64,000 nucleotides of DNA from an uncultured Schlesneria sp. GTDB lineage: Bacteria; Planctomycetota; Planctomycetia; Planctomycetales; Planctomycetaceae. Below the pieces are notes generated by a model, which did no database searches, had not been told where the DNA came from, and saw only the letters and a program-made list of their open reading frames with translations. This document shows, in pieces, positions 1-64,000 of this stretch. Numbering within the stretch: the stretch's first letter is position 1; every line of letters begins with the position of its first letter. A program made the position numbers and the translations under genes. The stretch covers positions 1 to 64,000 of the forward strand of contig CAIMFH010000035.1 in assembly GCA_903840265.1 (NCBI GenBank), in the 5' to 3' direction.

Positions 1-1303
1 CGAGAGCCAATCGGGCGGTCTGGCCGGCCAGGCGGGATGTCCAGTGGAACAGGGCTTCGTCGATCTGGGACTGGCGGGTGCCGAGGTCGGTCATGAACAT
101 GTCGATGTGATTCCGCGCCTCGGGGGAGAGTGTGACACCACCGGCGCGAGGAGCGCCCGACACAACCTCGGGGAGGGCGAACAGCTTGTTGATCACGGAG
201 GCGAAACCGTCTTCGGTCGCCTGATCGACTTCGTCATCGGTCCAGCATTGCGGGCGGGCTTCGGGTGAGGCGATGAGGAGTCGGCTGGTCAGTTCGCAGG
301 CTCCCCCTTGCTTGGCGAACTTCTGGGTGAAGAGGTCGGCGGACAATGTCCCGGTCAGGCTGACGGCGGCGGGGGTGAGTGTCGCCGTGGTGCGGCCTTC
401 GATCGTGACACTTCGACCGCCGTAGAGATCCAGCCAGGCCTGCCGTTGAATGGCGGCTCGTTCGCCGGTGCCCGAGGTGCGTTTCAGCCAGCCATCCAGT
501 TCCTGGGGACAGACGAGGAGTCCTTTGGACTGCCGGGAGAGTAACCGACTGAGTGAGGGGAGCGACCAGTCGACGGTCAATGAACGCTCGGCAATCGGTT
601 CGGCCGGTGGCAGCAAGTGTTGTGGCTGGCGACGCTGGTTGTCGCGGTAGACGGCCAGTTAGCGACGATAGGGCATGAACAGTTCCTCCCGCTGCTGCTC
701 GGCTATTGCTTGACGGGCCTGTAGGGGAACGACGGCAGCCTCGATGATTGCCTCGTGAGGAGAAGGCCCTTCATTGACGAGAGCCGTCCACAGGATCGCC
801 GGTTCGGACCAGCCTCGTTTCAGTTCAATCCGCCGAGTTCCTCCGATGGCCGAGGCGAGGACCGACAGGACCGGTAAGGCGACCGCGGCGGCGTCACAGT
901 TGAGGGAGTTGGCTTGAGCCACCACAAACTGCTGAACCGGCTGCGGCAGGGTTTCGACCGGGAAGGGTTGGAACTCGGGGACCTGGCCAGGGACCAGATA
1001 CTGCAGGTTGACCCAGGGGAGACCATCGTCGCTGTCGGCGGGCATGAATGCCGGCATGTGGTCGCCAACCTCGTCGTCCCTCGAATCGGGCTCATCCGGT
1101 GGCCAGCATTTGGAGGCGGCGTGGACCTCCGGAGTGACTCGGTCCCGCTCCTGCCGCTCGCGGAACCGTTCTTCGGCGACCAGCTCTTTGATGGAGCGGA
1201 GGGACTCGTTGTCCGGCCCCAATAAGTCGGTGACTTCCTGGAGTCGGGAGTCAGAAAACATCTCGGACAGTTTTACCGGTCGACGCAATTTTCGAGCAGA
1301 CAT
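1..1303 (-). pseudogene. DUF3987-type protein, interrupted by in-frame stop, runs off left edge
   Basis: Read leftward from an ATG at 1301-1303 (start MSARKLRRPVK). The N-terminal half carries the hallmark region of DUF3987 proteins: PFPVETLPQPVQQFV, then a small-residue segment and GGTRRIELKRGW followed by EPAILWTALV. A TAA at 659-661 ends this part. The same frame then stays open to base 1 with recognisable family sequence: KGLLVCPQELDGWL, GGRSVTIEGRTT, LTSRLLIASPEARPQCW. Family members are usually one protein with a Walker A motif after the LW segment; here that place reads NEGPSPHEAII and has no GxxxxGK[ST]. DUF3987 proteins are often found on mobile elements and resemble helicase/primase-associated ATPases. 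Loss of the P-loop plus the stop suggests a decaying gene. Read-through or a sequencing error at 659-661 remains possible. Confidence 0.7.
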
Positions 1304-1338
1304 GCGGGTTCTCCAGCAACAATTCCCATCAGAGCAAC

Positions 1339-1400
1339 AAAAAAACGGCCACACCGATTGACTGACCGAAAATTCGGGGCAGTCGATGGGTGTGGCCGTT
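1339..1400 (-). terminator. Long hairpin with T tract (leftward), terminator or attenuator
   Basis: Arms at 1344-1364 and 1380-1400 are complementary over about 18 of 21 positions, with core AACGGCCACACC. An inner palindrome CCGAA/TTCGG sits at 1366-1377. Read leftward, the hairpin is followed at once by a run of T, the layout of an intrinsic terminator. It lies 41 bases upstream of the DUF3987 start and no leftward gene lies to its right, so it would act as a leader attenuator or is a left-over element. Confidence 0.55.
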
Positions 1401-1769
1401 GGTTACGGTCCACGGGGGACATTCATTCAATCACGAGATGATTGTGCCAAGAGGAAACTGATAGTCAAGATGAGTTTTTGGGCCTTTGTGCTTGAAGACG
1501 GAGGGCTCCTATTGGGCGACGCTAACCCTCTCTTGAAGTGCGATGCGGAAGCTCAGGTGACGAATTCAAATGCCTGCGCAGCCGGCGATCTGAGATATGG
1601 CAATGTTTTATACAAAAACTGCCGATCATTTTCTGGCCGACTGACGAGCCGCGCAATGGTAATCCAGCCTTAGCAGCTGGCTGGACGATGGCTCTACTTC
1701 TTAAGCGCCACTCGAGACGGCATTAGCCGGGTTCGCGTCGGCACGCGCCTACATTTGGAGATGCTGCGG
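1401..1769. other. Intergenic stretch without recognised gene
   Basis: Short open frames here (for example 1386-1673 on +) show no family signal and no convincing ribosome-binding site. The stretch presumably holds the promoter of the EAL-type gene that follows. Confidence 0.4.
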
Positions 1770-2690
1770 ATGGATTCCGAACCGGGGCAAGTGACGAGCC
1801 CGTTGTCCGATGCGATCAGTACGGAATCCCCAGCGATGTTCAGGAGCAGGTTGGAGTTCCAGCAGATCCTTCATGATCGAGCGATTACTCCGAGCTTCCA
1901 ACCGATCGTCAATCCGTTCTCGGGCACGGTCCTGGGTTATGAAGTGCAGGTTCGATCCACTCGTGATGGCCGACGTGGCGCGGCGGATCTTTGTTTGGCA
2001 GCGAGTCGCGTCGGAATGGAAGATGAACTCAGCGCGCTGACGCGCAGTATTGGCATGATCCACGCCCGATTTTTACCAAGTCATGCGATTCGATTTTTGA
2101 ACACTCACGCCTCCGAAATCGCAGGCTCGAAGCTTCTGGCGTCACTGACCGCGTTGCGCGAGAACGATCCAGATGTCCCGATCGTCCTAGAGATTCACGA
2201 GAGCTCGATCAGTGAGCCGCCACTGATCAAAGAATTTAACAAGCAACTTCAACAGCTTGATATCGGGCTTGCCTATGAAGGTTTTGGCCAAGGTGAGTCG
2301 CGGATTCTGGAGTTTATTGAAGCGCCGCCCGACTTCTTGAAGTTCAATATCGAATTGATTCGGGGCATCCACGTTGCGGCCAAAAGTCGACAGAAGTTGC
2401 TGGCATCGTTGGTGCAACTCGCGCGAGATCTTGGCACGTTAACGATCGCTGAAGGAGTTGAAGCGCTTCCGGAACTCGAGGTTTGCAAGCAATTGGGGGT
2501 TGATCTGGTCCAAGGCTACTATTCTGGAAGACCTCAACCAGTCGAGTGGATCCTGGCGGACCTCGTCAACGGGAAAACGAACCCAGAAACCACTGCGACC
2601 CGACTTCAACAACCGCTCGGCAGAGCGTCGAAGTTGAAGCCCGATCAACCTCATGAAACCAGTTTTCGTATGCAGGCAGGATGTCGGTGA
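1770..2690 (+). CDS. Degenerate EAL-domain protein (probable non-catalytic c-di-GMP-type regulator)
   Basis: A 306-residue protein starting at the ATG at 1770, with GGAG at 1757-1760 as the likely ribosome-binding site. An upstream in-frame TTG (1755) and ATG (1761) fit that spacing worse. Residues about 35-270 follow the EAL phosphodiesterase fold: FQPIVNPFSG, LEIHES, FLKFNIELI, IAEGVE and LVQGYYSGRP. The catalytic signature is eroded. The ExLxR motif reads EVQVR, and the metal-binding DDFG reads YEGFG. Known EAL enzymes need these acidic residues, so c-di-GMP hydrolysis is unlikely. Ligand binding or a protein-interaction role is an inference. No GGDEF, PAS or receiver domain is attached, and no membrane segment is visible. 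Confidence 0.75.
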   Translation: MDSEPGQVTSPLSDAISTESPAMFRSRLEFQQILHDRAITPSFQPIVNPFSGTVLGYEVQVRSTRDGRRGAADLCLAASRVGMEDELSALTRSIGMIHARFLPSHAIRFLNTHASEIAGSKLLASLTALRENDPDVPIVLEIHESSISEPPLIKEFNKQLQQLDIGLAYEGFGQGESRILEFIEAPPDFLKFNIELIRGIHVAAKSRQKLLASLVQLARDLGTLTIAEGVEALPELEVCKQLGVDLVQGYYSGRPQPVEWILADLVNGKTNPETTATRLQQPLGRASKLKPDQPHETSFRMQAGCR

Positions 2691-2822
2691 CATTTCATCA
2701 ACGACTCGGCACCACTGTATGTCGCAGAGAGCCTGCCTGTATACGTTTTTTCGCCGCCGGCGAGAGTGGTTCCCCAGCCTTACCCAGGCTGGGGAACTGC
2801 CGACCCGGCCCGTCAGTTGACC

Positions 2823-4463
2823 TTATTCCCTGGTCGCATTGACGTGCCACCATTCGGCGGCGCGTTCTTCGGTCCATTGGCCGGCACAGCCACATTTCGC
2901 CAGTGCTCGATCAAGGTCTTCGACAGCAGCGAAGCGATCGCTGGGCCGCTTGGCGAGACAGCGGAGAATGATTGCTTCCAGATCCTGAGGGATGGTCGTC
3001 AATTGGGAGGGGGGAATGACTTCATCCCGGGCGTGAGCGATCATGACGCGAATCGGGTTGGTTCCTTCGAAAGGGGGCCGACCGGTCACGAGGAAGTAGG
3101 CGACCGCTCCCAACGCATAGATATCGCTTCTGCCGTCCGGGATACTTTCGGCCGTCGCCTGTTCGGGAGACATGTACAACGGCGAACCGCTGAAACCGCC
3201 CTCCTGGGTCAAATGCAATTCCTGGTCGTCTGAGTTCCCGACGCGTTTTGCTAATCCAAAATCAAGCAGCTTGGCGATGTCGTAAGCTCCGCCTTGCTTC
3301 GCGGCAAAGATATTCGCCGGCTTGATATCGCGATGAATCAATCCGGAATTATGAGCCTCAGTCAGTGCGTGACAGATCTGACGCAGGAAATGGATGGCGC
3401 GCTCGGGGGGCATGGGGCCATGCTGGCTGACCAGGTCCGAGAGACTTAATCCCTCGAGATATTCCATCACATAATAAAACGTGCCATCGTCTGTCCGGCC
3501 ATAATCGTAGATGTTGACCGTATTCCAGTGGCTGAGTTTTGCCGTCGCGCGGACTTCATGTTCGAATCGAGCAATGGCTACGGGATCGGCTCCCTGGCCC
3601 GGCCGGATCAGCTTGATTGCACAGGGGCGTTTCAGCAGTTGATGCTCGGCGAGATAAACTTCACCCATGCCACCTTTGCCAATCAGTTGCTTCAGGTGAT
3701 ATTGGCCAAATTGCTTCGCTTTGAAAGCTTCTGACCGAAGTGAATAGATCGTGTGCGTTCCGTAGATCGAAGCCGCACTGCCGATGAGAAAGACGATGGC
3801 AGCCTCTTTGATCTGGGCTGCATTGGCTGCCACCGCGATCGTGGGATCGCGAAAACACAACACTCCGATCACAGCCAAGGGTGCCAGGGTCGGTGGCACA
3901 ATCATCAGTGCTGCCCGTCGCCAGGTGTTGGGAATAAACATCCCGTACAGCATGATCAGCGCGAACCAGGAGAGGATTCCCATCTGCATCGGAACGACAA
4001 GCTGCAGCGGGTTGCCAGCATCTGCCGCATGCATAATCAAGAGTGTCTGCATCCAGACGAGTTGCACGCCGACCAGGCTGAATAATGTCAGTTCGATGGT
4101 GCGCAGTTGCTTCAGCGACAAGCTGATCTTGCTTTTCAGGAAGACGTAACTCGCGATGAGGACAAGCAACAACATCGCGCGCGGCAGACGGAAGGGAACA
4201 GAGACAAAGAGTTCGCGAATAAACAGCAAACCGACACCGACCAGCAGCACCAGCGCTGCGGCCCCCAACCGCTGCCGAAGTAACTCGGCCGTGGCTTCGG
4301 CCCAATGTGGTTGCGATGCATCGACGACCGCAACATTCGCTCGCGACGAAGAAGTGTGGGAGTATAAGGGCGAATGTTCGACCGAAGGCTTTGCGGAAAT
4401 TCCAATCAGCGTGGGTTCCAGGGAGGATTGGTCACTGGATTTTGAGATGTGACGATCATTCAT
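2823..4463 (-). CDS. Membrane-anchored Ser/Thr protein kinase (PknB type)
   Basis: A 546-residue protein with an unusual order: about 60 polar residues, six hydrophobic segments (about 65-85, 92-110, 122-143, 155-177, 184-204 and 221-240), then a C-terminal Hanks-type kinase domain from about 255. The kinase looks active: glycine loop GKGGMG (262-267), AIK lysine 284, HRDIKPAN with catalytic D379, DFG D401 and SPEQ in the activation segment. In most PknB-like proteins the kinase is N-terminal and followed by one membrane helix, so this is the reverse arrangement. It would phosphorylate cytoplasmic targets in response to a membrane cue; substrate and signal cannot be inferred. The final residues CGCAGQWTEERAAEWW lie outside the kinase fold. 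Confidence 0.9.
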   Translation of the reverse strand: MNDRHISKSSDQSSLEPTLIGISAKPSVEHSPLYSHTSSSRANVAVVDASQPHWAEATAELLRQRLGAAALVLLVGVGLLFIRELFVSVPFRLPRAMLLLVLIASYVFLKSKISLSLKQLRTIELTLFSLVGVQLVWMQTLLIMHAADAGNPLQLVVPMQMGILSWFALIMLYGMFIPNTWRRAALMIVPPTLAPLAVIGVLCFRDPTIAVAANAAQIKEAAIVFLIGSAASIYGTHTIYSLRSEAFKAKQFGQYHLKQLIGKGGMGEVYLAEHQLLKRPCAIKLIRPGQGADPVAIARFEHEVRATAKLSHWNTVNIYDYGRTDDGTFYYVMEYLEGLSLSDLVSQHGPMPPERAIHFLRQICHALTEAHNSGLIHRDIKPANIFAAKQGGAYDIAKLLDFGLAKRVGNSDDQELHLTQEGGFSGSPLYMSPEQATAESIPDGRSDIYALGAVAYFLVTGRPPFEGTNPIRVMIAHARDEVIPPSQLTTIPQDLEAIILRCLAKRPSDRFAAVEDLDRALAKCGCAGQWTEERAAEWWHVNATRE

Positions 4464-5169
4464 CGGATGTTGATCGCCATGGTCTGCAAACCTGCCTTCA
4501 ATGAATTAACGGCTGAAGAAATCCATCAGCGAAATCGTAGCCTGATATCAGCTCGACAGCCAGCCGATCGCCGGCTTGAGTCACATCGCCCTGCCTAGCG
4601 GGCTCGCGCGATGGTCGAGGTGACGTGCCGGAATCGAATATCGCGGCGGTCTGGGCCGGCGATGCGAGACGCGATTTGTTTGGGCGTCAGTTTGGAGTTC
4701 GCGCTGGTTTTCCACAGTGGCCAATCAATGGAACGGCTGATTGACTATAAAGGTTGTGAGACCGAGCGACGCGCGGTCAAAGATAACTACAAAGGTTTCT
4801 ATTCATGAGTTCACACTTCATCGACAGCCAACCGCCTCATCCTTCGAAAACTGGTAGAGGTGCTTCGTGCTGGTATTATTCTGAAGCGTATACCTGGAAG
4901 CCTGGTTACTTCACGGAGTTCATTGCCGGGGACGAGCCGCGAGTTCCGGTCGTTGACGCTGCCACCGGGGTGATTGTGATCTTGTCATTCCGGAGCATTT
5001 CGTTCTCTCCCATCGTGCCGAAGGAAGCGCCGGCGAAGCCACGAGTTGGTGGTGGGGGATCGTGACGCGCCTGCGGCGAGAGAATTGATTTGAGAGAGTG
5101 GAGGCTGAGACGAAGAAGACTTAGGTACTCGACCGCGTGATGTCGGAATCGTGGCGATGTCTGTGAGCG
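4464..5169. other. Intergenic region upstream of the kinase
   Basis: About 700 bases without a recognised gene apart from one doubtful small frame at 4805. The kinase promoter must lie near its left part. No strong repeats were seen before the 30-bp element at 5170. Confidence 0.4.
4805..5065 (+). CDS. Doubtful small ORF, 86 residues
   Basis: ATG at 4805 is preceded by AAAGG about ten bases upstream. The product has a short aromatic stretch (SCWYYSEAYTWKPGYFTEF) and no family signal. It is the only frame in this gap with both a plausible ribosome-binding site and a protein-like composition. It may still be chance. Confidence 0.2.
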   Translation: MSSHFIDSQPPHPSKTGRGASCWYYSEAYTWKPGYFTEFIAGDEPRVPVVDAATGVIVILSFRSISFSPIVPKEAPAKPRVGGGGS

Positions 5170-5199
5170 GTCCGCGTGCTGACGCAGCGCGGCTCACCT
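5170..5199. repeat. 30-bp dispersed repeat, solo copy (family E)
   Basis: Begins GTCCGCGTGCTGACG and ends GCGGCTCACCT. It is identical over 30 bases to 48222-48251 and, inverted, to 48103-48132. Internally it can fold into a CCGCG/CGCGG hairpin with a bulge. It lies 18 bases beyond the stop of the CotH-like gene on the minus strand, as the 48-kb copy lies just beyond the stop of the PVC dehydrogenase. Confidence 0.85.
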
Positions 5200-5217
5200 G
5201 AAACTATTGGCGAAGGA

Positions 5218-6429
5218 TCAGCGGCCGGTGCGTCGGGCGAGTTCTGTGTCGAGCCATTTAGTTCGGGCGGCGACCCACTTTTTCATTTGTTTCAGGTCTT
5301 CGGTGAAGGTCAATTGGTTTGGGTCGCGGGGATCGATCTGTTTCCAGCGGCGTTCGTTGCGGGCGGCGGCGGGGCCCAGGGTTTTGGCGTTGTCATCGAT
5401 CAGGCGGCTGACGTTGTCGACGGAGAACTGTTGTTTGCGGAGGGCTTTCCATCTAGCCGCGTATTTCTGTTTGTAGGTGACGTTGCTCAGTAGTCGGTCG
5501 AAGAGATGGTTGGAGAGCCATTCTTTAGGTTCGACGATAGAGCCTTCCCAGTTTCGGCCGAAGGTGGCGTCGTAGTCCCACGGGACGAAGAAGAACCTGG
5601 GTTGCGGCACAGTTGCCGACGGGGCGTCTCGCGCAATGATGAAGTTCTTGTCGTTGCCGTCCATGTTGCTGGTGAATAGCAGCAGCAGGTGAAAGTCGAT
5701 GGCGTTGTCGACGTCGACTCGCGAGGCGATGCCGGACTTGGGATCGAAGAACTGGCGATCGGGGGCCTGGCCGACAAACTGGTTGAGCTCGTCGAGGGGA
5801 CTCCAATATTCAAGGTCTTCCGGCTCCGGTTCGTGCTGCTCGTACGCGCCATGTCCCTGTTGCTGGAAGTTGGCTCCATGGTCGACTGCCTTGTAGATGC
5901 AGGCGTGGCCGGTGTCGTTCTTGTCGAAGCGACGCAGGCCGAGCAGCGATCGTTCGACTCGTTCCATCAGCAAGTAGACGCCGTGGTAACTGTTGTTCAA
6001 GTTCACTTCCACGAACCGGCTACTCGCCGCGACGCGTTTGTTGGGATCGGCCGTGAGAGATTGAAACAGGTCATAGGAGAGCTTGTGCCGCATCATCGAG
6101 CAGTCGACGAAGGCGGCGTTGAGCACCCAGTTGCGATCTTTTTGAAGGCCCAGCCAATGTGTTGATTCATCCAGTTTGAGGGCGAACGATTTCTTTTCGT
6201 ATCCCTGCGACGATGCGCCGCGAAAACGGATCTTGCCCTGCAGCAGGTCGGTGTTGCCCTCTTTGATACTCGGCGGCGAGAGCATTTTGACAGTACAGGG
6301 AATGTATTGTTCGGAGCCGATCTGGTTGGTCGCGCGAAGTTCCAGGACAGGAAGATTCGATTCCGCGTTGGTCGCAGCGGCCGTGGCCAGGAATGCCAGG
6401 CACAAAATCAGGAAGCGGGATCGGTACAT
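5218..6429 (-). CDS. CotH-like kinase-fold secreted protein
   Basis: A 403-residue product from the ATG at 6427-6429, chosen because it opens a typical signal peptide (MYRSRFLILCLAFLATAAATNA). A longer in-frame frame reaches 6510 but would bury the signal. Family marks of CotH proteins: IRFRGASSQGYEKKSFALKL, RNWVLNAAFVDCSMMRHKLSYDLF, VEVNLNNSYHGVYLLMERV, NMDGNDKNF and WDYDATFGRNW. CotH was described as a spore-coat protein kinase in Bacillus, and homologues are common in non-sporulating planctomycetes as exported proteins. The DGNxxN and WDYD residues resemble the catalytic positions. Its substrate is unknown. Neighbours are unrelated, and it appears to be a single-gene unit ending next to repeat E. 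Confidence 0.85.
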   Translation of the reverse strand: MYRSRFLILCLAFLATAAATNAESNLPVLELRATNQIGSEQYIPCTVKMLSPPSIKEGNTDLLQGKIRFRGASSQGYEKKSFALKLDESTHWLGLQKDRNWVLNAAFVDCSMMRHKLSYDLFQSLTADPNKRVAASSRFVEVNLNNSYHGVYLLMERVERSLLGLRRFDKNDTGHACIYKAVDHGANFQQQGHGAYEQHEPEPEDLEYWSPLDELNQFVGQAPDRQFFDPKSGIASRVDVDNAIDFHLLLLFTSNMDGNDKNFIIARDAPSATVPQPRFFFVPWDYDATFGRNWEGSIVEPKEWLSNHLFDRLLSNVTYKQKYAARWKALRKQQFSVDNVSRLIDDNAKTLGPAAARNERRWKQIDPRDPNQLTFTEDLKQMKKWVAARTKWLDTELARRTGR

Positions 6430-6829
6430 GAGCAAGGCTTTGTTGAGTTGCTCGGAGATGGTCGAGGACACAGTCGCACTCGTTTTACGATGCCATTGGT
6501 CAGCGAGCAAGTCCGCTGTGGGCTGATGTCGACGTGGATCGCATTCATGGAGGCGAATACTGTGGGTTGGCTGGTGAAAATCGCACGATCGTGGCTGGAC
6601 CGAAACATCTGGTGAGGTGGGTCGTGCCTTTGAAGGTGACTGAAGAATAAACAGGTGAACAGGCGGCCATTCATCAGCAGCTTTTGCGGCCGATTTCTAG
6701 TGTTTGTCGGATTTGATTTGGCATTGCGTTCCAGTGGAACGGTACAAGAAGTGCGAACTATTTTTGTGGCACCGAGACACTGAATGTCGGGTGGCCAATG
6801 TCGGGCCGCTCATCATCAAGGGGAATGAA
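6430..6829. other. Intergenic region between divergent genes
   Basis: Holds the promoters of the CotH-like gene (leftward) and of the VOC-like gene (rightward). A frame open from 6704 runs into the VOC gene, but its first 42 codons match nothing in the family. No repeat or hairpin of note was seen. Confidence 0.35.
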
Positions 6830-7315
6830 ATGGCGAAGCCAGCGAAGAATACGATTTGCGTTTGGTATGACAGCGATGCCGAGGGGGCGGCCACGTTTTA
6901 TGCCAAGACGTTTCCAGATTCGTCTGTTGGTGCGGTTCATCGTGCACCGGCAGATTATCCATCGGGGAAGAAGGGTGATGTGCTGACGGTTGAATTCACG
7001 GTGATGGGGATTCCCTGCATCGGCCTGAATGGCGGTCCCGTGTTCAAACATACTGAAGCGTTTTCGTTTCAAGTCGCCACCACTGATCAGGCTGAGACGG
7101 ACCGCTACTGGAACGCCATCGTCGGTAACGGCGGCGAAGAGAGCATGTGCGGGTGGTGCAAGGATAAGTGGGGCGTGTCCTGGCAGATTACGCCTGTGGT
7201 TCTGACGCAAGCGGTCACCAATTCCGATCCGGCGGTCGGCCAGCGCGCCTTCGGGGCGATGATGCAGATGAAGAAGATTGACGTCGCTGCGATCGAGGCT
7301 GCCATTCGCGGCTGA
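6830..7315 (+). CDS. VOC-superfamily PhnB-like protein
   Basis: A 161-residue protein starting MAKPAKNTICVWYDSDAEGAA at ATG 6830, with AAGGGGA just upstream as ribosome-binding site. It fits the PhnB/3-demethylubiquinone-methyltransferase-like group of the glyoxalase/VOC fold: FYAKTFPDSSVG near the start, VEFTVMGIPCIGLNGGP in the middle, and WGVSWQITPVVL near the end. The family's reactions are mostly unproven despite the methyltransferase name. It probably binds a small substrate, with or without a metal. It sits 36 bases ahead of a HAD phosphatase on the same strand and may be cotranscribed with it. Confidence 0.85.
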   Translation: MAKPAKNTICVWYDSDAEGAATFYAKTFPDSSVGAVHRAPADYPSGKKGDVLTVEFTVMGIPCIGLNGGPVFKHTEAFSFQVATTDQAETDRYWNAIVGNGGEESMCGWCKDKWGVSWQITPVVLTQAVTNSDPAVGQRAFGAMMQMKKIDVAAIEAAIRG

Positions 7316-7351
7316 AACTTGTGGTTCGAATAATTTCCCGAAGGAGATGCC

Positions 7352-7912
7352 ATGCGACCTACTGGCGTGCTGTTAGATGTCGATGGAACTTTAATCGACA
7401 GCAACGATGGCCATGCTCATGCCTGGGTCGAAGCTCTGCGTGAAGCGGATGTCACGGTGGAATTTGCCGTGGTGAGACGCTTGATCGGGATGGGGGGCGA
7501 CAAGCTGCTGCCTAAGGTGGCGGAGATCGATGCGGAATCGGCGCAGGGTAAAGCCATTTCGAAACGACGAGGCGAAATCTTTCAGAAAGACTATCTGCCC
7601 AAGATCCGCGCCTTCCCCGCGGTGAAGCAACTGCTGCAGCGAATGAAACAGGAGGGACTGGAACTGGTGGTCGCCAGTTCTTCAAAGGACGCCGAACTGG
7701 GCTCGCTGCTTCAGATCGCGCAGGCCAAAGAATTCATCAAGGCGAAGACGTCGTCCGATGATGCGGACAATTCCAAACCGGACCCCGACATTATCGATGC
7801 GGCTCTGGAAAGACTTGGCCACCCTCGGGAACGGGTCATCCTGTTGGGTGACACTCCTTATGATGTCGAGGCGGGCTTAAGGGCGGGCGTGAGAGTCGTG
7901 GCGCTTCGTTGA
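7352..7912 (+). CDS. HAD-superfamily phosphatase, ends at in-frame TGA
   Basis: Up to the TGA at 7910-7912 this is 186 residues. AAGGAGA lies upstream of ATG 7352. All four HAD motifs are visible: DVDGTLIDS (nucleophile D9), VVASSSKD, lysine in SKPDPDI, and LLGDTPYDVEAG. The cap region fits the phosphoglycolate phosphatase/beta-phosphoglucomutase-like group. The core ends with RVVALR and the stop, whereas homologues as I recall them continue C-G-G-W/F and then a conserved tail ending in a DDPADLL-type segment. The frame beyond the TGA encodes just such a tail (see next entry). The truncated protein retains all catalytic motifs but would lack its last helix. The substrate is unknown. Confidence 0.85.
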   Translation: MRPTGVLLDVDGTLIDSNDGHAHAWVEALREADVTVEFAVVRRLIGMGGDKLLPKVAEIDAESAQGKAISKRRGEIFQKDYLPKIRAFPAVKQLLQRMKQEGLELVVASSSKDAELGSLLQIAQAKEFIKAKTSSDDADNSKPDPDIIDAALERLGHPRERVILLGDTPYDVEAGLRAGVRVVALR

Positions 7913-8011
7913 GGGGGATGGAATGATCCCGATCTTCGAGGTGCGATTCGGATTTACGATGACCCGCAGGATCTGCTCAACAAATTCGAGGAATCACCAT
8001 TCAGTATCTAG
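7910..8011 (+). other. In-frame continuation of the HAD gene beyond TGA
   Basis: After the TGA at 7910-7912 the frame encodes GGWNDPDLRGAIRIYDDPQD followed by LLNKFEESPFSI and then TAG at 8009-8011. This matches the C-terminal tail remembered for this HAD group, where a Cys precedes GGW/GGF. A full product would be 219 residues with the TGA as residue 187. Possible readings are a recent nonsense mutation (TGC or TGT to TGA), a sequencing error, or selenocysteine. A weak 4-bp hairpin (arms 7937-7940 and 7947-7950) is the only SECIS-like structure seen. Confidence 0.6.
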
Positions 8012-8121
8012 GAGCACTTCTCGATTGTGGTCGAGTCCGGCAGGTGACACTCCTTGGCGACGGGGTTATGATCCAGGGCGCTGATTGACCATTGAGATTC
8101 GCCTTCAAGGAGCCATTCACT

Positions 8122-9024
8122 GTGAAATTGCCTCGTTTGTTGATTGCTGCGGCGTTGGGTTGCCTGTTGCTGTCGGACATTGGTGCCGCGGCGGACAAGT
8201 CGAAGATTCTATTTTTGACTCAGAGCAAGGGATTCCGGCACAACCCGGTGAATCGCGATAAGAAGGATCTGGCGACTTCGGAAGTGGCGATGACGCAGCT
8301 TGGTCAGAAGACCGGGTTGTTCGACATCCACTGCACTCAGGATGCCGCTGCTGACTTCACGAAAGAGAATCTACAGAAGTACGACATCGTCATGTTCTAC
8401 ACGACCGGCGAACTGCCGATCGCCGATGCCGATCGCGATTACTTCATGAATGAGTGGCTGAAGAAGAAGGGACATGGCTGGATCGGGTTCCACTCAGCCG
8501 CCGACACGTATCGCACGAACAATCCGGCTCATAAGTGGTATTGGGATCTGTGTGGCGGGACGTTCAAGGGTCATCCCTGGAACGCTGGCGAACTGGTGAC
8601 GGTCAGCGTCCAAGACCCGAAGCACCCGACCATGAAGCCATTTGGCGATGAGTTTCAGATCAAGGACGAAATCTACTGGTACGATCACTGGGTTCCAGAG
8701 AACGTGCATCTGCTGGCGAGCCTGAACATCGCCAAGTGCCAGACCAAGGGTGAGCGACGGAAAGTCAAAGAAGGAGATAAGGAAGTCGAAGTGATCCATG
8801 CCGAACACGTGCCACTCGCCTGGTGCCGCAGCTGGGGCGACGGCAAGATTTTCTTCAATAACCTCGGCCACAATGATTCCACCTGGACGGATCCTCGATT
8901 CCTGGATTCCACCGAAGCCGCGATCAAGTGGATCCGCGGTGATGTCGAAGGCGATGCCACTCCGAACCCGGAAGTTTCGAAGCAACAGCAGGAAAAGGCT
9001 GTGAAGGATGCGGCTGCCAAGTAG
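8122..9024 (+). CDS. ThuA-domain secreted protein
   Basis: Start taken as GTG 8122, with AAGGAG in front, giving a clean signal peptide (MKLPRLLIAAALGCLLLSDI, then GAAA). An upstream TTG at 8092 is less likely. The mature 270 residues have the ThuA (trehalose-utilisation-type, glutamine-amidotransferase-like) fold: ILFLTQSKGFRHN, YDIVMFYTTGELP, GWIGFHSAADTY, GGTFKGHPWN, DEIYWYD and WCRSWGDGKIFFNNLGHNDSTW. In planctomycetes ThuA proteins are numerous, exported and often linked to sugar-compound turnover; their chemistry is not settled. The C-terminal 25 residues are Lys/Gln/Ala-rich. It stands alone, and the stop is followed within four bases by repeat B. Confidence 0.9.
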   Translation: MKLPRLLIAAALGCLLLSDIGAAADKSKILFLTQSKGFRHNPVNRDKKDLATSEVAMTQLGQKTGLFDIHCTQDAAADFTKENLQKYDIVMFYTTGELPIADADRDYFMNEWLKKKGHGWIGFHSAADTYRTNNPAHKWYWDLCGGTFKGHPWNAGELVTVSVQDPKHPTMKPFGDEFQIKDEIYWYDHWVPENVHLLASLNIAKCQTKGERRKVKEGDKEVEVIHAEHVPLAWCRSWGDGKIFFNNLGHNDSTWTDPRFLDSTEAAIKWIRGDVEGDATPNPEVSKQQQEKAVKDAAAK

Positions 9025-9027
9025 TCC

Positions 9028-9071
9028 GAGAAGAGGTTTTAGCCACGGATCAACACAGATTGAACACGGAT
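9028..9071 (+). repeat. 44-bp dispersed repeat, copy 1 (family B)
   Basis: Begins GAGAAGAGGTTTTAGCCACG and ends GAACACGGAT. It matches 16246-16289 at 42 of 44 positions. It starts four bases after the ThuA stop codon. The motif GCCACGGAT...AACAC...GAACACGGAT is of a kind I recall from intergenic repeats in planctomycetes and related phyla. Confidence 0.85.
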
Positions 9072-9130
9072 GAAGAGTGACGGGCATTGGTTTTGGACCG
9101 GTGCCCGTTTTTGTTCTTCAGGGGTCGGCG

Positions 9131-9255
9131 GGTGGGATGTCATTCTCAAGCGACTGTGGGCGACGAAGCGTCGACCACAGCCACTCTGAGATGGATATCG
9201 ACGGCGACGGGCTGGAAGCCCATCCCACGTAAAGGACGCCGAGTCCGTGGCACCC
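9131..9255. repeat. Hairpin-rich intergenic repeats, including a half copy of the GGTGCCACGG palindrome
   Basis: A hairpin with arms 9154-9165 (CTGTGGGCGACG) and 9169-9180 has one mismatch and a 3-base loop. GTGGGATG near 9132 pairs with CATCCCAC near 9221. The end of the region (9234-9255, GACGCCGAGTCCGTGGCACC) resembles the right arm of the palindromic family found complete at 14262 and 54059. The region lies between ThuA and the kinase-FGE gene. Confidence 0.6.
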
Positions 9256-9352
9256 GAGTTAGGGGCCAGAATCTTTTTTCGAATCGCAATATTTCGTGAG
9301 ACGATTCGAAAACGGCGTCGCATGGTATGGTAAGAACCTCTGGGAGCCAGCC

Positions 9353-11662
9353 ATGTCTATTGAACCGATCAGTGCGAAATCGTTATTCCTGCAAGCGATG
9401 GAACTGCCGACGGCGGCGGACCGTGCGGCGTTTCTTGACCGGGCCTGTGGCGGGCAGGCGGCGCTGAAGGCTCGGGTCGAAGGGCTGATCAGGACGGCCG
9501 AAGAGGCTGACAGCCTGCTCGACAATCCCGCGACGCAAATCGGGTCAGGTGTCTCTGACCGATCGAGCGTGTCGCTCGATTTTCTCAAGCCGTGCAATAC
9601 CCCCAACGGTCTTGGTTGTCTGGGTGGTTATGCCGTGCTGGATGTCATCGGTCGCGGCGGGATGGGGATCGTGTTGCGGGCGATGGATTCGAAGCTCAAT
9701 CGTATCGTCGCGATCAAGGTGCTGGTCCCCGAGTTCGCGGGCAGCCCGCAGGCTCGGAAGCGGTTCGCTCGTGAAGCGCAGGCGGCAGCGGCCGTGAGCC
9801 ATGATCACATCGTGACAATTCATGCAGTCGACGATGAGGGGCAGGTTCCGTACATCGTGATGGAATGCGTCGTCGGTCAATCGCTGCAGCAGAAGATCGA
9901 CAAGTGCGGTGCCTTGGGTCTGAAAGAAATCCTGCGCATCGGGATGCAGATGGCTGCGGGATTGGCGGCCGCTCACAAGCAGGGGCTGGTGCATCGCGAC
10001 ATCAAGCCAGCGAACATTCTGCTGGAGAATGGGATCGAACGGGTCAAGATCACCGACTTCGGGCTGGCCCGAGCGACCGATGATGTCGGGATGACTCAAT
10101 CCGGTCAGATCGCGGGGACGCCGCAATACATGTCTCCCGAACAGGCGATGGGGCAGCAGGTTGATACTCGCAGCGATCTGTTCAGCCTGGGGAGCGTGCT
10201 GTACACGCTGTGTACTGGTCGGCCAGGCTTTCGTGCTGATTCGACGCTCGCGGTGATGAAGCGCGTGTGCGACGATGTGCCTCGTCCGATCGGGGAAACC
10301 AACCCCGAGATCCCTGAATGGTTGATTGAAATCATTGACCGGTTGTTGATGAAGAAGCCCGAGGATCGCATTCAAACGGCGGCTGAGGTGGCCGAGTTAT
10401 TGAACCAGCATCTTGCTCATCTGCAACAGCCGGCGAGTGTGCCTCGGCCAGGTCGATTGCGGTCACCTGTTGTCAAAGGATCGGCGAATCGACTGGCGAC
10501 GGCTGTCCTGGTCGCCACGGCGTTAATGATGTTGATGGGGGTCGCGTACTCCGTATGGACCGATCACCTGTGGTTTGGCTCTCCCGTGAATCCTGCACGA
10601 CTTGTCGAGACCATACCAGCACCTGCCGTGGATCTTGAGCCACGGGCTGGTGCCCCTCACATCGCATCACCCTTTGAAAAGAAGACGGTGTCTGAGCCTG
10701 TTGCGATTGAAGATCCTTTGCAGATGCCGACGGTGTTCCCGTTCGCCAAAGGCAAAGCTCGCGCTTATCAGGAGGGTTGGGCCAAGCGATTGAACGTGCC
10801 GGTCGAGAGAAGCAATTCGTTGAACATGACGTTTCGGCTGATTCCGCCTGGTCAGTTTCAGATGGGAAGCATGCCCGACGAATTGAACACGTTGAAGCTG
10901 GAACTGGAAGAACGAGGGGCATCTGCATTCGACCAGTTTGTCGTGATGTCGAGTTTGCCTCTGCACACCGTGGAACTGTCGCAGCCATTCTACATGAGTG
11001 CCTACGAGGTGACGGTTGCGCAGTTCCAGCAGTTCGTTCAAGAGACCAGCTATGTGACGACGGGTGAGCAAGCCACGAATGCTCGTTTTACCTGGAAGTC
11101 TTTTGTTCCCGAAGTCGATCTCACGAAGCAACCGGTCGTGGGTGTCAGTTGGGAAGACGCCGACGAGTTCTGCAAATGGCTTAGCCGCAAGTCGTCACCC
11201 GACGAAACTCCGCAGCAGTACAGCTTGCCGACGGAAGCACAGTGGGAATACGCCTGTCGAGCCGGGACTGATTCGTTATGGTCGTGCGCCGACAATTTGT
11301 TGCACGAGTACGCGATTATCGAACAACAGGGACAGCCCTACCCTGCGCAGATTGGCTTGCGGCGTCCGAACCCATTCGGCCTGTTCGACATGCACGGCAA
11401 TGTCGATGAGTGGTGCCTCGACTGGCACAATGTCCAATATTACGCACGCTCACCGTTGGTCGATCCTGCCTTCGTCGAACGTCCGAATGACCGTGGGTCG
11501 GGACGGGTTGCCAGAGGGGGTGCTTGGAACGCCAGTGCCTGGTGGTCTCGTTCTTCGACGCGAACCTATGACGCGCCGTTGAATCCGATCTTTGCCAAGG
11601 GATTTCGAGTCGTATGCAAACTGCCTGCTCTACCCCAAATGCAGGAGGCCCATGGTCACTAA
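9353..11662 (+). CDS. Ser/Thr protein kinase fused to an FGE-sulfatase-fold domain
   Basis: A 769-residue protein starting at ATG 9353 with GGGAG upstream; an in-frame GTG at 9296 is less likely. Residues 1-60 (FLQAMELPTAADRAAFLDRA) are the usual planctomycete kinase leader. The kinase spans about 93-365: GRGGMG loop, AIK K122, HRDIKPAN D216, DFG D235. A membrane helix follows at about 381-403. From about 490 to 765 comes an FGE/SUMF1 fold: PPGQFQMGS, YEVTVAQFQQFV, PVVGVSWEDADEFCKWL, LPTEAQWEYACRAGT, FGLFDMHGNVDEW, RVARGGAW and KGFRVVCKL. The region that holds the catalytic cysteines of formylglycine-generating enzyme reads AWWSRSSTRT, with no Cys. The outer domain is therefore more likely a ligand-binding sensor than an oxidase. 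Confidence 0.92.
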   Translation: MSIEPISAKSLFLQAMELPTAADRAAFLDRACGGQAALKARVEGLIRTAEEADSLLDNPATQIGSGVSDRSSVSLDFLKPCNTPNGLGCLGGYAVLDVIGRGGMGIVLRAMDSKLNRIVAIKVLVPEFAGSPQARKRFAREAQAAAAVSHDHIVTIHAVDDEGQVPYIVMECVVGQSLQQKIDKCGALGLKEILRIGMQMAAGLAAAHKQGLVHRDIKPANILLENGIERVKITDFGLARATDDVGMTQSGQIAGTPQYMSPEQAMGQQVDTRSDLFSLGSVLYTLCTGRPGFRADSTLAVMKRVCDDVPRPIGETNPEIPEWLIEIIDRLLMKKPEDRIQTAAEVAELLNQHLAHLQQPASVPRPGRLRSPVVKGSANRLATAVLVATALMMLMGVAYSVWTDHLWFGSPVNPARLVETIPAPAVDLEPRAGAPHIASPFEKKTVSEPVAIEDPLQMPTVFPFAKGKARAYQEGWAKRLNVPVERSNSLNMTFRLIPPGQFQMGSMPDELNTLKLELEERGASAFDQFVVMSSLPLHTVELSQPFYMSAYEVTVAQFQQFVQETSYVTTGEQATNARFTWKSFVPEVDLTKQPVVGVSWEDADEFCKWLSRKSSPDETPQQYSLPTEAQWEYACRAGTDSLWSCADNLLHEYAIIEQQGQPYPAQIGLRRPNPFGLFDMHGNVDEWCLDWHNVQYYARSPLVDPAFVERPNDRGSGRVARGGAWNASAWWSRSSTRTYDAPLNPIFAKGFRVVCKLPALPQMQEAHGH

Positions 11663-11999
11663 ATGACCAATTGCTCCGACCCGTCTAATTTTGAAATCCG
11701 GAGAAGGCGACGCAATTCCTGCACGCCCCGCAGAATATCAAAGCTAATTTCAATAACCCGTCCTTCGCAAACATCCCAGAGTCTGGTCAGCTTTAAACCG
11801 ATCTGTCCACGTTTTGACGGTGTCAATATGATCCCTAGCGATTGCGTTAGGTGCGGGTACCAAGGTTGAAGATTCGGCGAGCAGCGACCGAATCAGTAGC
11901 GATGCCGGTCGACTGGTTGAGGGCCAAAATCCCATCCGCGACTTCGCATCTTCCCGGAATGGATTCCGCGGAGTGATCAGTGAATTGACGGAGGCAGCC
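11663..11999. other. Intergenic stretch, nothing recognised
   Basis: About 340 bases between the kinase-FGE gene and the LpoB-like gene. Small frames here lack ribosome-binding sites and family features. It presumably includes the promoter of the downstream two-gene unit. Confidence 0.35.
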
Positions 12000-12671
12000 A
12001 TGGACAGGCGACGGTTTCTGACGGGGATGGGTCAACTGGCAATGGGCGGCTGGGTCGCGCAGGCCATTGGTTGCCGCAGCAACAAGCAAACCGCCCATGT
12101 CTTGAACGAGACCGACCGCGATATGGTGGGCAGCCACACTGCTGGGGCCGAGACCTGGGAACCGCTGATTCACGGCTCGGTCGACAAGCTGCTCTGCCGC
12201 CAGATGACCGACATTAAGACCGTTTCGCATGACGGCACACCTGCCCGCAAGCGCATCTGCTTTGTGGGCCTGGAAAACAAAAGCATCGAAGAGCTCGGTG
12301 ACTTTGGTGAACAGATCTACGAAAAAATCGACACCTCGATCAATGAATCGCAGATGTTCGAAGTAATCAATCGCCGGTTCGTCGAAGCGGGTCTGCGCGA
12401 ATGCCGCCTGCGACCCGACGAACTGTTTGTTCCCAGCAAGTTGCGGTCGTTTACGGGTGCGATGGAGAAGCAGGATCAGCCTTTCGACTACCTGCTGTAC
12501 GCCAAGATCACCTCGGGAACGACTCGCAGCAACAACAAAGATTATCAGCGCGACTACGTGCTGACGTTGGAACTGGTCGACATGGCCAGCGGTCATGCAG
12601 ACAAAGAACGAGCCGAGTTGCGCAAGGGCTATCACAAGTCGGTGATTGGCAAAATGAAGCACTACGGCTGA
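12000..12671 (+). CDS. LpoB-like lipoprotein (penicillin-binding-protein activator family)
   Basis: A 223-residue protein starting at ATG 12000, with GGAGG a few bases upstream. It begins MDRRRFLTGMGQLAMGGWVA, a twin-arginine-like leader, followed by a lipobox-like AIGC. Known LpoB proteins activate a cell-wall synthase. The fold is suggested here by RICFVGLENKS, YEKIDTSINESQMFEVINRR, a phenylalanine/leucine segment FDYLLYAKITSGT and YVLTLELVDMASG. The neighbour downstream (19-base gap) is a COG3014-like lipoprotein, a pairing I recall from other phyla. Planctomycete cell walls differ in synthase content, so the E. coli partner cannot be assumed. The role in envelope assembly is an inference. 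Confidence 0.7.
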   Translation: MDRRRFLTGMGQLAMGGWVAQAIGCRSNKQTAHVLNETDRDMVGSHTAGAETWEPLIHGSVDKLLCRQMTDIKTVSHDGTPARKRICFVGLENKSIEELGDFGEQIYEKIDTSINESQMFEVINRRFVEAGLRECRLRPDELFVPSKLRSFTGAMEKQDQPFDYLLYAKITSGTTRSNNKDYQRDYVLTLELVDMASGHADKERAELRKGYHKSVIGKMKHYG

Positions 12672-12689
12672 TCGGCGCGGAAGGCAGAG

Positions 12690-14207
12690 ATGTTGGTACA
12701 CGTCCGGAATCAGGACGGATCGGCGAGTCTTTTGAAATCGCAATCCGAAGCGATGTATCCCGAGACCTGCGAACGACAGTTTGCGGGTTCTGATCGGGTA
12801 TTGCCGACGGGGCACCGCACCGTGCGATTCAATTGGGTCATTGGTGCCGTTCTACTGATCAGTCTCCTTTCGGGTTGCGCCTCGCACTACAACCGAGTCT
12901 GGGTTGTGCGCGAAGAGTTCCATGCCGGCCATCTGGATCTGGCACGAGCCGCAATCGACACTCAACTGAAGAAGCACAAGGGCGAATCGGACGTCTTCCT
13001 GCTCGACAAGGCGATGATCGAGCTGACATCGGGCAATCCCAAAGAAGCCGAGAAGATCCTGCGTGGCGTGCGTGATCGGTTCGATAACTACGAACAGAAG
13101 GACCTGGGCGAGATCACGAAGTCGATGCTGACGGACGACAACGCGCAGGCCTATGCGGGCGAAGACTACGAAAAAGTTCTGATCCGCGCGATGCTGGCCT
13201 TGTCGAACCTGATGACCACCGGCAGTGACTCGAGCGCGTACGCGCTGCAGATGGTCGACAAGCAACAACAGATCATCGAGAAGGTCAAAATTAAGCAGCA
13301 GAAGCACATTGATAAGCTGCGAGAGAAAGAAGAGCCGGGCAAGGAATCGCCGTTCCTGCCAGCAGACTTGGCTTACAAGCAAGTGGCACTCGGGCCGTAC
13401 ATTCGAGCGATGCTGGCCGAAGAATCGCCGCTGACCCTTGATGAAGCGGCTCGGGCTCGCGTCCAGGTCGCCAGCTTTGAACCTGGCTTCCGCGATGCGA
13501 ATGCGGACCTGCAGCGAGCGCAATACGAAACGCCGATCGCGCCGGGTCGCGGAGTGTTGTACGTTTTCGCTTTGGTGGGACGTGGGCCAATCAAGCAGGA
13601 ACGAGAAGAGATTGCGACGCACGTTTCGCTGTTCATTGCAGACCGCATCGTCAATGCGTTCTCGAATCGAGCGATCCCACCGACGATCGCTCCGGTGAAG
13701 ATTCCCGCTGTGATTAACTTCCCCAGTCGATCTGAAGGGGTCTCAGTCCGTGTCGACGGTCAGCAAGTCGGCACGACGGCCACGATCGTGGATGTCGGGG
13801 AGATGGCTGAACGCCAGCAAAAGGCTCTGTATCCGGAGATTATCGCTCGCGCGGTGGCTCGGCGAGTCCTCAAGAAGGGGATCATCTACGCAGCTCAGGA
13901 AGTCGCCGACGTGCAGCAGGGAAGCTTGTTGAGTCTGGGAGCGATGGCGGCAGGCGTGGCCTGGGAAGCGACGGAGACCGCGGACACTCGCTGCTGGGCT
14001 CTGCTGCCGGATACAATCCAGGTGCTGCGCGTGGAACTGCCTGTGGGCGAGCATGAAATCGTGCTGCGTCCGATGGGAGCGGGTGGAGAATTGTTGTCGG
14101 CCGCGAACACGAAAGTCACGATCGCCGACGGACATAACACGTACCTGATGGGGACGCTGCCGACGACTCAATTTGTGGGCAAGCTGATCACCAGCGGCGG
14201 CGAATAA
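12690..14207 (+). CDS. COG3014-like lipoprotein
   Basis: A 505-residue protein starting at ATG 12690 (GGAAGG upstream); a second possible start is the ATG at 12753. A hydrophobic signal ends in the lipobox LLSGC (about residue 62), followed by helical TPR-like sequence (REEFHAGHLDLARAAIDTQL, FLLDKAMIELTSGNPKEAEK). Later come DNAQAYAGEDYEKVLIRAMLALS and a C-terminal beta-rich part with VRVDGQQVGTTATIVDVG and LPVGEHEIVLRP. This layout agrees with the uncharacterised COG3014 family, which is found next to LpoB-type genes. It probably works at the outer or inner membrane with the upstream protein. No enzyme motif is visible. Confidence 0.7.
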   Translation: MLVHVRNQDGSASLLKSQSEAMYPETCERQFAGSDRVLPTGHRTVRFNWVIGAVLLISLLSGCASHYNRVWVVREEFHAGHLDLARAAIDTQLKKHKGESDVFLLDKAMIELTSGNPKEAEKILRGVRDRFDNYEQKDLGEITKSMLTDDNAQAYAGEDYEKVLIRAMLALSNLMTTGSDSSAYALQMVDKQQQIIEKVKIKQQKHIDKLREKEEPGKESPFLPADLAYKQVALGPYIRAMLAEESPLTLDEAARARVQVASFEPGFRDANADLQRAQYETPIAPGRGVLYVFALVGRGPIKQEREEIATHVSLFIADRIVNAFSNRAIPPTIAPVKIPAVINFPSRSEGVSVRVDGQQVGTTATIVDVGEMAERQQKALYPEIIARAVARRVLKKGIIYAAQEVADVQQGSLLSLGAMAAGVAWEATETADTRCWALLPDTIQVLRVELPVGEHEIVLRPMGAGGELLSAANTKVTIADGHNTYLMGTLPTTQFVGKLITSGGE

Positions 14208-14261
14208 TCGGCGTACGCAACTCGCGTGCGATGCCGAACGTTCGATTCGGATTTTGATTTG

Positions 14262-14346
14262 GGTGCCACGGAATCACCGTCTTCGAGGTGGCTGCGTCCT
14301 CATTCAAAAGACACGGCCATGTCGAGGACTCCAAGTCCGTGGCACC
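14262..14346. repeat. 86-bp-class palindromic repeat, complete copy (family P)
   Basis: Left arm starts GGTGCCACGGAATCACCGTC, right arm ends GACTCCAAGTCCGTGGCACC. The arms are imperfect inverted copies. The centre contains AAAGACACGGCCATGTCGAG. Related copies lie at 54059-54144 (complete), 43124-43184 (right part) and 9234-9255 (right end). Open frames crossing this element should not be taken as coding. Confidence 0.8.
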
Positions 14347-14504
14347 CCATCTTCATCCACTTCACGAGTAGAGTCGCCCGTCTCGCGACTGAGCACCGAG
14401 TTCGAGATCGCTTTCAAAAACGTCGCGTGATCATCATCATCGCGATTACGTCGAGAGGACTGGTGTCTCATTCGAGATTCCTGCTCGGCGTGCGAGATCT
14501 TGCG

Positions 14505-15683
14505 ATGTCTGCCACTACCTCTACTAATTCACTGCGGCCAGCATTCACTCCGGCCGATCTCGCGGTACTGGTTCGTGGGAAAGAGGGCTCACCCGACGAA
14601 CTGAAATTGGTCGCCGATCAGTTGGAGGATGCTTACCAAGGGCAAGTGGCCCCTGAATCTGTTCGCATGTTCATAGCGCTCGCCAGCGGTTCGAAAATGA
14701 CGGGGGAAAGCGGCTGGTTCGGTCCTGCTCAGTCGCGCTTCAGTTGGACGACGCTGGCAAAGCGTCATGGAATCGATCTAAACGGTGAAATCATTGCGTC
14801 GGCCTTTCAAGGCCGGCCGGCATGGTTCGCTCGGTTGGATCGCAATCGCGATGGGGTGATTACCGCCGAGGACCTCGACTGGTCTGAAGCGAACTCCTGG
14901 GTGCAGCATGCGTATCCCGTGAATCGACTGCTGCGACGGTTGGATAAGAAGGGGAGTGGTCGCCTGACGCGCGAAGACTGGCTGACGTTCTTCGACTCGG
15001 TCGCGGATGGTGCTGATGAAGCCACGCTGGAAGGATTGCGGGAGGCTTGGTTGGCAGGGATCTCGATGGTCTATTTTCCCGGTGATGCACCGACTCAGGA
15101 ACGGCTGCTGAAGGGGATGCTCAACGGCGAATTGGGTGCGTTTGACGAAGGGCCGCGACTCAACGAGCTTGCTCCTGACTTCACGCTGCAAACACTTGAT
15201 GGTCACCAGACAATCCGTTTGTCGGATCGCATCGGTCACAAGCCTGTTGTCTTGATGTTCGGCAACTTCACGTGTGCTCCCTTCCGATCGATGTATCCCG
15301 GTGTTGACGATGTCTACCGGCGGTTTCGCGATGAGGCCGATTTTCTGGGTGTCTATGTCCGCGAGGCTCATCCGACAGACGGCTGGAAGATGGAGTCCAA
15401 TACGCGGCTGGGCGTGGCGGTGTCGCAACCGACCAGTACCGATGAACGAAGAGTCGTCGCGCAGCAATGCTGTCGGCTGCTGCAGCCTTCGTTTCCCTGG
15501 CTGGTCGACGAAATTGACGATCCAGTCGGCAACGCCTACAGCGGGATGCCCGCTCGCTTGTACGTGATCGATTCACATGGCGAAGTCGCTTATCAGGGGG
15601 GACGAGGCCCCTTTGGCTTCAGCGTGGGCGAAATGGAGCAAGCTCTGGTGATGACGTTCCTCGATGAGCAAACCGACAAATAG
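14505..15683 (+). CDS. EF-hand protein with deiodinase-like thioredoxin-fold domain
   Basis: A 392-residue protein starting at ATG 14505. The frame is open from 14226, but that part crosses repeat P and has no family signal. Two EF-hand-like calcium loops are visible: D112-R-N-R-D-G-V-I-T-A-E-D and D147-K-K-G-S-G-R-L-T-R-E-D. From about 220 a peroxiredoxin/thioredoxin-like fold follows: ELAPDFTLQTLDGH, KPVVLMFGNFTCAPF, DEADFLGVYVREAHPTDGW. This strongly recalls iodothyronine deiodinases, whose FGSCTxPPF and YIREAHPSDGW carry Sec at the active position. Here that residue is C257, encoded TGT, and the upstream Cys is F255. H289 of REAHP is kept. It is likely a thiol oxidoreductase or reductive dehalogenase-type enzyme, and the substrate is unknown. 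Confidence 0.85.
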   Translation: MSATTSTNSLRPAFTPADLAVLVRGKEGSPDELKLVADQLEDAYQGQVAPESVRMFIALASGSKMTGESGWFGPAQSRFSWTTLAKRHGIDLNGEIIASAFQGRPAWFARLDRNRDGVITAEDLDWSEANSWVQHAYPVNRLLRRLDKKGSGRLTREDWLTFFDSVADGADEATLEGLREAWLAGISMVYFPGDAPTQERLLKGMLNGELGAFDEGPRLNELAPDFTLQTLDGHQTIRLSDRIGHKPVVLMFGNFTCAPFRSMYPGVDDVYRRFRDEADFLGVYVREAHPTDGWKMESNTRLGVAVSQPTSTDERRVVAQQCCRLLQPSFPWLVDEIDDPVGNAYSGMPARLYVIDSHGEVAYQGGRGPFGFSVGEMEQALVMTFLDEQTDK

Positions 15684-15743
15684 TCGTGAAGTTGTTACGA
15701 TTTCGAACCTGTCGTTCTGGCCGTTTCATATTAGGAGAATGCG

Positions 15744-16247
15744 ATGAATTCACTGTTGCTGTCGATCATGCTGAGTAGCACCGCAATCGGAGCCGATGGA
15801 GCGGGAACGTCATTGGATGCGGCGGTCGATGCCTATGAACGGCTGGCCACGGTCATCATCGAAGTTCGACGGACTGAAGATTCGGTCGTGAAGACGATTC
15901 TGGTTCAGCACTACGAAGCAGCTCAGGAGCACCTGAAGGCGGCTCAAGGTGGAAAAGACGTTCAGAAGCATCTAGAAGCCGCTGCGACCGAGGTGACTTA
16001 CGTTGCCAATGAAGGGGACAAGCGAGTTCAGGCCATTCGCCAGCGATTGGCCAAAGCGGGGCACACGCATGTGAGCGATGCGGATACCAAGGAAGACTAC
16101 CTGTTCGTCAACAGCAAGGAAAAGAAGGCCCTGCTGGCCGCGGCCAAGTCGATTGCTCAGTTGGGTGACAAGGCCACTGCCGAACAAGTGGGGGCGGCTT
16201 CGAAGAGCCTGGCCGAGACTTTCACGAAGGCTGTGGCTGCGGAGTGA
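15744..16247 (+). CDS. Small secreted helical protein, unknown
   Basis: A 167-residue protein with AGGAGA about seven bases before ATG 15744. It starts with a signal-like segment (MNSLLLSIMLSSTAIGADG). The rest is predicted mostly helical and rich in Ala, Lys and Glu (EHLKAAQGGKDVQKHLEAAA, KKALLAAAKSIAQLGDKATA). No family recognised. The stop codon overlaps the first bases of repeat B copy 2. Confidence 0.7.
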   Translation: MNSLLLSIMLSSTAIGADGAGTSLDAAVDAYERLATVIIEVRRTEDSVVKTILVQHYEAAQEHLKAAQGGKDVQKHLEAAATEVTYVANEGDKRVQAIRQRLAKAGHTHVSDADTKEDYLFVNSKEKKALLAAAKSIAQLGDKATAEQVGAASKSLAETFTKAVAAE

Positions 16248-16289
16248 GAAGAGGTTTTAGCCACGGATGAACACTGATTGAACACGGAT
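16246..16289 (+). repeat. 44-bp dispersed repeat, copy 2 (family B)
   Basis: Matches 9028-9071 at 42 of 44 positions, differing only inside the GGATxAACACxGATTG part. Its first two bases are part of the TGA stop of the upstream gene, so the repeat is flush with a coding end. Confidence 0.85.
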
Positions 16290-16344
16290 AACAGCCAGGG
16301 GGAGTATGTTTGTGTTTGATCTGTGTTCTCGCCGAGGCCGGGTT

Positions 16345-18126
16345 ATGTCTGGTCGGATTCTTGTTCAAGCGTCTGCGCTGACGCTCTTAATGGGGTGTCA
16401 GCAGCAACCGAGTGCGCCGGTCGCGGCACCCGCTGTCACGGTTGCTCCTGCGGACACTGCGATGCCGGTTGTCGAGCCGGAAGCGTCGGCACCCGCTGTT
16501 GCTGAAGCTGGTTCAGAGCAAACATCCCCATGGTTTGTGAACGTTGCTGACAAGGCGGGCCTGACCAGGGTGCTGCATTGTGGCGGGCCGAGCAAAGAGC
16601 ACATTCTGGAATCTGTTGGTTCCGGGTGTGCCTGGTTCGATTTCGACAACGATGGCCAGCTGGACATCTTCCTCGTCAATGCGTGGACGTTTGACGAGGA
16701 GCCTCGCAAGGTCGCGACGAAGGGCCGGAATGCTCTGTATCGCAATCTCGGTGACGGGCGATTTGAAGATGTCTCGGACGTGGCCGGGATCGCGGGTGAC
16801 GACTGGGGCTGCGGAGTCTGCGCCGCGGACTTCGACAACGATGGTTTGATCGATCTGTACGTCACCAACTTCGGACCGAACCGGTTGTATCGAAATCTCG
16901 GTGGCGGGAAGTTTGCCGAGGTCTCTGAAAAAGCGGGCGTGACGACACCGGGCTGGAGCGCGGGGGCGGCGTTCTTCGACGCGGATGGCGATGGGTGGCT
17001 GGACCTGTATGTTGCCAAGTACATCGAATGCTCGTTTGACGATGTCCTGGCGGCGCGACGGACCAGCCAATGGCGAGACAAAGCGAAGGTGATGGACGGC
17101 CCGTTCGGCATGGCGGGGGGTCGCGATCGCTTCTTTCACAACAACCACGACGGCACGTTTTCGGACACGACAGACGAAGTCGGCATGACTGACACCGCCG
17201 AGTCATACGGACTGGGAGTGATCGCGTCGGATCTGGATGGTGATGGCGATGTCGACGTGTATGTTGGCAACGATTCGAATCCGAACTTTCTGTATCGCAA
17301 CGATGGGCCGGGAAAGTTTACCGAGATCGGTGGTTGGTGCGGTGCCGCGGTCGACGCGGGAGGCCGGCCTCAAGCCAGCATGGGAGTTGACGTGGCCGAC
17401 TTCGATGGCGATGGCTTACCCGACATTGTCACCACCAATTTCGCCCAGGACTTCTGCACGATCTATCAGAACGAGGGGCAGTTGTTCTTTACGGATATAT
17501 CCTCCGCCTTGAAGATGAAAGAGTTCACGTATTCTCAGGTCAAATGGGGCTGCGCGTTCCTCGACTATGACCTCGATTCGCGACTCGATCTGCTGATCTT
17601 GAACGGCCACATCTATCCGCAGGTAAATGACCATCCGAGCTTGCAGGAATCGTATAAGCAACTGCCGACACTGCTGCACAATGTGAATGGCAAATTTGAG
17701 GATGTGTCGAAACGGGCAGGCCCCGGAATGCAGATTGCCGAATCCATGCGCGGTCTGGCTGTGGGCGACTACGACAATGATGGCAAACCTGATCTATTGA
17801 TCACGGCGATCGACTCGCCCCCGTTATTGCTGCACAACGAATCGAAAACGCCGTTTCATTCATCGACAGTGCGGTTGATCAACCGTCATGGCAGTCCGGC
17901 GATCAATGCGGTCGCGCGATTGACTGTGGATGGCAAGACGCTGTGGAATGAAGTCCGCAGCGGCTCGACGTATTGCTCGCAGAGCAGCTTTGACCTGCAC
18001 TACGGCTTGGGCTCGGCGACGAAGATTGACCAGCTTGAGATTCGCTGGCCGGGTGGTCGTACGACGATTGAACTCGATCTGCCGGTCGACAAACTGCTGA
18101 CCTATCGCGAACCTGCGGCCGAGTGA
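16345..18126 (+). CDS. CRTAC1-family lipoprotein with VCBS/FG-GAP repeats and ASPIC/UnbV domain
   Basis: A 593-residue protein from ATG 16345, chosen because it opens a lipoprotein signal (MSGRILVQASALTLLMGC). An ATG at 16306 with GGGGGAG upstream is a rival that adds 13 residues. After a Pro/Ala-rich linker come repeated calcium-binding-like loops of beta-propeller type: DFDNDGQLDIFLVN, DFDNDGLIDLYVTN, DADGDGWLDLYVAK, DLDGDGDVDVYVGN, DFDGDGLPDIVTTN and DYDNDGKPDLLITA. The end is an ASPIC/UnbV domain (INAVARLTVDGKTLWNEVRS through LEIRWPGGRTT). Such proteins are exported and probably bind calcium and polymers or partner proteins; none has a proven role in planctomycetes. Confidence 0.9.
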   Translation: MSGRILVQASALTLLMGCQQQPSAPVAAPAVTVAPADTAMPVVEPEASAPAVAEAGSEQTSPWFVNVADKAGLTRVLHCGGPSKEHILESVGSGCAWFDFDNDGQLDIFLVNAWTFDEEPRKVATKGRNALYRNLGDGRFEDVSDVAGIAGDDWGCGVCAADFDNDGLIDLYVTNFGPNRLYRNLGGGKFAEVSEKAGVTTPGWSAGAAFFDADGDGWLDLYVAKYIECSFDDVLAARRTSQWRDKAKVMDGPFGMAGGRDRFFHNNHDGTFSDTTDEVGMTDTAESYGLGVIASDLDGDGDVDVYVGNDSNPNFLYRNDGPGKFTEIGGWCGAAVDAGGRPQASMGVDVADFDGDGLPDIVTTNFAQDFCTIYQNEGQLFFTDISSALKMKEFTYSQVKWGCAFLDYDLDSRLDLLILNGHIYPQVNDHPSLQESYKQLPTLLHNVNGKFEDVSKRAGPGMQIAESMRGLAVGDYDNDGKPDLLITAIDSPPLLLHNESKTPFHSSTVRLINRHGSPAINAVARLTVDGKTLWNEVRSGSTYCSQSSFDLHYGLGSATKIDQLEIRWPGGRTTIELDLPVDKLLTYREPAAE

Positions 18127-18192
18127 TGTCGGCTTGCGAGGGGTGCTAAATACGCGTGCGCGATTCTGCTTGCGAGAAGCATCATTTCGGGC

Positions 18193-18341
18193 CACTGGCG
18201 ACGGCTTTGCGTCGCCAGTGTCTTACCAATTTGTCGAAGAGTAAACGATGCGTAGTGACGAGCATGTTGCACATGCTCGTCACCCGATCAAAGTGATCGC
18301 AGCGACGTGAAGACACTGGTGGCCCAAAGCTGCCACCAGTG
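18193..18341. terminator. Three successive stem-loops
   Basis: Stem 1: arms 18193-18203 and 18210-18220, 11 perfect base pairs (CACTGGCGACG). Stem 2: arms 18255-18267 and 18271-18283, 13 perfect pairs (GTGACGAGCATGT). Stem 3: arms 18314-18323 and 18332-18341, 10 perfect pairs (CACTGGTGGC). There is no T tract after any of them. They fill the gap between the CRTAC1 gene and dacB and resemble REP-type dispersed hairpins as much as terminators. Confidence 0.75.
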
Positions 18342-18500
18342 GCACCCAACCAGAAATCCAAAACGAGCAGAATTGCGCGAGGTCATTTCGTTTCCGAAGT
18401 CGTCAAACTCGCCACAGCTTGGAGAGCGGCGCATAATCTTGCCCAATCTCTGGCGAGATCAGCTACGAAGACGATCGGCAAATTCATTGAGGAAGACGAC

Positions 18501-20087
18501 ATGCTGGGCGAGCGTCGGGTTTCTGCATCTTTCAGCATGCGCTGGACTCAGCGACTGTCGGTCCTGCTGCTTTGGCTGGTTTGCATTCCCGCGAATGCTG
18601 ACGAGGGACTCGATAAGGCGATTCAGCAAATTACGCATCAGGCTCATTTCAAGCAGGCTCACTGGGGGGCGTTCTTTGTTGATCGCAAAAATGGTCAGCC
18701 CGTCTACGAGTACAACGTCCACAAGCTGTTTGCTCCGGCTTCCACAACGAAGCTGTATTCGGTTGCCTGTGCCTTGGATGCGTTGGGGGCCGATCATCGT
18801 TTTCACACGCCGGTCGTGCGCCACGGCCAGATCAATGAGCAGGGAGAATTGAAGGGCGACCTGATTCTTGTTGCGTCCGGCGATCTTAGCTTTGGAGGCC
18901 GGACGACTCCTGACGGACATCTTGCGTTTAAGAATGCGGACCATACTTATGCCAACGGCAATGCCGATGGGGAGCTGACCGAACCTGATCCGCTCGCCGG
19001 TTTGAACGACCTGGCCAAACAGGTCCTGGCGGCGGGGATCAAGCATGTTCAAGGTGATGTGTTGATCGATGATCGAATGTTTGATCGAGCTGAATCTTCA
19101 GGCAGCGGGCCGACTCACGTGGCCCCGATCGTGGTGAATGACAATGTCGTGGACCTCATCATCGAACCAACCGAAGTTGGCCACGTTGCGAAGCTGACGT
19201 CGCGACCGCATACGTCCGCGATCCACATCGAATCGAAAATCGTGACCGTCGAGCATGGTAAACCACTGAGCACGTCGATTCATGATCTGGGCCATGGCAG
19301 GTTTTCGATCACCGGGCAGATTCCGCATGGTCATAAGCCGCTGATTCGAATCTGTGAAGTGCATGACGCCGCGGCGTTCGCGCGGACGCTGTTTATCGAA
19401 GCCTTGCAGCGGGCGGGTGTGAAGGTCGATGCGCCGACCTTGGCGAGTGCGTCGCCGCATCCGCTGCCCACGTCTGCCGAGGTGAAGTCGCTGCCGCAGG
19501 TCGCGATTCATACGTCGCTGCCGTTCTCGGAATCGATCAAGTTGATCCTGAAGGTGAGTCATAACCTGCACGCCAGTACACTGCCGCTATTGGTTGCCAA
19601 CAAACACGGTCAGCGGACATTGGCCGATGGCCTGAAGCAGCAGCATGCGTTCTTGAAGCGAGTCGGGGTTGATGTCGACACGATCTCGTTCGGTGGCGGC
19701 GCGGGGGGTGCTCGAGCCGACTTCACGACACCGCTGGCGACTGTCCAACTGTTGCAGCACATGTCGACGCGGTCGGATTTTCCGGCTTACTACAACGCCC
19801 TGCCCCGTCTGGGTGTGGATGGAACGCTGTCGAAGAACATCGCTCACGACAGTCCGGCTCGCGAAAAGGTGCAGGCCAAGACGGGGACGCTTTATTCGGA
19901 CAATGTGATGAACGGTTCGACGCTGATGACCAGCAAGGCTCTGGCTGGATACATGACGACGGCCAAGGGGCGACCATTAACGTTCGCGCTGTTTGTGAAT
20001 AACGCTCACATTCGTGACGGTGTTACGGCGAAGACGTTTGGGGATGATCTGGGGAAGATCTGTGAGGCGGTTTATCTGCATGAATGA
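18501..20087 (+). CDS. dacB: D-alanyl-D-alanine carboxypeptidase/endopeptidase, PBP4 type (peptidase S13)
   Basis: A 528-residue protein from ATG 18501 with GAGGA about eight bases upstream; the frame is open from 18339 but the earlier part crosses a hairpin. A signal peptide (LSVLLLWLVCIPANA) directs export. All three penicillin-binding motifs are visible: SxxK as S81-T-T-K84 in LFAPASTTKLYS, SxN as SHN in KVSHNLHAST, and KTG in AKTGTLYSDN. The long insert between the first and second motif is typical of S13 enzymes. It would trim or cut peptidoglycan crosslinks in the periplasm. Its presence supports a peptidoglycan wall in this organism. Confidence 0.92.
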   Translation: MLGERRVSASFSMRWTQRLSVLLLWLVCIPANADEGLDKAIQQITHQAHFKQAHWGAFFVDRKNGQPVYEYNVHKLFAPASTTKLYSVACALDALGADHRFHTPVVRHGQINEQGELKGDLILVASGDLSFGGRTTPDGHLAFKNADHTYANGNADGELTEPDPLAGLNDLAKQVLAAGIKHVQGDVLIDDRMFDRAESSGSGPTHVAPIVVNDNVVDLIIEPTEVGHVAKLTSRPHTSAIHIESKIVTVEHGKPLSTSIHDLGHGRFSITGQIPHGHKPLIRICEVHDAAAFARTLFIEALQRAGVKVDAPTLASASPHPLPTSAEVKSLPQVAIHTSLPFSESIKLILKVSHNLHASTLPLLVANKHGQRTLADGLKQQHAFLKRVGVDVDTISFGGGAGGARADFTTPLATVQLLQHMSTRSDFPAYYNALPRLGVDGTLSKNIAHDSPAREKVQAKTGTLYSDNVMNGSTLMTSKALAGYMTTAKGRPLTFALFVNNAHIRDGVTAKTFGDDLGKICEAVYLHE

Positions 20088-20127
20088 TTGTTGTGCCCGC
20101 GCACGTTGATGGAATCACAATAACAAC

Positions 20128-20158
20128 CGCGGCTCGGCAGGAGCCTCGCCCTCCCAAA
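20128..20158. repeat. 31-bp exact dispersed repeat, copy 1 (family C)
   Basis: CGCGGCTCGGCAGGAGCCTC, then GCCCTCCCAAA. It is identical to 28678-28708. Both copies sit between the ends of convergent genes. GGCTC...GAGCC inside can pair as a short stem. Confidence 0.85.
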
Positions 20159-20179
20159 GGCGGATTCGCGCACGGTGGA

Positions 20180-21100
20180 TCAAGACTTCAATGTCAGTTT
20201 TGACTGCAGGACGGCGCGGCCGGCGATCCAGAGTTTCTTCCATTTCGCCAGCGAGACTCGTTGCGAGAAGACGTCAAAGTCGCGGCGCTTGATCTCTTTG
20301 AGCAAGCCGCCATAGATATCCAGCATCGCGCGCAGGATAGGCCTGCCGTGCGGTTCCAGATGTTGGAAGAGTTGCTCCGCTCGTTCATAGTACGAACGAG
20401 CACGCTCGACTTGGAATCGCATCATCGATTGGAATCGCTCGTCGCACACGCGGGCGCGCAGGTCATCTGCGGAGTACTCGAATCGCTGGAGATCCTCTTG
20501 AGGGAGATAGATTCGTCCCAGCGACGCGTCTTCACCTAGATCCCGCAGGATGTTGGTGAGCTGCAGGGCTAAACCACAGTCGACGGCCACGGTCTTGGCT
20601 TGTTCGTCGCGAAATCCCCAGACGTGAATACAGCACAGTCCCACGGCACCCGCGACGCGATAGCAATACTTTTCCAAGTCGGCGAATGTCTGGACTTCGT
20701 GCGGATGCAGATCCATCTCGACACCGTCAATCACGGCAAACAGGTACTCGTGCGGGATGTGATAACGAGCCACCATGTCGGCGATAGCCGGCAGCGCCGG
20801 GTGACTGTAGAGCGTGGCGACCTCGGCCGTTTTCGGCAGATCGTCGACTCGGACATCATCGCGCGGATTCCACAGGACTGCCTTCAACGACTGTCGCCAG
20901 GCCGTCAGCCGCGTGCGACGCAGGTCGAGCGACACGGTGGGATCGTCGCCGAAATCATCCGTGATCCGATTGAACGCATACAACGCATTCATGGCCCGAC
21001 GTTTCTCGCTGGGCAGCGTCATAAATGAGAAGCGAAAATTATGAGCAGTCCGCTGAGTCAACTCGCGGCAGTAGTCGTAAGATTTATCGATGTACTGCAT
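20180..21100 (-). CDS. Squalene/phytoene synthase family (HpnC/HpnD-like)
   Basis: A 306-residue protein starting at the ATG at 21098-21100 (MQYIDKSYDYCRELTQRTAH). The frame extends 96 codons further upstream, but that part shows no family sequence. Both aspartate motifs of the family are present: ITDDFGDDP and NILRDLGEDASLGRIYLPQ. Also present are FRFSFMTLPSEKRRAMNALYAF and VAGAVGLCCIHVWG. The enzyme condenses two farnesyl diphosphates head to head. Bacteria with squalene metabolism, planctomycetes included, often use the HpnC/D/E route, and this sequence fits HpnD best. Its hpn partners are not in the window, so the subfamily is uncertain. The TPR gene lies 154 bases upstream on the same strand. 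Confidence 0.85.
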   Translation of the reverse strand: MQYIDKSYDYCRELTQRTAHNFRFSFMTLPSEKRRAMNALYAFNRITDDFGDDPTVSLDLRRTRLTAWRQSLKAVLWNPRDDVRVDDLPKTAEVATLYSHPALPAIADMVARYHIPHEYLFAVIDGVEMDLHPHEVQTFADLEKYCYRVAGAVGLCCIHVWGFRDEQAKTVAVDCGLALQLTNILRDLGEDASLGRIYLPQEDLQRFEYSADDLRARVCDERFQSMMRFQVERARSYYERAEQLFQHLEPHGRPILRAMLDIYGGLLKEIKRRDFDVFSQRVSLAKWKKLWIAGRAVLQSKLTLKS

Positions 21101-21254
21101 AAGAGACTTCGGTATCGACGTTCGCAACGAGAAGACAGAATCGGGGGGCCCGGTGTCGGAACCGATATTCTGCCTTCCGACACGTCGATTGAAAACCGAG
21201 TCGCCAGAATCAAGGCTGGCCAGACCGATGAATTCAGGCGTCCCATAGACGGCT

Positions 21255-22658
21255 TTACTTGATCCATTGGCGTGCTCGACTGTTGTTTGGATCGAGAGCG
21301 ACGCATTTGGCGTAGGCTTGCTGGGCGGTTTCATCGTGGCCGGCGGCGCGGTTGATTTGGCCGATATAGAACCAGACATTGGGATCATCGGGGGCCAACT
21401 TGGCGGCCTGATTGATCTGCGGGAGTGCCGCTTTCAAGTCGTTGTTGCGGTAACAATCACGAGCTTGAAGTAAGTGAGATTGCGAACGGTGCTGGTTGCA
21501 TTGCGGCAGGTCTCCCTTCGATTCAAACCATTTTGCCAGCCGCTCATGCAGCGATGCGTCGGGTGACATGGTGACGGAGCGCTGCCACAGAGGGATTGCT
21601 TTTTCGGTCTGTCCCTGCAGGTGGAGGGCGGTCCCTTCAATCGAGAGGAGGTGTGCGTTGTCGACCTTGAAGTCGTGCAACTGCTGGACACTTTTCAGAA
21701 CCGCTTCCGGGCGGCGACGATCGAGGTCGACCTGGGCGAGGTTGAGCAACATGGCCTTGTATTGAGGAAGCTGTTTGTGTTCGACGAGGGGCCGCAGTTC
21801 TTCCAGCTTGGCCGCCATCCGATCGTTGTTCTGGATGTCGAAGATCTTGGAGTAATCCTCGAAGATCCGATCGAAGCCGTACAGAATGCGATAGCTGTGA
21901 ATGAAGTCGGGTGCGAAATTGATTCGAATTGTCGTCTGCGATCGTTCCAGCAAGTCCGCTGAAATGCGAGCTTCGTCAACAAGTTGCTTGGCGATCTTCG
22001 CCCGGTACTCCAGGAATCGGAATTCCTTCGACTGCGGAAATTCGCGGAGCGGTGCTTCGATGAGTGTAAGTGCGGCGTCGATCCAACCGGATCGAATCAG
22101 CAACTTCGCTCGCTGATAGTCGGCTGGCAGAGAATTGTGAAGCTGTTCAAATGTCTTCAGCGCCTGGTCGGCATGTTCTGCTCGCAGATGATTCTTGCCG
22201 GTATCGTAAATGCTGAATTGGCCGAGTGTCTGCAGATGGCCGGATTCGTTTATCAAATCAGCCAACTGCTCGTATTGCTGACTGCTCTCTTGCAAGTGCC
22301 CTGTCCGCTCGAGACAGAACCCCAGCCCGAAACTGGCGTCGAAGTTTTCGGGGTCCAGTTCAAGTGCGTGCCGATAGCATGCGAGAGCGTGATCGTAGTG
22401 ACCGTGCCCGACGAGTGCCTGGGCGACCTTCAACCATTGTTGGCTGCCGCCATTGCGAGCGTCTCGGGCGAGTTTGTGGAGATCGGCCGCGAAGAGAGGA
22501 TCATCGTCCAGCATCCTGGGGAGTGGCGGTTGCGGCCTGAGCATCTGATTCGTGCAGAACGCGCCGCAGATAATCAGGTCGATTGCCAGCAATGCCAGCA
22601 GGCAGCGAATGACGAAGCGGTACGGTGACTTGGCCTGTGTGATGATCGGTGGGTTCAT
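21255..22658 (-). CDS. Membrane-anchored TPR protein
   Basis: A 467-residue protein starting at the ATG at 22656-22658, which overlaps the TGA stop of the upstream VCBS gene (ATGA), so translation is probably coupled. A single membrane helix lies near the start (FVIRCLLALLAIDLIICGAF). TPR units follow, clearest as GHYDHALACYRHALELDPEN, DASFGLGFCLERTGHLQES, and at the end DPNVWFYIGQINRAAGHDET and AQQAYAKCVALDPNN. TPRs mediate protein contacts, so it may assemble with the VCBS protein encoded just before it. Specific function unknown. Confidence 0.85.
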   Translation of the reverse strand: MNPPIITQAKSPYRFVIRCLLALLAIDLIICGAFCTNQMLRPQPPLPRMLDDDPLFAADLHKLARDARNGGSQQWLKVAQALVGHGHYDHALACYRHALELDPENFDASFGLGFCLERTGHLQESSQQYEQLADLINESGHLQTLGQFSIYDTGKNHLRAEHADQALKTFEQLHNSLPADYQRAKLLIRSGWIDAALTLIEAPLREFPQSKEFRFLEYRAKIAKQLVDEARISADLLERSQTTIRINFAPDFIHSYRILYGFDRIFEDYSKIFDIQNNDRMAAKLEELRPLVEHKQLPQYKAMLLNLAQVDLDRRRPEAVLKSVQQLHDFKVDNAHLLSIEGTALHLQGQTEKAIPLWQRSVTMSPDASLHERLAKWFESKGDLPQCNQHRSQSHLLQARDCYRNNDLKAALPQINQAAKLAPDDPNVWFYIGQINRAAGHDETAQQAYAKCVALDPNNSRARQWIK

Positions 22659-23953
22659 CGGCCAGCCTTTTGAGTCCACGCGGTGACTCGACCCAGGCTT
22701 TGAAACGGAGGTCTCAGGTTCAGGCAGCCACCGACGATGTCATCTTTTCCATCACCGTTAATGTCTCCGACAGCGACCGTCACGAGGTGGATCGGATGGG
22801 AGTCGATCTGCCAGGTTTTGAAGTTCTGGCGGCCATCATTTTCCAGCCAGACGACACTGGCGGCGTGGGGATTGGTCCAGTCGTTCGTCATGCTGACCAA
22901 TACGACATCAAGGTCGCCATCATGATCGAGGTCTGAAGTGGCTGCGGCATAGGTGCCGGGTAGATCTGCGATCCGATGCTCGACGAATTTCCAGCCGCCT
23001 TGATTCTCGAACCAATAGCAACCGTGATACGGCTGGCCATAGGCGTCAAAGTCTTCGAGATTGTCACCTGCAGGGAGCAGGAGGTCCATGTCTCCATCGC
23101 CGTCGAGATCGGCCTGGACCAGCCCGGCACTGCCCAGATCAAGGTTGACGGTCATCCAGAGTTGTCGTGCTTGGAACTTGCCACCGCCCAGATTTTCGAA
23201 ACCCCACAGCTCTTCTTCGTCCTGCGAGACGCCCGTTGCGATATCGAGATCACCGTCGCCATCGAAGTCGGCAATGGGGACATGGATCGCACCGGGTGCA
23301 TTCAGCAGTTCGTGCTGTTCGAATTGAAAGTTCTGCTTGTTTTCCAACCACAGGACGGCACCGCGACTATATCCAAACACGGCGACTGCAAGATCCGTAT
23401 CGCCGTCGCCGTCGAGGTCACCTGCTTGAACATCGGCGACTCGTCTGACATCGTCGAGCAAGACGTGTCTCACATAGGAGCCGTCCTTGCGTTCGTACAA
23501 TTCGACGCGTCCGATGACCGAGTCGTCCGGCAGGAGGTTTCCGAGGATCGAGACGATCAGATCCTGGTCTCCATCGCGGTCGATATCGACCACCGTGACG
23601 TGAGCAGGTGCCGATAGATCTTTGATCAAGACCTGTTCCTGCCATTGGCCCGCGGGATTCAATGTGAGTTGAATCAGACAACTGCGACCGGAATCGCAGG
23701 CCAGGATCTCGTTGCGTCCGTCACCATCGAGATCGGCGATCTGCACGTTGGTGATTTCGGGCAATCCGACAGGCTGAGGATCAGAGGAAGTCCGAACGAA
23801 GGGGAGCAGGGATGGCGGATAAGATTTTCCGCTGCTCACCGGGACGGCAGGTCCCGCCGCGATCGACGGGAGTTCCAGCAGAAACATCCAGGTCGCGAGC
23901 GGCAAAGCCAGGATACTCACGCACAGCAGCGTGATCGTGAGCACGGGTCGCAT
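22655..23953 (-). CDS. Exported VCBS/FG-GAP repeat protein
   Basis: A 432-residue protein with a hydrophobic leader (MRPVLTITLLCVSILALPLA) and at least eight FG-GAP/VCBS-type loops: DLDGDGRNEILAC, DIDRDGDQDLIVS, DLDGDGDTDLAVA, DFDGDGDLDIATG, DLDGDGDMDLLLP, DLDHDGDLDVVLV and DINGDGKDDIVGG. These build a calcium-binding beta-propeller. Unlike the 16-kb protein it lacks an ASPIC/UnbV domain. It overlaps the TPR gene by four bases. The same pairing of FG-GAP and TPR proteins is remembered from other planctomycetes; an envelope-bound complex is an inference. Confidence 0.88.
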   Translation of the reverse strand: MRPVLTITLLCVSILALPLATWMFLLELPSIAAGPAVPVSSGKSYPPSLLPFVRTSSDPQPVGLPEITNVQIADLDGDGRNEILACDSGRSCLIQLTLNPAGQWQEQVLIKDLSAPAHVTVVDIDRDGDQDLIVSILGNLLPDDSVIGRVELYERKDGSYVRHVLLDDVRRVADVQAGDLDGDGDTDLAVAVFGYSRGAVLWLENKQNFQFEQHELLNAPGAIHVPIADFDGDGDLDIATGVSQDEEELWGFENLGGGKFQARQLWMTVNLDLGSAGLVQADLDGDGDMDLLLPAGDNLEDFDAYGQPYHGCYWFENQGGWKFVEHRIADLPGTYAAATSDLDHDGDLDVVLVSMTNDWTNPHAASVVWLENDGRQNFKTWQIDSHPIHLVTVAVGDINGDGKDDIVGGCLNLRPPFQSLGRVTAWTQKAGR

Positions 23954-24051
23954 TGTGGGTCACTTGGCCAGAGTTCGATTGCATCGATGTTATGAGTGTC
24001 TCGGCGACAACATGCGATCGTAGCGGGGCGGCAAATGGAGTCCCAGCGATG

Positions 24052-24381
24052 TCAGTCGACTTCCGCGTCGCTCTTCGGATTGTCGTCAGAGGTTGTGTGC
24101 AGTCCATGAAGCGCGATCAAACTTCGGATGGATTCGATGGTCTGTGGATGGCCGCATTTACAAGGTGTGACGATGTTAGCGTAACGGACGCTCTGACAGA
24201 CGGGACATCGGCCGCAACAGTTGCAGAAGGGGGCTTTGCAGTTCGAGCAATTCGGCTCGTGATGCGTCCGTTTCTGACTACAGGAGAGACATCGTCCACA
24301 GCCCGAGCAGACGGCGGCGGTGGCGTTCACGATGGCATCACAGCCTGGGCAATAGATCAGATTTTCAATCTCGGTCGACAT
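24052..24381 (-). CDS. Cysteine-rich zinc-ribbon-like protein
   Basis: A 109-residue protein with 15 cysteines in the first 80 residues, mostly as CxxC knuckles: YCPGC, CSGCGRCLSC, CSNC, CNCCGRCPVC and CKCGH, plus a HH pair. It should bind several zinc ions. The acidic tail SDDNPKSDAEVD has no fold signal. The coding frame covers the Cys pattern fully, which argues against a chance ORF. Partner and role unknown. It is separate from the VCBS gene by about 100 bases on the same strand. Confidence 0.65.
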   Translation of the reverse strand: MSTEIENLIYCPGCDAIVNATAAVCSGCGRCLSCSQKRTHHEPNCSNCKAPFCNCCGRCPVCQSVRYANIVTPCKCGHPQTIESIRSLIALHGLHTTSDDNPKSDAEVD

Positions 24382-24841
24382 TTCGGCCCTATCACGTGCG
24401 ATCGCTCGTTCATGTCAGCGAGCAGATCGATCGCGTGAGGTCTTGCTGTGAGCATTCTCAGTCGAAATCTGGCTCAGCAGGAAGGGACATCTTGTCGCAT
24501 CAGGGTTCTCCCGAGGCAACATTTTAGCCCATCAGCACTGACCTAGTTACCTACCGAATTACCGATAACTTCGTGCAAATCTCGGTATCGAATGTAAATT
24601 CTCGATAACGGCAGCGAGAGAAAAAATGTGACGCAACATTATTATGCCAAGCAGTTTAGGAAATATAACGAGGTTGGGGGATGGGCATTCTAGTGTCGGC
24701 ACGATAGATTGAAGTGCGATGCGCAAGCACAATCTACGAGTCAGCGGCGGCTGCCGTTAGAATCGTGAGAGCCGGCTGCGTGTAATGTCCGTGGATTCTG
24801 GGAACTTTTCCTTTTTGCCACCGTCTCAATAGTCAGAGATC
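24382..24841. other. AT-richer intergenic region ahead of the ECF operon
   Basis: About 460 bases between divergent genes. The part at 24540-24660 is clearly poorer in G+C than its surroundings and is the likely promoter zone of the sigma/anti-sigma unit. No operator could be proven by eye. Confidence 0.4.
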
Positions 24842-25420
24842 GTGAACGCTCCATCCGACCAAACGCTGATTGACCAATGCCTGGCTGGTCGGCGAGACGC
24901 CTTCGGGCAGCTCGTCGAGCGGTACCAGCATCGTTTGTATCATGGTTTATGGCATGCGTTGGGATCTGCCGAAGATGCTCAAGACGTGGCGCAAGAGGCG
25001 TTCGTCAATGCGTTTGAGAAGTTGTCGAGCTTCAAGGGTCAGGCCGCGTTTTACTCGTGGCTGTTCCGGATTGCTCTCAACGCCGCCACCAGTGCTCGGC
25101 GGAAGACGCGACGAATGACGGCCTCGGTGGAATCGCGACGCGAAGACTGCGGGCTGGAGCCCACCGACGAAAATCCCGCGAGCGAGCCGTCTTACGCGAT
25201 GGATGTGTCGGACAGGCAGCGGCTGGTGCGGCAAGCGCTGTCCGAGATGTCGGACGAGTTCCGCACGGCATTGGTGTTAAAAGAGATGGACGGAATGAGT
25301 TACGAAGAAATCGCCGAAGTCGTGGAGGTGCCGCTCGGAACAGTCCGCAGCCGGATCCATCGAGCTCGGTTGGAGCTTCGGTCGAAGTTGTCGTTGTTGT
25401 TGAAGCCCGAACTGTTATGA
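24842..25420 (+). CDS. ECF-type RNA polymerase sigma factor
   Basis: A 192-residue protein from GTG 24842. Region 2 is clear (FGQLVERYQHRLYHGLWHAL, DAQDVAQEAFVNAFEKLSSF, YSWLFRIALNAATSARRK), and region 4 ends in a helix-turn-helix (LVLKEMDGMSYEEIAEVVEV, PLGTVRSRIHRARLELR). It directs RNA polymerase to a specific promoter set. The gene 91 bases downstream encodes a membrane protein with an anti-sigma-like start, the usual arrangement for ECF control. The ribosome-binding site before the GTG is weak, which may limit its synthesis. Confidence 0.93.
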   Translation: MNAPSDQTLIDQCLAGRRDAFGQLVERYQHRLYHGLWHALGSAEDAQDVAQEAFVNAFEKLSSFKGQAAFYSWLFRIALNAATSARRKTRRMTASVESRREDCGLEPTDENPASEPSYAMDVSDRQRLVRQALSEMSDEFRTALVLKEMDGMSYEEIAEVVEVPLGTVRSRIHRARLELRSKLSLLLKPELL

Positions 25421-25511
25421 AGTCGAAAACCCTTGAGACAAGGCTCGCCGATCGTTTGCAGTCGAAGATGGTGAAGAGTGGCCGATCGTTCGGCAGGAAG
25501 AAGCAAGTACC

Positions 25512-27200
25512 ATGAATTCGCAGGTTCCCGATGAATTGATCTCGGCCTATTTCGACGGCGAAGCTTCGCCCGAGGAACGTGCTGTGGTTGAGCGCCTGCT
25601 GGCCAGCAGTGAGGACGCGCAGCGCGAACTGAGCGAAACGGCGAAGCTGTCGGCGCTGCTGCATTCATTCCCTCGCGAATCGGCTCCGGCCGAATTGATT
25701 GGCAACGTCCTGCGTCAGACCGAACGGATGGCCACGCCCGTGCAAGCGGCTGCTGTGGCGGCACCGGTGCCGGTTCGAAACGTGTGGCGTGATTGGAAAG
25801 CTGGGTTCGTGGGAGCCGCCGTTACGGCAACAGCCATGGGACTGGTGATTGCCTTGACCAGCCCATCGGCCGAGCAGGCGGCGAAGCACCTCGCTATGAG
25901 TACGGCCGCGAGTGATTCGGCTTCGGTCTCCTCGCTGGAAGCAAAGAAGGATATGCCTCTGGCTGCGATGGACGATCAGTCAGGTGACTTGGATCGGCAC
26001 GCGAAGGCGGGATCCGCTGGCACCGAGCTCGCTGAGGCGGAGGCGATCCACCCTGCTGGCAAGGCAGATCCAAGTCCATCAGCGCGAATGGTGGCACCAC
26101 GCGCCATGAAAGCGGCGGCGCTCAAGTCCCAGAGTCCAGCGATGTCTCCCGAGCTCGTTGTCGATGCCGCTGCACTGCCGGCGCCAGTCGCTACTAAAGC
26201 ACCCGCCGAAGAGCAATCGCTGGTCCTGAATGAGTTGGGGCAAACGAACGACGAATTCCTGCAGAGTGTGAGTAAGGGCGAAGTGGTCGCCTTGATGCCC
26301 AAGGCCGCAGACCCGAACAGCAACGTCGCGGTGGTCTATCTGGAAGTGGTCGACATCAATCGCAGTGCCGACCAGATCCAGGTGCTGTTGAAGAAGAATT
26401 CCATTGCGCCCCGATCCGTCAAAAAAGATGGCGAGGCATCTCCTGACGATCTGGTGGTGATCTATCTGGAAGCGCCGGGCGAGAAGCTGGCGAACACACT
26501 GAAAGACGTTGATCGTCATCGCGATCTGTTCGTGAAATGGAGCCCGCAGGCTCCGTTGCAATTGGCGGCGAATGGCGACGAAGCGACGCAGGTGCTGCGC
26601 AAGAAAGAATCTGCAGGCCGCGGGGCCTCGGCGGATAAAGAGAAACAGTCGGACGCGAAAGGTGCCGGGGAAAAGCCGGATGCCGAGATGCCGGATGTCG
26701 ACATTGTTCTCGAAGCTCTGGCTCAAAGGAACGGTTATCAGAACGCCGGCGGTGCAAACCAGGGAGTTGCGGATCTCACGAGTCAGAACGGCAATGGTCG
26801 GGATGGGATCGAGAAGCTGCAGCGACAGCAGATCGCGAATTCGGCTCGCGGCATGACTAGAAATGAACCGTACTCGCGAAACGGGAACCCCATGGGAAAT
26901 GGGGGACAGTTAAGAGAACTGGCGCGGGTTGAGCCGGGGTATGACTTCGTCCGGATGAATAACTCGATCACGTTGGGCAATTCGGTTGCTTCGAATGGCC
27001 TGAATCTGGCGCAGTCCAATACGGCGACATTGAATCCGTTTCGCGGGGACTCGCAGCGTCGTGCCGTGACCAATTACGACGACGCAAAGCCCGCGAGTGG
27101 AGAGACCGGTAATCGTGCATTGCGAATGCTGTTTGTGCTGCATCCGCAGTCGGAAGTCGCTCCCGCTGCAGCGGCCCCCGCGCCTGCCAAACCAGAATAG
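25512..27200 (+). CDS. Probable transmembrane anti-sigma factor with large C-terminal domain
   Basis: A 562-residue protein; AGGAAGAAG precedes ATG 25512. The first 45 residues (DELISAYFDGEASPEERAVV, ERLLASSEDAQRELSE) match the start of anti-sigma domains. The H-x3-C-x2-C zinc motif of the classic ZAS type is absent. A membrane helix lies at about 98-116 (AGFVGAAVTATAMGLVIALT). The remaining 440 residues are outside and low-complexity in parts (Ala/Pro-rich, Asn/Gly-rich), with one folded-looking section around VAVVYLEVVDINRSADQIQV. It follows the ECF sigma gene and probably holds that factor at the membrane until a signal arrives. Confidence 0.75.
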   Translation: MNSQVPDELISAYFDGEASPEERAVVERLLASSEDAQRELSETAKLSALLHSFPRESAPAELIGNVLRQTERMATPVQAAAVAAPVPVRNVWRDWKAGFVGAAVTATAMGLVIALTSPSAEQAAKHLAMSTAASDSASVSSLEAKKDMPLAAMDDQSGDLDRHAKAGSAGTELAEAEAIHPAGKADPSPSARMVAPRAMKAAALKSQSPAMSPELVVDAAALPAPVATKAPAEEQSLVLNELGQTNDEFLQSVSKGEVVALMPKAADPNSNVAVVYLEVVDINRSADQIQVLLKKNSIAPRSVKKDGEASPDDLVVIYLEAPGEKLANTLKDVDRHRDLFVKWSPQAPLQLAANGDEATQVLRKKESAGRGASADKEKQSDAKGAGEKPDAEMPDVDIVLEALAQRNGYQNAGGANQGVADLTSQNGNGRDGIEKLQRQQIANSARGMTRNEPYSRNGNPMGNGGQLRELARVEPGYDFVRMNNSITLGNSVASNGLNLAQSNTATLNPFRGDSQRRAVTNYDDAKPASGETGNRALRMLFVLHPQSEVAPAAAAPAPAKPE

Positions 27201-27245
27201 CCGCGCCCGTGATGTGTCTGGTTGTTCATCCCTGTTTCAGTATGC

Positions 27246-27329
27246 GTGGCACGCTCTGAGGACTTGCGAAGGGCGTGGTCATGAATGAAGCCTGAATCTC
27301 ACGCCCTTCGAAGACTCATGGCGTGCCAC
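27246..27329. terminator. Long imperfect palindrome after the anti-sigma gene
   Basis: Arms 27246-27277 and 27300-27329 share the outer GTGGCACGC and the inner CGAAGGGCGTG as perfect pairs, with short bulges between and a 22-base loop. It starts 45 bases after the stop. The GTGGCAC outer end recalls repeat family P, but the inside differs. Confidence 0.7.
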
Positions 27330-27454
27330 ACTTCCCGCATTGCGATAAAGGCGAAGCCCCTGATGCTGATCCAGTCTGCCCTTGTGTTCGATAGCACATT
27401 CGACTCAACTAATTGTTGGTAATTCTTCTGGGCTGAAGACTGCGGAGTGTGTGC

Positions 27455-27991
27455 GTGTTTTCCTTCGACGATTATGAGGACCAGCAGCGGTTTCGCGCGG
27501 CGATGGAAGCGGTGCAGATTGCTCGTCCGGTCCACTACTCCCTGTTCACGTTTGGGCATTCAGATCTGCCGTATCTGCTGGTCCTGTCCGGTTTGGACGA
27601 AGATAAGACGGTGAGCGTCACAAAGGGTGAGGTGAAGATCACGCGGCCGTTGATCATCACGCCCGACAACGCCCCGCCCGAATTCCAGAACTTCTTCGAA
27701 GACGATGACGACGCGTCGCTGGCTCAGTTTGCGATGAAAAGAACTGCTTCGTTTTCGAACTTGAAGCTGCAGAATCAAAGTGGACCCAAGCGGATCGTCA
27801 GCGACAGCATCGAAGAGGCCGTTGCCAAGTTGAACAAACAACTGGACGATGAAGAAGAAGACCGAATCGCCATCTTAACGGCACCGGCACCGCTGGCCGG
27901 CTATGCGATCTTGCGATACGTGACGGAACGAATCTATCGCAGCATTCCCGACAATCTTCAGGAACTGCGCGAGAAAGGTTTTCTCCCCTAG
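27455..27991 (+). CDS. Unknown cytoplasmic protein, 178 residues
   Basis: Start taken as GTG 27455 because GGAG lies seven bases upstream; a GTG at 27449 is in frame. The product begins VFSFDDYEDQQRFRAAMEAV and has an acidic cluster (FFEDDDDASL, QLDDEEEDR). It has no signal peptide, no membrane helix and no recognised domain. Coding character is good over the whole length (few rare codons, balanced composition). The phosphoesterase gene follows after 34 bases on the same strand, so they may be cotranscribed. Confidence 0.65.
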   Translation: MFSFDDYEDQQRFRAAMEAVQIARPVHYSLFTFGHSDLPYLLVLSGLDEDKTVSVTKGEVKITRPLIITPDNAPPEFQNFFEDDDDASLAQFAMKRTASFSNLKLQNQSGPKRIVSDSIEEAVAKLNKQLDDEEEDRIAILTAPAPLAGYAILRYVTERIYRSIPDNLQELREKGFLP

Positions 27992-28025
27992 TGCGTCGCC
28001 GCAATTGGGATTGGCTACCGCGATC

Positions 28026-28628
28026 ATGAAACTTCTGCTGTTCAGCGATCTGCATTGTGACGCTACCGCCGCACAGGATCTTGTTGAGCGGTCTCGAAAC
28101 TTCGATGTTGTGATCTGTGCCGGGGATCTGGCGAATACGCGCCGCAAGCTCCATGTCTGCCTGGATATTCTCAGAACGATCGCGCGGCCGACGATCCTGG
28201 TTCCTGGCAATAATGAATCGTTGGACGAACTAAAGGAAGGTTGCCTGGGCTGGGCCACGGCTCATGTCCTGCACGGACAGAGCGTGATAATTGATGGCGT
28301 TGCCTTTTACGGGATTGGCGGCGGGATTCCGATGACTCCCTTTGGTGATTGGAGTTTCGATTTTACGGAACACCAGGCGACCGACTTACTGGCGAACTGC
28401 CACACCGGAGGAGTGCTCGTGACGCATTCGCCTCCGAAGGGGGCGGTTGACATTGCGTCCAATGGCCAACGCCTGGGAAGCACAGCGATCCGAGCGGCGA
28501 TCGAACGATTGAAGCCGAATCTGGTCGTTTGCGGTCATATTCACGGTAGCGGAGGCCAGACCGCGATGATCGGCCCCACCACAGTCATCAACGCCGGACC
28601 TGCAGGAATTGAGTGGCAGTTGACGTGA
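28026..28628 (+). CDS. Metallophosphoesterase (YfcE/MJ0936-like)
   Basis: A 200-residue protein from ATG 28026; an in-frame start at 28005 adds seven residues. The calcineurin-like metal motifs are all present: SDLHCD near the start, AGDLAN, PGNNES (the usual GNHE with His replaced by Asn), THSPPKGAVD and CGHIHGSGG. The compact size fits single-domain phosphodiesterases. The Asn in place of the GNHE histidine, which usually assists catalysis, could lower or alter activity. Substrate unknown. Cytoplasmic. Confidence 0.85.
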   Translation: MKLLLFSDLHCDATAAQDLVERSRNFDVVICAGDLANTRRKLHVCLDILRTIARPTILVPGNNESLDELKEGCLGWATAHVLHGQSVIIDGVAFYGIGGGIPMTPFGDWSFDFTEHQATDLLANCHTGGVLVTHSPPKGAVDIASNGQRLGSTAIRAAIERLKPNLVVCGHIHGSGGQTAMIGPTTVINAGPAGIEWQLT

Positions 28629-28631
28629 GCG

Positions 28632-28708
28632 GCTCGGTGGATGCCGAGCCTGCCATATTGTGAGTCCATCGACATGCGCGGCTCGGCAGGAGCCTCGCCC
28701 TCCCAAAA
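28632..28708. repeat. Short hairpin plus 31-bp exact repeat, copy 2 (family C)
   Basis: A 7-bp hairpin GGCTCGG/CCGAGCC lies at 28632-28651. The sequence 28678-28708 is identical to 20128-20158. Both sit between the stop of the phosphoesterase gene and the stop of the convergent chlorite-dismutase-like gene. Confidence 0.8.
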
Positions 28709-28730
28709 GCAAACTCACCGCCTTGTCGGA

Positions 28731-29336
28731 CTAACAGCTGTGGACCAGGCGGATGTCGCATTCGCGGTCGATGTACTTCCATTCTTCGGACGCTCGCCAG
28801 TCGGCGAGTAGGTCTTCGAAGGCGGAGGAATCTTGAGGCTCGTATTCGAACCAGGTGACGCAGTCGAACTGGTCGCTCAGGTCCAAACGGTGCCGCCAGC
28901 GACGAACCATGGCACTCAGATAGTGCAGGCTGGATTGCTGAGATTGCTGGATCTCACGCCGAACAGCATCGCCCAACTGCCACCATTCTTTTGATCGCCG
29001 CAAGGGAATCAAGGCAGCGCATGTTCGAGGAGCGGAAGCAGTGAAAGAACGGCGTGAACTTGGCGGCAGCAGTTCTTCACGCGAAACGTATCGGGTGTTC
29101 TGCACGAACCCGCTGAAGACCCATGTTGCACCCGAAGGGGTCCGTTCCATCGGGCCGTTAATGATTTCCAGATGAGACACCGGGACAAGCGGTTGTCCGC
29201 GGTGCGTTGTGAACTCGGAGACTTCCCAAGCACCAGAAGTGCCGCCCACGTAGTTGTAACAGGTATCGTTGCAGCGTCCCCACCAGAGTTCACGGGCCTT
29301 GCGCAACTGATTGGACCGACACGTGATGACACTCAT
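28731..29336 (-). CDS. Chlorite-dismutase-like protein (tentative)
   Basis: A 201-residue protein from the ATG at 29334-29336. The C-terminal part, FDCVTWFEYEPQDSSAFEDL and then a segment ending in EEWKYIDRECDIRL, resembles the end of chlorite dismutase/HemQ-type proteins as remembered. The rest (CYNYVGGTSGAWEVSEFTTH, GPMERTPSGATWVFSGFVQN) is compatible with the same alpha/beta barrel fold but not diagnostic. The protein is shorter than typical members (230-250). A heme-ligand histidine cannot be assigned. Alternatively it is an unrelated family sharing the tail motif. Confidence 0.5.
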   Translation of the reverse strand: MSVITCRSNQLRKARELWWGRCNDTCYNYVGGTSGAWEVSEFTTHRGQPLVPVSHLEIINGPMERTPSGATWVFSGFVQNTRYVSREELLPPSSRRSFTASAPRTCAALIPLRRSKEWWQLGDAVRREIQQSQQSSLHYLSAMVRRWRHRLDLSDQFDCVTWFEYEPQDSSAFEDLLADWRASEEWKYIDRECDIRLVHSC

Positions 29337-29443
29337 CGTGTTCCTTCCATTCGCGAGGGTCAGGTCCGGGTCATAGTAAGCAGGGACTGTTTATAAAAGG
29401 ATTCCGCACGAGGGGAGTGCGGAATCGATCAAAGCACTGAGTG

Positions 29444-30085
29444 TTACTCGATTGGCAATGGCAGGTTGAAGTTGGCGAAGACCTCGTACTGAGTCACCAG
29501 TCGAATCAACTCGGCATGTGACTTGGCACGCAGTTTTTTCATCAGGCTGGCTCGCCGCATTTCGACAGCTCGTTCTGTCACCGACAGACGCAACGCGATC
29601 GACTTGTTTGGCAGGCCGGTCAGCAACAGGTCCAGGACCGCTCGGTCCTTCACCGTGAGGACTCGGAATCGTTCCGCAATTTCGCGCCAGGCGGCGCGGC
29701 GTCGCAGACGTTCGGCGTCGGCGGCGATCGCACCTGTGACACGAGCCATGATCTCGTCCGAGTTGGCAGTGGCGTCGACCACTTCAACGCGACCACTGGA
29801 GAGTGCCTTCAACAAGCGTCCCACGTCTGGCGATGAAGCCAGGACGAGTAGCGGACGATCGTCAGCGCGAGAGAGCCAGCGAGCACAGGCATGCAGGCCA
29901 CTCAATTCACTGGATGAATTGAGAACCAGCAGCACACAGCTCGGGATGGGCCCTTCTTCAGGGATTTCTGTAGTAGCTCGAACGATTCTTGGAGCGTAGC
30001 GATTCACCCGCAACAATGAGTCCCATTGTCGTGCGACTTCACCTTCGGCAACGAGGAAAACGTCCGGTTCATTCGACTGTGACAT
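29444..30085 (-). CDS. LuxR/FixJ-type regulator with degenerate receiver
   Basis: A 213-residue protein starting MSQSNEPDVFLVAEGEVARQ at the ATG at 30083-30085; the frame is open further upstream. The C-terminal helix-turn-helix is a clear LuxR type: LTVKDRAVLDLLLTGLPNKS, IALRLSVTERAVEMRRASLM and KKLRAKSHAELIRLV. The N-terminal part follows the FixJ receiver pattern but lacks the phosphorylation chemistry: the acidic pair after the first strand reads AEGE, and the aspartate position reads VLNSSSELSG, Asn instead of Asp. It probably responds without phosphotransfer. Target genes unknown. No histidine kinase is adjacent. Confidence 0.85.
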   Translation of the reverse strand: MSQSNEPDVFLVAEGEVARQWDSLLRVNRYAPRIVRATTEIPEEGPIPSCVLLVLNSSSELSGLHACARWLSRADDRPLLVLASSPDVGRLLKALSSGRVEVVDATANSDEIMARVTGAIAADAERLRRRAAWREIAERFRVLTVKDRAVLDLLLTGLPNKSIALRLSVTERAVEMRRASLMKKLRAKSHAELIRLVTQYEVFANFNLPLPIE

Positions 30086-30514
30086 CGAATTCCATGCGAT
30101 CGGCGGGGGGGATAATGTGACCATGCAGGGCATAGATTGCAACGACCGTGCCACGTCCCAAAGTGCGTGGGCGAATCACGCGGAACTTCGGGAAACCTCA
30201 AGCGGTATCTCTTGATATCGTGCGAAGTTGCATGACATTGTGCGTGAGTCACCCATCGAAATCAGGCAGATATCGCTGCAGTTCATGCAAATCACATCAT
30301 GCGCGCCGCCTACAGGTCACCGCGCATTGCGACCATTTCAGGCAGTCGTGCGCGCGTTTCAGGTTTTCCCTGATACTGCCGTCTCACTCGGCGATGGATC
30401 TTGGCTAGAAACCCCCGAGATCACGTCAATGTTCGTCACGATTCGCGATATCTGCGATATGAAGTGGCTGAAATGCATCCTTGAGTCACCAAGCGTCATT
30501 CAGCCGTGGGCGAA
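30086..30514. other. Intergenic region between the LuxR-type gene and ribD
   Basis: About 430 bases upstream of the regulator and beyond the ribD stop. Short plus-strand frames (for example 30228-30548) have no family signal. It likely contains the regulator's promoter. No terminator with a T tract was noted. Confidence 0.35.
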
Positions 30515-31633
30515 TTATGCGGGCGACGTGATGTCGCCGTGGAGATAGACATCGCCATCAAGCGTCCGAATGTCGGGCGAGCTGAGCTGAAGGGCTCGTG
30601 TCATCGAACCAATGCCGATCCCACCGATTGGCGAGGGGGCACTTTGTCCTCCGACCAACTTTGGGGCGATGAAGGCATGCACCTCGTTGACCAGTCCGTG
30701 ATCGAAGAAGCTGCCCAGCACCTGTCCGCCGGCTTCCACGAGGACGTTCGTCATTCGTCGCCGTCCGAGTTCGCGGGCCACTTCCGACAGGTCTGGTTGT
30801 CGTTGAGATGACGTGGGAACGACCAGCACTTCGACGCCCGATTGTCGCAACTTCTCGATTCGCTCGTGCGGTGCGAATTCGGTCGTGATCACCAGCAGCG
30901 GGACACCCCGAGCACTGCGTACCAGTTGCGAATCGATCGACAGACGGCATTGGGAATCGAGGACAACTCGGGTGGCGGTTCGTGGTCCGGCGGGTCGGGC
31001 TGTCAGCAAAGGGTCATCGGCGAGTGCGGTGCCGATTCCGGTCACGATTGCATCCATGCGGCCGCGCAGTTCATGCACGATGGCACGCGACGATGGGTTG
31101 GTGATCCATTGAGACGATCCGGTCGTCGTTGCGATCTTGCCGTCGAGCGTCATCGCCCACTTCGCGTGGACCCATGGCAGACCGCGCGTCATCAATCGCA
31201 TGAAGGGGGCGATCAGCCGCTGACCTTGCTCGCCAAGCAAGCCCACTTCGACATCAATCCCGGCCGCTTTTAGCTCATCAATGCCGCGCCCCGCCCCGTG
31301 GACTGCGGGGTCGGCGGCTGCGATGACCACGCGGCGCACCCCTGCGGCTATGACCGCCTTCGAACAAGGGGGCGTCTTACCGAAGTGACAACAGGGTTCC
31401 AGCGTGACGAAGAGCGAGGCTCCGCGTGCGGCTGGGCCCGCTGCGGCCAGGGCGTTCACTTCCGCATGCGGACCACCGAAGCGTTCGTGCCAGCCTTCGC
31501 CAACAACTTGGCCCTGGTCATCGGCAACGACGGCGCCCACCGCGGGATTCGGTTCGACATGACCGGTTCCTCGGCGAGCGAGCTCCAACGCCCGGTGCAT
31601 TAGAGCTTCGTCGTTTGTCCGCGTGTCGTTCAT
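30515..31633 (-). CDS. ribD: Bifunctional riboflavin deaminase/reductase RibD
   Basis: A 372-residue protein with the standard two-domain order. The deaminase (about 1-145) has the zinc motif HAEVNAL and then LEPCCHFGKTPPC. The reductase (about 150-365) has KWAMTLDGKIATTTGSSQWI, MDAIVTGIGTALADDPLLTA and LVEAGGQVLGSFFDHGLVNE. It performs the second and third steps from GTP toward riboflavin: deamination of the pyrimidine and reduction of the ribosyl side chain with NADPH. Its start lies three bases after the stop of the SEC-C/TPR gene, so both belong to one transcript. Other rib genes are not in the window. Confidence 0.96.
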   Translation of the reverse strand: MNDTRTNDEALMHRALELARRGTGHVEPNPAVGAVVADDQGQVVGEGWHERFGGPHAEVNALAAAGPAARGASLFVTLEPCCHFGKTPPCSKAVIAAGVRRVVIAAADPAVHGAGRGIDELKAAGIDVEVGLLGEQGQRLIAPFMRLMTRGLPWVHAKWAMTLDGKIATTTGSSQWITNPSSRAIVHELRGRMDAIVTGIGTALADDPLLTARPAGPRTATRVVLDSQCRLSIDSQLVRSARGVPLLVITTEFAPHERIEKLRQSGVEVLVVPTSSQRQPDLSEVARELGRRRMTNVLVEAGGQVLGSFFDHGLVNEVHAFIAPKLVGGQSAPSPIGGIGIGSMTRALQLSSPDIRTLDGDVYLHGDITSPA

Positions 31634-31636
31634 ACC

Positions 31637-33781
31637 TTACTGGCCTGGTAGCCAAAGCTTGGACTGGCCGGCTGCTGCGGCTGCTGGAGCGTCGGGGTTC
31701 CAGAGTCCACCCGCCGGAACGCCCCCTGCTCCAACAAGGCTGATCGAATCCCAGGGCGAAGGGACTCCGAACTGCGCGAGCATGTTTTCGATGTACCCGC
31801 GCATCTGCGGAACCTTGGGTGAATAGAAGTGGACGAACCGATCGAGCAGTGGCTTCAGAGCCGGATCGTTGGGCTCTTCCAGACGCAGTGCCAACTCGGT
31901 CATATCCCAATTCCATTGGTATTCGAATTGAGACTTGCTGCCGGTTGGTTTGCTGCGAGCGACTTCAATCCAATGCAACGCTTCGTCGCGACGACCTTGA
32001 GTCGCGCAGAGTTCAACGATGGCTCGCAAGCTGCGAGGAAGGTCGATTTCGTTCTCGCAGCCAGGTCGCTCGAACGCGGCCTTTAAGACGCGATACAAGA
32101 AGCCTTCGTGACGAGTCAGCAAGGCCCGGTTCACGACAGAGATCAACTGCACATCCGACAACTGATCGATGGGCAGGCGATGCATCTGCATCACCGACAG
32201 CATGCTGAGCGGTGTCGATTCGTGGACTTCCAGCGGTGCCAGTGGTTCGAGGCCGAACCGTCCCAAGGCACCCTTCAGATCCAAGTCGTACGACTGCTGC
32301 TGGCAATGGGCATCCAGCACATAATAGGCGGCTTCCAAGGCTACTTTATGATGCGGATCCGTCGCGGCTTGAGCGGGTGATTGCCCGCCCAGACACTTCT
32401 GAGTCGCGTTGAGCCAGCCGTCGTTGAGGATGCGTTCCCACTGCTGCTGCTTCAGTTCGCGGTTGAGACGAATCGGAGTCTGTTCAGGCAGACTCCAGCG
32501 CCAACGCAGCGGCTGGGATTCCGCTGGGACCGCGCCGGTGACTTCAGGCTGTGCCTTGTCGGCCTTCCACTGGATCTGGCCTTGCGACGCGGATTCCAGT
32601 TGGGCACGGGCATCTTCCAGATCGGCCCCGCGGTCCCCGGTCAGATACAGCGACGGCGGATCTTGCGAATCACCAATCGCATCGTAAATCGAAATGTGAG
32701 CCTGGAATTTCGGCATCGAATCCAAGGTCAACTGCGAGAAGTCCGTTCCCGTCCACTTGGGACGGTCGAGGATCTGATACGCAGCGACGGGTGCGTTGGG
32801 TTCGCTCTCGGAGCTTTTCGGCACCGGGAATCGCAGGAACCGAGGTTGCTCGTCCAGTACGGTCAGCAACCGTCCGATCGATTCCACCTTGGCTTCATAG
32901 GTGCAGATGTCAACTACGTCGGTGCTGTTGTAGCGATCGAACAGTTGCGCCAGTGTCTCGCATTCGACGGCGGTCGGGAAATCACCGTAGAGCTGGGCGG
33001 CTCGATGCAGGGCCTCGGCAGCGGTGAGTTCTTCACCGTCCCAGGCACGGCACAGGCCGACCGAATGCCAGAGTTCTGCTGATTCAGGCAAGGTCTTTGT
33101 CAGAGCCAGGAACAGGTCCGCCGAGGTACTCCAACAGCCGACGGCGGCGTACTTCTGCGCCTTTTTGATTTCTTTCTGCTGTTCTTCGGTGCCACTGATT
33201 GCGGGCAAGGCGTGTGATCCGCGAATCGGATAGGGAACGCCGTTGTCGCCGTCGAATTCCAGTAACTGAACGAACAGCTCTTGTCGACGCTCTTCTGGTG
33301 ACAATCGCAATGCCAGGGCCAGATGTTCGCGAGCGGCAATCAGGCGTTGACGCTGGCCGAGAATGGCCGCCATGGTCGCTGCCAGACCGCTGACCATCGA
33401 CGGGAACTTTTTGGCTCCCCGTTGGAACGCGCGGTGAATGGCTTTCTTCGCGGCATCAACCCCTTCGGCCTGCATCATCGCCGCGGCCATCAGCACGATC
33501 GAAAATTCGTGATCGGGATTCGTCTCCAGCAGGACCCGCAAGACGTCTCGCGCGGCCGATGCTTCGCCCAGTTCGATCAGGATCAGGGCTCGTGTTGTGC
33601 CGACCCAAGTGTTGGTGGGGTGCTTGCGGGCGAGCACCTCGAGCTGCTGCAGAGCGATTCGCGGCTGGTTGCCGTCCATCAGTCGCAGGGCGCGATCCAT
33701 TTCGTCGGCGATCGACTGGCAGCAGAACTTCAACTTCTTTCCGCTGCCGCAAGGGCACGGATCATACGGAGCGAGCGGCAT
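31637..33781 (-). CDS. SEC-C zinc motif plus TPR protein
   Basis: A 714-residue protein. The first 20 residues hold the SEC-C zinc-binding motif (YDPCPCGSGKKLKFCC), as found at the end of SecA and in many unrelated proteins. TPR-like helices follow (ALRLMDGNQPRIALQQLEVL, LIELGEASAARDVLRVLLET, WHSVGLCRAWDGEELTAAEA). A central stretch of about 330-420 looks non-TPR, and the C-terminus is Pro/Gly/Ala-rich. It has no signal peptide. Function unknown; SEC-C may bind ribosomes or secretory partners. It is directly upstream of ribD in one transcript, though a shared role is not evident. Confidence 0.85.
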   Translation of the reverse strand: MPLAPYDPCPCGSGKKLKFCCQSIADEMDRALRLMDGNQPRIALQQLEVLARKHPTNTWVGTTRALILIELGEASAARDVLRVLLETNPDHEFSIVLMAAAMMQAEGVDAAKKAIHRAFQRGAKKFPSMVSGLAATMAAILGQRQRLIAAREHLALALRLSPEERRQELFVQLLEFDGDNGVPYPIRGSHALPAISGTEEQQKEIKKAQKYAAVGCWSTSADLFLALTKTLPESAELWHSVGLCRAWDGEELTAAEALHRAAQLYGDFPTAVECETLAQLFDRYNSTDVVDICTYEAKVESIGRLLTVLDEQPRFLRFPVPKSSESEPNAPVAAYQILDRPKWTGTDFSQLTLDSMPKFQAHISIYDAIGDSQDPPSLYLTGDRGADLEDARAQLESASQGQIQWKADKAQPEVTGAVPAESQPLRWRWSLPEQTPIRLNRELKQQQWERILNDGWLNATQKCLGGQSPAQAATDPHHKVALEAAYYVLDAHCQQQSYDLDLKGALGRFGLEPLAPLEVHESTPLSMLSVMQMHRLPIDQLSDVQLISVVNRALLTRHEGFLYRVLKAAFERPGCENEIDLPRSLRAIVELCATQGRRDEALHWIEVARSKPTGSKSQFEYQWNWDMTELALRLEEPNDPALKPLLDRFVHFYSPKVPQMRGYIENMLAQFGVPSPWDSISLVGAGGVPAGGLWNPDAPAAAAAGQSKLWLPGQ

Positions 33782-34160
33782 CGAGCGATCCTTCTCTACG
33801 GTGTCTATCTGAATATCGTGTCGGACGGCGTCACTTGCCAGCCGAAAAAATCAACGAAAGGTGGGAACCTTCAGGAACTTGTGCGGAAAACGCAGTTTAG
33901 CAAGACCTGCAGTTTTTGACAGGGAAACCTCTCAACCCGCTGATCCTTAAAATGGAAACGCATTGGCAATCCCCTTTGCATTCGAGGGTCGCAATGATCC
34001 ATTTTATAGGCATTTGGCTCCAAGCCACCCAAGTTCCTGCTTCCTTTAGCTAACCTGAAGGTTGTTGCAGCATCAGCAGCCGGATGGGTACAAAAACACT
34101 ACCTGCGACTCATCGTGACGAAGCAGCCATCGAGAATCCTGTCAGGTGAAAGAAGTTAAC
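33782..34160. other. Intergenic region, nothing recognised
   Basis: Contains the leftward promoter for the SEC-C/ribD transcript and the rightward promoter for the small secreted protein. No repeat or hairpin of note was seen. Confidence 0.35.
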
Positions 34161-34556
34161 ATGAAGCGGCGTGAACTGTTGGTGCTGGGGTTGGCTGTGC
34201 TGGGGTTAGTCAGCCAAGTTCGTGCCGAAGACAAAAAAGCTGATCCGACCGGAACTTGGAAATGGTCGGTGACATTCAACGATCAGACTCGCGAGATGTC
34301 GCTGAAGTTGAAGCTGGATGGCGACAAGCTGACAGGAACGATGCCCGGACGTAACAACACCGAAACCGCGATCGAAAACGGCACCTTCAAAGACGGTCTG
34401 GTTTCGTTCTCGGTCACTCGCGAGCGAAACGACCAGAAATTCACCACGAAGTACACGGGCAAGCTGGAAGGGGACACGATCAAGGGTAAGTCCGAAAGCG
34501 AACGCAACGGTACGGCTCAAAGCCGCGACTGGGAAGCGAAGCGCGAAAAGTCCTGA
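34161..34556 (+). CDS. Small secreted beta-rich protein, unknown
   Basis: A 131-residue protein from ATG 34161 (an in-frame GTG at 34146 adds five residues). Signal peptide MKRRELLVLGLAVLGLVSQV, then RAED. The mature part is a regular beta pattern: GTWKWSVTFNDQTREMSLKL, KLDGDKLTGTMPG, TFKDGLVSFSVTRE and YTGKLEGDTIKGKSE. This layout is common in planctomycete exported proteins of unknown role and looks lipocalin- or streptavidin-like. No catalytic motif is visible. Confidence 0.75.
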   Translation: MKRRELLVLGLAVLGLVSQVRAEDKKADPTGTWKWSVTFNDQTREMSLKLKLDGDKLTGTMPGRNNTETAIENGTFKDGLVSFSVTRERNDQKFTTKYTGKLEGDTIKGKSESERNGTAQSRDWEAKREKS

Positions 34557-34660
34557 TCGACCAGTTATCACGCGAACGCGCGAAGAAAATAACGCCGGAT
34601 GTACCGAGAGCGATGTTCTCGATGCATTCGGCGATTTCTCGTACACCGTCTTGCATCCAA

Positions 34661-35713
34661 TCAGATGATGCAGTGGGCCGGATCCGCCATGTAGTACATC
34701 GCTTCCAGGTTGCGCGGATGATCGAGAGTCACCAGCGGACCGGGGGTGATCACCTCGAGCGGCACTTTGTCCATCGATTCCTTGTTCCTCGCGAAGAACT
34801 GGCCCAGGACCAACGCCGTTTTGTGAATGCTGCAGACGGGGTTCACCGATGTCGCGACCAGCACTCCGTTCTTGACGGCGTCCAGTCCTTCTTTCTGGCC
34901 ATCGACCGCCGCGACCAGCATCTTTTCGTGGATCGTCCCCTTCAGCGCGGGGATCGAGCCCAGGGCCATGTCGTCACTGTGAAAGAAGGCTGCGGCAATC
35001 GGAGTCGTTTCCTGCTGCAGCAGTGATTCAAACGTATTGCGAGCGATTTCTTTTTCCCAGTTGCACCAGCGGACGCCTCCACCGACGACTTCGACGTCGG
35101 GAAACTTCCTCACGATATTGTCGAAGCCTTTGGCTCGGCCTTGAGCACCACTGTGACCGTCGGCCCCGCCGATATGAATCACCTTCCCTTTGCCACCGAT
35201 TTTCTCCACCAAGTAGCCGACCGCCATCTCGGCCATGTTGACGTGATCGGGTGTGACCTCGGTCCAGACTCCCGTGTCGCGCATCTGGTCCATCTCGACC
35301 AGCAGCGTATCCATCGAGATCACGGGGATGCCGCGTTCTTTCAGGCGACGAGTCGGCTCGGCCAGTGTTTCGGATTGATAGGCCTGGAAGCAACAGAAGT
35401 CCCAGTCGCGATCGACAATCGCATCGATCTTGTTTCGCTGTTTCTCGGGCTTCATCTCACCATCGAACCAGGTGATTTCGACGTTCAGCAGGCGTCCCCA
35501 CAGTTCGGCAGTTTGCTTCCCGAGCGCACACCAACTGCTTTGCAGTCCGGCATTCGAAAACGCCGCCTTCAACGGACGCAATGCCGGGTCGCTGCTGCCT
35601 GCAGCACCACCGGGGCCGTTGGCTGGCTGAGCACATCCCAGCATCCCCATGCCAAGTCCCGCAGCCGATCCCAACGACAACGCTTCCAGGAATTCGCGAC
35701 GTGACGCAGACAT
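34661..35713 (-). CDS. Sugar-type periplasmic binding protein (RbsB family), orphan
   Basis: A 350-residue protein from the ATG at 35711-35713. It starts MSASRREFLEALSLGSAAGL and continues to a lipobox (MLGC), so it may leave by a Tat-type signal and be lipid-anchored. The body matches periplasmic-binding-protein 4 domains: LKAAFSNAGLQSSWCALGKQ, DFCCFQAYQSETL, RRLKERGIPVISMDTLL, GKVIHIGGADGHSGAQGRAK, FFHSDDMALGSIPALKG and KMLVAAVDGQKEGLDAVKNG. It would bind a sugar or related solute for an ABC importer. No permease or ATPase lies nearby. The gene before it in transcript order, across the inverted repeat, is the efflux cluster. Confidence 0.87.
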   Translation of the reverse strand: MSASRREFLEALSLGSAAGLGMGMLGCAQPANGPGGAAGSSDPALRPLKAAFSNAGLQSSWCALGKQTAELWGRLLNVEITWFDGEMKPEKQRNKIDAIVDRDWDFCCFQAYQSETLAEPTRRLKERGIPVISMDTLLVEMDQMRDTGVWTEVTPDHVNMAEMAVGYLVEKIGGKGKVIHIGGADGHSGAQGRAKGFDNIVRKFPDVEVVGGGVRWCNWEKEIARNTFESLLQQETTPIAAAFFHSDDMALGSIPALKGTIHEKMLVAAVDGQKEGLDAVKNGVLVATSVNPVCSIHKTALVLGQFFARNKESMDKVPLEVITPGPLVTLDHPRNLEAMYYMADPAHCII

Positions 35714-35739
35714 GGCAACCCTCGTAGATGGATATCAGA

Positions 35740-35885
35740 AGTGATGAGATGAAAGTAACGAGTGACGAGGGAAGATCAATAGTGGGGGAGATGAAAGTAA
35801 CGAGATGAAAGTGACGAGTAATGAGGTAATCACGGGCGAAGGTCCCTCAGTTTTTCTCTTACCTCGTTACTTTCATCTCATCACT
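35740..35885. repeat. Perfect 23-bp inverted repeat with internal direct repeats
   Basis: Arms 35740-35762 and 35863-35885 are exact inverted copies (AGTGATGAGATGAAAGTAAC, then GAG). Inside the 100-base spacer the unit GATGAAAGT(A/G)ACGAG recurs near 35790 and 35804. The right arm ends one base before the last base of the efflux-pump gene's stop codon, and the left arm lies about 27 bases upstream of the binding-protein start. Confidence 0.85.
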
Positions 35886-35886
35886 T

Positions 35887-38800
35887 TCATCTTTGCTTCG
35901 CAAACCACGGGTAGACCGTTGGTAAGACGAGCGTCGTGAGTAACGTCGATGTGATCAACCCGCCGATCACGACTGTGGCCAGTGGCCGTTGTAGTTCGGC
36001 ACCGGATGTCGTTGAGAGGGCCATGGGCAGGAATCCCAGGCTGGCGACGAGGGCTGTCATCAGGACGGGACGCAGTCGGCTCATCGCGGCTTCTTCGGCG
36101 GCGGCACGGGGATCTTGACCCGACTCGCGCAAGTGCTCCGCGGCACTCACCCAGACGAGGCCGTTTAAAACCGCGACACCGAACAGGGCGATGAAGCCGA
36201 CACCGGCGGAGATGCTGAACGGCATCCCTCGTAGTGCGAGCGCGAAGACTCCTCCCGAGGCGGCAATTGGCACGGCGGTGAAGATCAAACCGGCCAGGCG
36301 AGACGAATGGAAGGTTGTGTGCAGCAGCAGGAAAATCAGCAGGAGTACGATGGGAGTGACTAGAGCGAGACGCAAACTAGCTGACTGCAGATTTTCAAAG
36401 TCGCCGCCCCATTTGATTTCATAGCCGGCAGGGAGTCGGATCTCTTTGGCGATCTTGAATTGAGCTTCGCGCACGAAGCTGGCGACATCACGATCGCGAA
36501 CATTCGCCTGAGCATAGGTGCGGCGGCGAGTTCCTTCGTGCTCGATGCTGGGTGGCGACTCTTCGATAATGACGCTGGCTAATTCGCCCAGTGGAATCTG
36601 GCGACCGTCGGCGGCGGTGATCGGAAGCTGTTCGAGGCGATTGACATCGGCTCGCCATTCGAGGGGAAAGCGAACGGTGATTGGGAATCGCATGCGACCA
36701 TCGAACACCAGGCCCGCTCGCCGACCACCTAAAGCCGATACGGTCTCCATCACACGCGCGGCGTCAATTCCATAGCGAGCCAAAGCCTCGGGCTGGGCCT
36801 GGATGCGCACCGTCGGCAGGTTTGCCTGATGCTCGGTTTTGACATCTGCCGCGCCAGCAATGGAGTTCAGTACAGACTCAATCTGTTTGCCAAGGCGGGA
36901 CAGCGTCGCAAGGTCTTCGCCGTAGACGAAGACCGCCACGTCGGCCTTCACGCCGGCGACGAGTTCATCAACACGCATCTCGATCGGTTGCGTGAATCCG
37001 AAGACGATCCCCGGCACATTGTCCCCCAACAACGCCTTGATCTCTTCGATCAGCTCGTTGCGCGTCTTGTGGCGAGGCCACTCGCCATGTGGCTTCAGCA
37101 GCACCCACAGATCTGTTTGCTGAACCCCCATCAAGTCGTTGGCAATCTCGGGACGCCCTGTCTTGCAGAAGGCGGTCTTCACCTCAGGCAGCTTCATTAT
37201 CAGGCTTTCCACCTGCTGGCCCAAGGGAATCGCATCTTCCAGCGTGGCGCTGGGGAGCCGCGTGATCTCGATCAACAAATCGCCTTCGTCCAGACGAGGC
37301 ATGAATTCCGCCCCCAGTTGCATGGCGACGGGAATGCTCGCCAGAAACACGCTGAACGCGACAATCGCGGTGATGACCGGGTTCCTGACAACGCGATGTA
37401 CCAGCGGATGATAGATCCGATGCAGGACGCGGATCAGCCAGATCTCTTTCTCTTCCATTTTCTTTGGCAGCGCCATCGATGCGAGTGCCGGCATCAACGT
37501 CAACGACAGTACCAGCGAACCTGCCAAAGCGAACAGGACGGTTAGCGCCATCGGCCGAAACAGCTTTCCTTCCGAACCCTGCAGGGCCAGCAGCGGGACA
37601 TAGACGATGGCGACAATCAGTTCTCCGAACATTGTCGGCTTGCGAACTTCGATCGCCGCATCGCGGATCACGTCATCATGTGGTCGGCCCTCGTGATTCA
37701 TCGAGATCCGGCGTACGCAGTTCTCGATCATAATGACCGAGCTATCGACGATCAGTCCGAAGTCGATTGCACCCAGGCTCATCAGGCTCGCGCTGACTCC
37801 GAAGGCCCACATCAGGTTGGCGGCGAACAACATCGACAGAGGAATCGCGAGCGCCACCACGATCCCGGCGCGCAGGCTGCCGAGCATGATCAGCAGCACG
37901 ACGATGACCAGCACGCCCCCTTCGAGCAGATTCTTTTCGACGGTGTGCAGCGTCCGCTCGATCAAGTCGGCGCGGTCATAGATGACTTCGATCGAGACGC
38001 CATCAGGAAGGGTCGTGCTGATCTCTTCTAGCCGTGCCTTCGCGGCATGGACCACCTCGCGTGAGTTCGCACCGAACAGCATCATGACCATCCCGGTCAC
38101 GGCTTCGCCCTTGCCATCGCGAGTCACCGCCCCCTGCCGAGTCATTGGCTGGATGCTGACATCGGCCACGTCTTTGATCAGGACTGGCGAGCCATTTTTG
38201 GCGGCTCGAATGACCACGTTTTGAATGTCGCTGACGGAGGTCAATAACGCCTGCCCACGGATGAATCGTTGCTCGTCATGATGGACGACGTATCCGCCCC
38301 CTGCCGTCGAGTTGTTGGATTCCATTGCCAGGAAGATCTCCGACAGCGACACGCCGAAGCTGGCCAAGCGATCGGGGTCGGGTCGCACCTGGTAAGACTG
38401 ATAGTAACCGCCGTGCGAATTGACCTCGGTGATCCCCGCCACTTGGCGCAGTCGCGGTGCGATCTGCCATTCGAGGATCGTGCGCAGTTCCATTAGCGAT
38501 TTGGTCTCGGACTTCACCTGGAACTGCAGGATCTCACCGAGGGCCGTTGTCAGCGGATTGAGGCGCGGCGTTCCGTATCCGGGGGGGATCTTTTCACCGG
38601 CATCGGCCAGTCGCTCCTGAATCAGTTGTCGAGCCCGATAGATATCGGTCCCTTCGTGAAAGACGACCGTCACGAGCGAGATCCCCAGTCGAGAAATACT
38701 GCGGATTTCTTCGACATTGGGCAGACCGCTCATCGTCAATTCGACGGGATAGCTGACGTATTGCTCGACTTCCAACGGCGACAAGGCACCCGCATCGGTC

Positions 38801-38949
38801 ACGATCTGGACTTGGACATTCGTCAGGTCGGGGACCGCATCGATCGGGAGCGCGAGTGCCGCATAGGCCCCGAGCGCCCCCATGATGAAGACGAGCGAGA
38901 TCACGAGCATGCGGTTCTTCAGCGATGTTTCAATCAGCGAGGCGAGCAT
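35887..38949 (-). CDS. Heavy-metal efflux RND transporter (CusA/CzcA family)
   Basis: A 1020-residue inner-membrane pump. Family marks: N-terminal LIETSLKNRMLVISLVFIMG, PIDAVPDLTNVQVQIVTDA, YPVELTMSGLPNVEEIRSIS, and the proton-relay helix ALIDFG-type sequence AIDFGLIVDSSVIMIENCVR. Twelve hydrophobic helices in two halves are expected and visible. It drives metal ions from periplasm or cytoplasm outwards with proton influx. Whether it moves Cu(I)/Ag(I) or Co/Zn/Cd cannot be read safely: the porter region reads GRPEIANDLMGVQQTDLWVL and lacks a clear methionine set. The adaptor gene is directly upstream. No outer-membrane channel gene is adjacent. Confidence 0.95.
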   Translation of the reverse strand: MLASLIETSLKNRMLVISLVFIMGALGAYAALALPIDAVPDLTNVQVQIVTDAGALSPLEVEQYVSYPVELTMSGLPNVEEIRSISRLGISLVTVVFHEGTDIYRARQLIQERLADAGEKIPPGYGTPRLNPLTTALGEILQFQVKSETKSLMELRTILEWQIAPRLRQVAGITEVNSHGGYYQSYQVRPDPDRLASFGVSLSEIFLAMESNNSTAGGGYVVHHDEQRFIRGQALLTSVSDIQNVVIRAAKNGSPVLIKDVADVSIQPMTRQGAVTRDGKGEAVTGMVMMLFGANSREVVHAAKARLEEISTTLPDGVSIEVIYDRADLIERTLHTVEKNLLEGGVLVIVVLLIMLGSLRAGIVVALAIPLSMLFAANLMWAFGVSASLMSLGAIDFGLIVDSSVIMIENCVRRISMNHEGRPHDDVIRDAAIEVRKPTMFGELIVAIVYVPLLALQGSEGKLFRPMALTVLFALAGSLVLSLTLMPALASMALPKKMEEKEIWLIRVLHRIYHPLVHRVVRNPVITAIVAFSVFLASIPVAMQLGAEFMPRLDEGDLLIEITRLPSATLEDAIPLGQQVESLIMKLPEVKTAFCKTGRPEIANDLMGVQQTDLWVLLKPHGEWPRHKTRNELIEEIKALLGDNVPGIVFGFTQPIEMRVDELVAGVKADVAVFVYGEDLATLSRLGKQIESVLNSIAGAADVKTEHQANLPTVRIQAQPEALARYGIDAARVMETVSALGGRRAGLVFDGRMRFPITVRFPLEWRADVNRLEQLPITAADGRQIPLGELASVIIEESPPSIEHEGTRRRTYAQANVRDRDVASFVREAQFKIAKEIRLPAGYEIKWGGDFENLQSASLRLALVTPIVLLLIFLLLHTTFHSSRLAGLIFTAVPIAASGGVFALALRGMPFSISAGVGFIALFGVAVLNGLVWVSAAEHLRESGQDPRAAAEEAAMSRLRPVLMTALVASLGFLPMALSTTSGAELQRPLATVVIGGLITSTLLTTLVLPTVYPWFAKQR

Positions 38950-39073
38950 GATGAGCTTTGGATTCTTTCGTCAGGTGAAGGTCGCGTTTGCGCGCATGTT
39001 TCGATGAGCGACCAACGGGAGCGGTGGGATCTGCTTCCGAGCGATAGCTCGAATTGGGTTGAGGGGACTGCCC

Positions 39074-40537
39074 TCATTCCTCGGGTTCCAACAGCATTTC
39101 CGACTTCAGCAGGAACGTGCCGCTAATCGCGATCCGATCACCAACCGTCAGTCCCGCCGTCACTTCGATCCAAGGATCGACCGTCATGCCCAAAGTCACG
39201 TCACGCGGAGTGAACTCATGCTCACTTGTCGCGATGAAGACGTACACGCGACCTTCGCTGCGTACGATGGCAGATTCGGGAACGGCGATCGTTTGAACCG
39301 CCGGTCCGTCAGGCAGCAGGACGCGCACGAACATGCCCGGCTTCAGCAAACGGTCTTCGTTGGAGATATCTGCCACGACAGGTGTCGCGCGCGTCTCCTG
39401 ATTCACTGTGCGACCGATGAAGGCAATCGTCGATTCCAGCGTCATCTCCGGCAGAGCGGGCGTTTGAACCTGGATCTTTTGGCCGGGGGACAACTTTAGC
39501 GCCGACCAATCTTTGTCGCGAATGTCCGCTTGAACCCATAGTTTGCTGGTATCGGCCAGAACTAGAATATCTTCGCCCAGGCGAACTCGTTCGGTGGCCG
39601 CCACGATCAACTCTTCGACTGTGGCCGAAAACGGCGCGACGACTGGCCAGGTGCTGAGCGTCTCCTCTTTGGAGAGGTCGCCGATCTGGTCTGCCGACTG
39701 ACCCGTCAACCAGGTCAACCGCTGCCGGGCGACGGCCAGCCGGCGCGAGGCATCGTCAAACATCGAGTCTGCCTTGCCAACTTTTTGTCGAGCATCGAAG
39801 GTGGCTTGCTCGCACGCCGCCTGAAACGTGGCTGCGGCAGAATCCCGAGTCGAGGCTTGTTCCAACACCATTCGCTGGCTGATGACGCCGCCGCTGAGCG
39901 GTTTCAAGTTAGCATTGATGGCTTCGGCTGTGCGGAACTTGGAATACGCCGAGAAAATATCGCGGCGATAGTCCCCGAGGATGCGATCCTGGAACTCTTC
40001 TTCGAGCGATGCGATTTCTTGTGGCCGTTTCAATTTTGCCATCAGATCAATCAGGTTGGTCTGGATCGAACGCCACCAGTCGCGGTCTCGTCGAGCCAGT
40101 TCGAGATCGGCCTGCTGCTTCAAAACGTCCGCGCGACGCTCGCCAAGTTCGGGGCTGTTCACAATGGCCAGCAGTTGCCCCGCTTCGACGTGATCACCGA
40201 CGGTGACGGCCATTTTCTGAACCAAGCCGTCGGCGGGCGACTTCACTGACACATGCCGAGTGCCGTTGTATTCGATTCGGCCAGGCACCGTTCGCACCGG
40301 GTTCAGTGTTCGCTGCTCGACCGCGGCGACTTGGATCTTCGCGGCCACCAGCTTCGCATCCGTCAACGTGACGTGATCACGACGAACGGACGTGTTTGGC
40401 TTTTCCTCGGCGCCGACTTCAGGATGAGTCGTCAGCAGGTGATAGCCACCCGCGACACCAGCGGTGGTACACAATAGAACGATTGCCGTCATCAATTTAC
40501 GCTTCACGATGAAACTCCGTCTCTGCAGGAACTTCAT
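39074..40537 (-). CDS. RND efflux periplasmic adaptor (CusB family)
   Basis: A 487-residue protein; the start at the ATG at 40535-40537 (MKFLQRRSFIVKRKLMTAIV) gives a membrane anchor near residues 15-31. Membrane-fusion-protein order follows: a lipoyl-like half (VKSPADGLVQKMAVTVGDHV), a long helical hairpin (about 120-240, ADLELARRDRDWWRSIQTNL), the return lipoyl half (VVAPFSATVEELIVAATERV), a beta barrel (LWVQADIRDKDWSALKLSPG) and a membrane-proximal end. It bridges the RND pump to an outer-membrane channel. It ends 124 bases before the pump start, on the same strand, and should be in the same operon. Confidence 0.93.
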   Translation of the reverse strand: MKFLQRRSFIVKRKLMTAIVLLCTTAGVAGGYHLLTTHPEVGAEEKPNTSVRRDHVTLTDAKLVAAKIQVAAVEQRTLNPVRTVPGRIEYNGTRHVSVKSPADGLVQKMAVTVGDHVEAGQLLAIVNSPELGERRADVLKQQADLELARRDRDWWRSIQTNLIDLMAKLKRPQEIASLEEEFQDRILGDYRRDIFSAYSKFRTAEAINANLKPLSGGVISQRMVLEQASTRDSAAATFQAACEQATFDARQKVGKADSMFDDASRRLAVARQRLTWLTGQSADQIGDLSKEETLSTWPVVAPFSATVEELIVAATERVRLGEDILVLADTSKLWVQADIRDKDWSALKLSPGQKIQVQTPALPEMTLESTIAFIGRTVNQETRATPVVADISNEDRLLKPGMFVRVLLPDGPAVQTIAVPESAIVRSEGRVYVFIATSEHEFTPRDVTLGMTVDPWIEVTAGLTVGDRIAISGTFLLKSEMLLEPEE

Positions 40538-40679
40538 GTCTTCGGTGTCTGGAACAGACCGACCAGGACTGAGTTCGACTGGCAAGTTGCCATGTTGTCG
40601 GGCGATTGGTTTTGATGAACCAATGAAGAATGCTCGCGGTGAAAACACCGTGAATCAGATGCTGCGAATGTCTGCGAGA

Positions 40680-41171
40680 TCAGCAGCGCGCGACGCGCAA
40701 CAGTGTTCCCAGCGAGACCGAGCCCAGATACGTATCGAGAAATTGCGTCGACGCAGTCGGCTTCAGTCGAGGACCGACTTCCGGAAAGCTCGACAACCAT
40801 GCGGTGACTGTGCAAGCACTGACGACATTCAACGGACTAGCGACCGATTGAGTCTGAAGCTGGCTATCCTGAGAATCCTGCGGGCAAAATGGACAGGGAC
40901 CATCTTGTGATTCTTCGCCCGGATGGTGCGCTGGCTTGGGAACCAGGTGCCAATGCCACCCGAAATCGATGTGCGAATTGACGGTGACATCAGAGTGATA
41001 GTGGGCCAGATGCCCCGTAAATGTCTCTGTTGCGGCCGCTTCGTCGACATCAGCACTGTGAGCATGCACCAGCGGAATCGGGCCATTCCACAACGACACG
41101 ATCAGCGCCAACCGTCCAAAAAAGGACAGCCATCGTCTGACGGTGCGAGGTTGTGAATGGTGGGCGTGCAT
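40680..41171 (-). CDS. His-rich small secreted protein ahead of the efflux genes
   Basis: A 163-residue protein from the ATG at 41169-41171 (MHAHHSQPRTVRRWLSFFGR); the frame is open to 41213. A hydrophobic leader (LALIVSLWNGPIPLVHA) suggests export. The mature part is His-rich (HAHSADVDEA, HLAHYHSD, HIDFGWHWHLVPKPAHH) and has CPFCPQD. This composition indicates metal binding, and the position, 143 bases before the adaptor and pump on the same strand, suggests a metal chaperone or sensor of the efflux system. No known family was recognised. Confidence 0.7.
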   Translation of the reverse strand: MHAHHSQPRTVRRWLSFFGRLALIVSLWNGPIPLVHAHSADVDEAAATETFTGHLAHYHSDVTVNSHIDFGWHWHLVPKPAHHPGEESQDGPCPFCPQDSQDSQLQTQSVASPLNVVSACTVTAWLSSFPEVGPRLKPTASTQFLDTYLGSVSLGTLLRVARC

Positions 41172-41253
41172 CAATTTCCCTTGTTGGGTGATCCTGTAGA
41201 TAATGTATCCCACGGACCCGTCTCGTCAATCGGCAAGTTTTTGATTGAATAAT

Positions 41254-41604
41254 TTAGCCCGATAGAGTTGCCACAAATCCCCATCCCAAAATCGACAGCA
41301 CGACGATCAAGGCCAACATAACCGCGACCCGCGACGGCGGGAAATCCGTCCCAGCAAAGCATTTATGAGCGAACCAGCCAGACAGCAGGCCGATCGGCAA
41401 CCAGAATAAGCCGAATCCCGACAATACCAGAGTAATGACGACCAATTCCCGTTCTTTTGTCGTGTCGCACAGGATTGCGAGGATGAGAATCGCGATCGTG
41501 CCAACCAAGGCGGTCAGAACGCCGGCCCAGCGAGCATCGGCGGCCTCGCCCTTCCGTCGCATTCGATCGGCCTCAATTCGGATGTCTTGTGGCTGATCGG
41601 TCAT
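41254..41604 (-). CDS. Small membrane protein with three helices
   Basis: A 116-residue protein from the ATG at 41602-41604. A charged N-terminus (RIEADRMRRKGEAADARWAG) precedes three hydrophobic segments at about 29-47 (VLTALVGTIAILILAIL), 55-76 (VVITLVLSGFGLFWLPIGLL) and 93-113. No family recognised. The start is 140 bases from the divergent FliG-like gene. It may be the first gene of the metal-efflux transcript, separated from the His-rich gene by about 80 bases. Confidence 0.6.
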   Translation of the reverse strand: MTDQPQDIRIEADRMRRKGEAADARWAGVLTALVGTIAILILAILCDTTKERELVVITLVLSGFGLFWLPIGLLSGWFAHKCFAGTDFPPSRVAVMLALIVVLSILGWGFVATLSG

Positions 41605-41744
41605 GGACTGCGATCTCTATCTGAACAGTCGGAGATCCCAGAGCTCATCTTCCCCAGATTGCCAGAGAATGCTACATCTCGTCTGGATTTTAGTGAGACC
41701 GGCGACCGGCGTCGCTTCCGGGACTGTCGAAAGCAGATTTTGAA

Positions 41745-42845
41745 ATGGCCAAGGCCCCTGCCCCCATCACCAACCTCGACAAAGCCGCCACCCTGCTGGC
41801 TCGGCTTGATCCGAAAGCATTGGACAAGGTGTTTGAGATGCTGGGGCCCGAGTTCGCAGGCAAACTGCGACCGATCGTCTCGGCCGTCACCAAGCGAAAA
41901 GACTTCACCGCGCTGACCGAACAAGTGCTGCAGGAGTTCCGAGAACTGCAGCAGGATGTTCAGGCCGCCGTCGTGGGTGCCCCCGTCCTGCAGCAACAGT
42001 TGCAATCGAGTTCGCATCCGGGCAGTCAATCGGTTTCGAATGAGAACCCGACTAGCGGTACGACCCCTGAGGCTGCTGCGTCAGCGCCAACGACTCCAGC
42101 ACCGCAGGCGCAGCAAGATCCGAACATGCTGCCGCCGCCGGCTGAAGATCCTGAGGACGCCGCGATCTGTGCCGAAGTGACCTCGTTGAAAAAAGTCCCT
42201 CCGGCGGTCCTGGGTGCCGCGCTCAAGGCCGAAACACCGCGCATGATCGCGACGGTGCTGAAGCAGTTGCCTGCCGAACTGAGCGGCAAAGTGCTGGAAC
42301 TTCTGCCGGCCGAGCAGCGACAGAACGTCTTCCTGATGATGGCCGACAAGATCCAGATCAGTTCAGCGATCGTTGGCCGCGTGCTGCAGCGCGTGTTGGA
42401 TGTTTGCCGCACCGTCAATCCCGCGGCCGTCGCCCGGACAGACCGCCGCGTGACCACCTTGATCGGCATCCTGCAGACCGTCGAACGTGAAGAAAAAATC
42501 CGCCTGATGGAAACGCTGGCTGAACGCGATCCCGAACTGGCCGCCAAAGTCGATGACTTGATGTACGACTATACGGACGTCCTGAGAATCGAGGATCGAT
42601 CGGTCCAGAAGCTGTTGGGCCAGTTGGAACAAAAGATCGTCGCGATGGCGCTGAAAACCGCGCCCGATGATCTGCGTGAGAAGATTATGAAAAACCTGTC
42701 CGAACGTGTTCGGCTGGCGTTGACCGAAGAAATGGAACTGCTCTCGGGGGTCACCCCATCCAAGGCGGATCAGGCTCGTCGCGAGATCGCGACGGTCATC
42801 CGGAACCAGGACAAAGAGGGCGCGATCATGTGGATGGAAGGTTAA
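41745..42845 (+). CDS. FliG-like protein, no flagellar neighbours
   Basis: A 366-residue protein from ATG 41745. Residues 1-80 are helical, 85-135 are a Pro/Ala/Gln-rich linker, and 140-366 follow the middle and C-terminal domains of the flagellar switch protein FliG. The EHPQ-like place reads ETPR (163-166) in AALKAETPRMIATVLKQLPA. Then comes ELSGKVLELLPAEQRQNVFL. The C-terminal part reads LIGILQTVEREEKIRLMETL, DPELAAKVDDLMYDYTDVLR, IEDRSVQKLLGQLEQKIVAM and ALKTAPDDLREKIMKNLSER, ending in KADQARREIATVIRNQDKEG. FliG builds the rotor ring and couples torque. No fli, flh or mot gene is in the window. It may be a second, dispersed flagellar gene or a repurposed ring protein. Confidence 0.85.
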   Translation: MAKAPAPITNLDKAATLLARLDPKALDKVFEMLGPEFAGKLRPIVSAVTKRKDFTALTEQVLQEFRELQQDVQAAVVGAPVLQQQLQSSSHPGSQSVSNENPTSGTTPEAAASAPTTPAPQAQQDPNMLPPPAEDPEDAAICAEVTSLKKVPPAVLGAALKAETPRMIATVLKQLPAELSGKVLELLPAEQRQNVFLMMADKIQISSAIVGRVLQRVLDVCRTVNPAAVARTDRRVTTLIGILQTVEREEKIRLMETLAERDPELAAKVDDLMYDYTDVLRIEDRSVQKLLGQLEQKIVAMALKTAPDDLREKIMKNLSERVRLALTEEMELLSGVTPSKADQARREIATVIRNQDKEGAIMWMEG

Positions 42846-42915
42846 GTTGCCGGCCATGTCGCCAATCTCGCCAAGAGATTGGGTCTTCATAAGAATCGTG
42901 TGCAGAACTGGCCTT

Positions 42916-43112
42916 AGTCCCGGTAGGGACGGCAGATAATAGCCCACCACTTCTAGTGGTGGGTTATCGTCAACCGTTTGCGAGAAGTCCCGGAGGGACG
43001 ACAGAACTCTTCCGGTCGCGAATGCGAATGCAACTAGGTCGAGATGCAGGCCGCCGTCTCTTAGTTCAAACGGAAACAATCATCGAAATCTTCTGTCGTC
43101 CCTAGCGGGACT
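42916..43112. repeat. AGTCCCGG...GGGACG repeats (family D) with a hairpin
   Basis: Direct copies at 42916-42935 (AGTCCCGGTAGGGACGGCAG) and 42986-43004 (AGTCCCGGAGGGACGACAG), and an inverted copy at 43093-43112. Between the first two lies an 8-bp hairpin, arms 42943-42950 (CCCACCAC) and 42956-42963. Each short unit is itself a near palindrome (GTCCC/GGGAC). They occupy the gap between the stops of the convergent FliG-like and dps genes. Confidence 0.8.
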
Positions 43113-43123
43113 AAGAAAAAAGC

Positions 43124-43184
43124 GGTGGCCGGGTCCTCGATCAAAGACACGGACTTGTCGAAGACTCCAAGTCCGTGGCACCCC
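43124..43184. repeat. Partial copy of the palindromic family P
   Basis: From GGTGGCCGGGTCCTCGA through AAAGACACGGACTTGTCGAA to GACTCCAAGTCCGTGGCACC and a C run. It aligns with the centre and right arm of 14262-14346, and the sequence just after both copies (CCCCATCTTC versus CCCCAATCTTC) also agrees. The left arm is missing. Confidence 0.8.
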
Positions 43185-43223
43185 AATCTTCGTGATTGCC
43201 GTGAGCCGAACGCCCACCTTCAC

Positions 43224-43703
43224 TTAGCCCTGTAGATGCGCTTCGACGAACCAGAGGTTCTTGTCGAGGGCGCGCGAGATCGCGGTGAAGATGTCTGCCG
43301 CATCGGCATCACCGAGTTCATCCGAGTGATCGATGGCGGCTCGCATCAGCTTTCCGGCGGCAGCCAACGCCGATGAGAGCGCTTCGACGTGATCTTTGCC
43401 GCTGGTGATCGTCAGCGGATAGGCGGCCAGCTTGGTTCGCGAACTGACGGGGGCCAGCGTTCCTTCGGCAATGCCACCCAGGGCCACAATTCGTTCGGCC
43501 AGGGTATCGACATGTTCCGGCAATTCACCGGCGATCTCGTCGAACAGTAAGTGCAAGGCGATGAACTGGGGGCCTTTCACATTCCAATGGGCTTGCTTCG
43601 TCTGCAACTGCAGGTCGATCAAATCAGCCAGTCGTTCATTCATGAACTGGCACAGCTTGGATCGAATTTCGACGGGCAAATCATTCTTGGTCGGATTCAT
43701 CAT
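43224..43703 (-). CDS. dps: Dps-family ferritin-like DNA-protection protein
   Basis: A 159-residue protein of normal Dps size. All five ferroxidase residues are visible at the spacing of E. coli Dps: H39, H51, D55, D66 and E70, in KQAHWNVKGPQF, ALHLLFDEIAG and EHVDTLAERIVALGG. Dps forms 12-mers that oxidise Fe(II) with hydrogen peroxide and protect DNA. It follows katA by 36 bases on the same strand, with the OxyR-type gene divergent from katA, making a three-gene peroxide-stress module. The N-terminal tail is short and has few lysines, so DNA binding is not assured. Confidence 0.93.
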   Translation of the reverse strand: MMNPTKNDLPVEIRSKLCQFMNERLADLIDLQLQTKQAHWNVKGPQFIALHLLFDEIAGELPEHVDTLAERIVALGGIAEGTLAPVSSRTKLAAYPLTITSGKDHVEALSSALAAAGKLMRAAIDHSDELGDADAADIFTAISRALDKNLWFVEAHLQG

Positions 43704-43739
43704 TATTCCTTGGTAAGAGTCGCCGCAGATTGTAACGAC

Positions 43740-45203
43740 TCATGCGGGCCGCGTCAGCGATAACGCGTGGCGGACCCCAGCGGCATACTCGGGATGGACT
43801 TGCTCGAGCAGTCCCAGTTGTCGTTCGACAATCTCGGCGGGAACGCTGGCCATCGATTCTGACATGTTCTTAAACAGCCGCTGTTTCTGGTCGGCATCAA
43901 ACAGATTGAACAAAGCTCGCGGTTGCGAGAAATCGTCGTTGCCAATGCGATGATCGTAGCGAGCGGCGTCGCCATCGATTTTCAGTGGCGGCTCGGCGAA
44001 GTTCGGTTGTTCGACAGGACCGTGGAACGAGTTCGGTTCGTAGTATGCATCAGGGTTCGGCGCGTTCTCGAAGAATCGCATCGGCCCGTCTTTGTGATAG
44101 TGATGCACCGGACACTTCGGTGCGTTCACCGGGATCGATTCATAGTGAGTTCCCAGTCGGTAGCGATGAGCATCGGCGTAGGCGAAGATCCGCGCCTGCA
44201 GCATCTTGTCGGGCGAGAAGCTAATCCCCGGCACGATGTTCGACGGCGAGAACGCGGCCTGCTCGATCTGTGCATAGTAATTGTCCGGGTTACGGTTCAA
44301 CTCCATGATGCCGACTTCAATCAGCGGATAGTCCCCATGCGGCCAGACTTTTGTGACATCGAATGGGTTGTAAGGAGTCTGGTTGGCATCGGCCTCGGGC
44401 ATGACTTGGATGAAACAGTGCCAGCGAGGGAAGTCGCGTCGTTCGATTGAGCCGAACAGATCCTCCTGATACGACTCGCGAGTCTGCCCCACAACGGCCG
44501 CTGCTTCCGCATTTGTGTAGTGCCGATGTCCCTGCATCGTCTTGAAGTGAAACTTCACCCAGAATCGTTCGTTGTTCGCGTTTAGCAAACTATAGGTGTG
44601 ACTGCCGTAACCGTTCATATGACGCGTATCGGTCGGCAGGCCGCGATCTGAGAACAGAATCGTGACCTGATGCAGGGACTCGGGCGACAACGACCAGAAG
44701 TCCCAGGCCGCGGTGGACGAACGCAGATTCGTGCGAGGGTGTCGCTTTTGCGTGTGGATGAAGTCCGGAAACTTATAAGGGTCGCGAATGAAGAAGACCG
44801 GGGTGTTGTTGCCGACCAGATCCCAGTTCCCCTGCTCTGTGTAGAATTTCAACGCGAACCCACGAACATCGCGTTCGGCATCGGCCGCACCCGCTTCGCC
44901 CGCCACGGTTGAGAATCGAGTCAACATCTCGGTCTGTTTACCGACCGCGGAAAAGATTGCCGCCTTCGTGTATCGGGTGATATCGTTCGTCACGGTAAAG
45001 GTCCCGAAGGCTCCCCAGCCCTTGGCGTGGACCGTTCGCTCTGGAATCCGTTCACGATTCTGATGCGCCAGCTTCTCCATCAACTGGTAATCCTGCATCA
45101 GCACCGGCCCGCGCGGCCCGGCGGTTATCGCATTCTGGTTGTCTGAAACGGGGGCTCCCCCAGTCGTGGTCAACGGTGGGTTCTGGTTCGAATTGTCATT
45201 CAT
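43740..45203 (-). CDS. katA: Monofunctional heme catalase (small-subunit, clade 3-like)
   Basis: A 487-residue protein from the ATG at 45201-45203, with AAGGG upstream; the frame is open to 45293. Catalase landmarks: active-site histidine H59 in [13 protein letters not shown], distal-side Asn in [17 protein letters not shown], and the proximal heme-ligand region [14 protein letters not shown] with Tyr. The length near 490 fits small-subunit catalases. It breaks down hydrogen peroxide in the cytoplasm. The divergent oxyR-like gene, separated by 143 bases that contain a palindrome, is the evident regulator, and dps is cotranscribed downstream. Confidence 0.96.
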
Positions 45204-45287
45204 GACTTTGCCCTTCAGCTTGGGAGACTTTGCACGGTTTGTGATGCTCAACGAGCCCAATTGTCGCTGGAACGGGAGATCTGTCCA

Positions 45288-45315
45288 ATGCATTGCTAGA
45301 ATGTGAGCAATGCAT
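45288..45315. promoter_or_regulatory. Palindromic operator between katA and oxyR
   Basis: Perfect 10-bp arms, ATGCATTGCT at 45288-45297 and AGCAATGCAT at 45306-45315, with an 8-base spacer. It lies 31 bases before the LysR-type start and 84 bases before the katA start. LysR-family proteins such as OxyR usually bind such dyads in divergent intergenic regions. That this is the OxyR site is an inference. Confidence 0.7.
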
Positions 45316-45346
45316 ACGGTGCATCATGACTTTCAGGACAATCATC

Positions 45347-46216
45347 ATGGAATTGGATCAGTTGCGACATGTTCTGAAGCTGGCGGAACTCGGCAATTTT
45401 ACGCGGGCAGCCGCAGCGGTGGGGCTTTCGCAACCCGCGTTCAGCCGATCTGTGGCGCGCCTGGAGGAAGAACTCGGCCAGCCGATCTTTGAACGTCAGA
45501 CGAAAAGAGTTTCGCTGACTGACGCCGGACAACGGCTGCATGCGAAGGCGAGACAGATTCTCTCGCTGGTTGACGACGCGACGGCCGAATTCACCGATGG
45601 CGACGATGGCCGACTGCGCATCGCCGCGATCCCCACGATCGCTCCGTTTCTGCTGCCGGAACTTTTGAAAGAGTTCGGCAGTCAATATCCGCGGGCGACC
45701 GTCATCGTTCAGGAAGACACGACCGAGCGACTTCTGAAGCAGTTGTCCGACGGAGAAATCGATGTCGCGATTCTGGCTCGGCCAATCGACGCGAAGTATC
45801 TCGATGTGGAGGATCTGTTCGAAGAGGAACTGCTGTTGGTGATGTCGACCGATCACGCTCTGCGCGACAAGAAGCAGATCCGGATCGCGGACATCGAGTC
45901 GTTGCCGTTTGTGTTGCTCGGCGAAACGCACTGCCTGACGGGCAACGTGCTGTCGTTCTGCCAGCAGAAGTCCTTTCATCCGGTCTCTGTCGAACGAACC
46001 AGCCAACTGGCGACGGTGCAGGAACTGGTCTCGCTTAATCACGGAGTCAGCCTGGTCCCGGCCATGGCTGCCAAGCTGGACACCAGCAACCGGCGGCTCT
46101 ATCGGTCGCTGGCTGGCCCAAAGCCGACTCGCAAGATCGTGCTGGTGTCGAACCCCTATCGTTTCCAAAGCCAGATCAGCCAGGCGTTCAAGCGCTTAGT
46201 CCGGCGCTTCAAGTAA
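45347..46216 (+). CDS. oxyR: LysR-type peroxide regulator OxyR
   Basis: A 289-residue protein from ATG 45347 ([20 protein letters not shown]); the frame is open from 45293. The winged helix-turn-helix (ALFTRA-type [20 protein letters not shown]) leads into a LysR effector domain. The redox pair of OxyR is recognisable: C196 and C205 in [16 protein letters not shown], with the nine-residue spacing of C199/C208 in E. coli. Peroxide would form a disulfide and switch on transcription. It diverges from katA-dps around a 28-bp palindrome, which supports the call strongly. Confidence 0.92.
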
Positions 46217-46245
46217 GAGTGTAGGGCTTTGATTGTTGCGACCGC

Positions 46246-46635
46246 TTACCTCGAGCTTGATTTCAGACGTTCGGGATGCACCGTCGTTTGGACCATTCGT
46301 TCGATGTTCTTTACAGGGATCCATTGAAACTCAGAAGGTTTCTCGTCGGCACCGATGAAATCCTGGCGAACAACGACCCAATCGCCATCCAATCCAACCA
46401 GGCTGCCAGAGACTAAGCGTTTTCCGTCCATATGGAATTCGCGCAAGACCACTGTCACCTGCCCTGCCATGTCCCGCAGCGGTTCAATCGGTCCCGCGCC
46501 GAACAGTGACTTTGGAACTGCGGTGGATTTCTTGGCAGGTGGTGTTTGTGGTCCTTGCGCAAGGCAGAGCAGATACCCTGATCCCAAGGACGCGGCGAAC
46601 AGAAATAGAACAGCACGTCGTGTCAGACTTTGCAT
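46246..46635 (-). CDS. Small secreted protein, unknown
   Basis: A 129-residue protein with signal peptide MQSLTRRAVLFLFAASLGSG, then YLLCLAQG. The mature part has a beta-rich core: VTVVLREFHMDGKRLVSGSL, VGLDGDWVVVRQDFIG and FQWIPVKNIERMVQ. This could be a small SH3- or Sm-like barrel; no family recognised. It ends 29 bases from the convergent oxyR stop. Confidence 0.65.
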   Translation of the reverse strand: MQSLTRRAVLFLFAASLGSGYLLCLAQGPQTPPAKKSTAVPKSLFGAGPIEPLRDMAGQVTVVLREFHMDGKRLVSGSLVGLDGDWVVVRQDFIGADEKPSEFQWIPVKNIERMVQTTVHPERLKSSSR

Positions 46636-46764
46636 CTTCAGGCCCTTCCAGGTCTCAGGCTACTTATATCGATCGTGGCGATACAGATCACAAAACGACA
46701 CCACCTCATCGCGCGAGACACGATGAGGTGATGTGAATTCACAATCAAGCTTCAGCCACGACGA

Positions 46765-47877
46765 CTATGGCAATCGGACTGTTCGCAGGTCTTGCGATGC
46801 GGTCCCCGATTGAACCAGGATCACGGCGTGCGTGTCGTTCAGACGATCCAATTGCACGACGCCATCGAGTTCCTTGATCGTTTCGAACGACTGACCGGCG
46901 GTGCCGCCACCAGTGACTGGTGTCGTCAGGCCTTCGTTCTTGGCGATGTTTTCGGTGCTGATCTTCATCACGCCACGGGCCGAGTTCGACATCAGCAGGA
47001 AGGTCTTGCCGTCCTTCTGATAGGTGATCATGTCGAGCGGCTTGTTGCGGTTGCCCAGTTCAGCGACCGTCGTTCCCTTCGTCTTCGTGCCTGGTTTCAA
47101 GGTGTCGATCGGGAACTTCACCAGCGGCGTGCAGATGAATCCGGCCAGCAAACTCGCTTCGCCATTGATGTTCAAGGGCACGAACGTACGAATCGCAGAG
47201 GTGTCTTCGCTGCGACCGTGAGCCGCATGATAGATTTCGACACTGGTTCCGTTAACACCGTCAGAGAACGGGAAGGGAATCTGATGGACGCTCGATGGTG
47301 ATTGTCCCGCAGCCAGGCCCGAGACATAGACCTTGCCTTCGGCATACGCCAGATCGGTGATCGCATCGTTGCGTGGGTTCGACGTGCGACCGTTGCGATT
47401 CACTTCCTTATCTTCGGGAGCGTCAGCCAGTTCGGCCTTCTGGAACGCGACCTTCTTCAGCGAGATTTCGGACAGCTTGCCCGATGCGTCGACTTTGACC
47501 AATGCTGCTGCGGCGTCGGCTCCCTGGCCCTTGGTGACGGCGACAAACACGTTGCCCGTCAGCGGGTTCACAGCCAGATCGTTGATCGTGATCTTGTCGG
47601 CGCTGGTCCCGAGTGTCTTGGCCACTTCGCCGTTCAAGTTCGCGACGTTCTGCTCGGCCTTTGCAGCATCGCCCTTGGTGTCGCCTGTGTCGATCGCAAA
47701 GATCGCCGCTCCCTTGGCATCGCCGACGAACACGATCCCGTCGGGACCGAAGGCCAGTGCCGTTGCCGACTTGATCGCCGGATCACCTTCTTTCAGGCCC
47801 CATTCGGCCGCCTGTCCCACAGACATCGACAACAACCAGCCAGCGATTGCACAAGAGAAGATTCGTCGAGGTTGCAT
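46765..47877 (-). CDS. Exported beta-propeller-like protein, unknown
   Basis: A 370-residue protein with signal peptide MQPRRIFSCAIAGWLLSMSV, then GQAAEWG. Repeated blade-like strands: ATALAFGPDGIVFVGDAKGA, DLAVNPLTGNVFVAVTKGQG, DLAYAEGKVYVSGLA and DMITYQKDGKTFLLMSNSAR. The pattern is NHL/WD-like but not diagnostic. No cysteines of catalytic type and no cytochrome motif are visible. Its position near the PVC dehydrogenase may be coincidental because repeat E separates them. Confidence 0.7.
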   Translation of the reverse strand: MQPRRIFSCAIAGWLLSMSVGQAAEWGLKEGDPAIKSATALAFGPDGIVFVGDAKGAAIFAIDTGDTKGDAAKAEQNVANLNGEVAKTLGTSADKITINDLAVNPLTGNVFVAVTKGQGADAAAALVKVDASGKLSEISLKKVAFQKAELADAPEDKEVNRNGRTSNPRNDAITDLAYAEGKVYVSGLAAGQSPSSVHQIPFPFSDGVNGTSVEIYHAAHGRSEDTSAIRTFVPLNINGEASLLAGFICTPLVKFPIDTLKPGTKTKGTTVAELGNRNKPLDMITYQKDGKTFLLMSNSARGVMKISTENIAKNEGLTTPVTGGGTAGQSFETIKELDGVVQLDRLNDTHAVILVQSGTASQDLRTVRLP

Positions 47878-48102
47878 GCGTCATTCCTTCTGCCAACGGG
47901 TAGCACCCACGCGACTCGCCACGCGAGACAGCTTTTCGAGGGAACCACAAGTCACATCAGTATGGGAAGCCAATCCCAGGTTGGGAATCCAGAACGCCCG
48001 ATGCCGTTTTAAGCTGGCTAGAAAGTATCTCGCGAAATTCATCGGATCTTAAGATGCGGTGTATGGCTGGCCTTGTTGAGTTATGCAACTAGCCCAACTC
48101 TG

Positions 48103-48251
48103 AGGTGAGCCGCGCTGCGTCAGCACGCGGACCCGGCTGACATGGAGATCTGATCTGGAGACAATGAATTCCAGATAGCCGCATCGAAGTGATGTGAGCA
48201 CTACGCCCGCTGCAGCGAAGAGTCCGCGTGCTGACGCAGCGCGGCTCACCT
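48103..48251. mobile_element. 149-bp MITE-like unit with perfect 30-bp inverted ends (family E)
   Basis: 48103-48132 (AGGTGAGCCGCGCTGCGTCA...) and 48222-48251 are exact inverted copies of 30 bases, and the 89-base centre has no ORF worth naming. A single end copy lies at 5170-5199. No transposase is nearby, and no target-site duplication could be confirmed by eye. It may be a non-autonomous transposable element or a pair of REP-type hairpins, as known for other bacteria. Confidence 0.65.
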
Positions 48252-48262
48252 GGGCATATTCT

Positions 48263-51200
48263 TCACTGCTCATTTGGCAACGGAACCTGCGTTGGCGACA
48301 TCAGGTACCCGACCAGATCACGAATCTGATCGTCGGTCAGTGGCTGCAATAATCCATCCGGCATCAACGACTGTGACGAAGTTTGGATCTCTTCGATGTC
48401 GGACAGATCCAGTGTCAGTCGTTCCTTCGCCGTTTGCAGCGTGAGCACCTTTTCCGTCTTCGACGCCACAATTCCGTTGAGCACTCGTCCATCTTCGAGC
48501 ACGACGACTGCCATGCGATAGTCCGCTCCGACGGCGGCACTGGGGTCGATCAGGTTGATCAGGACATAGTCCAGGTTCTGGCGACCCGACCCGGTCAGAT
48601 CAGGACCGATCTGCCCGCCATGCCCATACAGCCGATGACAACTCGCACAGGCTTTGTTGAAGACTTCACGGCCTTGCGGCTTGTCGGCTTGGGCGAGGAC
48701 TTCGGGTGTTAGCTGCGACTTCCACTTGGTGATCAGCCGCTGTCGATCTGCCGAGCTCTCTCGCAATTCGCCCCAGATCTCGGCCAGTCGCGCCGTGAGT
48801 TTGGGATTTCCCAAACTGAGGATTTGTCGGGCGTGCAGGACCGTCAGATCCGTCTTGGCGATCTTGCCGGCCGCGATTTGATTGAGCAGCGCTTCGGCAA
48901 ATGACGGTCGCGTCACGAGGGCATCGATCACTGCGGGGCGATCGACGGGGAAGAAGTTGCGATAGCTGTTCGCGAGCTTCGTTCCAATCGACGCGTCGTC
49001 AAACTCGGTCAGACCGCGAATGGCAGTTGTGTTCAAGTACCGGACGCCAAGCAGTTGTTCGCAGACTTTGCGCCGATCTGGGGCTCGATTGTCGATCAAC
49101 GTTTGCAGCGCTGCTCGCCTTGCGGCAAGTTCCGCCTTGCTATCCAGGGCCACGCGCTGCACTTCGTCGAGTGCCCGTCCATCGCCAAAAAGGACGCTCA
49201 GGTCACGTACCTGCTCATGCAGCTGGATGTCATCCAACGAGGCCACTTCTGCTTGCAGAGTCGACCAGTTGGCTGGTGCCTTCACTTTATGTCGCCCTGC
49301 CAGGCCATCGGACAGGCCTTTCAGAACGTCGGGCAGCACAGCATGAGCGCTGGCGGCAGTCAGCAAGGTCTCTATCGCACGTGGCTGCTCATCGATCATC
49401 TCGGCCAGTCGGCGTGCGATTAGTCGGCGCGTCGTCGGAAACTGGCAGCTTACGGCGAATTGAGCCACCTCCACTGGTTGCGACTTCGCGACCGGCATTA
49501 ATCCGTACCAGATCATGAGCGGAAGATTGTGATCGGACGCGTCACCCACGCGAGAAGCCAGTGGGACTGCGAGTTTGAGCCGGTGATCGACAGGAAGACG
49601 CTGCAACGTGGAAGCCAACACTAACCGCGTCAAAGGAGATTCATCGTCGTTTGCGGCGCGGACTAATTCTGCGACGACCGTTTCCGAAATGGTGGCCGTC
49701 GCCTGAGGATGCCGCTCGCCCATGATCGTGTCGAGAGGCCACGCATCCGTGAGCAGTCGAATGGCCCAGACTCGGACATGAGGTTCCGGATGCCGCAAGG
49801 TTTCGAGTAAGAACTGCTGATCGACGAGGCCCAGCACATACAGCGTGTGGAGGGCTCGTAGCTTCAACTCCGCCGTGGTTTCGTTCTTGAACATGGCGAG
49901 TAGTTCGTCACGAGCGGTTGTCTGCGTGGCGGCGTTCCAATCGCGATGGCTGGCGAGGTCCATCAAACGGCGACGTGCCTGGCGCACGAACCATTCGTTG
50001 CGATGCCGATGCAGTGCAATCAACTCGGTGACCGAGAGTACGTTCAAATCAACGCGGCTGGGCTTTGGCTCGCCGTAGCTGACTCGATAGATACGACCCG
50101 ACTTGCGATGCACGCCGGTTTGTTCGTGGCATTCGCCCGTGTCGCTCCAATCGAGGACGTAGACTGCTCCGTCGGGTCCATAACTCAAATCGATGCCGCG
50201 GAACCAGGGATCGGCCGCGAATAGCATGTCGGGTTCGTGTCGCCCCACGTACCCCGCGCCACGTGGTTCCAGTCGTTCGACGTTGACTCGTCGACCATGC
50301 AGGTTCAGCGTCAGCAGTCGACCGCGATACGTGTCGGGCCAGTTGTCGCCGCGGTAGATCGTCATCCCGCTGTGAGCGTGTCCGCCTCCCAGTCGATCAT
50401 GTTCGCCTTTGACGTTGCGAGAATCAGTCCAGTCTTTGCCGGTATCCCAGTGATAATGATCGGCGTGCGTGTCGATCGTCGCGTAGACATGAGGGTTGGG
50501 GTCTTCGCTGTGCGGTCGACGAAAGTGAGCCCCCGGGATCGCGTGCCACAGGTGGCCGTTGACTGTGTTGATGAAGAACGCTTCGCCATGTTCGTTCCAG
50601 TCGTGGCCCCAGGGATTGGTTGTGCCATGACACAGGACTTCGACGATCGCCTCCTCCCGTTTCGGAGCGGGGGGTGTCAGCCCCCTGGCTTCTGTCGATG
50701 GAACCGCGGCCATTCTTGATCGGAACCGCCACAAGCCGCCGAACAGCGGGACTCGCTTTTCGTCGGGCGTCCCTGGAACTCCCAATCGACCGGGACTCGA
50801 TGCCCCGCAGCGACCGTAGAGCCAGCCATCGGGGCCCCACTTCAGGCCGTTGGCAAACGTGTGGTGGTTGTCGGTCGCAGGAGTGAACCCGTCGAGCATC
50901 ACGACCGGCGCTCCGTCGGGCTTGTCGTTGCCGTCTCGATCGGGAATGTAAATCAGTTGCGGCGGCGTCAGCAGCCAGACTCCGTCGTTGCCGACGGTAA
51001 GTCCCGTCAGCATCTGCACGTCGTCGGTGAAGACAGTCCGCTTGTCGAAGCGACCATCTCCGTCGGTGTCTTCCAGGATCAGCACGCGATCTCGCAGGCT
51101 GAAGTCGAATTTCTTCGTGCGATCACCGTAAGTGTAATTCTCGGCGACCCACAAGCGGCCACGATGATCCCAGGCCATCGCGATCGGGTTCTGCACGTCG

Positions 51201-51412
51201 GGTTCGGCCGCGAAGACGGTGACTTGGAATCCGTCGGGAACGCGAAACCCACGAGCGGCCTCGTCGGGCGGTAATGCCTTCGTCGTCGTATCCTGCTCGG
51301 TGTTGATCGGATCGGGAAACGAACCTGGTTTTGGCGAATCCGCGGCACCGGTCAGCAGCAGTCTGAGAAACAGGACGACGATGATGGAAACGGAAGCGGC
51401 AAAAATACGCAT
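48263..51412 (-). CDS. PVC-type membrane-bound dehydrogenase with HEAT repeats and CxxCH cytochrome
   Basis: A 1049-residue exported protein (signal MRIFAASVSIIVVLFLRLLL, then TGAADS). N-terminal propeller typical of the family: GFRVPDGFQVTVFAAEPDVQ, MAWDHRGRLWVAENYTYGDR and ILEDTDGDGRFDKRTVFTDD. It continues with WGHDWNEHGEAFFINT and HSGMTIYRGDNWPD. The middle (about 450-880) is HEAT-like helices. Near the end is one heme-binding motif, CASCH at about 923, followed by GHGGQIGPDLTGSGRQ, then a short C-terminal domain (LEDGRVLNGIVASKTEKVLT). Such proteins are numerous in planctomycetes and Verrucomicrobia and are thought to oxidise sugars or alcohols in the periplasm. Substrate unknown. Confidence 0.92.
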   Translation of the reverse strand: MRIFAASVSIIVVLFLRLLLTGAADSPKPGSFPDPINTEQDTTTKALPPDEAARGFRVPDGFQVTVFAAEPDVQNPIAMAWDHRGRLWVAENYTYGDRTKKFDFSLRDRVLILEDTDGDGRFDKRTVFTDDVQMLTGLTVGNDGVWLLTPPQLIYIPDRDGNDKPDGAPVVMLDGFTPATDNHHTFANGLKWGPDGWLYGRCGASSPGRLGVPGTPDEKRVPLFGGLWRFRSRMAAVPSTEARGLTPPAPKREEAIVEVLCHGTTNPWGHDWNEHGEAFFINTVNGHLWHAIPGAHFRRPHSEDPNPHVYATIDTHADHYHWDTGKDWTDSRNVKGEHDRLGGGHAHSGMTIYRGDNWPDTYRGRLLTLNLHGRRVNVERLEPRGAGYVGRHEPDMLFAADPWFRGIDLSYGPDGAVYVLDWSDTGECHEQTGVHRKSGRIYRVSYGEPKPSRVDLNVLSVTELIALHRHRNEWFVRQARRRLMDLASHRDWNAATQTTARDELLAMFKNETTAELKLRALHTLYVLGLVDQQFLLETLRHPEPHVRVWAIRLLTDAWPLDTIMGERHPQATATISETVVAELVRAANDDESPLTRLVLASTLQRLPVDHRLKLAVPLASRVGDASDHNLPLMIWYGLMPVAKSQPVEVAQFAVSCQFPTTRRLIARRLAEMIDEQPRAIETLLTAASAHAVLPDVLKGLSDGLAGRHKVKAPANWSTLQAEVASLDDIQLHEQVRDLSVLFGDGRALDEVQRVALDSKAELAARRAALQTLIDNRAPDRRKVCEQLLGVRYLNTTAIRGLTEFDDASIGTKLANSYRNFFPVDRPAVIDALVTRPSFAEALLNQIAAGKIAKTDLTVLHARQILSLGNPKLTARLAEIWGELRESSADRQRLITKWKSQLTPEVLAQADKPQGREVFNKACASCHRLYGHGGQIGPDLTGSGRQNLDYVLINLIDPSAAVGADYRMAVVVLEDGRVLNGIVASKTEKVLTLQTAKERLTLDLSDIEEIQTSSQSLMPDGLLQPLTDDQIRDLVGYLMSPTQVPLPNEQ

Positions 51413-51449
51413 GGCAGGACCAGCATCAGGTCAAAAGATTGAAGTCACC

Positions 51450-52748
51450 CTAACGGTCCAGATCGATGGTGATCGTCGAAGCATCGCGATCATATTTCAC
51501 GTCTGCAGCGGGAACCTTGAAGTACGTCGCCAGCGTGACCTGCAGAGCGATCATGTCGTCAATCCGCTGGAGGCGACAAAACGTGCGCCCGTCATTGGCG
51601 AGGAACGTGTAGTCGCTGCCCGCTTCGTTCAATGGTTTCAGCACTGTCGCGGTGAACTTGCCTGCTTCGGCCTCCGACAGTTGCCGATTGATCGTGATCG
51701 TCACGCTGGGCAACGTGCTTTCGCCGGTCATTGCCTGTCGAGCGAGCAATTGCAGATTGGGCCAGGCTGTGGCGAGTGAAAGAATTGCTGGTCCCGCGGC
51801 TTGCTCGAACTGTTCGCGATTGCTGGCAGCCGCCAGTTGATCCAGGATCTCATCGGCCTGTGACAGTGCTTCCAGGATTTGAGGTTTCACGACCTTGATG
51901 CGAGCAGGCAGCTTTTCCAGCCAGACTCGGTCTGCTTTGATCCCTTCGTCCCAATGGTCAACCAGTGACTTGGGAAGCCAGCGCCCGTCGTGTTTGACGT
52001 AAGCAACCTCGGCAGGCTCTTCATCCGTCGGCCCACGAATCGCGATGACCTCCTCTGTCCCATCCGTGCGGACCGGCGTGACGGTGACCCCGGCAAATTG
52101 ACGAGCCAGGTTCGCCCCCAGTGCCAATCCGATCGCATCAAATTGCTGAGGCGTCGCCGACGCCTTACCCGGCAACAATGACCGAGCCGTCACGTTCTTC
52201 AGTGACGCCAGTTCCGCCGCGTCGCTGTTCGACAAATGACTGAGTATCTCCAGTGACGAATCCCAGCTCTTGCGATACGGTTCCACTTCGGGCCGATTGC
52301 GAAACAGATCCAGATCGAGAATCAATTCCTTCTTCGTCTTCAACACATTGATGGTCTTGCGAGCTGTCCCGATCAACCGAGACCAGACCTCGGGATCCAT
52401 CCGATTCGCAAACTCATGAATCAGTCCATCGATATCAGCTTGATATGAAGGGGGCAAAAAATCATAGGCCTCAGCCAAGTTTCCTTGTTCCAGTGTCTGT
52501 AGCGTCTTCGTGACCGTTCCTGCCGCCGAATTCGCATCGATTGTCACAGGGATTGCGGGCGCGGTCGGCTCTTTGGACTTAGGAACATCTGTCGTCGAGG
52601 CGGGCTGCTCGACAGGTTTCGTGGTTGGCGTGGTGGCCTCGGAAGTCGATGCCTCGGGAACAGTCGGCTTTGGAGTCGAACTGCTACACCCGACTGTCCA
52701 CACCATCAAGCCAACTGCCACCAGCGCGCTGAACCGATTGACTGTCAT
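51450..52748 (-). CDS. Lipoprotein of unknown function
   Basis: A 432-residue protein with lipobox WTVGCSSS at residue 21, then a Thr/Pro/Ser-rich linker (about 25-70), then helical sequence (LQTLEQGNLAEAYDFLPPSY, QADIDGLIHEFANRMDPEVW). The end is beta-rich (VTITINRQLSEAEAGKFTAT, FLANDGRTFCRLQRIDDMIA, KYDRDASTITIDLDR). No enzyme motif is visible. It is 37 bases upstream of the PVC dehydrogenase on the same strand and may be cotranscribed with it. Envelope location is inferred from the lipobox. Confidence 0.75.
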   Translation of the reverse strand: MTVNRFSALVAVGLMVWTVGCSSSTPKPTVPEASTSEATTPTTKPVEQPASTTDVPKSKEPTAPAIPVTIDANSAAGTVTKTLQTLEQGNLAEAYDFLPPSYQADIDGLIHEFANRMDPEVWSRLIGTARKTINVLKTKKELILDLDLFRNRPEVEPYRKSWDSSLEILSHLSNSDAAELASLKNVTARSLLPGKASATPQQFDAIGLALGANLARQFAGVTVTPVRTDGTEEVIAIRGPTDEEPAEVAYVKHDGRWLPKSLVDHWDEGIKADRVWLEKLPARIKVVKPQILEALSQADEILDQLAAASNREQFEQAAGPAILSLATAWPNLQLLARQAMTGESTLPSVTITINRQLSEAEAGKFTATVLKPLNEAGSDYTFLANDGRTFCRLQRIDDMIALQVTLATYFKVPAADVKYDRDASTITIDLDR

Positions 52749-52832
52749 GAACGACGCTTTCAGAAAGTTTCACCAATCCCCTGAGTTGTCGCAGATCATA
52801 ACCAAGCCTCGCCGACTTCGCGCGGTAGAGCT

Positions 52833-52846
52833 GTTTTAGCCACGGA
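52833..52846. repeat. Fragment of repeat family B
   Basis: GTTTTAGCCACGGA equals the 5' part of the 44-bp repeat seen at 9028 and 16246. It lies upstream of the lipoprotein gene and of the esterase gene. It is too short to be certain it is a true copy. Confidence 0.4.
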
Positions 52847-53027
52847 ACTACAGCGTTCGCTTTCGTTGGTTGACGCTGACGTGCGGCGGCAAGTCCAGGT
52901 TCAACACGGGTCGCTCGCCCGGACGAAACATCATCGAGCAACGGTAAAGATGCAATCTGGCAATCAAAATCCTACACTGTTGCCGATCTGCACGTTGAAC
53001 ATCACTGCCTTCGAAGGACTCTTGCTC

Positions 53028-53945
53028 ATGACACGTCTCGTCCTCTTGTTCACTCTGATCGGTCTCGCCTGCGGAAGCGGCGTTCGAGCGGCCGATGAAT
53101 CTTTCACGCGAACGGAAGATGTGATCTACGGCCGGAAGTTTGGCACGGCGCTGACGCTGGATGTGTTTACTCCCAAGGAGAATGCCAACGGGGCGGCAAT
53201 TGTCTGGGTCGTGAGTGGTGGCTGGTATTCGGCCCACGACGCGGTGAACGCGGGGGCGATTGGCGAATACTTGAAGCGTGGCTACACCATCTTCGCCGTC
53301 GTCCATGGCAGCCAGCCCAAATACACGATCCCTGAGGTGCTGGAAGACATGCATCGGGCCGTGCGATTTATCCGCAGCCGCGCTGCGGAATACAAAATCG
53401 ATCCTGACCGGATCGGTATCACGGGTGGCTCGGCGGGCGGACATTTGTCATTGATGCAGGGGACCGCGGGAACGCTGGGCAATCCTGACGCGAAGGATCC
53501 CGTCGAAAAATTCTCCAGCCGCGTACAAGCGGTCGCCTGCTTCTTTCCGCCAACCGACTTCTTGAACTACGGCAAGGCCGATGAAAACGCATTGGGCCGC
53601 GGTGTGTTGAAAGACTTCAAGGCACCATTCGATTTTCACGAGTTCGACGGGAAGACGCGTGCGTTTGTCCCCATCACGGATGAAGCGAGGATCGTGACCA
53701 TCGGCAAGATCATCTCGCCCATCAACCATGTCACTTCAGACGACCCGCCAACTTTGATCGTACACGGCGATGCTGATTTCCTGGTCCCGATCCAGCAGGC
53801 GGAGATCATCATCACCAAGCTAAAAGAGGCCAACGTCCCGGCTGAACTGGTGGTCAAAAAGGGAGCCGCTCACGGCTGGGCCGGCATGGATAAAGACGCG
53901 ATTACGTTTGGCGACTGGTTTGATAAGTACCTGGCGAAGAAGTGA
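53028..53945 (+). CDS. Secreted alpha/beta-hydrolase (BD-FAE/acetyl-esterase-like)
   Basis: A 305-residue protein from ATG 53028 with GAAGGA upstream; the frame is open from 52866, but only this start gives a signal peptide (MTRLVLLFTLIGLACGSGVR, then AAD). Esterase marks: oxyanion region VVSGGWYSAHDAVNAG, nucleophile elbow GGSAGGHLS, acid residue in LIVHGDADFLVPIQQ and catalytic His in KGAAHGWAG. The order fits the BD-FAE/esterase-lipase group, acting on acetylated or feruloylated carbohydrates. The substrate is not evident. Exported. The gene is alone, convergent with speE. Confidence 0.85.
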   Translation: MTRLVLLFTLIGLACGSGVRAADESFTRTEDVIYGRKFGTALTLDVFTPKENANGAAIVWVVSGGWYSAHDAVNAGAIGEYLKRGYTIFAVVHGSQPKYTIPEVLEDMHRAVRFIRSRAAEYKIDPDRIGITGGSAGGHLSLMQGTAGTLGNPDAKDPVEKFSSRVQAVACFFPPTDFLNYGKADENALGRGVLKDFKAPFDFHEFDGKTRAFVPITDEARIVTIGKIISPINHVTSDDPPTLIVHGDADFLVPIQQAEIIITKLKEANVPAELVVKKGAAHGWAGMDKDAITFGDWFDKYLAKK

Positions 53946-54013
53946 TGCCGCTCACTCTTTAAATCGGGGCGTCGACTCGCTGGGGAAAGTTATGCTGAAG
54001 CAGAACCCCAGTT

Positions 54014-54050
54014 CGGCGCGGGTCTCTGACCGGTCGGGAGACCCGCGCCG
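54014..54050. terminator. Perfect 13-bp hairpin after the esterase gene
   Basis: Arms 54014-54026 (CGGCGCGGGTCTC) and 54038-54050, with an 11-base loop that itself contains GACCGGTC. It lies between convergent genes directly before a family P palindrome and can serve both directions. No T tract is present. Confidence 0.7.
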
Positions 54051-54058
54051 AGCAATGC

Positions 54059-54144
54059 GGTGCCACGGACTCACCGTCTTCGGTGTGGCCGTGCTGATAA
54101 AGAGGAAGACACGGCGACGTCGAGGACTCCGACACCGTGGCACC
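54059..54144. repeat. 86-bp palindromic repeat, complete copy (family P)
   Basis: Starts GGTGCCACGGACTCACCGTC and ends GACTCCGACACCGTGGCACC. Left arm and right arm are imperfect inverted copies. The same outline as 14262-14346 is clear (GTCTTCG, then AAGACACGGC, then GTCGAGGACTCC). It ends 11 bases before the speE stop codon on the minus strand. Confidence 0.8.
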
Positions 54145-54155
54145 CGCCCACAATC

Positions 54156-55085
54156 CTACGCCCCGGCGAAGAATTTGGGCGGGTTGGCCAGAGAGTAGAT
54201 CGTCGTTTCGGCGGCGATTCGCTCGCGAACGTACTTCGGGGTTTGCAGCAGACCCAGGAGTGTCTGGCCGTCAAACATTCGGAATGCTCCTGTCGTTTCC
54301 TTGGCCAGCAGGGCGTCGACTAGCACGGGATCGGGTCGTGTATTGATCGGCCTCTGGCTCGCGACGGCTAAGCCCCATGGTGATCCGTAGGTGGGGACTG
54401 TCGCTTGGATGACAGTGGTATGCGCGAACACGGAACCAATCGTTTTCACTGTCCGGGCCAGCAGGTCAATCAGTGGGGGCGAGAGTGAGCCAGCTTGGTT
54501 CACGAAGACGCCGCCGGGTGCCAGCGCGCGCTGGCACAGTTCGAAGAACTCGCGCGTGAACAACTTGTAGGCCGGCCCTTCTTCGATGGGATCGGTCAGG
54601 TCGGCGATGATCACATCCCAACCGCTTGTCCGAGCGATGTAGTCGTACGCGTCACCGATCTCGAGTTTGACCTTGGGATTGTCGAACGCCCCTTGATGGA
54701 CTTCGGGCAGCCATTGGCGACAAGCATTCACCGCGTCGCCATCGATGTCGGCGACGACGATCTCTTCAACGCCATGCCACTTCAAGGCTTCGCGAGCGGT
54801 TCCACCGTCCGCTCCACCCGCAATCAGCACGCGGCGAGGTTTGCCGTGCAGCACGAATGGGACGTGGACCAGCGGTTCGTGGTACAGGAATTCGTCACCC
54901 GTGCAGGTTTGCCACTTGCCATCCAGAACCAATGCTTTGCCGTAAGCGCCGCTGTCGACGATGTACAGATCTTGAAAGGGGGTCTGCTGATGAGTCAGAA
55001 CCTGGGCGATGCCATGCTGCCAGATATCGTGCGGGGTCAGGAATTCGCTGATCCACAGATCGGCGGCCAATGTTGCTCCGGGCAT
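54156..55085 (-). CDS. speE: Spermidine synthase (polyamine aminopropyltransferase)
   Basis: A 309-residue protein with SpeE marks: LYIVDSGAYGKALVLDG, DEFLYHEPLVHVPFVLH, the decarboxylated-SAM site RVLIAGGADGGTAREAL (GGGDGGT in most, GGADGGT here), VVADIDGDAVNACRQWLPEV, DAYDYI and IIADLTDPIEEGPAY. It transfers an aminopropyl group to putrescine or a similar amine. The first residues contain no signal peptide. No speD is in the window. SpeE-like proteins can also make other polyamines, so substrate range is open. Confidence 0.92.
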   Translation of the reverse strand: MPGATLAADLWISEFLTPHDIWQHGIAQVLTHQQTPFQDLYIVDSGAYGKALVLDGKWQTCTGDEFLYHEPLVHVPFVLHGKPRRVLIAGGADGGTAREALKWHGVEEIVVADIDGDAVNACRQWLPEVHQGAFDNPKVKLEIGDAYDYIARTSGWDVIIADLTDPIEEGPAYKLFTREFFELCQRALAPGGVFVNQAGSLSPPLIDLLARTVKTIGSVFAHTTVIQATVPTYGSPWGLAVASQRPINTRPDPVLVDALLAKETTGAFRMFDGQTLLGLLQTPKYVRERIAAETTIYSLANPPKFFAGA

Positions 55086-55188
55086 AACTCAATCCGACAA
55101 GAAATCGTGAACCATCGGCCGGACTCAGTTCTGACGCAACGAGTGAGTCGCCGAACAAGCAGGGTATCCGACCGGCGGTTCATTTTCT

Positions 55189-56361
55189 TCAAGCAGCGAC
55201 CGATTCGCGTTTGGCAACCGACTGCAGCAATCGATCGGCAATCACTTCAGCAGTGCGAGCGGTCGCGCCGGTGACATAGATCTGCTCGCGAACCTGTTCG
55301 AGGTCTTGGCGAGCTGCTGCCAGCTTCTCACTGTCGCTTAACCAACGGTCCACGTCTTCCACGATGGAATTGATGACGGGAGCCGGGCTGCCGACGCTCA
55401 GGTATTCCGGCATCACTTTTCGTCCGGCAATCAGATTTGGCAACGACATCATGTTGACGGTCACCAACGACTTGGCGATCAAATACGTTGGCCAGGTCGT
55501 ACGGTACAGGACCACGGCCGGAGTCCGACGAGCGAGCATTTCGAGACTGACCGATCCCGATACCATGACGGCGCAGTCTGCGAGTTCGATGATTTCCGGA
55601 GTCTTGCCGACGAAGAACGAGATCGGCAGGGTCTCCTGCAGTTTCTCGTATTCTGCCACGCAGAACTGGCGCTGACTCTCTTTGTAGTTGGCGACCAGGA
55701 AGTTGATATTCGGGCGCTTGGCGTGCAGGCGTCGCGCCGCATCGAGAATCAGCGGCCAACTGCGAGTGACTTCTTGACGACGCGATCCAGGCAGTAGTGC
55801 GACAGTCTGTCCGTTGGCCGACTTCCATTCGCGACAGAACGACGCGTCCAACTTGTGGTCGGCTACCTCGTCGAAGAACGGGTGTCCGACATACATCACA
55901 GGAATGCCCCGTTCGGCGTACCAGTCGGTTTCGAAATTGAGGCCCGACAGAATCAGGTCGATGTTTCGACGGACTTTTTTAATGCGCCAGGGTGCCCACG
56001 CCCACAATTGCGGCGGCAGGTAATAAATCACCGGGATGCCTCGACGCTTTGCCTTATGAGCAACCCACCAGTTAAAGCCGGGAAAATCGACCAGGACCAC
56101 TAAGTCTGGCTTGTGCCGTTCAAAATATTGGTCCGCTTCTTTGAGTAGGCGGAAGAACTTGGCAATCAGAGGCAGAACCTGGAAAATTCCCATCACGGCC
56201 ATCGTGGTCAGCGGAAACAACAACTGGCAGCCGGCGCGCTCCATCAACGGTCCACCAAACCCCGACACACGCAGCTGCGGGATCCGATGTCGTAATTCGC
56301 CAATTAAATGCGCCGCATGTTGGTCGCCGCTGGGCTCACCCACGGAAAAGAACACATGCAT
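55189..56361 (-). CDS. lpxB: Lipid-A-disaccharide synthase
   Basis: A 390-residue protein from MHVFFSVGEPSGDQHAAHLI, which carries the GEPSGD motif of the family. Further marks: VSGFGGPLMERAGCQLLFPL, LVVLVDFPGFNWWVAHKAKR, YYLPPQLWAWAPWRIKKVRR, YVGHPFFDEV, LLPGSRRQEVTRSWP and VSGSVSLEMLARRTPAVVLY. The enzyme joins UDP-diacylglucosamine and lipid X in the Raetz pathway at the inner face of the cytoplasmic membrane. Its presence supports a lipid-A-containing outer membrane in this planctomycete. speE lies 103 bases downstream on the same strand. Confidence 0.96.
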   Translation of the reverse strand: MHVFFSVGEPSGDQHAAHLIGELRHRIPQLRVSGFGGPLMERAGCQLLFPLTTMAVMGIFQVLPLIAKFFRLLKEADQYFERHKPDLVVLVDFPGFNWWVAHKAKRRGIPVIYYLPPQLWAWAPWRIKKVRRNIDLILSGLNFETDWYAERGIPVMYVGHPFFDEVADHKLDASFCREWKSANGQTVALLPGSRRQEVTRSWPLILDAARRLHAKRPNINFLVANYKESQRQFCVAEYEKLQETLPISFFVGKTPEIIELADCAVMVSGSVSLEMLARRTPAVVLYRTTWPTYLIAKSLVTVNMMSLPNLIAGRKVMPEYLSVGSPAPVINSIVEDVDRWLSDSEKLAAARQDLEQVREQIYVTGATARTAEVIADRLLQSVAKRESVAA

Positions 56362-56912
56362 GACAGCAACCCAATCCTTTCACAGACGATTCCGTCACTC
56401 CTTGTTGGAGTTTCGCAGCGGAAGGGTTCTCAGAAATCGCCTCGGTCGTCAAGACTGATCCTAGGCAAAGGGTTGCCACATCGCACGCATATCAGCGGAT
56501 GTGATTATTGAGGGATCGGAAACAAGCAGTGTTTTGATGCGGAGATCCGGGACTGAACCTTCAGCGTTCCGGATGCCTCTTCGAGATTTTTCGCTCATCA
56601 CTGTAAGGCCCCGGTTCGTTCCCGTGTATATCCCGATATGTCCCAATGGAACGTGAATGATCGCGGCGCGCGCACAAGACGAAGAGACTAACGGTGATGA
56701 CCGCTGACAACTTCGACAGGATCGACGAAGCCAAAGTGTTCAGTTGTTGGGCATTCCACAAGTTCAGCTTAATTTCGCGTGAATAATGAACTGGCGGCTC
56801 ATTCATTGCGTAACTGCTGTTGATGAATCGCCCCCAATTCCGTGTGTAAGCTTGGCCACGTGATGATGCACCGCACGAGATAGGGACTCTATCGCAAACG
56901 AAAGGAACCGCA
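56362..56912. other. Intergenic region between lpxB and the DUF1559 gene
   Basis: About 550 bases with no recognised gene. A minus frame at 56461-56646 lacks family signal. Promoters for both divergent genes must lie here. No RNA gene was recognised. Confidence 0.35.
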
Positions 56913-57986
56913 GTGTTTGAGAATGAGAAGATGATGTCACCGAGACAGCACAAACTTTTGCCTGATGGACAACTTGTATCTCGCAGAAAAGCTTTTACGC
57001 TCATTGAGTTACTGGTCGTGATTGCGATTATCGCTGTGCTGATCGCATTGTTGCTTCCTGCAGTCCAACAGGCACGTGAAGCCGCGCGCCGCACGCAATG
57101 CAAAAACAATCTGAAGCAACTCGGGTTGGCATTGCACAATTATCACGATACCGCCAACACCTTCCCACCGGGTTGGATTGGCAAAAGCTCGGGCAATTAC
57201 TCCGGCTTTGGCTGGAACTCGATGTTGCTCCCTTATGTTGATCAGGGGCCGCTGTACAACATCCTGTCACAGGGTGGAATTCCGAACATGCTGACCGGGC
57301 TGGCAGCGAATTCCACAACGACCGTCAAAACAACGGATTCTACGTTAGGCGCGCTGCGATGTCCTTCCGATCCAGGTGCGCCGACAGGGACCATTGCCGC
57401 ACCGGGCACAGTCCAGTTCGGTCGATCCAACTATCCGGCGGTGTGCGGCTTCGATCCCACACAACTTAACGTCATGGTGAATTGGCCATCACCAGCAACG
57501 CAAACCCTTCCTCCGAGCAGTTCGCAAAGGATGGGAAGCTATTGGGTTGATCAAGTGACCCAACCATGGGGCGGTTGCTTCGGCGAAAACACCCGCAAGG
57601 GGATTCGTGATATATCTGACGGTTCTAGTAACTGCCTTGTGGTTGGTGAGCGTTACACACCTCAGGAGTCAAGTGGCAGTGTCCCCAATACCACGATGGG
57701 TGACTGCTTTTGGGCGGGCGTTCCTCTTGGAGCCTCTCCTACATCGGGCAGTTGGTTGCAGGCATTGGTCGTCGGCGAGTGTACGACAAAAGTCAACTTT
57801 GGAAACTCGACAGCCGCTGGCGGTGCTCCACGGATCGACACTGCCGGATTTGGCAGCATGCATACCGGCGGATGTCACTTCCTGATGGGTGATGGTGCCG
57901 TGAAATTCATTAGCGAAAACGTCGATATGAATACCTATCGTGCGTTGTCCCGCATCAGTGACGGCAACATTACTGGTGATTTTTAA
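56913..57986 (+). CDS. DUF1559 prepilin-like protein
   Basis: A 357-residue protein from GTG 56913 with AAAGGA upstream. A type IV prepilin-like leader ends at RRKAF, followed by the conserved hydrophobic helix FTLIELLVVIAIIAVLIALL. Here the residue before F is Ala; Gly is usual. The next segment, PAVQQAREAARRTQCKNNLK, QLGLALHNYHDTANTFPPGW, is diagnostic of DUF1559. The end carries HTGGCHFLMGDGAVKFIS, the H-x9-DG mark of the family. Planctomycetes carry dozens of these, probably as surface pseudopilins. Function is unproven. It is monocistronic, convergent with the zinc-ribbon gene. Confidence 0.96.
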   Translation: MFENEKMMSPRQHKLLPDGQLVSRRKAFTLIELLVVIAIIAVLIALLLPAVQQAREAARRTQCKNNLKQLGLALHNYHDTANTFPPGWIGKSSGNYSGFGWNSMLLPYVDQGPLYNILSQGGIPNMLTGLAANSTTTVKTTDSTLGALRCPSDPGAPTGTIAAPGTVQFGRSNYPAVCGFDPTQLNVMVNWPSPATQTLPPSSSQRMGSYWVDQVTQPWGGCFGENTRKGIRDISDGSSNCLVVGERYTPQESSGSVPNTTMGDCFWAGVPLGASPTSGSWLQALVVGECTTKVNFGNSTAAGGAPRIDTAGFGSMHTGGCHFLMGDGAVKFISENVDMNTYRALSRISDGNITGDF

Positions 57987-58010
57987 GTCACCTGACATGA
58001 TCAGCGCGCT

Positions 58011-58167
58011 GCTGAGTGCGAATTCAGACTCCCTCCCCACGAATTCGTGCTCAGCATCGCAGCTTCCACTCGTGTGAATGAATCACCGCCTGGTAGTCGT
58101 TCCTCTCGTCATTCCCGCACGGACGGGAATGAGTTCCAAATGGGTTCTTCACGGCCTTTTGCCGTGA
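58011..58167. terminator. Three hairpins between convergent genes
   Basis: Stem 1: arms 58011-58025 (GCTGAGTGCGAATTC) and 58041-58055, 13 of 15 paired. Stem 2: arms 58110-58117 (CATTCCCG) and 58124-58131, perfect. Stem 3: arms 58149-58155 (TCACGGC) and 58161-58167, perfect, with loop CTTTT. They fill the gap between the DUF1559 stop and the zinc-ribbon gene stop. The second resembles common REP-type hairpins. Confidence 0.7.
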
Positions 58168-58177
58168 CTTGTCCGAG

Positions 58178-59338
58178 CTAACGCGACTGAACCAGAAACC
58201 AGATTGAGATCGCGACGGTGATTCCGAACAGGATGGCGCTCGCGATCTTGAACGCGCTATAGGGTCGCTCGCCAGAGACTTCACCCGTGACGGCATTGAT
58301 CACGACGCGGTACGGTTTCTCCTGGTAGCGATACGCCATCAGCCAGACTGGCAACAGCAGGTGCTTAAAGGTTACGCCGCTGTAGCTTACTTTTTGAGAA
58401 CTGATGCTCTGTTCGTCTCCGCCAATGCGTTGACGGATATCCGAAGTGAGCGCGCTCTCGATCCGCAGCCGCGCCTCACTGAATCCCGCATCCAGCGTCA
58501 CATCGTAGGTCCGCGCGAATAGCCCAGCCAGCATCTGCTGCGTGAAGGGAACGCACTGTTCCAGCGGCCACGGTTCCAGGCTTTCGATCAGGGTGCGACT
58601 TTGATCGCTGGCGGCAACGATCAAGACGTCGTCAAAAAATCGCTGGAATTCGCCGGACCGGAAACTCCAGCTGGTCCGCATCTCGCGACGTTGGTCTTTC
58701 CCTTCGCCGACAGTCACCCAGTAGTGATCACCGCGCTGGCCCGCGTACTTCGTGTCCGTCAGTGAATCGAAGGTGTAGTACGGAAGGTACACACCGTTGA
58801 ATTTGCCGCTGGCTCCCTGCTTCAGGAACTCGTTCGGAGCCCACCACAGGGATTTCACCCAATTGCGCAGTTGCTCGGCCGCATCGCGCTCGGGAATCTG
58901 AAACGGCAGCATTCCATCGACAGCAATGCGCGTCGGCGCGTCGTGGATTTTGTCGCGTTGCAGAGGGTTGGCACAGTACGGACACTGCGAACTGGTCAGC
59001 GTCCCCTGGAAGATCACCTCGGCCCCGCACGAACTGCAGCGAATGGCATGCTCGGACTCGGCCGTTTCGTCGTCTGGCTTTCCTTCCAGACGCTGCGTTT
59101 TCAACTGTTCCAGCATCGCGTGAAAGTCATGCTCGACGATTTCGGCCGTTTCCGAAATCTCGATCGTTTTGACTGCCCCGCAATAGGGGCATTTCATCGT
59201 TTGCGTCCCGATCGAGAACTCGAGATCAGCTCCGCATTCATCGCAGGGGAAGATCCGACCCTTGCCGGAATCAATCGCTTCGCCGTCCCCCGCCTGCTTC
59301 GTCGGTTCGTCGTCTTGATCAGTCTGTGGATCGGCCAT
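58178..59338 (-). CDS. Zinc-ribbon membrane-anchored protein
   Basis: A 386-residue protein from MADPQTDQDDEPTKQAGDGE (ATG at 59336-59338; an ATG two codons upstream, 59344, is possible). Two CxxC zinc ribbons lie near the start (CDECGADLEFSIGTQTMKC, PYCG; then CSSCGAEVIFQGTLTSSQC, PYC). The middle has FNGVYLPYYTFDSLTDTKYA, DHYWVTVGEGKDQRREMRTS and LLPVWLMAYRYQEKPYRVVI, followed by VNAVTGEVSGERPYSAFKI. A C-terminal membrane helix (about 363-383) ends the protein. The conserved order is remembered from uncharacterised planctomycete and actinobacterial zinc-ribbon proteins. Function unknown. Confidence 0.8.
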   Translation of the reverse strand: MADPQTDQDDEPTKQAGDGEAIDSGKGRIFPCDECGADLEFSIGTQTMKCPYCGAVKTIEISETAEIVEHDFHAMLEQLKTQRLEGKPDDETAESEHAIRCSSCGAEVIFQGTLTSSQCPYCANPLQRDKIHDAPTRIAVDGMLPFQIPERDAAEQLRNWVKSLWWAPNEFLKQGASGKFNGVYLPYYTFDSLTDTKYAGQRGDHYWVTVGEGKDQRREMRTSWSFRSGEFQRFFDDVLIVAASDQSRTLIESLEPWPLEQCVPFTQQMLAGLFARTYDVTLDAGFSEARLRIESALTSDIRQRIGGDEQSISSQKVSYSGVTFKHLLLPVWLMAYRYQEKPYRVVINAVTGEVSGERPYSAFKIASAILFGITVAISIWFLVQSR

Positions 59339-59442
59339 GATCACCTGTCCAACGAAGGGGGGAATTCCCGCTATTTCTTCCGCAAGCCTTCATGACAAAC
59401 TGGCCAGGTGACTTACGTCCCCCGCTCAGAAGAAGCAAGCAC

Positions 59443-61437
<1,995 letters not shown>

Positions 61438-61672
61438 CCTGCCGCCTCGTATCGGGTTCAAAAATCGGTCCGAAGTTGGAAGTTGCAACTTGAGAACAGA
61501 CTGGGATTTACCCGCAAAAAATCAAGGCTGACGGTCAAAAGCGCCGATAATTTCAGCATAGGACTATTGACACGTGAGAGCTCTCCGGCAAAAATCTGGT
61601 ACGGAGTTGAGACTGAATCTCAAGATCAACTTCCGGCCTGCCTCGGTTGCTTCGACCAGTTGAGTGCCTGCC

Positions 61673-61972
61673 ATGGACTTCGGTGTTCCACAAAGTCTGA
61701 TTCACGATCCGGTACATGCCGAGTCGCATCGCGTCGTTTGTCACTGTTTAAACGTGACGGAACACGAGATTCGCGAAACCATCGCCGAGAACGATCCGCA
61801 ATCGATCCGCGGCGTCTCGCAGGCGTGTGGTGCCGGTGCCGGCTGCATGTCCTGCCACCGCCACATTCGCCGCATGCTCAACGAACACGTCGTGCAGCGA
61901 AGAATGCAGATGGTCGGCGAAACTCACGCGACCGAGCCAGCTTGCGCAGGTCAACCTTCTTGCGGTTCCTGA
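61673..61972 (+). CDS. Bfd-like [2Fe-2S] ferredoxin
   Basis: A 99-residue protein from ATG 61673 (an in-frame GTG at 61664 is possible). The cluster motif is VVCHCLNVTEHEI, then ACGAGAGCMSCHRHIRRML, that is CxC and CxxC as in bacterioferritin-associated ferredoxin. Bfd passes electrons to ferritin to release iron. Members of this fold also occur as domains in reductases. The C-terminal tail has a further CAGQPSC pair not seen in standard Bfd (about 64 residues). No bacterioferritin gene is adjacent. Confidence 0.85.
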   Translation: MDFGVPQSLIHDPVHAESHRVVCHCLNVTEHEIRETIAENDPQSIRGVSQACGAGAGCMSCHRHIRRMLNEHVVQRRMQMVGETHATEPACAGQPSCGS

Positions 61973-62121
61973 TCGCCTTAGGCCCCTCGAACGATCACCG
62001 TCCAACTGCGGTCAATTTGGTCCAACTCGCTGCCTAATGCTCAAGGCTGACGATGTCTGACGGAATTCCGATCAAGATGCCATCACTCTGAGCCGCCAAC
62101 GACTGGGGCCAAGCTTGTACG

Positions 62122-62189
62122 GTGTGCAGTCTTCGGACCGCACCACGAACGTTATGAGCCCCCAACGGCGTGTTCCGAAGACTCCACAC
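62122..62189. terminator. Long hairpin between convergent genes
   Basis: Arms 62122-62137 (GTGTGCAGTCTTCGGA) and 62174-62189 pair at 15 of 16 positions across a 36-base loop. It lies between the Bfd-like gene and the DUF1501 gene, both ending here, and may end transcription from both sides. There is no T tract. Confidence 0.65.
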
Positions 62190-62208
62190 GCCCTATCTGT
62201 TATTTGCT

Positions 62209-63540
62209 CTAGCCGATCAACTCGGTAATGGGTTGGCCTTCGCTTAGGACTGGCATCGGTCGGCGACCGTTGTCGTAGAAGACGTGTTGATGATCGATTC
62301 CCAGCGTGTGATACATCGTGGAGAGAACGCAGCCTGGCGTATAAGGCTTGCTCGTGGGGTACTCGGCCTTGGAATCGGTCGTGCCGATCGCCTGGCCCAT
62401 CTTCAGGCCGCCACCTGCGAACAGCACGCTCATCGCACCTGGCCAGTGATCGCGGCCGGCTTGCGGATTGATGCGTGGCGTACGACCGAACTCGCCCATC
62501 GCCATCACCAACACTTCTTCCTGCAGTCCGCGAACAAACAGGTCGTCAACGAGGGCGGCGACGGCTCGGTCGAATTGCGGCAGGAGTCGGTTCTTCTGCT
62601 CCGCAAAGTTGTTGGCGTGAGTATCCCAGCCGCCACCCGCCTGCACGGTGATGTAAGTCACGCCCGATTCGACCAGGCGGCGAGCCAGCAGGCAGCTTTG
62701 ACCGAGATCGTTGCGGCCATACTTCTCACGCAGCTTGGGGTCTTCTTTGTGAATATCGAACGCTCGCAGTGCCTTTTCGTTCGTCACCATCTCGAAGGCG
62801 TCGTGATAGAACTTGTCGAGTCCCGCGATGTCGCCCTTGGTGTCGATGTCGCGGCGAATCGTGTCGACCTGACCAAGCAACTGCTGGCGGCGTTCGAGGC
62901 GGTTCAATGTCAGGTTGCCGGGCAACTTCATGTTGCGAACCTGGAAGCCCTGCGAATTCGGATCGCTGTCCGGTGAGAACGGGTTGTATGACGCACCCAG
63001 ATAGGCCGCTTTGCCCAGATCGAGGCGATTCGGGACGTTGCAGTAAGCGGGCATGCCGGGTTCATTCGGTCCACGCAATGCCGCGACAATGGACCCACAC
63101 GACGGATAGATATTGTCGTTCACTTCAATCGTTGGCTGGTAACCGGTCAGCATCCACTGAGCACCCATGCCGTGTCCGGCGTTGGTGTGGAAGGCCGAGC
63201 GAACGACCGAGAACTTGTCGAACATCGCGGCCTGCAACGGCAGATGCTCGCTGATGTCGATGCCAGAGACATTGGTTGGAATTGGCTTGAACTCGCCTCG
63301 ATATTCGGCGGGAGCGGTCGGCTTCAGGTCGTACATGTCGAGGTGGCTGGGGCCGCCCGCTTGCCAGACCAGGATCACTGCTTTGCGCTTGGCCGATGTT
63401 CCTGCTTCTTTCGCGACTGCTTCGCTGCGCAGCAGATTGGGCAACGTCAGTCCGCCGACGGCCAGGCCGCCGACTCGCAGGAAGTTCCGTCGCGAAACAC
63501 CATCGCAGGCACGATTGGTGGAACCAAGGATGTCGAACAT
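62209..63540 (-). CDS. DUF1501 protein (exported, Tat-type leader)
   Basis: A 443-residue protein with a leader of the family (CDGVSRRNFLRVGGLAVGGL) carrying a twin arginine. Diagnostic stretches: AVILVWQAGGPSHLDMYDLK, PTAPAEYRGEFKPIPTNVSG, FSVVRSAFHTNAGHGMGAQW, VTYITVQAGGGWDTHANNFA and VLVMAMGEFGRTPRINPQAG, followed by RDHWPGAMSVLFAGGGL. DUF1501 proteins resemble sulfatase/alkaline-phosphatase-fold proteins and are among the most numerous families in planctomycetes, nearly always next to DUF1549/DUF1553 genes, as here (36-base gap). Activity unproven. Confidence 0.95.
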   Translation of the reverse strand: MFDILGSTNRACDGVSRRNFLRVGGLAVGGLTLPNLLRSEAVAKEAGTSAKRKAVILVWQAGGPSHLDMYDLKPTAPAEYRGEFKPIPTNVSGIDISEHLPLQAAMFDKFSVVRSAFHTNAGHGMGAQWMLTGYQPTIEVNDNIYPSCGSIVAALRGPNEPGMPAYCNVPNRLDLGKAAYLGASYNPFSPDSDPNSQGFQVRNMKLPGNLTLNRLERRQQLLGQVDTIRRDIDTKGDIAGLDKFYHDAFEMVTNEKALRAFDIHKEDPKLREKYGRNDLGQSCLLARRLVESGVTYITVQAGGGWDTHANNFAEQKNRLLPQFDRAVAALVDDLFVRGLQEEVLVMAMGEFGRTPRINPQAGRDHWPGAMSVLFAGGGLKMGQAIGTTDSKAEYPTSKPYTPGCVLSTMYHTLGIDHQHVFYDNGRRPMPVLSEGQPITELIG

Positions 63541-63576
63541 GATCTAACTCCGCTTCGGGCGAGCGTGGATTTTCAA

Positions 63577-64000
63577 TCAGTGAGTAAACAGGAATTCGCG
63601 GGAATTCAGCAGCGACCACAACAAGTCTTCGACAGCCTTACGCGGTTCGGGATCGACGCCGATGTAGTTGGCCGAGTTGAAGATTTCTGCTGGTGTCGGG
63701 TATCGAGAAAACGCGGCAAGGTATAGCTCCTCAATCATTTGAGGGGTAGATCGTTTCGCTTCGAACATCTTGGCGATACGAGCATTGCCATTCTGCAGCT
63801 TCTGTTCGACTTCGTCCGAGTTCGACAGCAGCAGCACTTGCGAGAGCGTGGCACTGGTCGATCGTTCGCACTCGCACCCGCTGACTCGCTTGGGGCGATC
63901 GAACGTGTCCAGGAAGTACGAGCCAAATCGTTCGTGAGGCAAATCGATCGCACGGGAATTCGCACTCATGTTGCCAAAGTTCGTTTTGAATCCGGTTGCT
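63577..64000 (-). CDS. DUF1553-domain protein, C-terminal part, runs off right edge
   Basis: The reading frame is open from the right edge of the window and ends at 63577. The visible part reads TGFKTNFGN, then LPHERFGSYFLDTFDRPKRV, SGCECERSTSATLSQVLLLS, then PQMIEELYLAAFSRYPTPAE and VEDLLWSLLNSREFLFTH. This is the typical end of DUF1549/DUF1553 proteins, which are large, exported and often contain a cytochrome-type N-terminus. An ATG at 63969 is internal, not the gene's start. It is cotranscribed with the DUF1501 gene. Confidence 0.9.
   Translation of the reverse strand, partial: ATGFKTNFGNMSANSRAIDLPHERFGSYFLDTFDRPKRVSGCECERSTSATLSQVLLLSNSDEVEQKLQNGNARIAKMFEAKRSTPQMIEELYLAAFSRYPTPAEIFNSANYIGVDPEPRKAVEDLLWSLLNSREFLFTH

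Follow-up and report, generated by a model that had tools for sequence, protein, structure and literature searches.

Introduction

The elements described here have their closest counterparts in REPINs, inverted doublets of short palindromes called REPs, and in the RAYT transposases associated with REPs. In the part of PMC3116915 devoted to Pseudomonas fluorescens SBW25, a REPIN is a doublet of inverted REPs whose ends are highly conserved and whose spacer is less so; REPINs are dispersed outside genes, predicted to form a long hairpin and served in trans by a RAYT, with singlets seen as remnants. The family analyzed here is alike in these respects, and differs in its foot (GTGAG), its unalignable spacer, its phylum, its copy number of dozens rather than hundreds, and the scarcity of compensatory changes, of which there are hardly any.

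The TnpAREP/REP systems of E. coli and Stenotrophomonas, as portrayed in the relevant sections of PMC8266576 and PMC2817692, also have a RAYT gene flanked by inverted REPs. In these sections, TnpAREP recognizes a tetranucleotide and a hairpin on single strands, and the bulge in the stem is required in E. coli. The guide there is GTAG, and the RAYT described here scores far under the NCBIfam cut-off for REP-associated tyrosine transposases. For other RAYTs, sections of PMC8266576 and PMC3116915 describe how the enzyme recognizes a hairpin together with a guide tetranucleotide in single-stranded DNA and cleaves nearby, and report REPIN excision observed in reads.

Two relevant reports on RAYTs or REPs and Planctomycetes (PMC3733652 and PMC6006769) were among the matches listed in our literature search, and no title among the matches listed concerned such repeats in Schlesneria. 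The sections of PMC3733652 on the GTAG and CGTC super-families describe palindromes of 20-40 bp that lie mostly downstream of genes, with most families paired with tags outside (HH type), all as found here, and name R. baltica among the listed hosts of several REP families. The foot of our repeats is neither GTAG nor CGTC; in that account the CGTC repeats have no RAYT, whereas here a RAYT lies between the repeats. The passages of PMC6006769 on class 3 TnpAY1 describe enzymes mainly from Planctomycetes, Acidobacteria and Proteobacteria, with a Tyr-Gln motif as in class 1, extended N-terminal conservation, and flanking atypical structures that are possibly high-copy. Our case is alike, except that the published foot is CnGA and ours is GTGA or GCGA followed by G.

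We analyzed a 149-base unit with perfect inverted ends in DNA of an uncultured Schlesneria species. We conclude, with a probability of roughly 85%, that it is a REPIN, that is, a heads-out REP doublet, most likely spread in trans by a RAYT encoded on contig C190 of the same genome.

Three exact copies of a 30-mer in the window

The window is a stretch of 64,000 nucleotides from the source genome (G000; 7.49 Mb in 204 contigs). The original prediction had described three exact copies of a 30-mer, and we found GTCCGCGTGCTGACGCAGCGCGGCTCACCT at precisely these places: 5170-5199 (+), 48103-48132 (-) and 48222-48251 (+), the strands being those of the 30-mer. There were no matches at ≤3 mismatches in 100 dinucleotide shuffles of the window. 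The window contains five inverted repeats of at least 22 bases with arms less than 400 bp apart, and among them the 30-mer pair at 48103-48251 alone has arms that are 100% complementary (30 nt each, with 89 nt between them). The distances given for the neighboring stops also held: the minus-strand ORF ending at 48263 is 11 bases away, and the ORF ending at 5218 is 18 bases away. The features of the two sites are as follows, with REPs read from head to tail; G012 is a genome of another species of the same genus.

48103-48132, plus strand: left REP of the REPIN; core 48105-48130 GTGAGCCGCGCTGCGTCAGCACGCGG; foot GTGAG on the outer side; type A tail (ACCC...) inward
48133-48221, no strand: REPIN spacer (loop); subterminal bases resemble other A/B-type pairs; centre unalignable with them
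48222-48251, minus strand: right REP of the REPIN; foot outward; type B tail (ACTCTTCGCTGC...) inward; 11 bases past the stop at 48263
48263-51412, minus strand: gene whose stop faces the REPIN; DUF7133 and cytochrome c domains
46765-47877, minus strand: next ORF downstream, on the same strand, with its 5' end facing the REPIN; no Pfam match at E 0.001
5170-5199, minus strand: single REP; core 5172-5197; foot towards the ORF ending at 5218
5068-5209, minus strand: longer repeat enclosing the single REP; aligned related copies in G000 and G012
5218-6510, minus strand: gene adjoining the single REP; CotH kinase family

The unit at 48103-48251 is an ACC/ACTC pair by its tails and measures 145 bases from foot to foot. 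The copy at 5170-5199 had been described as a lone end. It is indeed a single REP, but it also belongs to the longer repeat of about 140 bp (about 5068-5209), whose relatives are at C68:12757-12904, C68:13739-13868 and C124:1608-1765 in the source genome and at C28:17485-17642 in G012. Neither window site (48103-48251, 5170-5199) had an Rfam match at the gathering threshold, and no terminator-like site was found in 47900-48400, which sets aside a known RNA family or a terminator as an identity for the window unit.

Other repeats were seen in the window. Rfam calls an Acido-Lenti-1 'sRNA' at 42916-42963 (within 42913-43115), and a partner in inverted orientation lies at 43092. Genome-wide there are at least 29 Acido-Lenti-1 matches (150 of 1326 candidates scored), 18 of them over the cut-off, with six inverted neighbor pairs about 180-230 bp apart among the matches listed. 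Rather than an sRNA gene, the window copy seems to be one more REP-like palindrome of the dispersed kind. A different palindromic repeat, also dispersed, has the sequence GACACGGCCTTGTCGAAGACTCCAAG...GTGGCACCC; it occurs at 14261-14347 and 43146-43185 and also at loci L102, L104 and L138, and is nested inside REPINs in both species. Finally, an inverted repeat at 35739-35886 (31 bp, 90% complementary, 86-bp spacer), located just past the stop of a minus-strand ORF at 35887, is possibly another miniature element.

The 30-mer belongs to a family dispersed in two genomes

The genome-wide search suggested by the original prediction gave far more than three copies. There were 55 matches to the 30-mer at ≤3 mismatches in the source genome, 19 of them exact, and none to a reversed control pattern. 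G012 had 54 matches at ≤3 mismatches. The remaining 57 of the 59 genomes searched, a set that includes the source genome, had none at this threshold. Diverged copies of the window site were detected by BLAST as 87-90% matches in G001, G009 and G013.

We also scored a general pattern for the build of these REPs, GAGCN{5,6}GCGTCAGC, against its reversed control in 15 genomes of the genus. Matches against control were 56/6 in the source genome, 62/5 in G012, 27/3 in G001, 26/1 in G002, 15/1 in G004, 27/0 in G005 and 23/2 in G006, and G009 had 344 matches against 12; the other seven genomes were near control. Other species of the genus thus carry repeats of the same build and different spelling, with the most in G009. 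The repeats of G009, with spellings such as GAGCGGGGCGGCGTCAGC, form a much larger REP population than that of the window's genome, and their listed places are often close plus/minus neighbors, heads-out, on many contigs.

REP anatomy and predicted folding

To describe the repeat we sampled 34 stretches of the source genome around copies besides the window and 36 stretches of G012. The core 26-mer had 122 matches at ≤6 mismatches in the sampled sequence of the two genomes. From head to tail, each REP consists of the foot GTGAG, a stem CCGCG-TGC with one bulged C, the loop GTCA, the second side of the stem, and a tail. The triplet before the foot is mostly CAG. Each of the five positions of the foot is kept in 110 to 122 of the 122 copies. 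REPs and REPINs are expected to have the tetranucleotide GTAG or GTGG (GT[AG]G) 5' of the hairpin, and the family departs from this with its GTGAG. The tails of 117 copies (≤3 mismatches) begin with ACC in 44, ACT(C/T) in 12, AT in 51 and other bases in 10.

The region 48095-48240 folded as RNA is more stable than shuffled sequences (z -6.35), because its ends are inverted. Single arms folded as RNA have the stem in each fold, with z from -0.6 to -2.1, not clearly beyond shuffles; for an example arm, 53 of 200 shuffles folded equally well. No covariation was found among 976 stem cells within the family: 924 were unchanged, 17 were kept by one-sided and 2 by two-sided change, and 33 were broken. 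Since the arms are not clearly stable and changes in the stem mostly break it, the bulged hairpin of a single REP is predicted mainly from the build shared across families.

REPs are paired heads-out

Neighboring REPs less than 400 bp apart were heads-out in 29 of 31 cases, compared to an expectation of one in four; the other two, both in the source genome, had the same orientation. These are inverted doublets with conserved ends, as expected of REPINs, and given this pairing we read the unit at 48103-48251 as a REPIN.

It is also conceivable that the pairs are not mobile units, and that single REPs were inserted independently and came to lie heads-out only through insertion beside the 3' ends of genes. 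The central part of the spacer cannot be aligned between different pairs, which would be odd if whole doublets had moved recently, and the tail types vary. In addition, 64 of the 122 core hits are unpaired. The two arms of a pair agree with each other only marginally (P about 0.05), and this agreement did not serve us as evidence. Independent insertion does not explain why heads-out pairs are also found between tandem genes, with one head facing a 5' end, as in the window unit itself. Nor does it explain the A/B-type pairs, which share two different kinds of subterminal motif, one kind at each end. We consider independent insertion unlikely.

The perfect 30-bp ends, the length of 149 bp and the dispersal would also suit an ordinary MITE, one with terminal inverted repeats of 30 bp that belongs to a DDE-type insertion sequence. 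Such an element should be bordered by a target site duplication, and the target duplications that the original prediction had proposed to look for did not appear: 0 of 29 pairs had an exact direct repeat of 4, 5, 6 or 8 bases flush with both feet. The many single ends (the 64 unpaired hits), the lack of spacer conservation, and the presence of the same ends around an HUH/Y1 RAYT gene (below) further distinguish the REPIN family from such a MITE, which we regard as extremely improbable.

REP heads face the 3' ends of genes more often than the 5' ends

By crude ORF calls, 102 of 117 copies from the two genomes are extragenic, with orthologous sites entering such pooled counts twice; the family therefore has the many dispersed, mainly extragenic copies of a short palindrome that characterize REPs and REPINs. 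In 64 copies the head lies within 100 bp of an ORF; the end it faces is the 3' end in 50 of these copies and the 5' end in 14. Counted by genome, the numbers for 3' and 5' ends were 22 and 9 in the source genome (P 0.03) and 28 and 5 in G012 (P 7e-5). The suspicion that placement at gene ends is not random, based on the two window sites, was therefore correct. The gene-end preference is real and is typical of REPs, which the pertinent section of PMC3733652 places mostly downstream of genes.

A RAYT-type transposase lies between the same repeats

The transposase with matching ends that the original prediction had proposed to look for was found as a RAYT-type gene on contig C190 (151482-152057; protein-search match 151548-152021; likely frame 192 aa). 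The 30-mer is present on both sides of the gene, at 151429, 152114 and 152236. The locus reads REP, RAYT, then a half REP immediately in front of the start of the RAYT, and lastly a REPIN pair. The gene was detected by a protein search with the product of L034, and was missed by a PF01797 search of the genome. That search found four genes, and no core match (≤8 mismatches) was found in their 3.3-kb loci except for one 6-mismatch match beside L034. An IS200-type gene, L032 on C8, has a 30-mer 2.8 kb away on the same contig. With the core nearly absent from their loci, the four PF01797 genes were abandoned as a route to the cognate transposase. L034 itself (C14:7425-7979) is a second RAYT-like gene of the source genome. 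It is flanked by three direct copies of AGCGGCACGGCGCAAGCCGTCCGGTGT, which has no others genome-wide at ≤3 mismatches and is not dispersed.

The counterpart in G012 (L055, C42:146031-146483) is in the same gene neighborhood, with the 30-mer on one side and no REP found on its 3' side. A cognate RAYT flanked by the same repeats, a hallmark of REP and REPIN systems, is thus present with repeats on both sides in the source genome and on one side in G012. A frameshift close to the start breaks the frame of the G012 gene; this may mean that the REP family of G012 is left without its enzyme, or it may be an assembly error.

The HUH motif and single catalytic Tyr that define the HUH/Y1 enzymes (the IS200/IS605 and RAYT superfamily) are present: H107, H109 and Y167 are the same in all nine relatives aligned. 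All nine proteins match PF01797 (Y1_Tnp) and NF047646 (REP_Tyr_transpos) at E up to 0.1. The RAYT of the source genome is under the Pfam curated cut-off (17.6 vs 23 bits) and under that of NF047646, the NCBIfam model for REP-associated tyrosine transposases (26.5 vs 80 bits). A profile of the nine proteins gave eight hits in PDB, including the transposase structure 2f4f at E 1.5e-4. Ranked above it were two designed six-fold repeat proteins (E 2.8e-7 and 9.6e-6), which summed short stretches, none passing alone, and the solved E. coli TnpAREP was not among the eight. Comparison of the RAYT profile with three IS200-type genes of the source genome gave a probability of 78%, and structure prediction from a two-row alignment gave a mean pLDDT of 38.8. 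The RAYT is divergent.

A Gln follows the catalytic Tyr by four residues in seven of the nine proteins and by five in L184, and L058, which is cut in the alignment, reads YTIDQ. The Tyr-Gln motif of class 3 TnpAY1 is therefore present, and it is not specific to class 3 because class 1 has the same motif. The class 3 foot CnGA was not found; the feet are GTGA or GCGA followed by G, and CAGAG at the more distant locus L186. Set beside the published description of the class, rather than a class profile, the RAYT would fit class 3 TnpAY1 by its Tyr-Gln motif and its phylum.

Related RAYTs and their repeats in Planctomycetota

We checked 48 rows of RAYT loci, in which some genes occur twice and the source genome and G012 are included. 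Repeats with the foot G[CT]GAG and loop GTCA were heads-out on both sides in 4 of the 48 rows (L180, L183, L185 and L054), with perfect inverted repeats of 30 bp at L180 and 31 bp at L185. A repeat of this pattern was on one side only in seven rows, those of the source genome and G012 among them, and no flanking repeat of this pattern was found in 37. L184 has a 15-bp pair with the foot GCGAG that the pattern missed, and L182 has two copies in the same orientation. Some related RAYTs thus carry different repeats of the same build.

Among genomes of the phylum, 14 of 392 were rich in the pattern, defined as at least 15 more matches than the reversed control. A RAYT match at E 1e-10 or better was found in 10 of these 14, compared to 33 of the 378 others (Fisher P 7e-8, or 4e-7 when the source genome is left out, with kinship between genomes ignored in both values). 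In the other 4 of the 14 rich genomes, no RAYT match was found.

Sites and tails are turned over between two species

The original prediction had proposed looking for empty sites in relatives. Both window sites are without the REP in G012, and no clean empty site was recovered in comparisons with this genome. At the site of the window REPIN, G012 has another inverted repeat, similar in size. This counterpart, L132 (C3, about 25760-25957), has the inverted repeat AACGCAAAGTCGCCAAGGCG..., which gave 12 matches in 611 kb of fetched G012 DNA and 3 in 338 kb of the source genome. The REP at 5172 is absent beside the orthologous G012 gene, where only the gene side aligns and the other flank does not, possibly as a result of rearrangement at this site. 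The REPs at C27:18470, L106 and L113 are also missing in G012, through larger unaligned stretches.

REPs are at the same place in both species at 13 hand-chosen loci, giving 19 ends for comparison; L109 and L117 versus L133 were left out because they share a repeat and their orthologous place is unclear. This set leans to shared sites because the G012 stretches were mostly fetched around its own REPs. At the 19 orthologous ends, the core 26-mer is 94% identical and the head-side flank 84%. At 4 of the 13 loci, one of them the RAYT locus, the two species have different tail types (7 of the 19 ends). At these loci the tails and spacer change right after the 26-mer, from the ACC or ACTC type in the source genome to type C (AT...) in G012. 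The switches follow the majority tail types of each genome: A and B types against C number 41 and 12 in the source genome, and 15 and 39 in G012.

One explanation of the switches is that REPs may be fixed docking sites where the inner part of a REPIN is exchanged. If so, spread would in part not require new insertion: resident REPINs would be overwritten, through REP-to-REP recombination or RAYT-guided replacement. We think this rather unlikely. The tail switches could be explained more plainly by differential deletion from ancestral REP clusters.

The identity of the 26-mer at orthologous ends, higher than that of the adjacent head-side flank, could also be taken to mean that the repeats are host regulatory or structural sites under selection (mRNA 3'-end hairpins, terminators or nucleoid-binding sites), with the RAYT association incidental. 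The preference of heads for gene 3' ends over 5' ends would fit as well. Such sites would not be expected to have a spelling specific to two of 59 genomes, with other spellings elsewhere in the genus, or to be lacking from both window positions in G012. The window unit has no T-run terminator, a RAYT lies between the same repeats, and some related RAYTs are accompanied by different repeats of the same build. Selection on host sites is, in our judgment, quite improbable as the explanation of the family. The narrower idea that only three copies exist, at positions conserved among relatives as regulatory sites, is not favored, because the family is large, its spelling is found in two of 59 genomes, and both window sites lack the repeat in G012. 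The proposal of a REP-type element mobilized by a distant TnpA is instead supported by the dispersal of 55 and 54 copies, the inverted doublets, and the RAYT between the same repeats.

A REPIN in the source genome that looks like a deleted RAYT element

The REPIN at C27:4793-4970 has one tail like the 3' side of the RAYT gene and the other like its 5' side. For each end, 0 of 1000 shuffles aligned as well; the tail of the window REPIN, used as a control, was matched by 790 and 287 of 1000 shuffles. The 5'-side alignment appears to run on, more weakly, into the start of the RAYT coding sequence. From these alignments, C27:4793-4970 appears to be a RAYT element with an internal deletion. The window REPIN differs in its tails, and therefore only its REPs tie it to the RAYT on C190.

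Discussion

Our results indicate that these REPINs form a new family within a known kind of genomic parasite. It works like a REPIN/RAYT system and lacks one defining feature, the GT[AG]G foot. The sequence anatomy, copy number, orientation of pairs, REP-flanked RAYT, heads-out repeats beside some related RAYTs, turnover of sites and deletion derivative are observed in the genomes. The following model adds folding, binding, cleavage, copying and any present activity, which we infer from sequence, as we do the mobility of the REPINs. When single-stranded, as on the lagging-strand template for example, each REP could fold into a bulged hairpin with the loop GTCA beside the foot GTGAG, and the whole unit could fold into one long hairpin. 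By analogy with other RAYTs, GTGAG would hold the guide. The HUH/Y1 single-strand transposase encoded on C190 (RAYT, ~192 aa) would most likely recognize foot and hairpin at both ends, and would cut and rejoin the DNA such that intergenic sites received doublets in trans. A REP that stands alone is probably what remains of a decayed doublet. Internal deletion of the RAYT element probably gave rise to the family, and one such derivative would still be recognizable; a deletion derivative with both ends of the RAYT element supports an origin of REPINs from a full transposon.

These findings place a REPIN/RAYT system with the unusual foot GTGAG in Planctomycetota, for which the literature found lists REPs and describes class 3 enzymes and their repeats only briefly. 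A genus with repeats of the same build and of differing spelling and number is a natural test bed for the spread, decay and possible replacement of REPINs, and the two sister species, with about 50 copies each that are partly shared and partly turned over, add to it.
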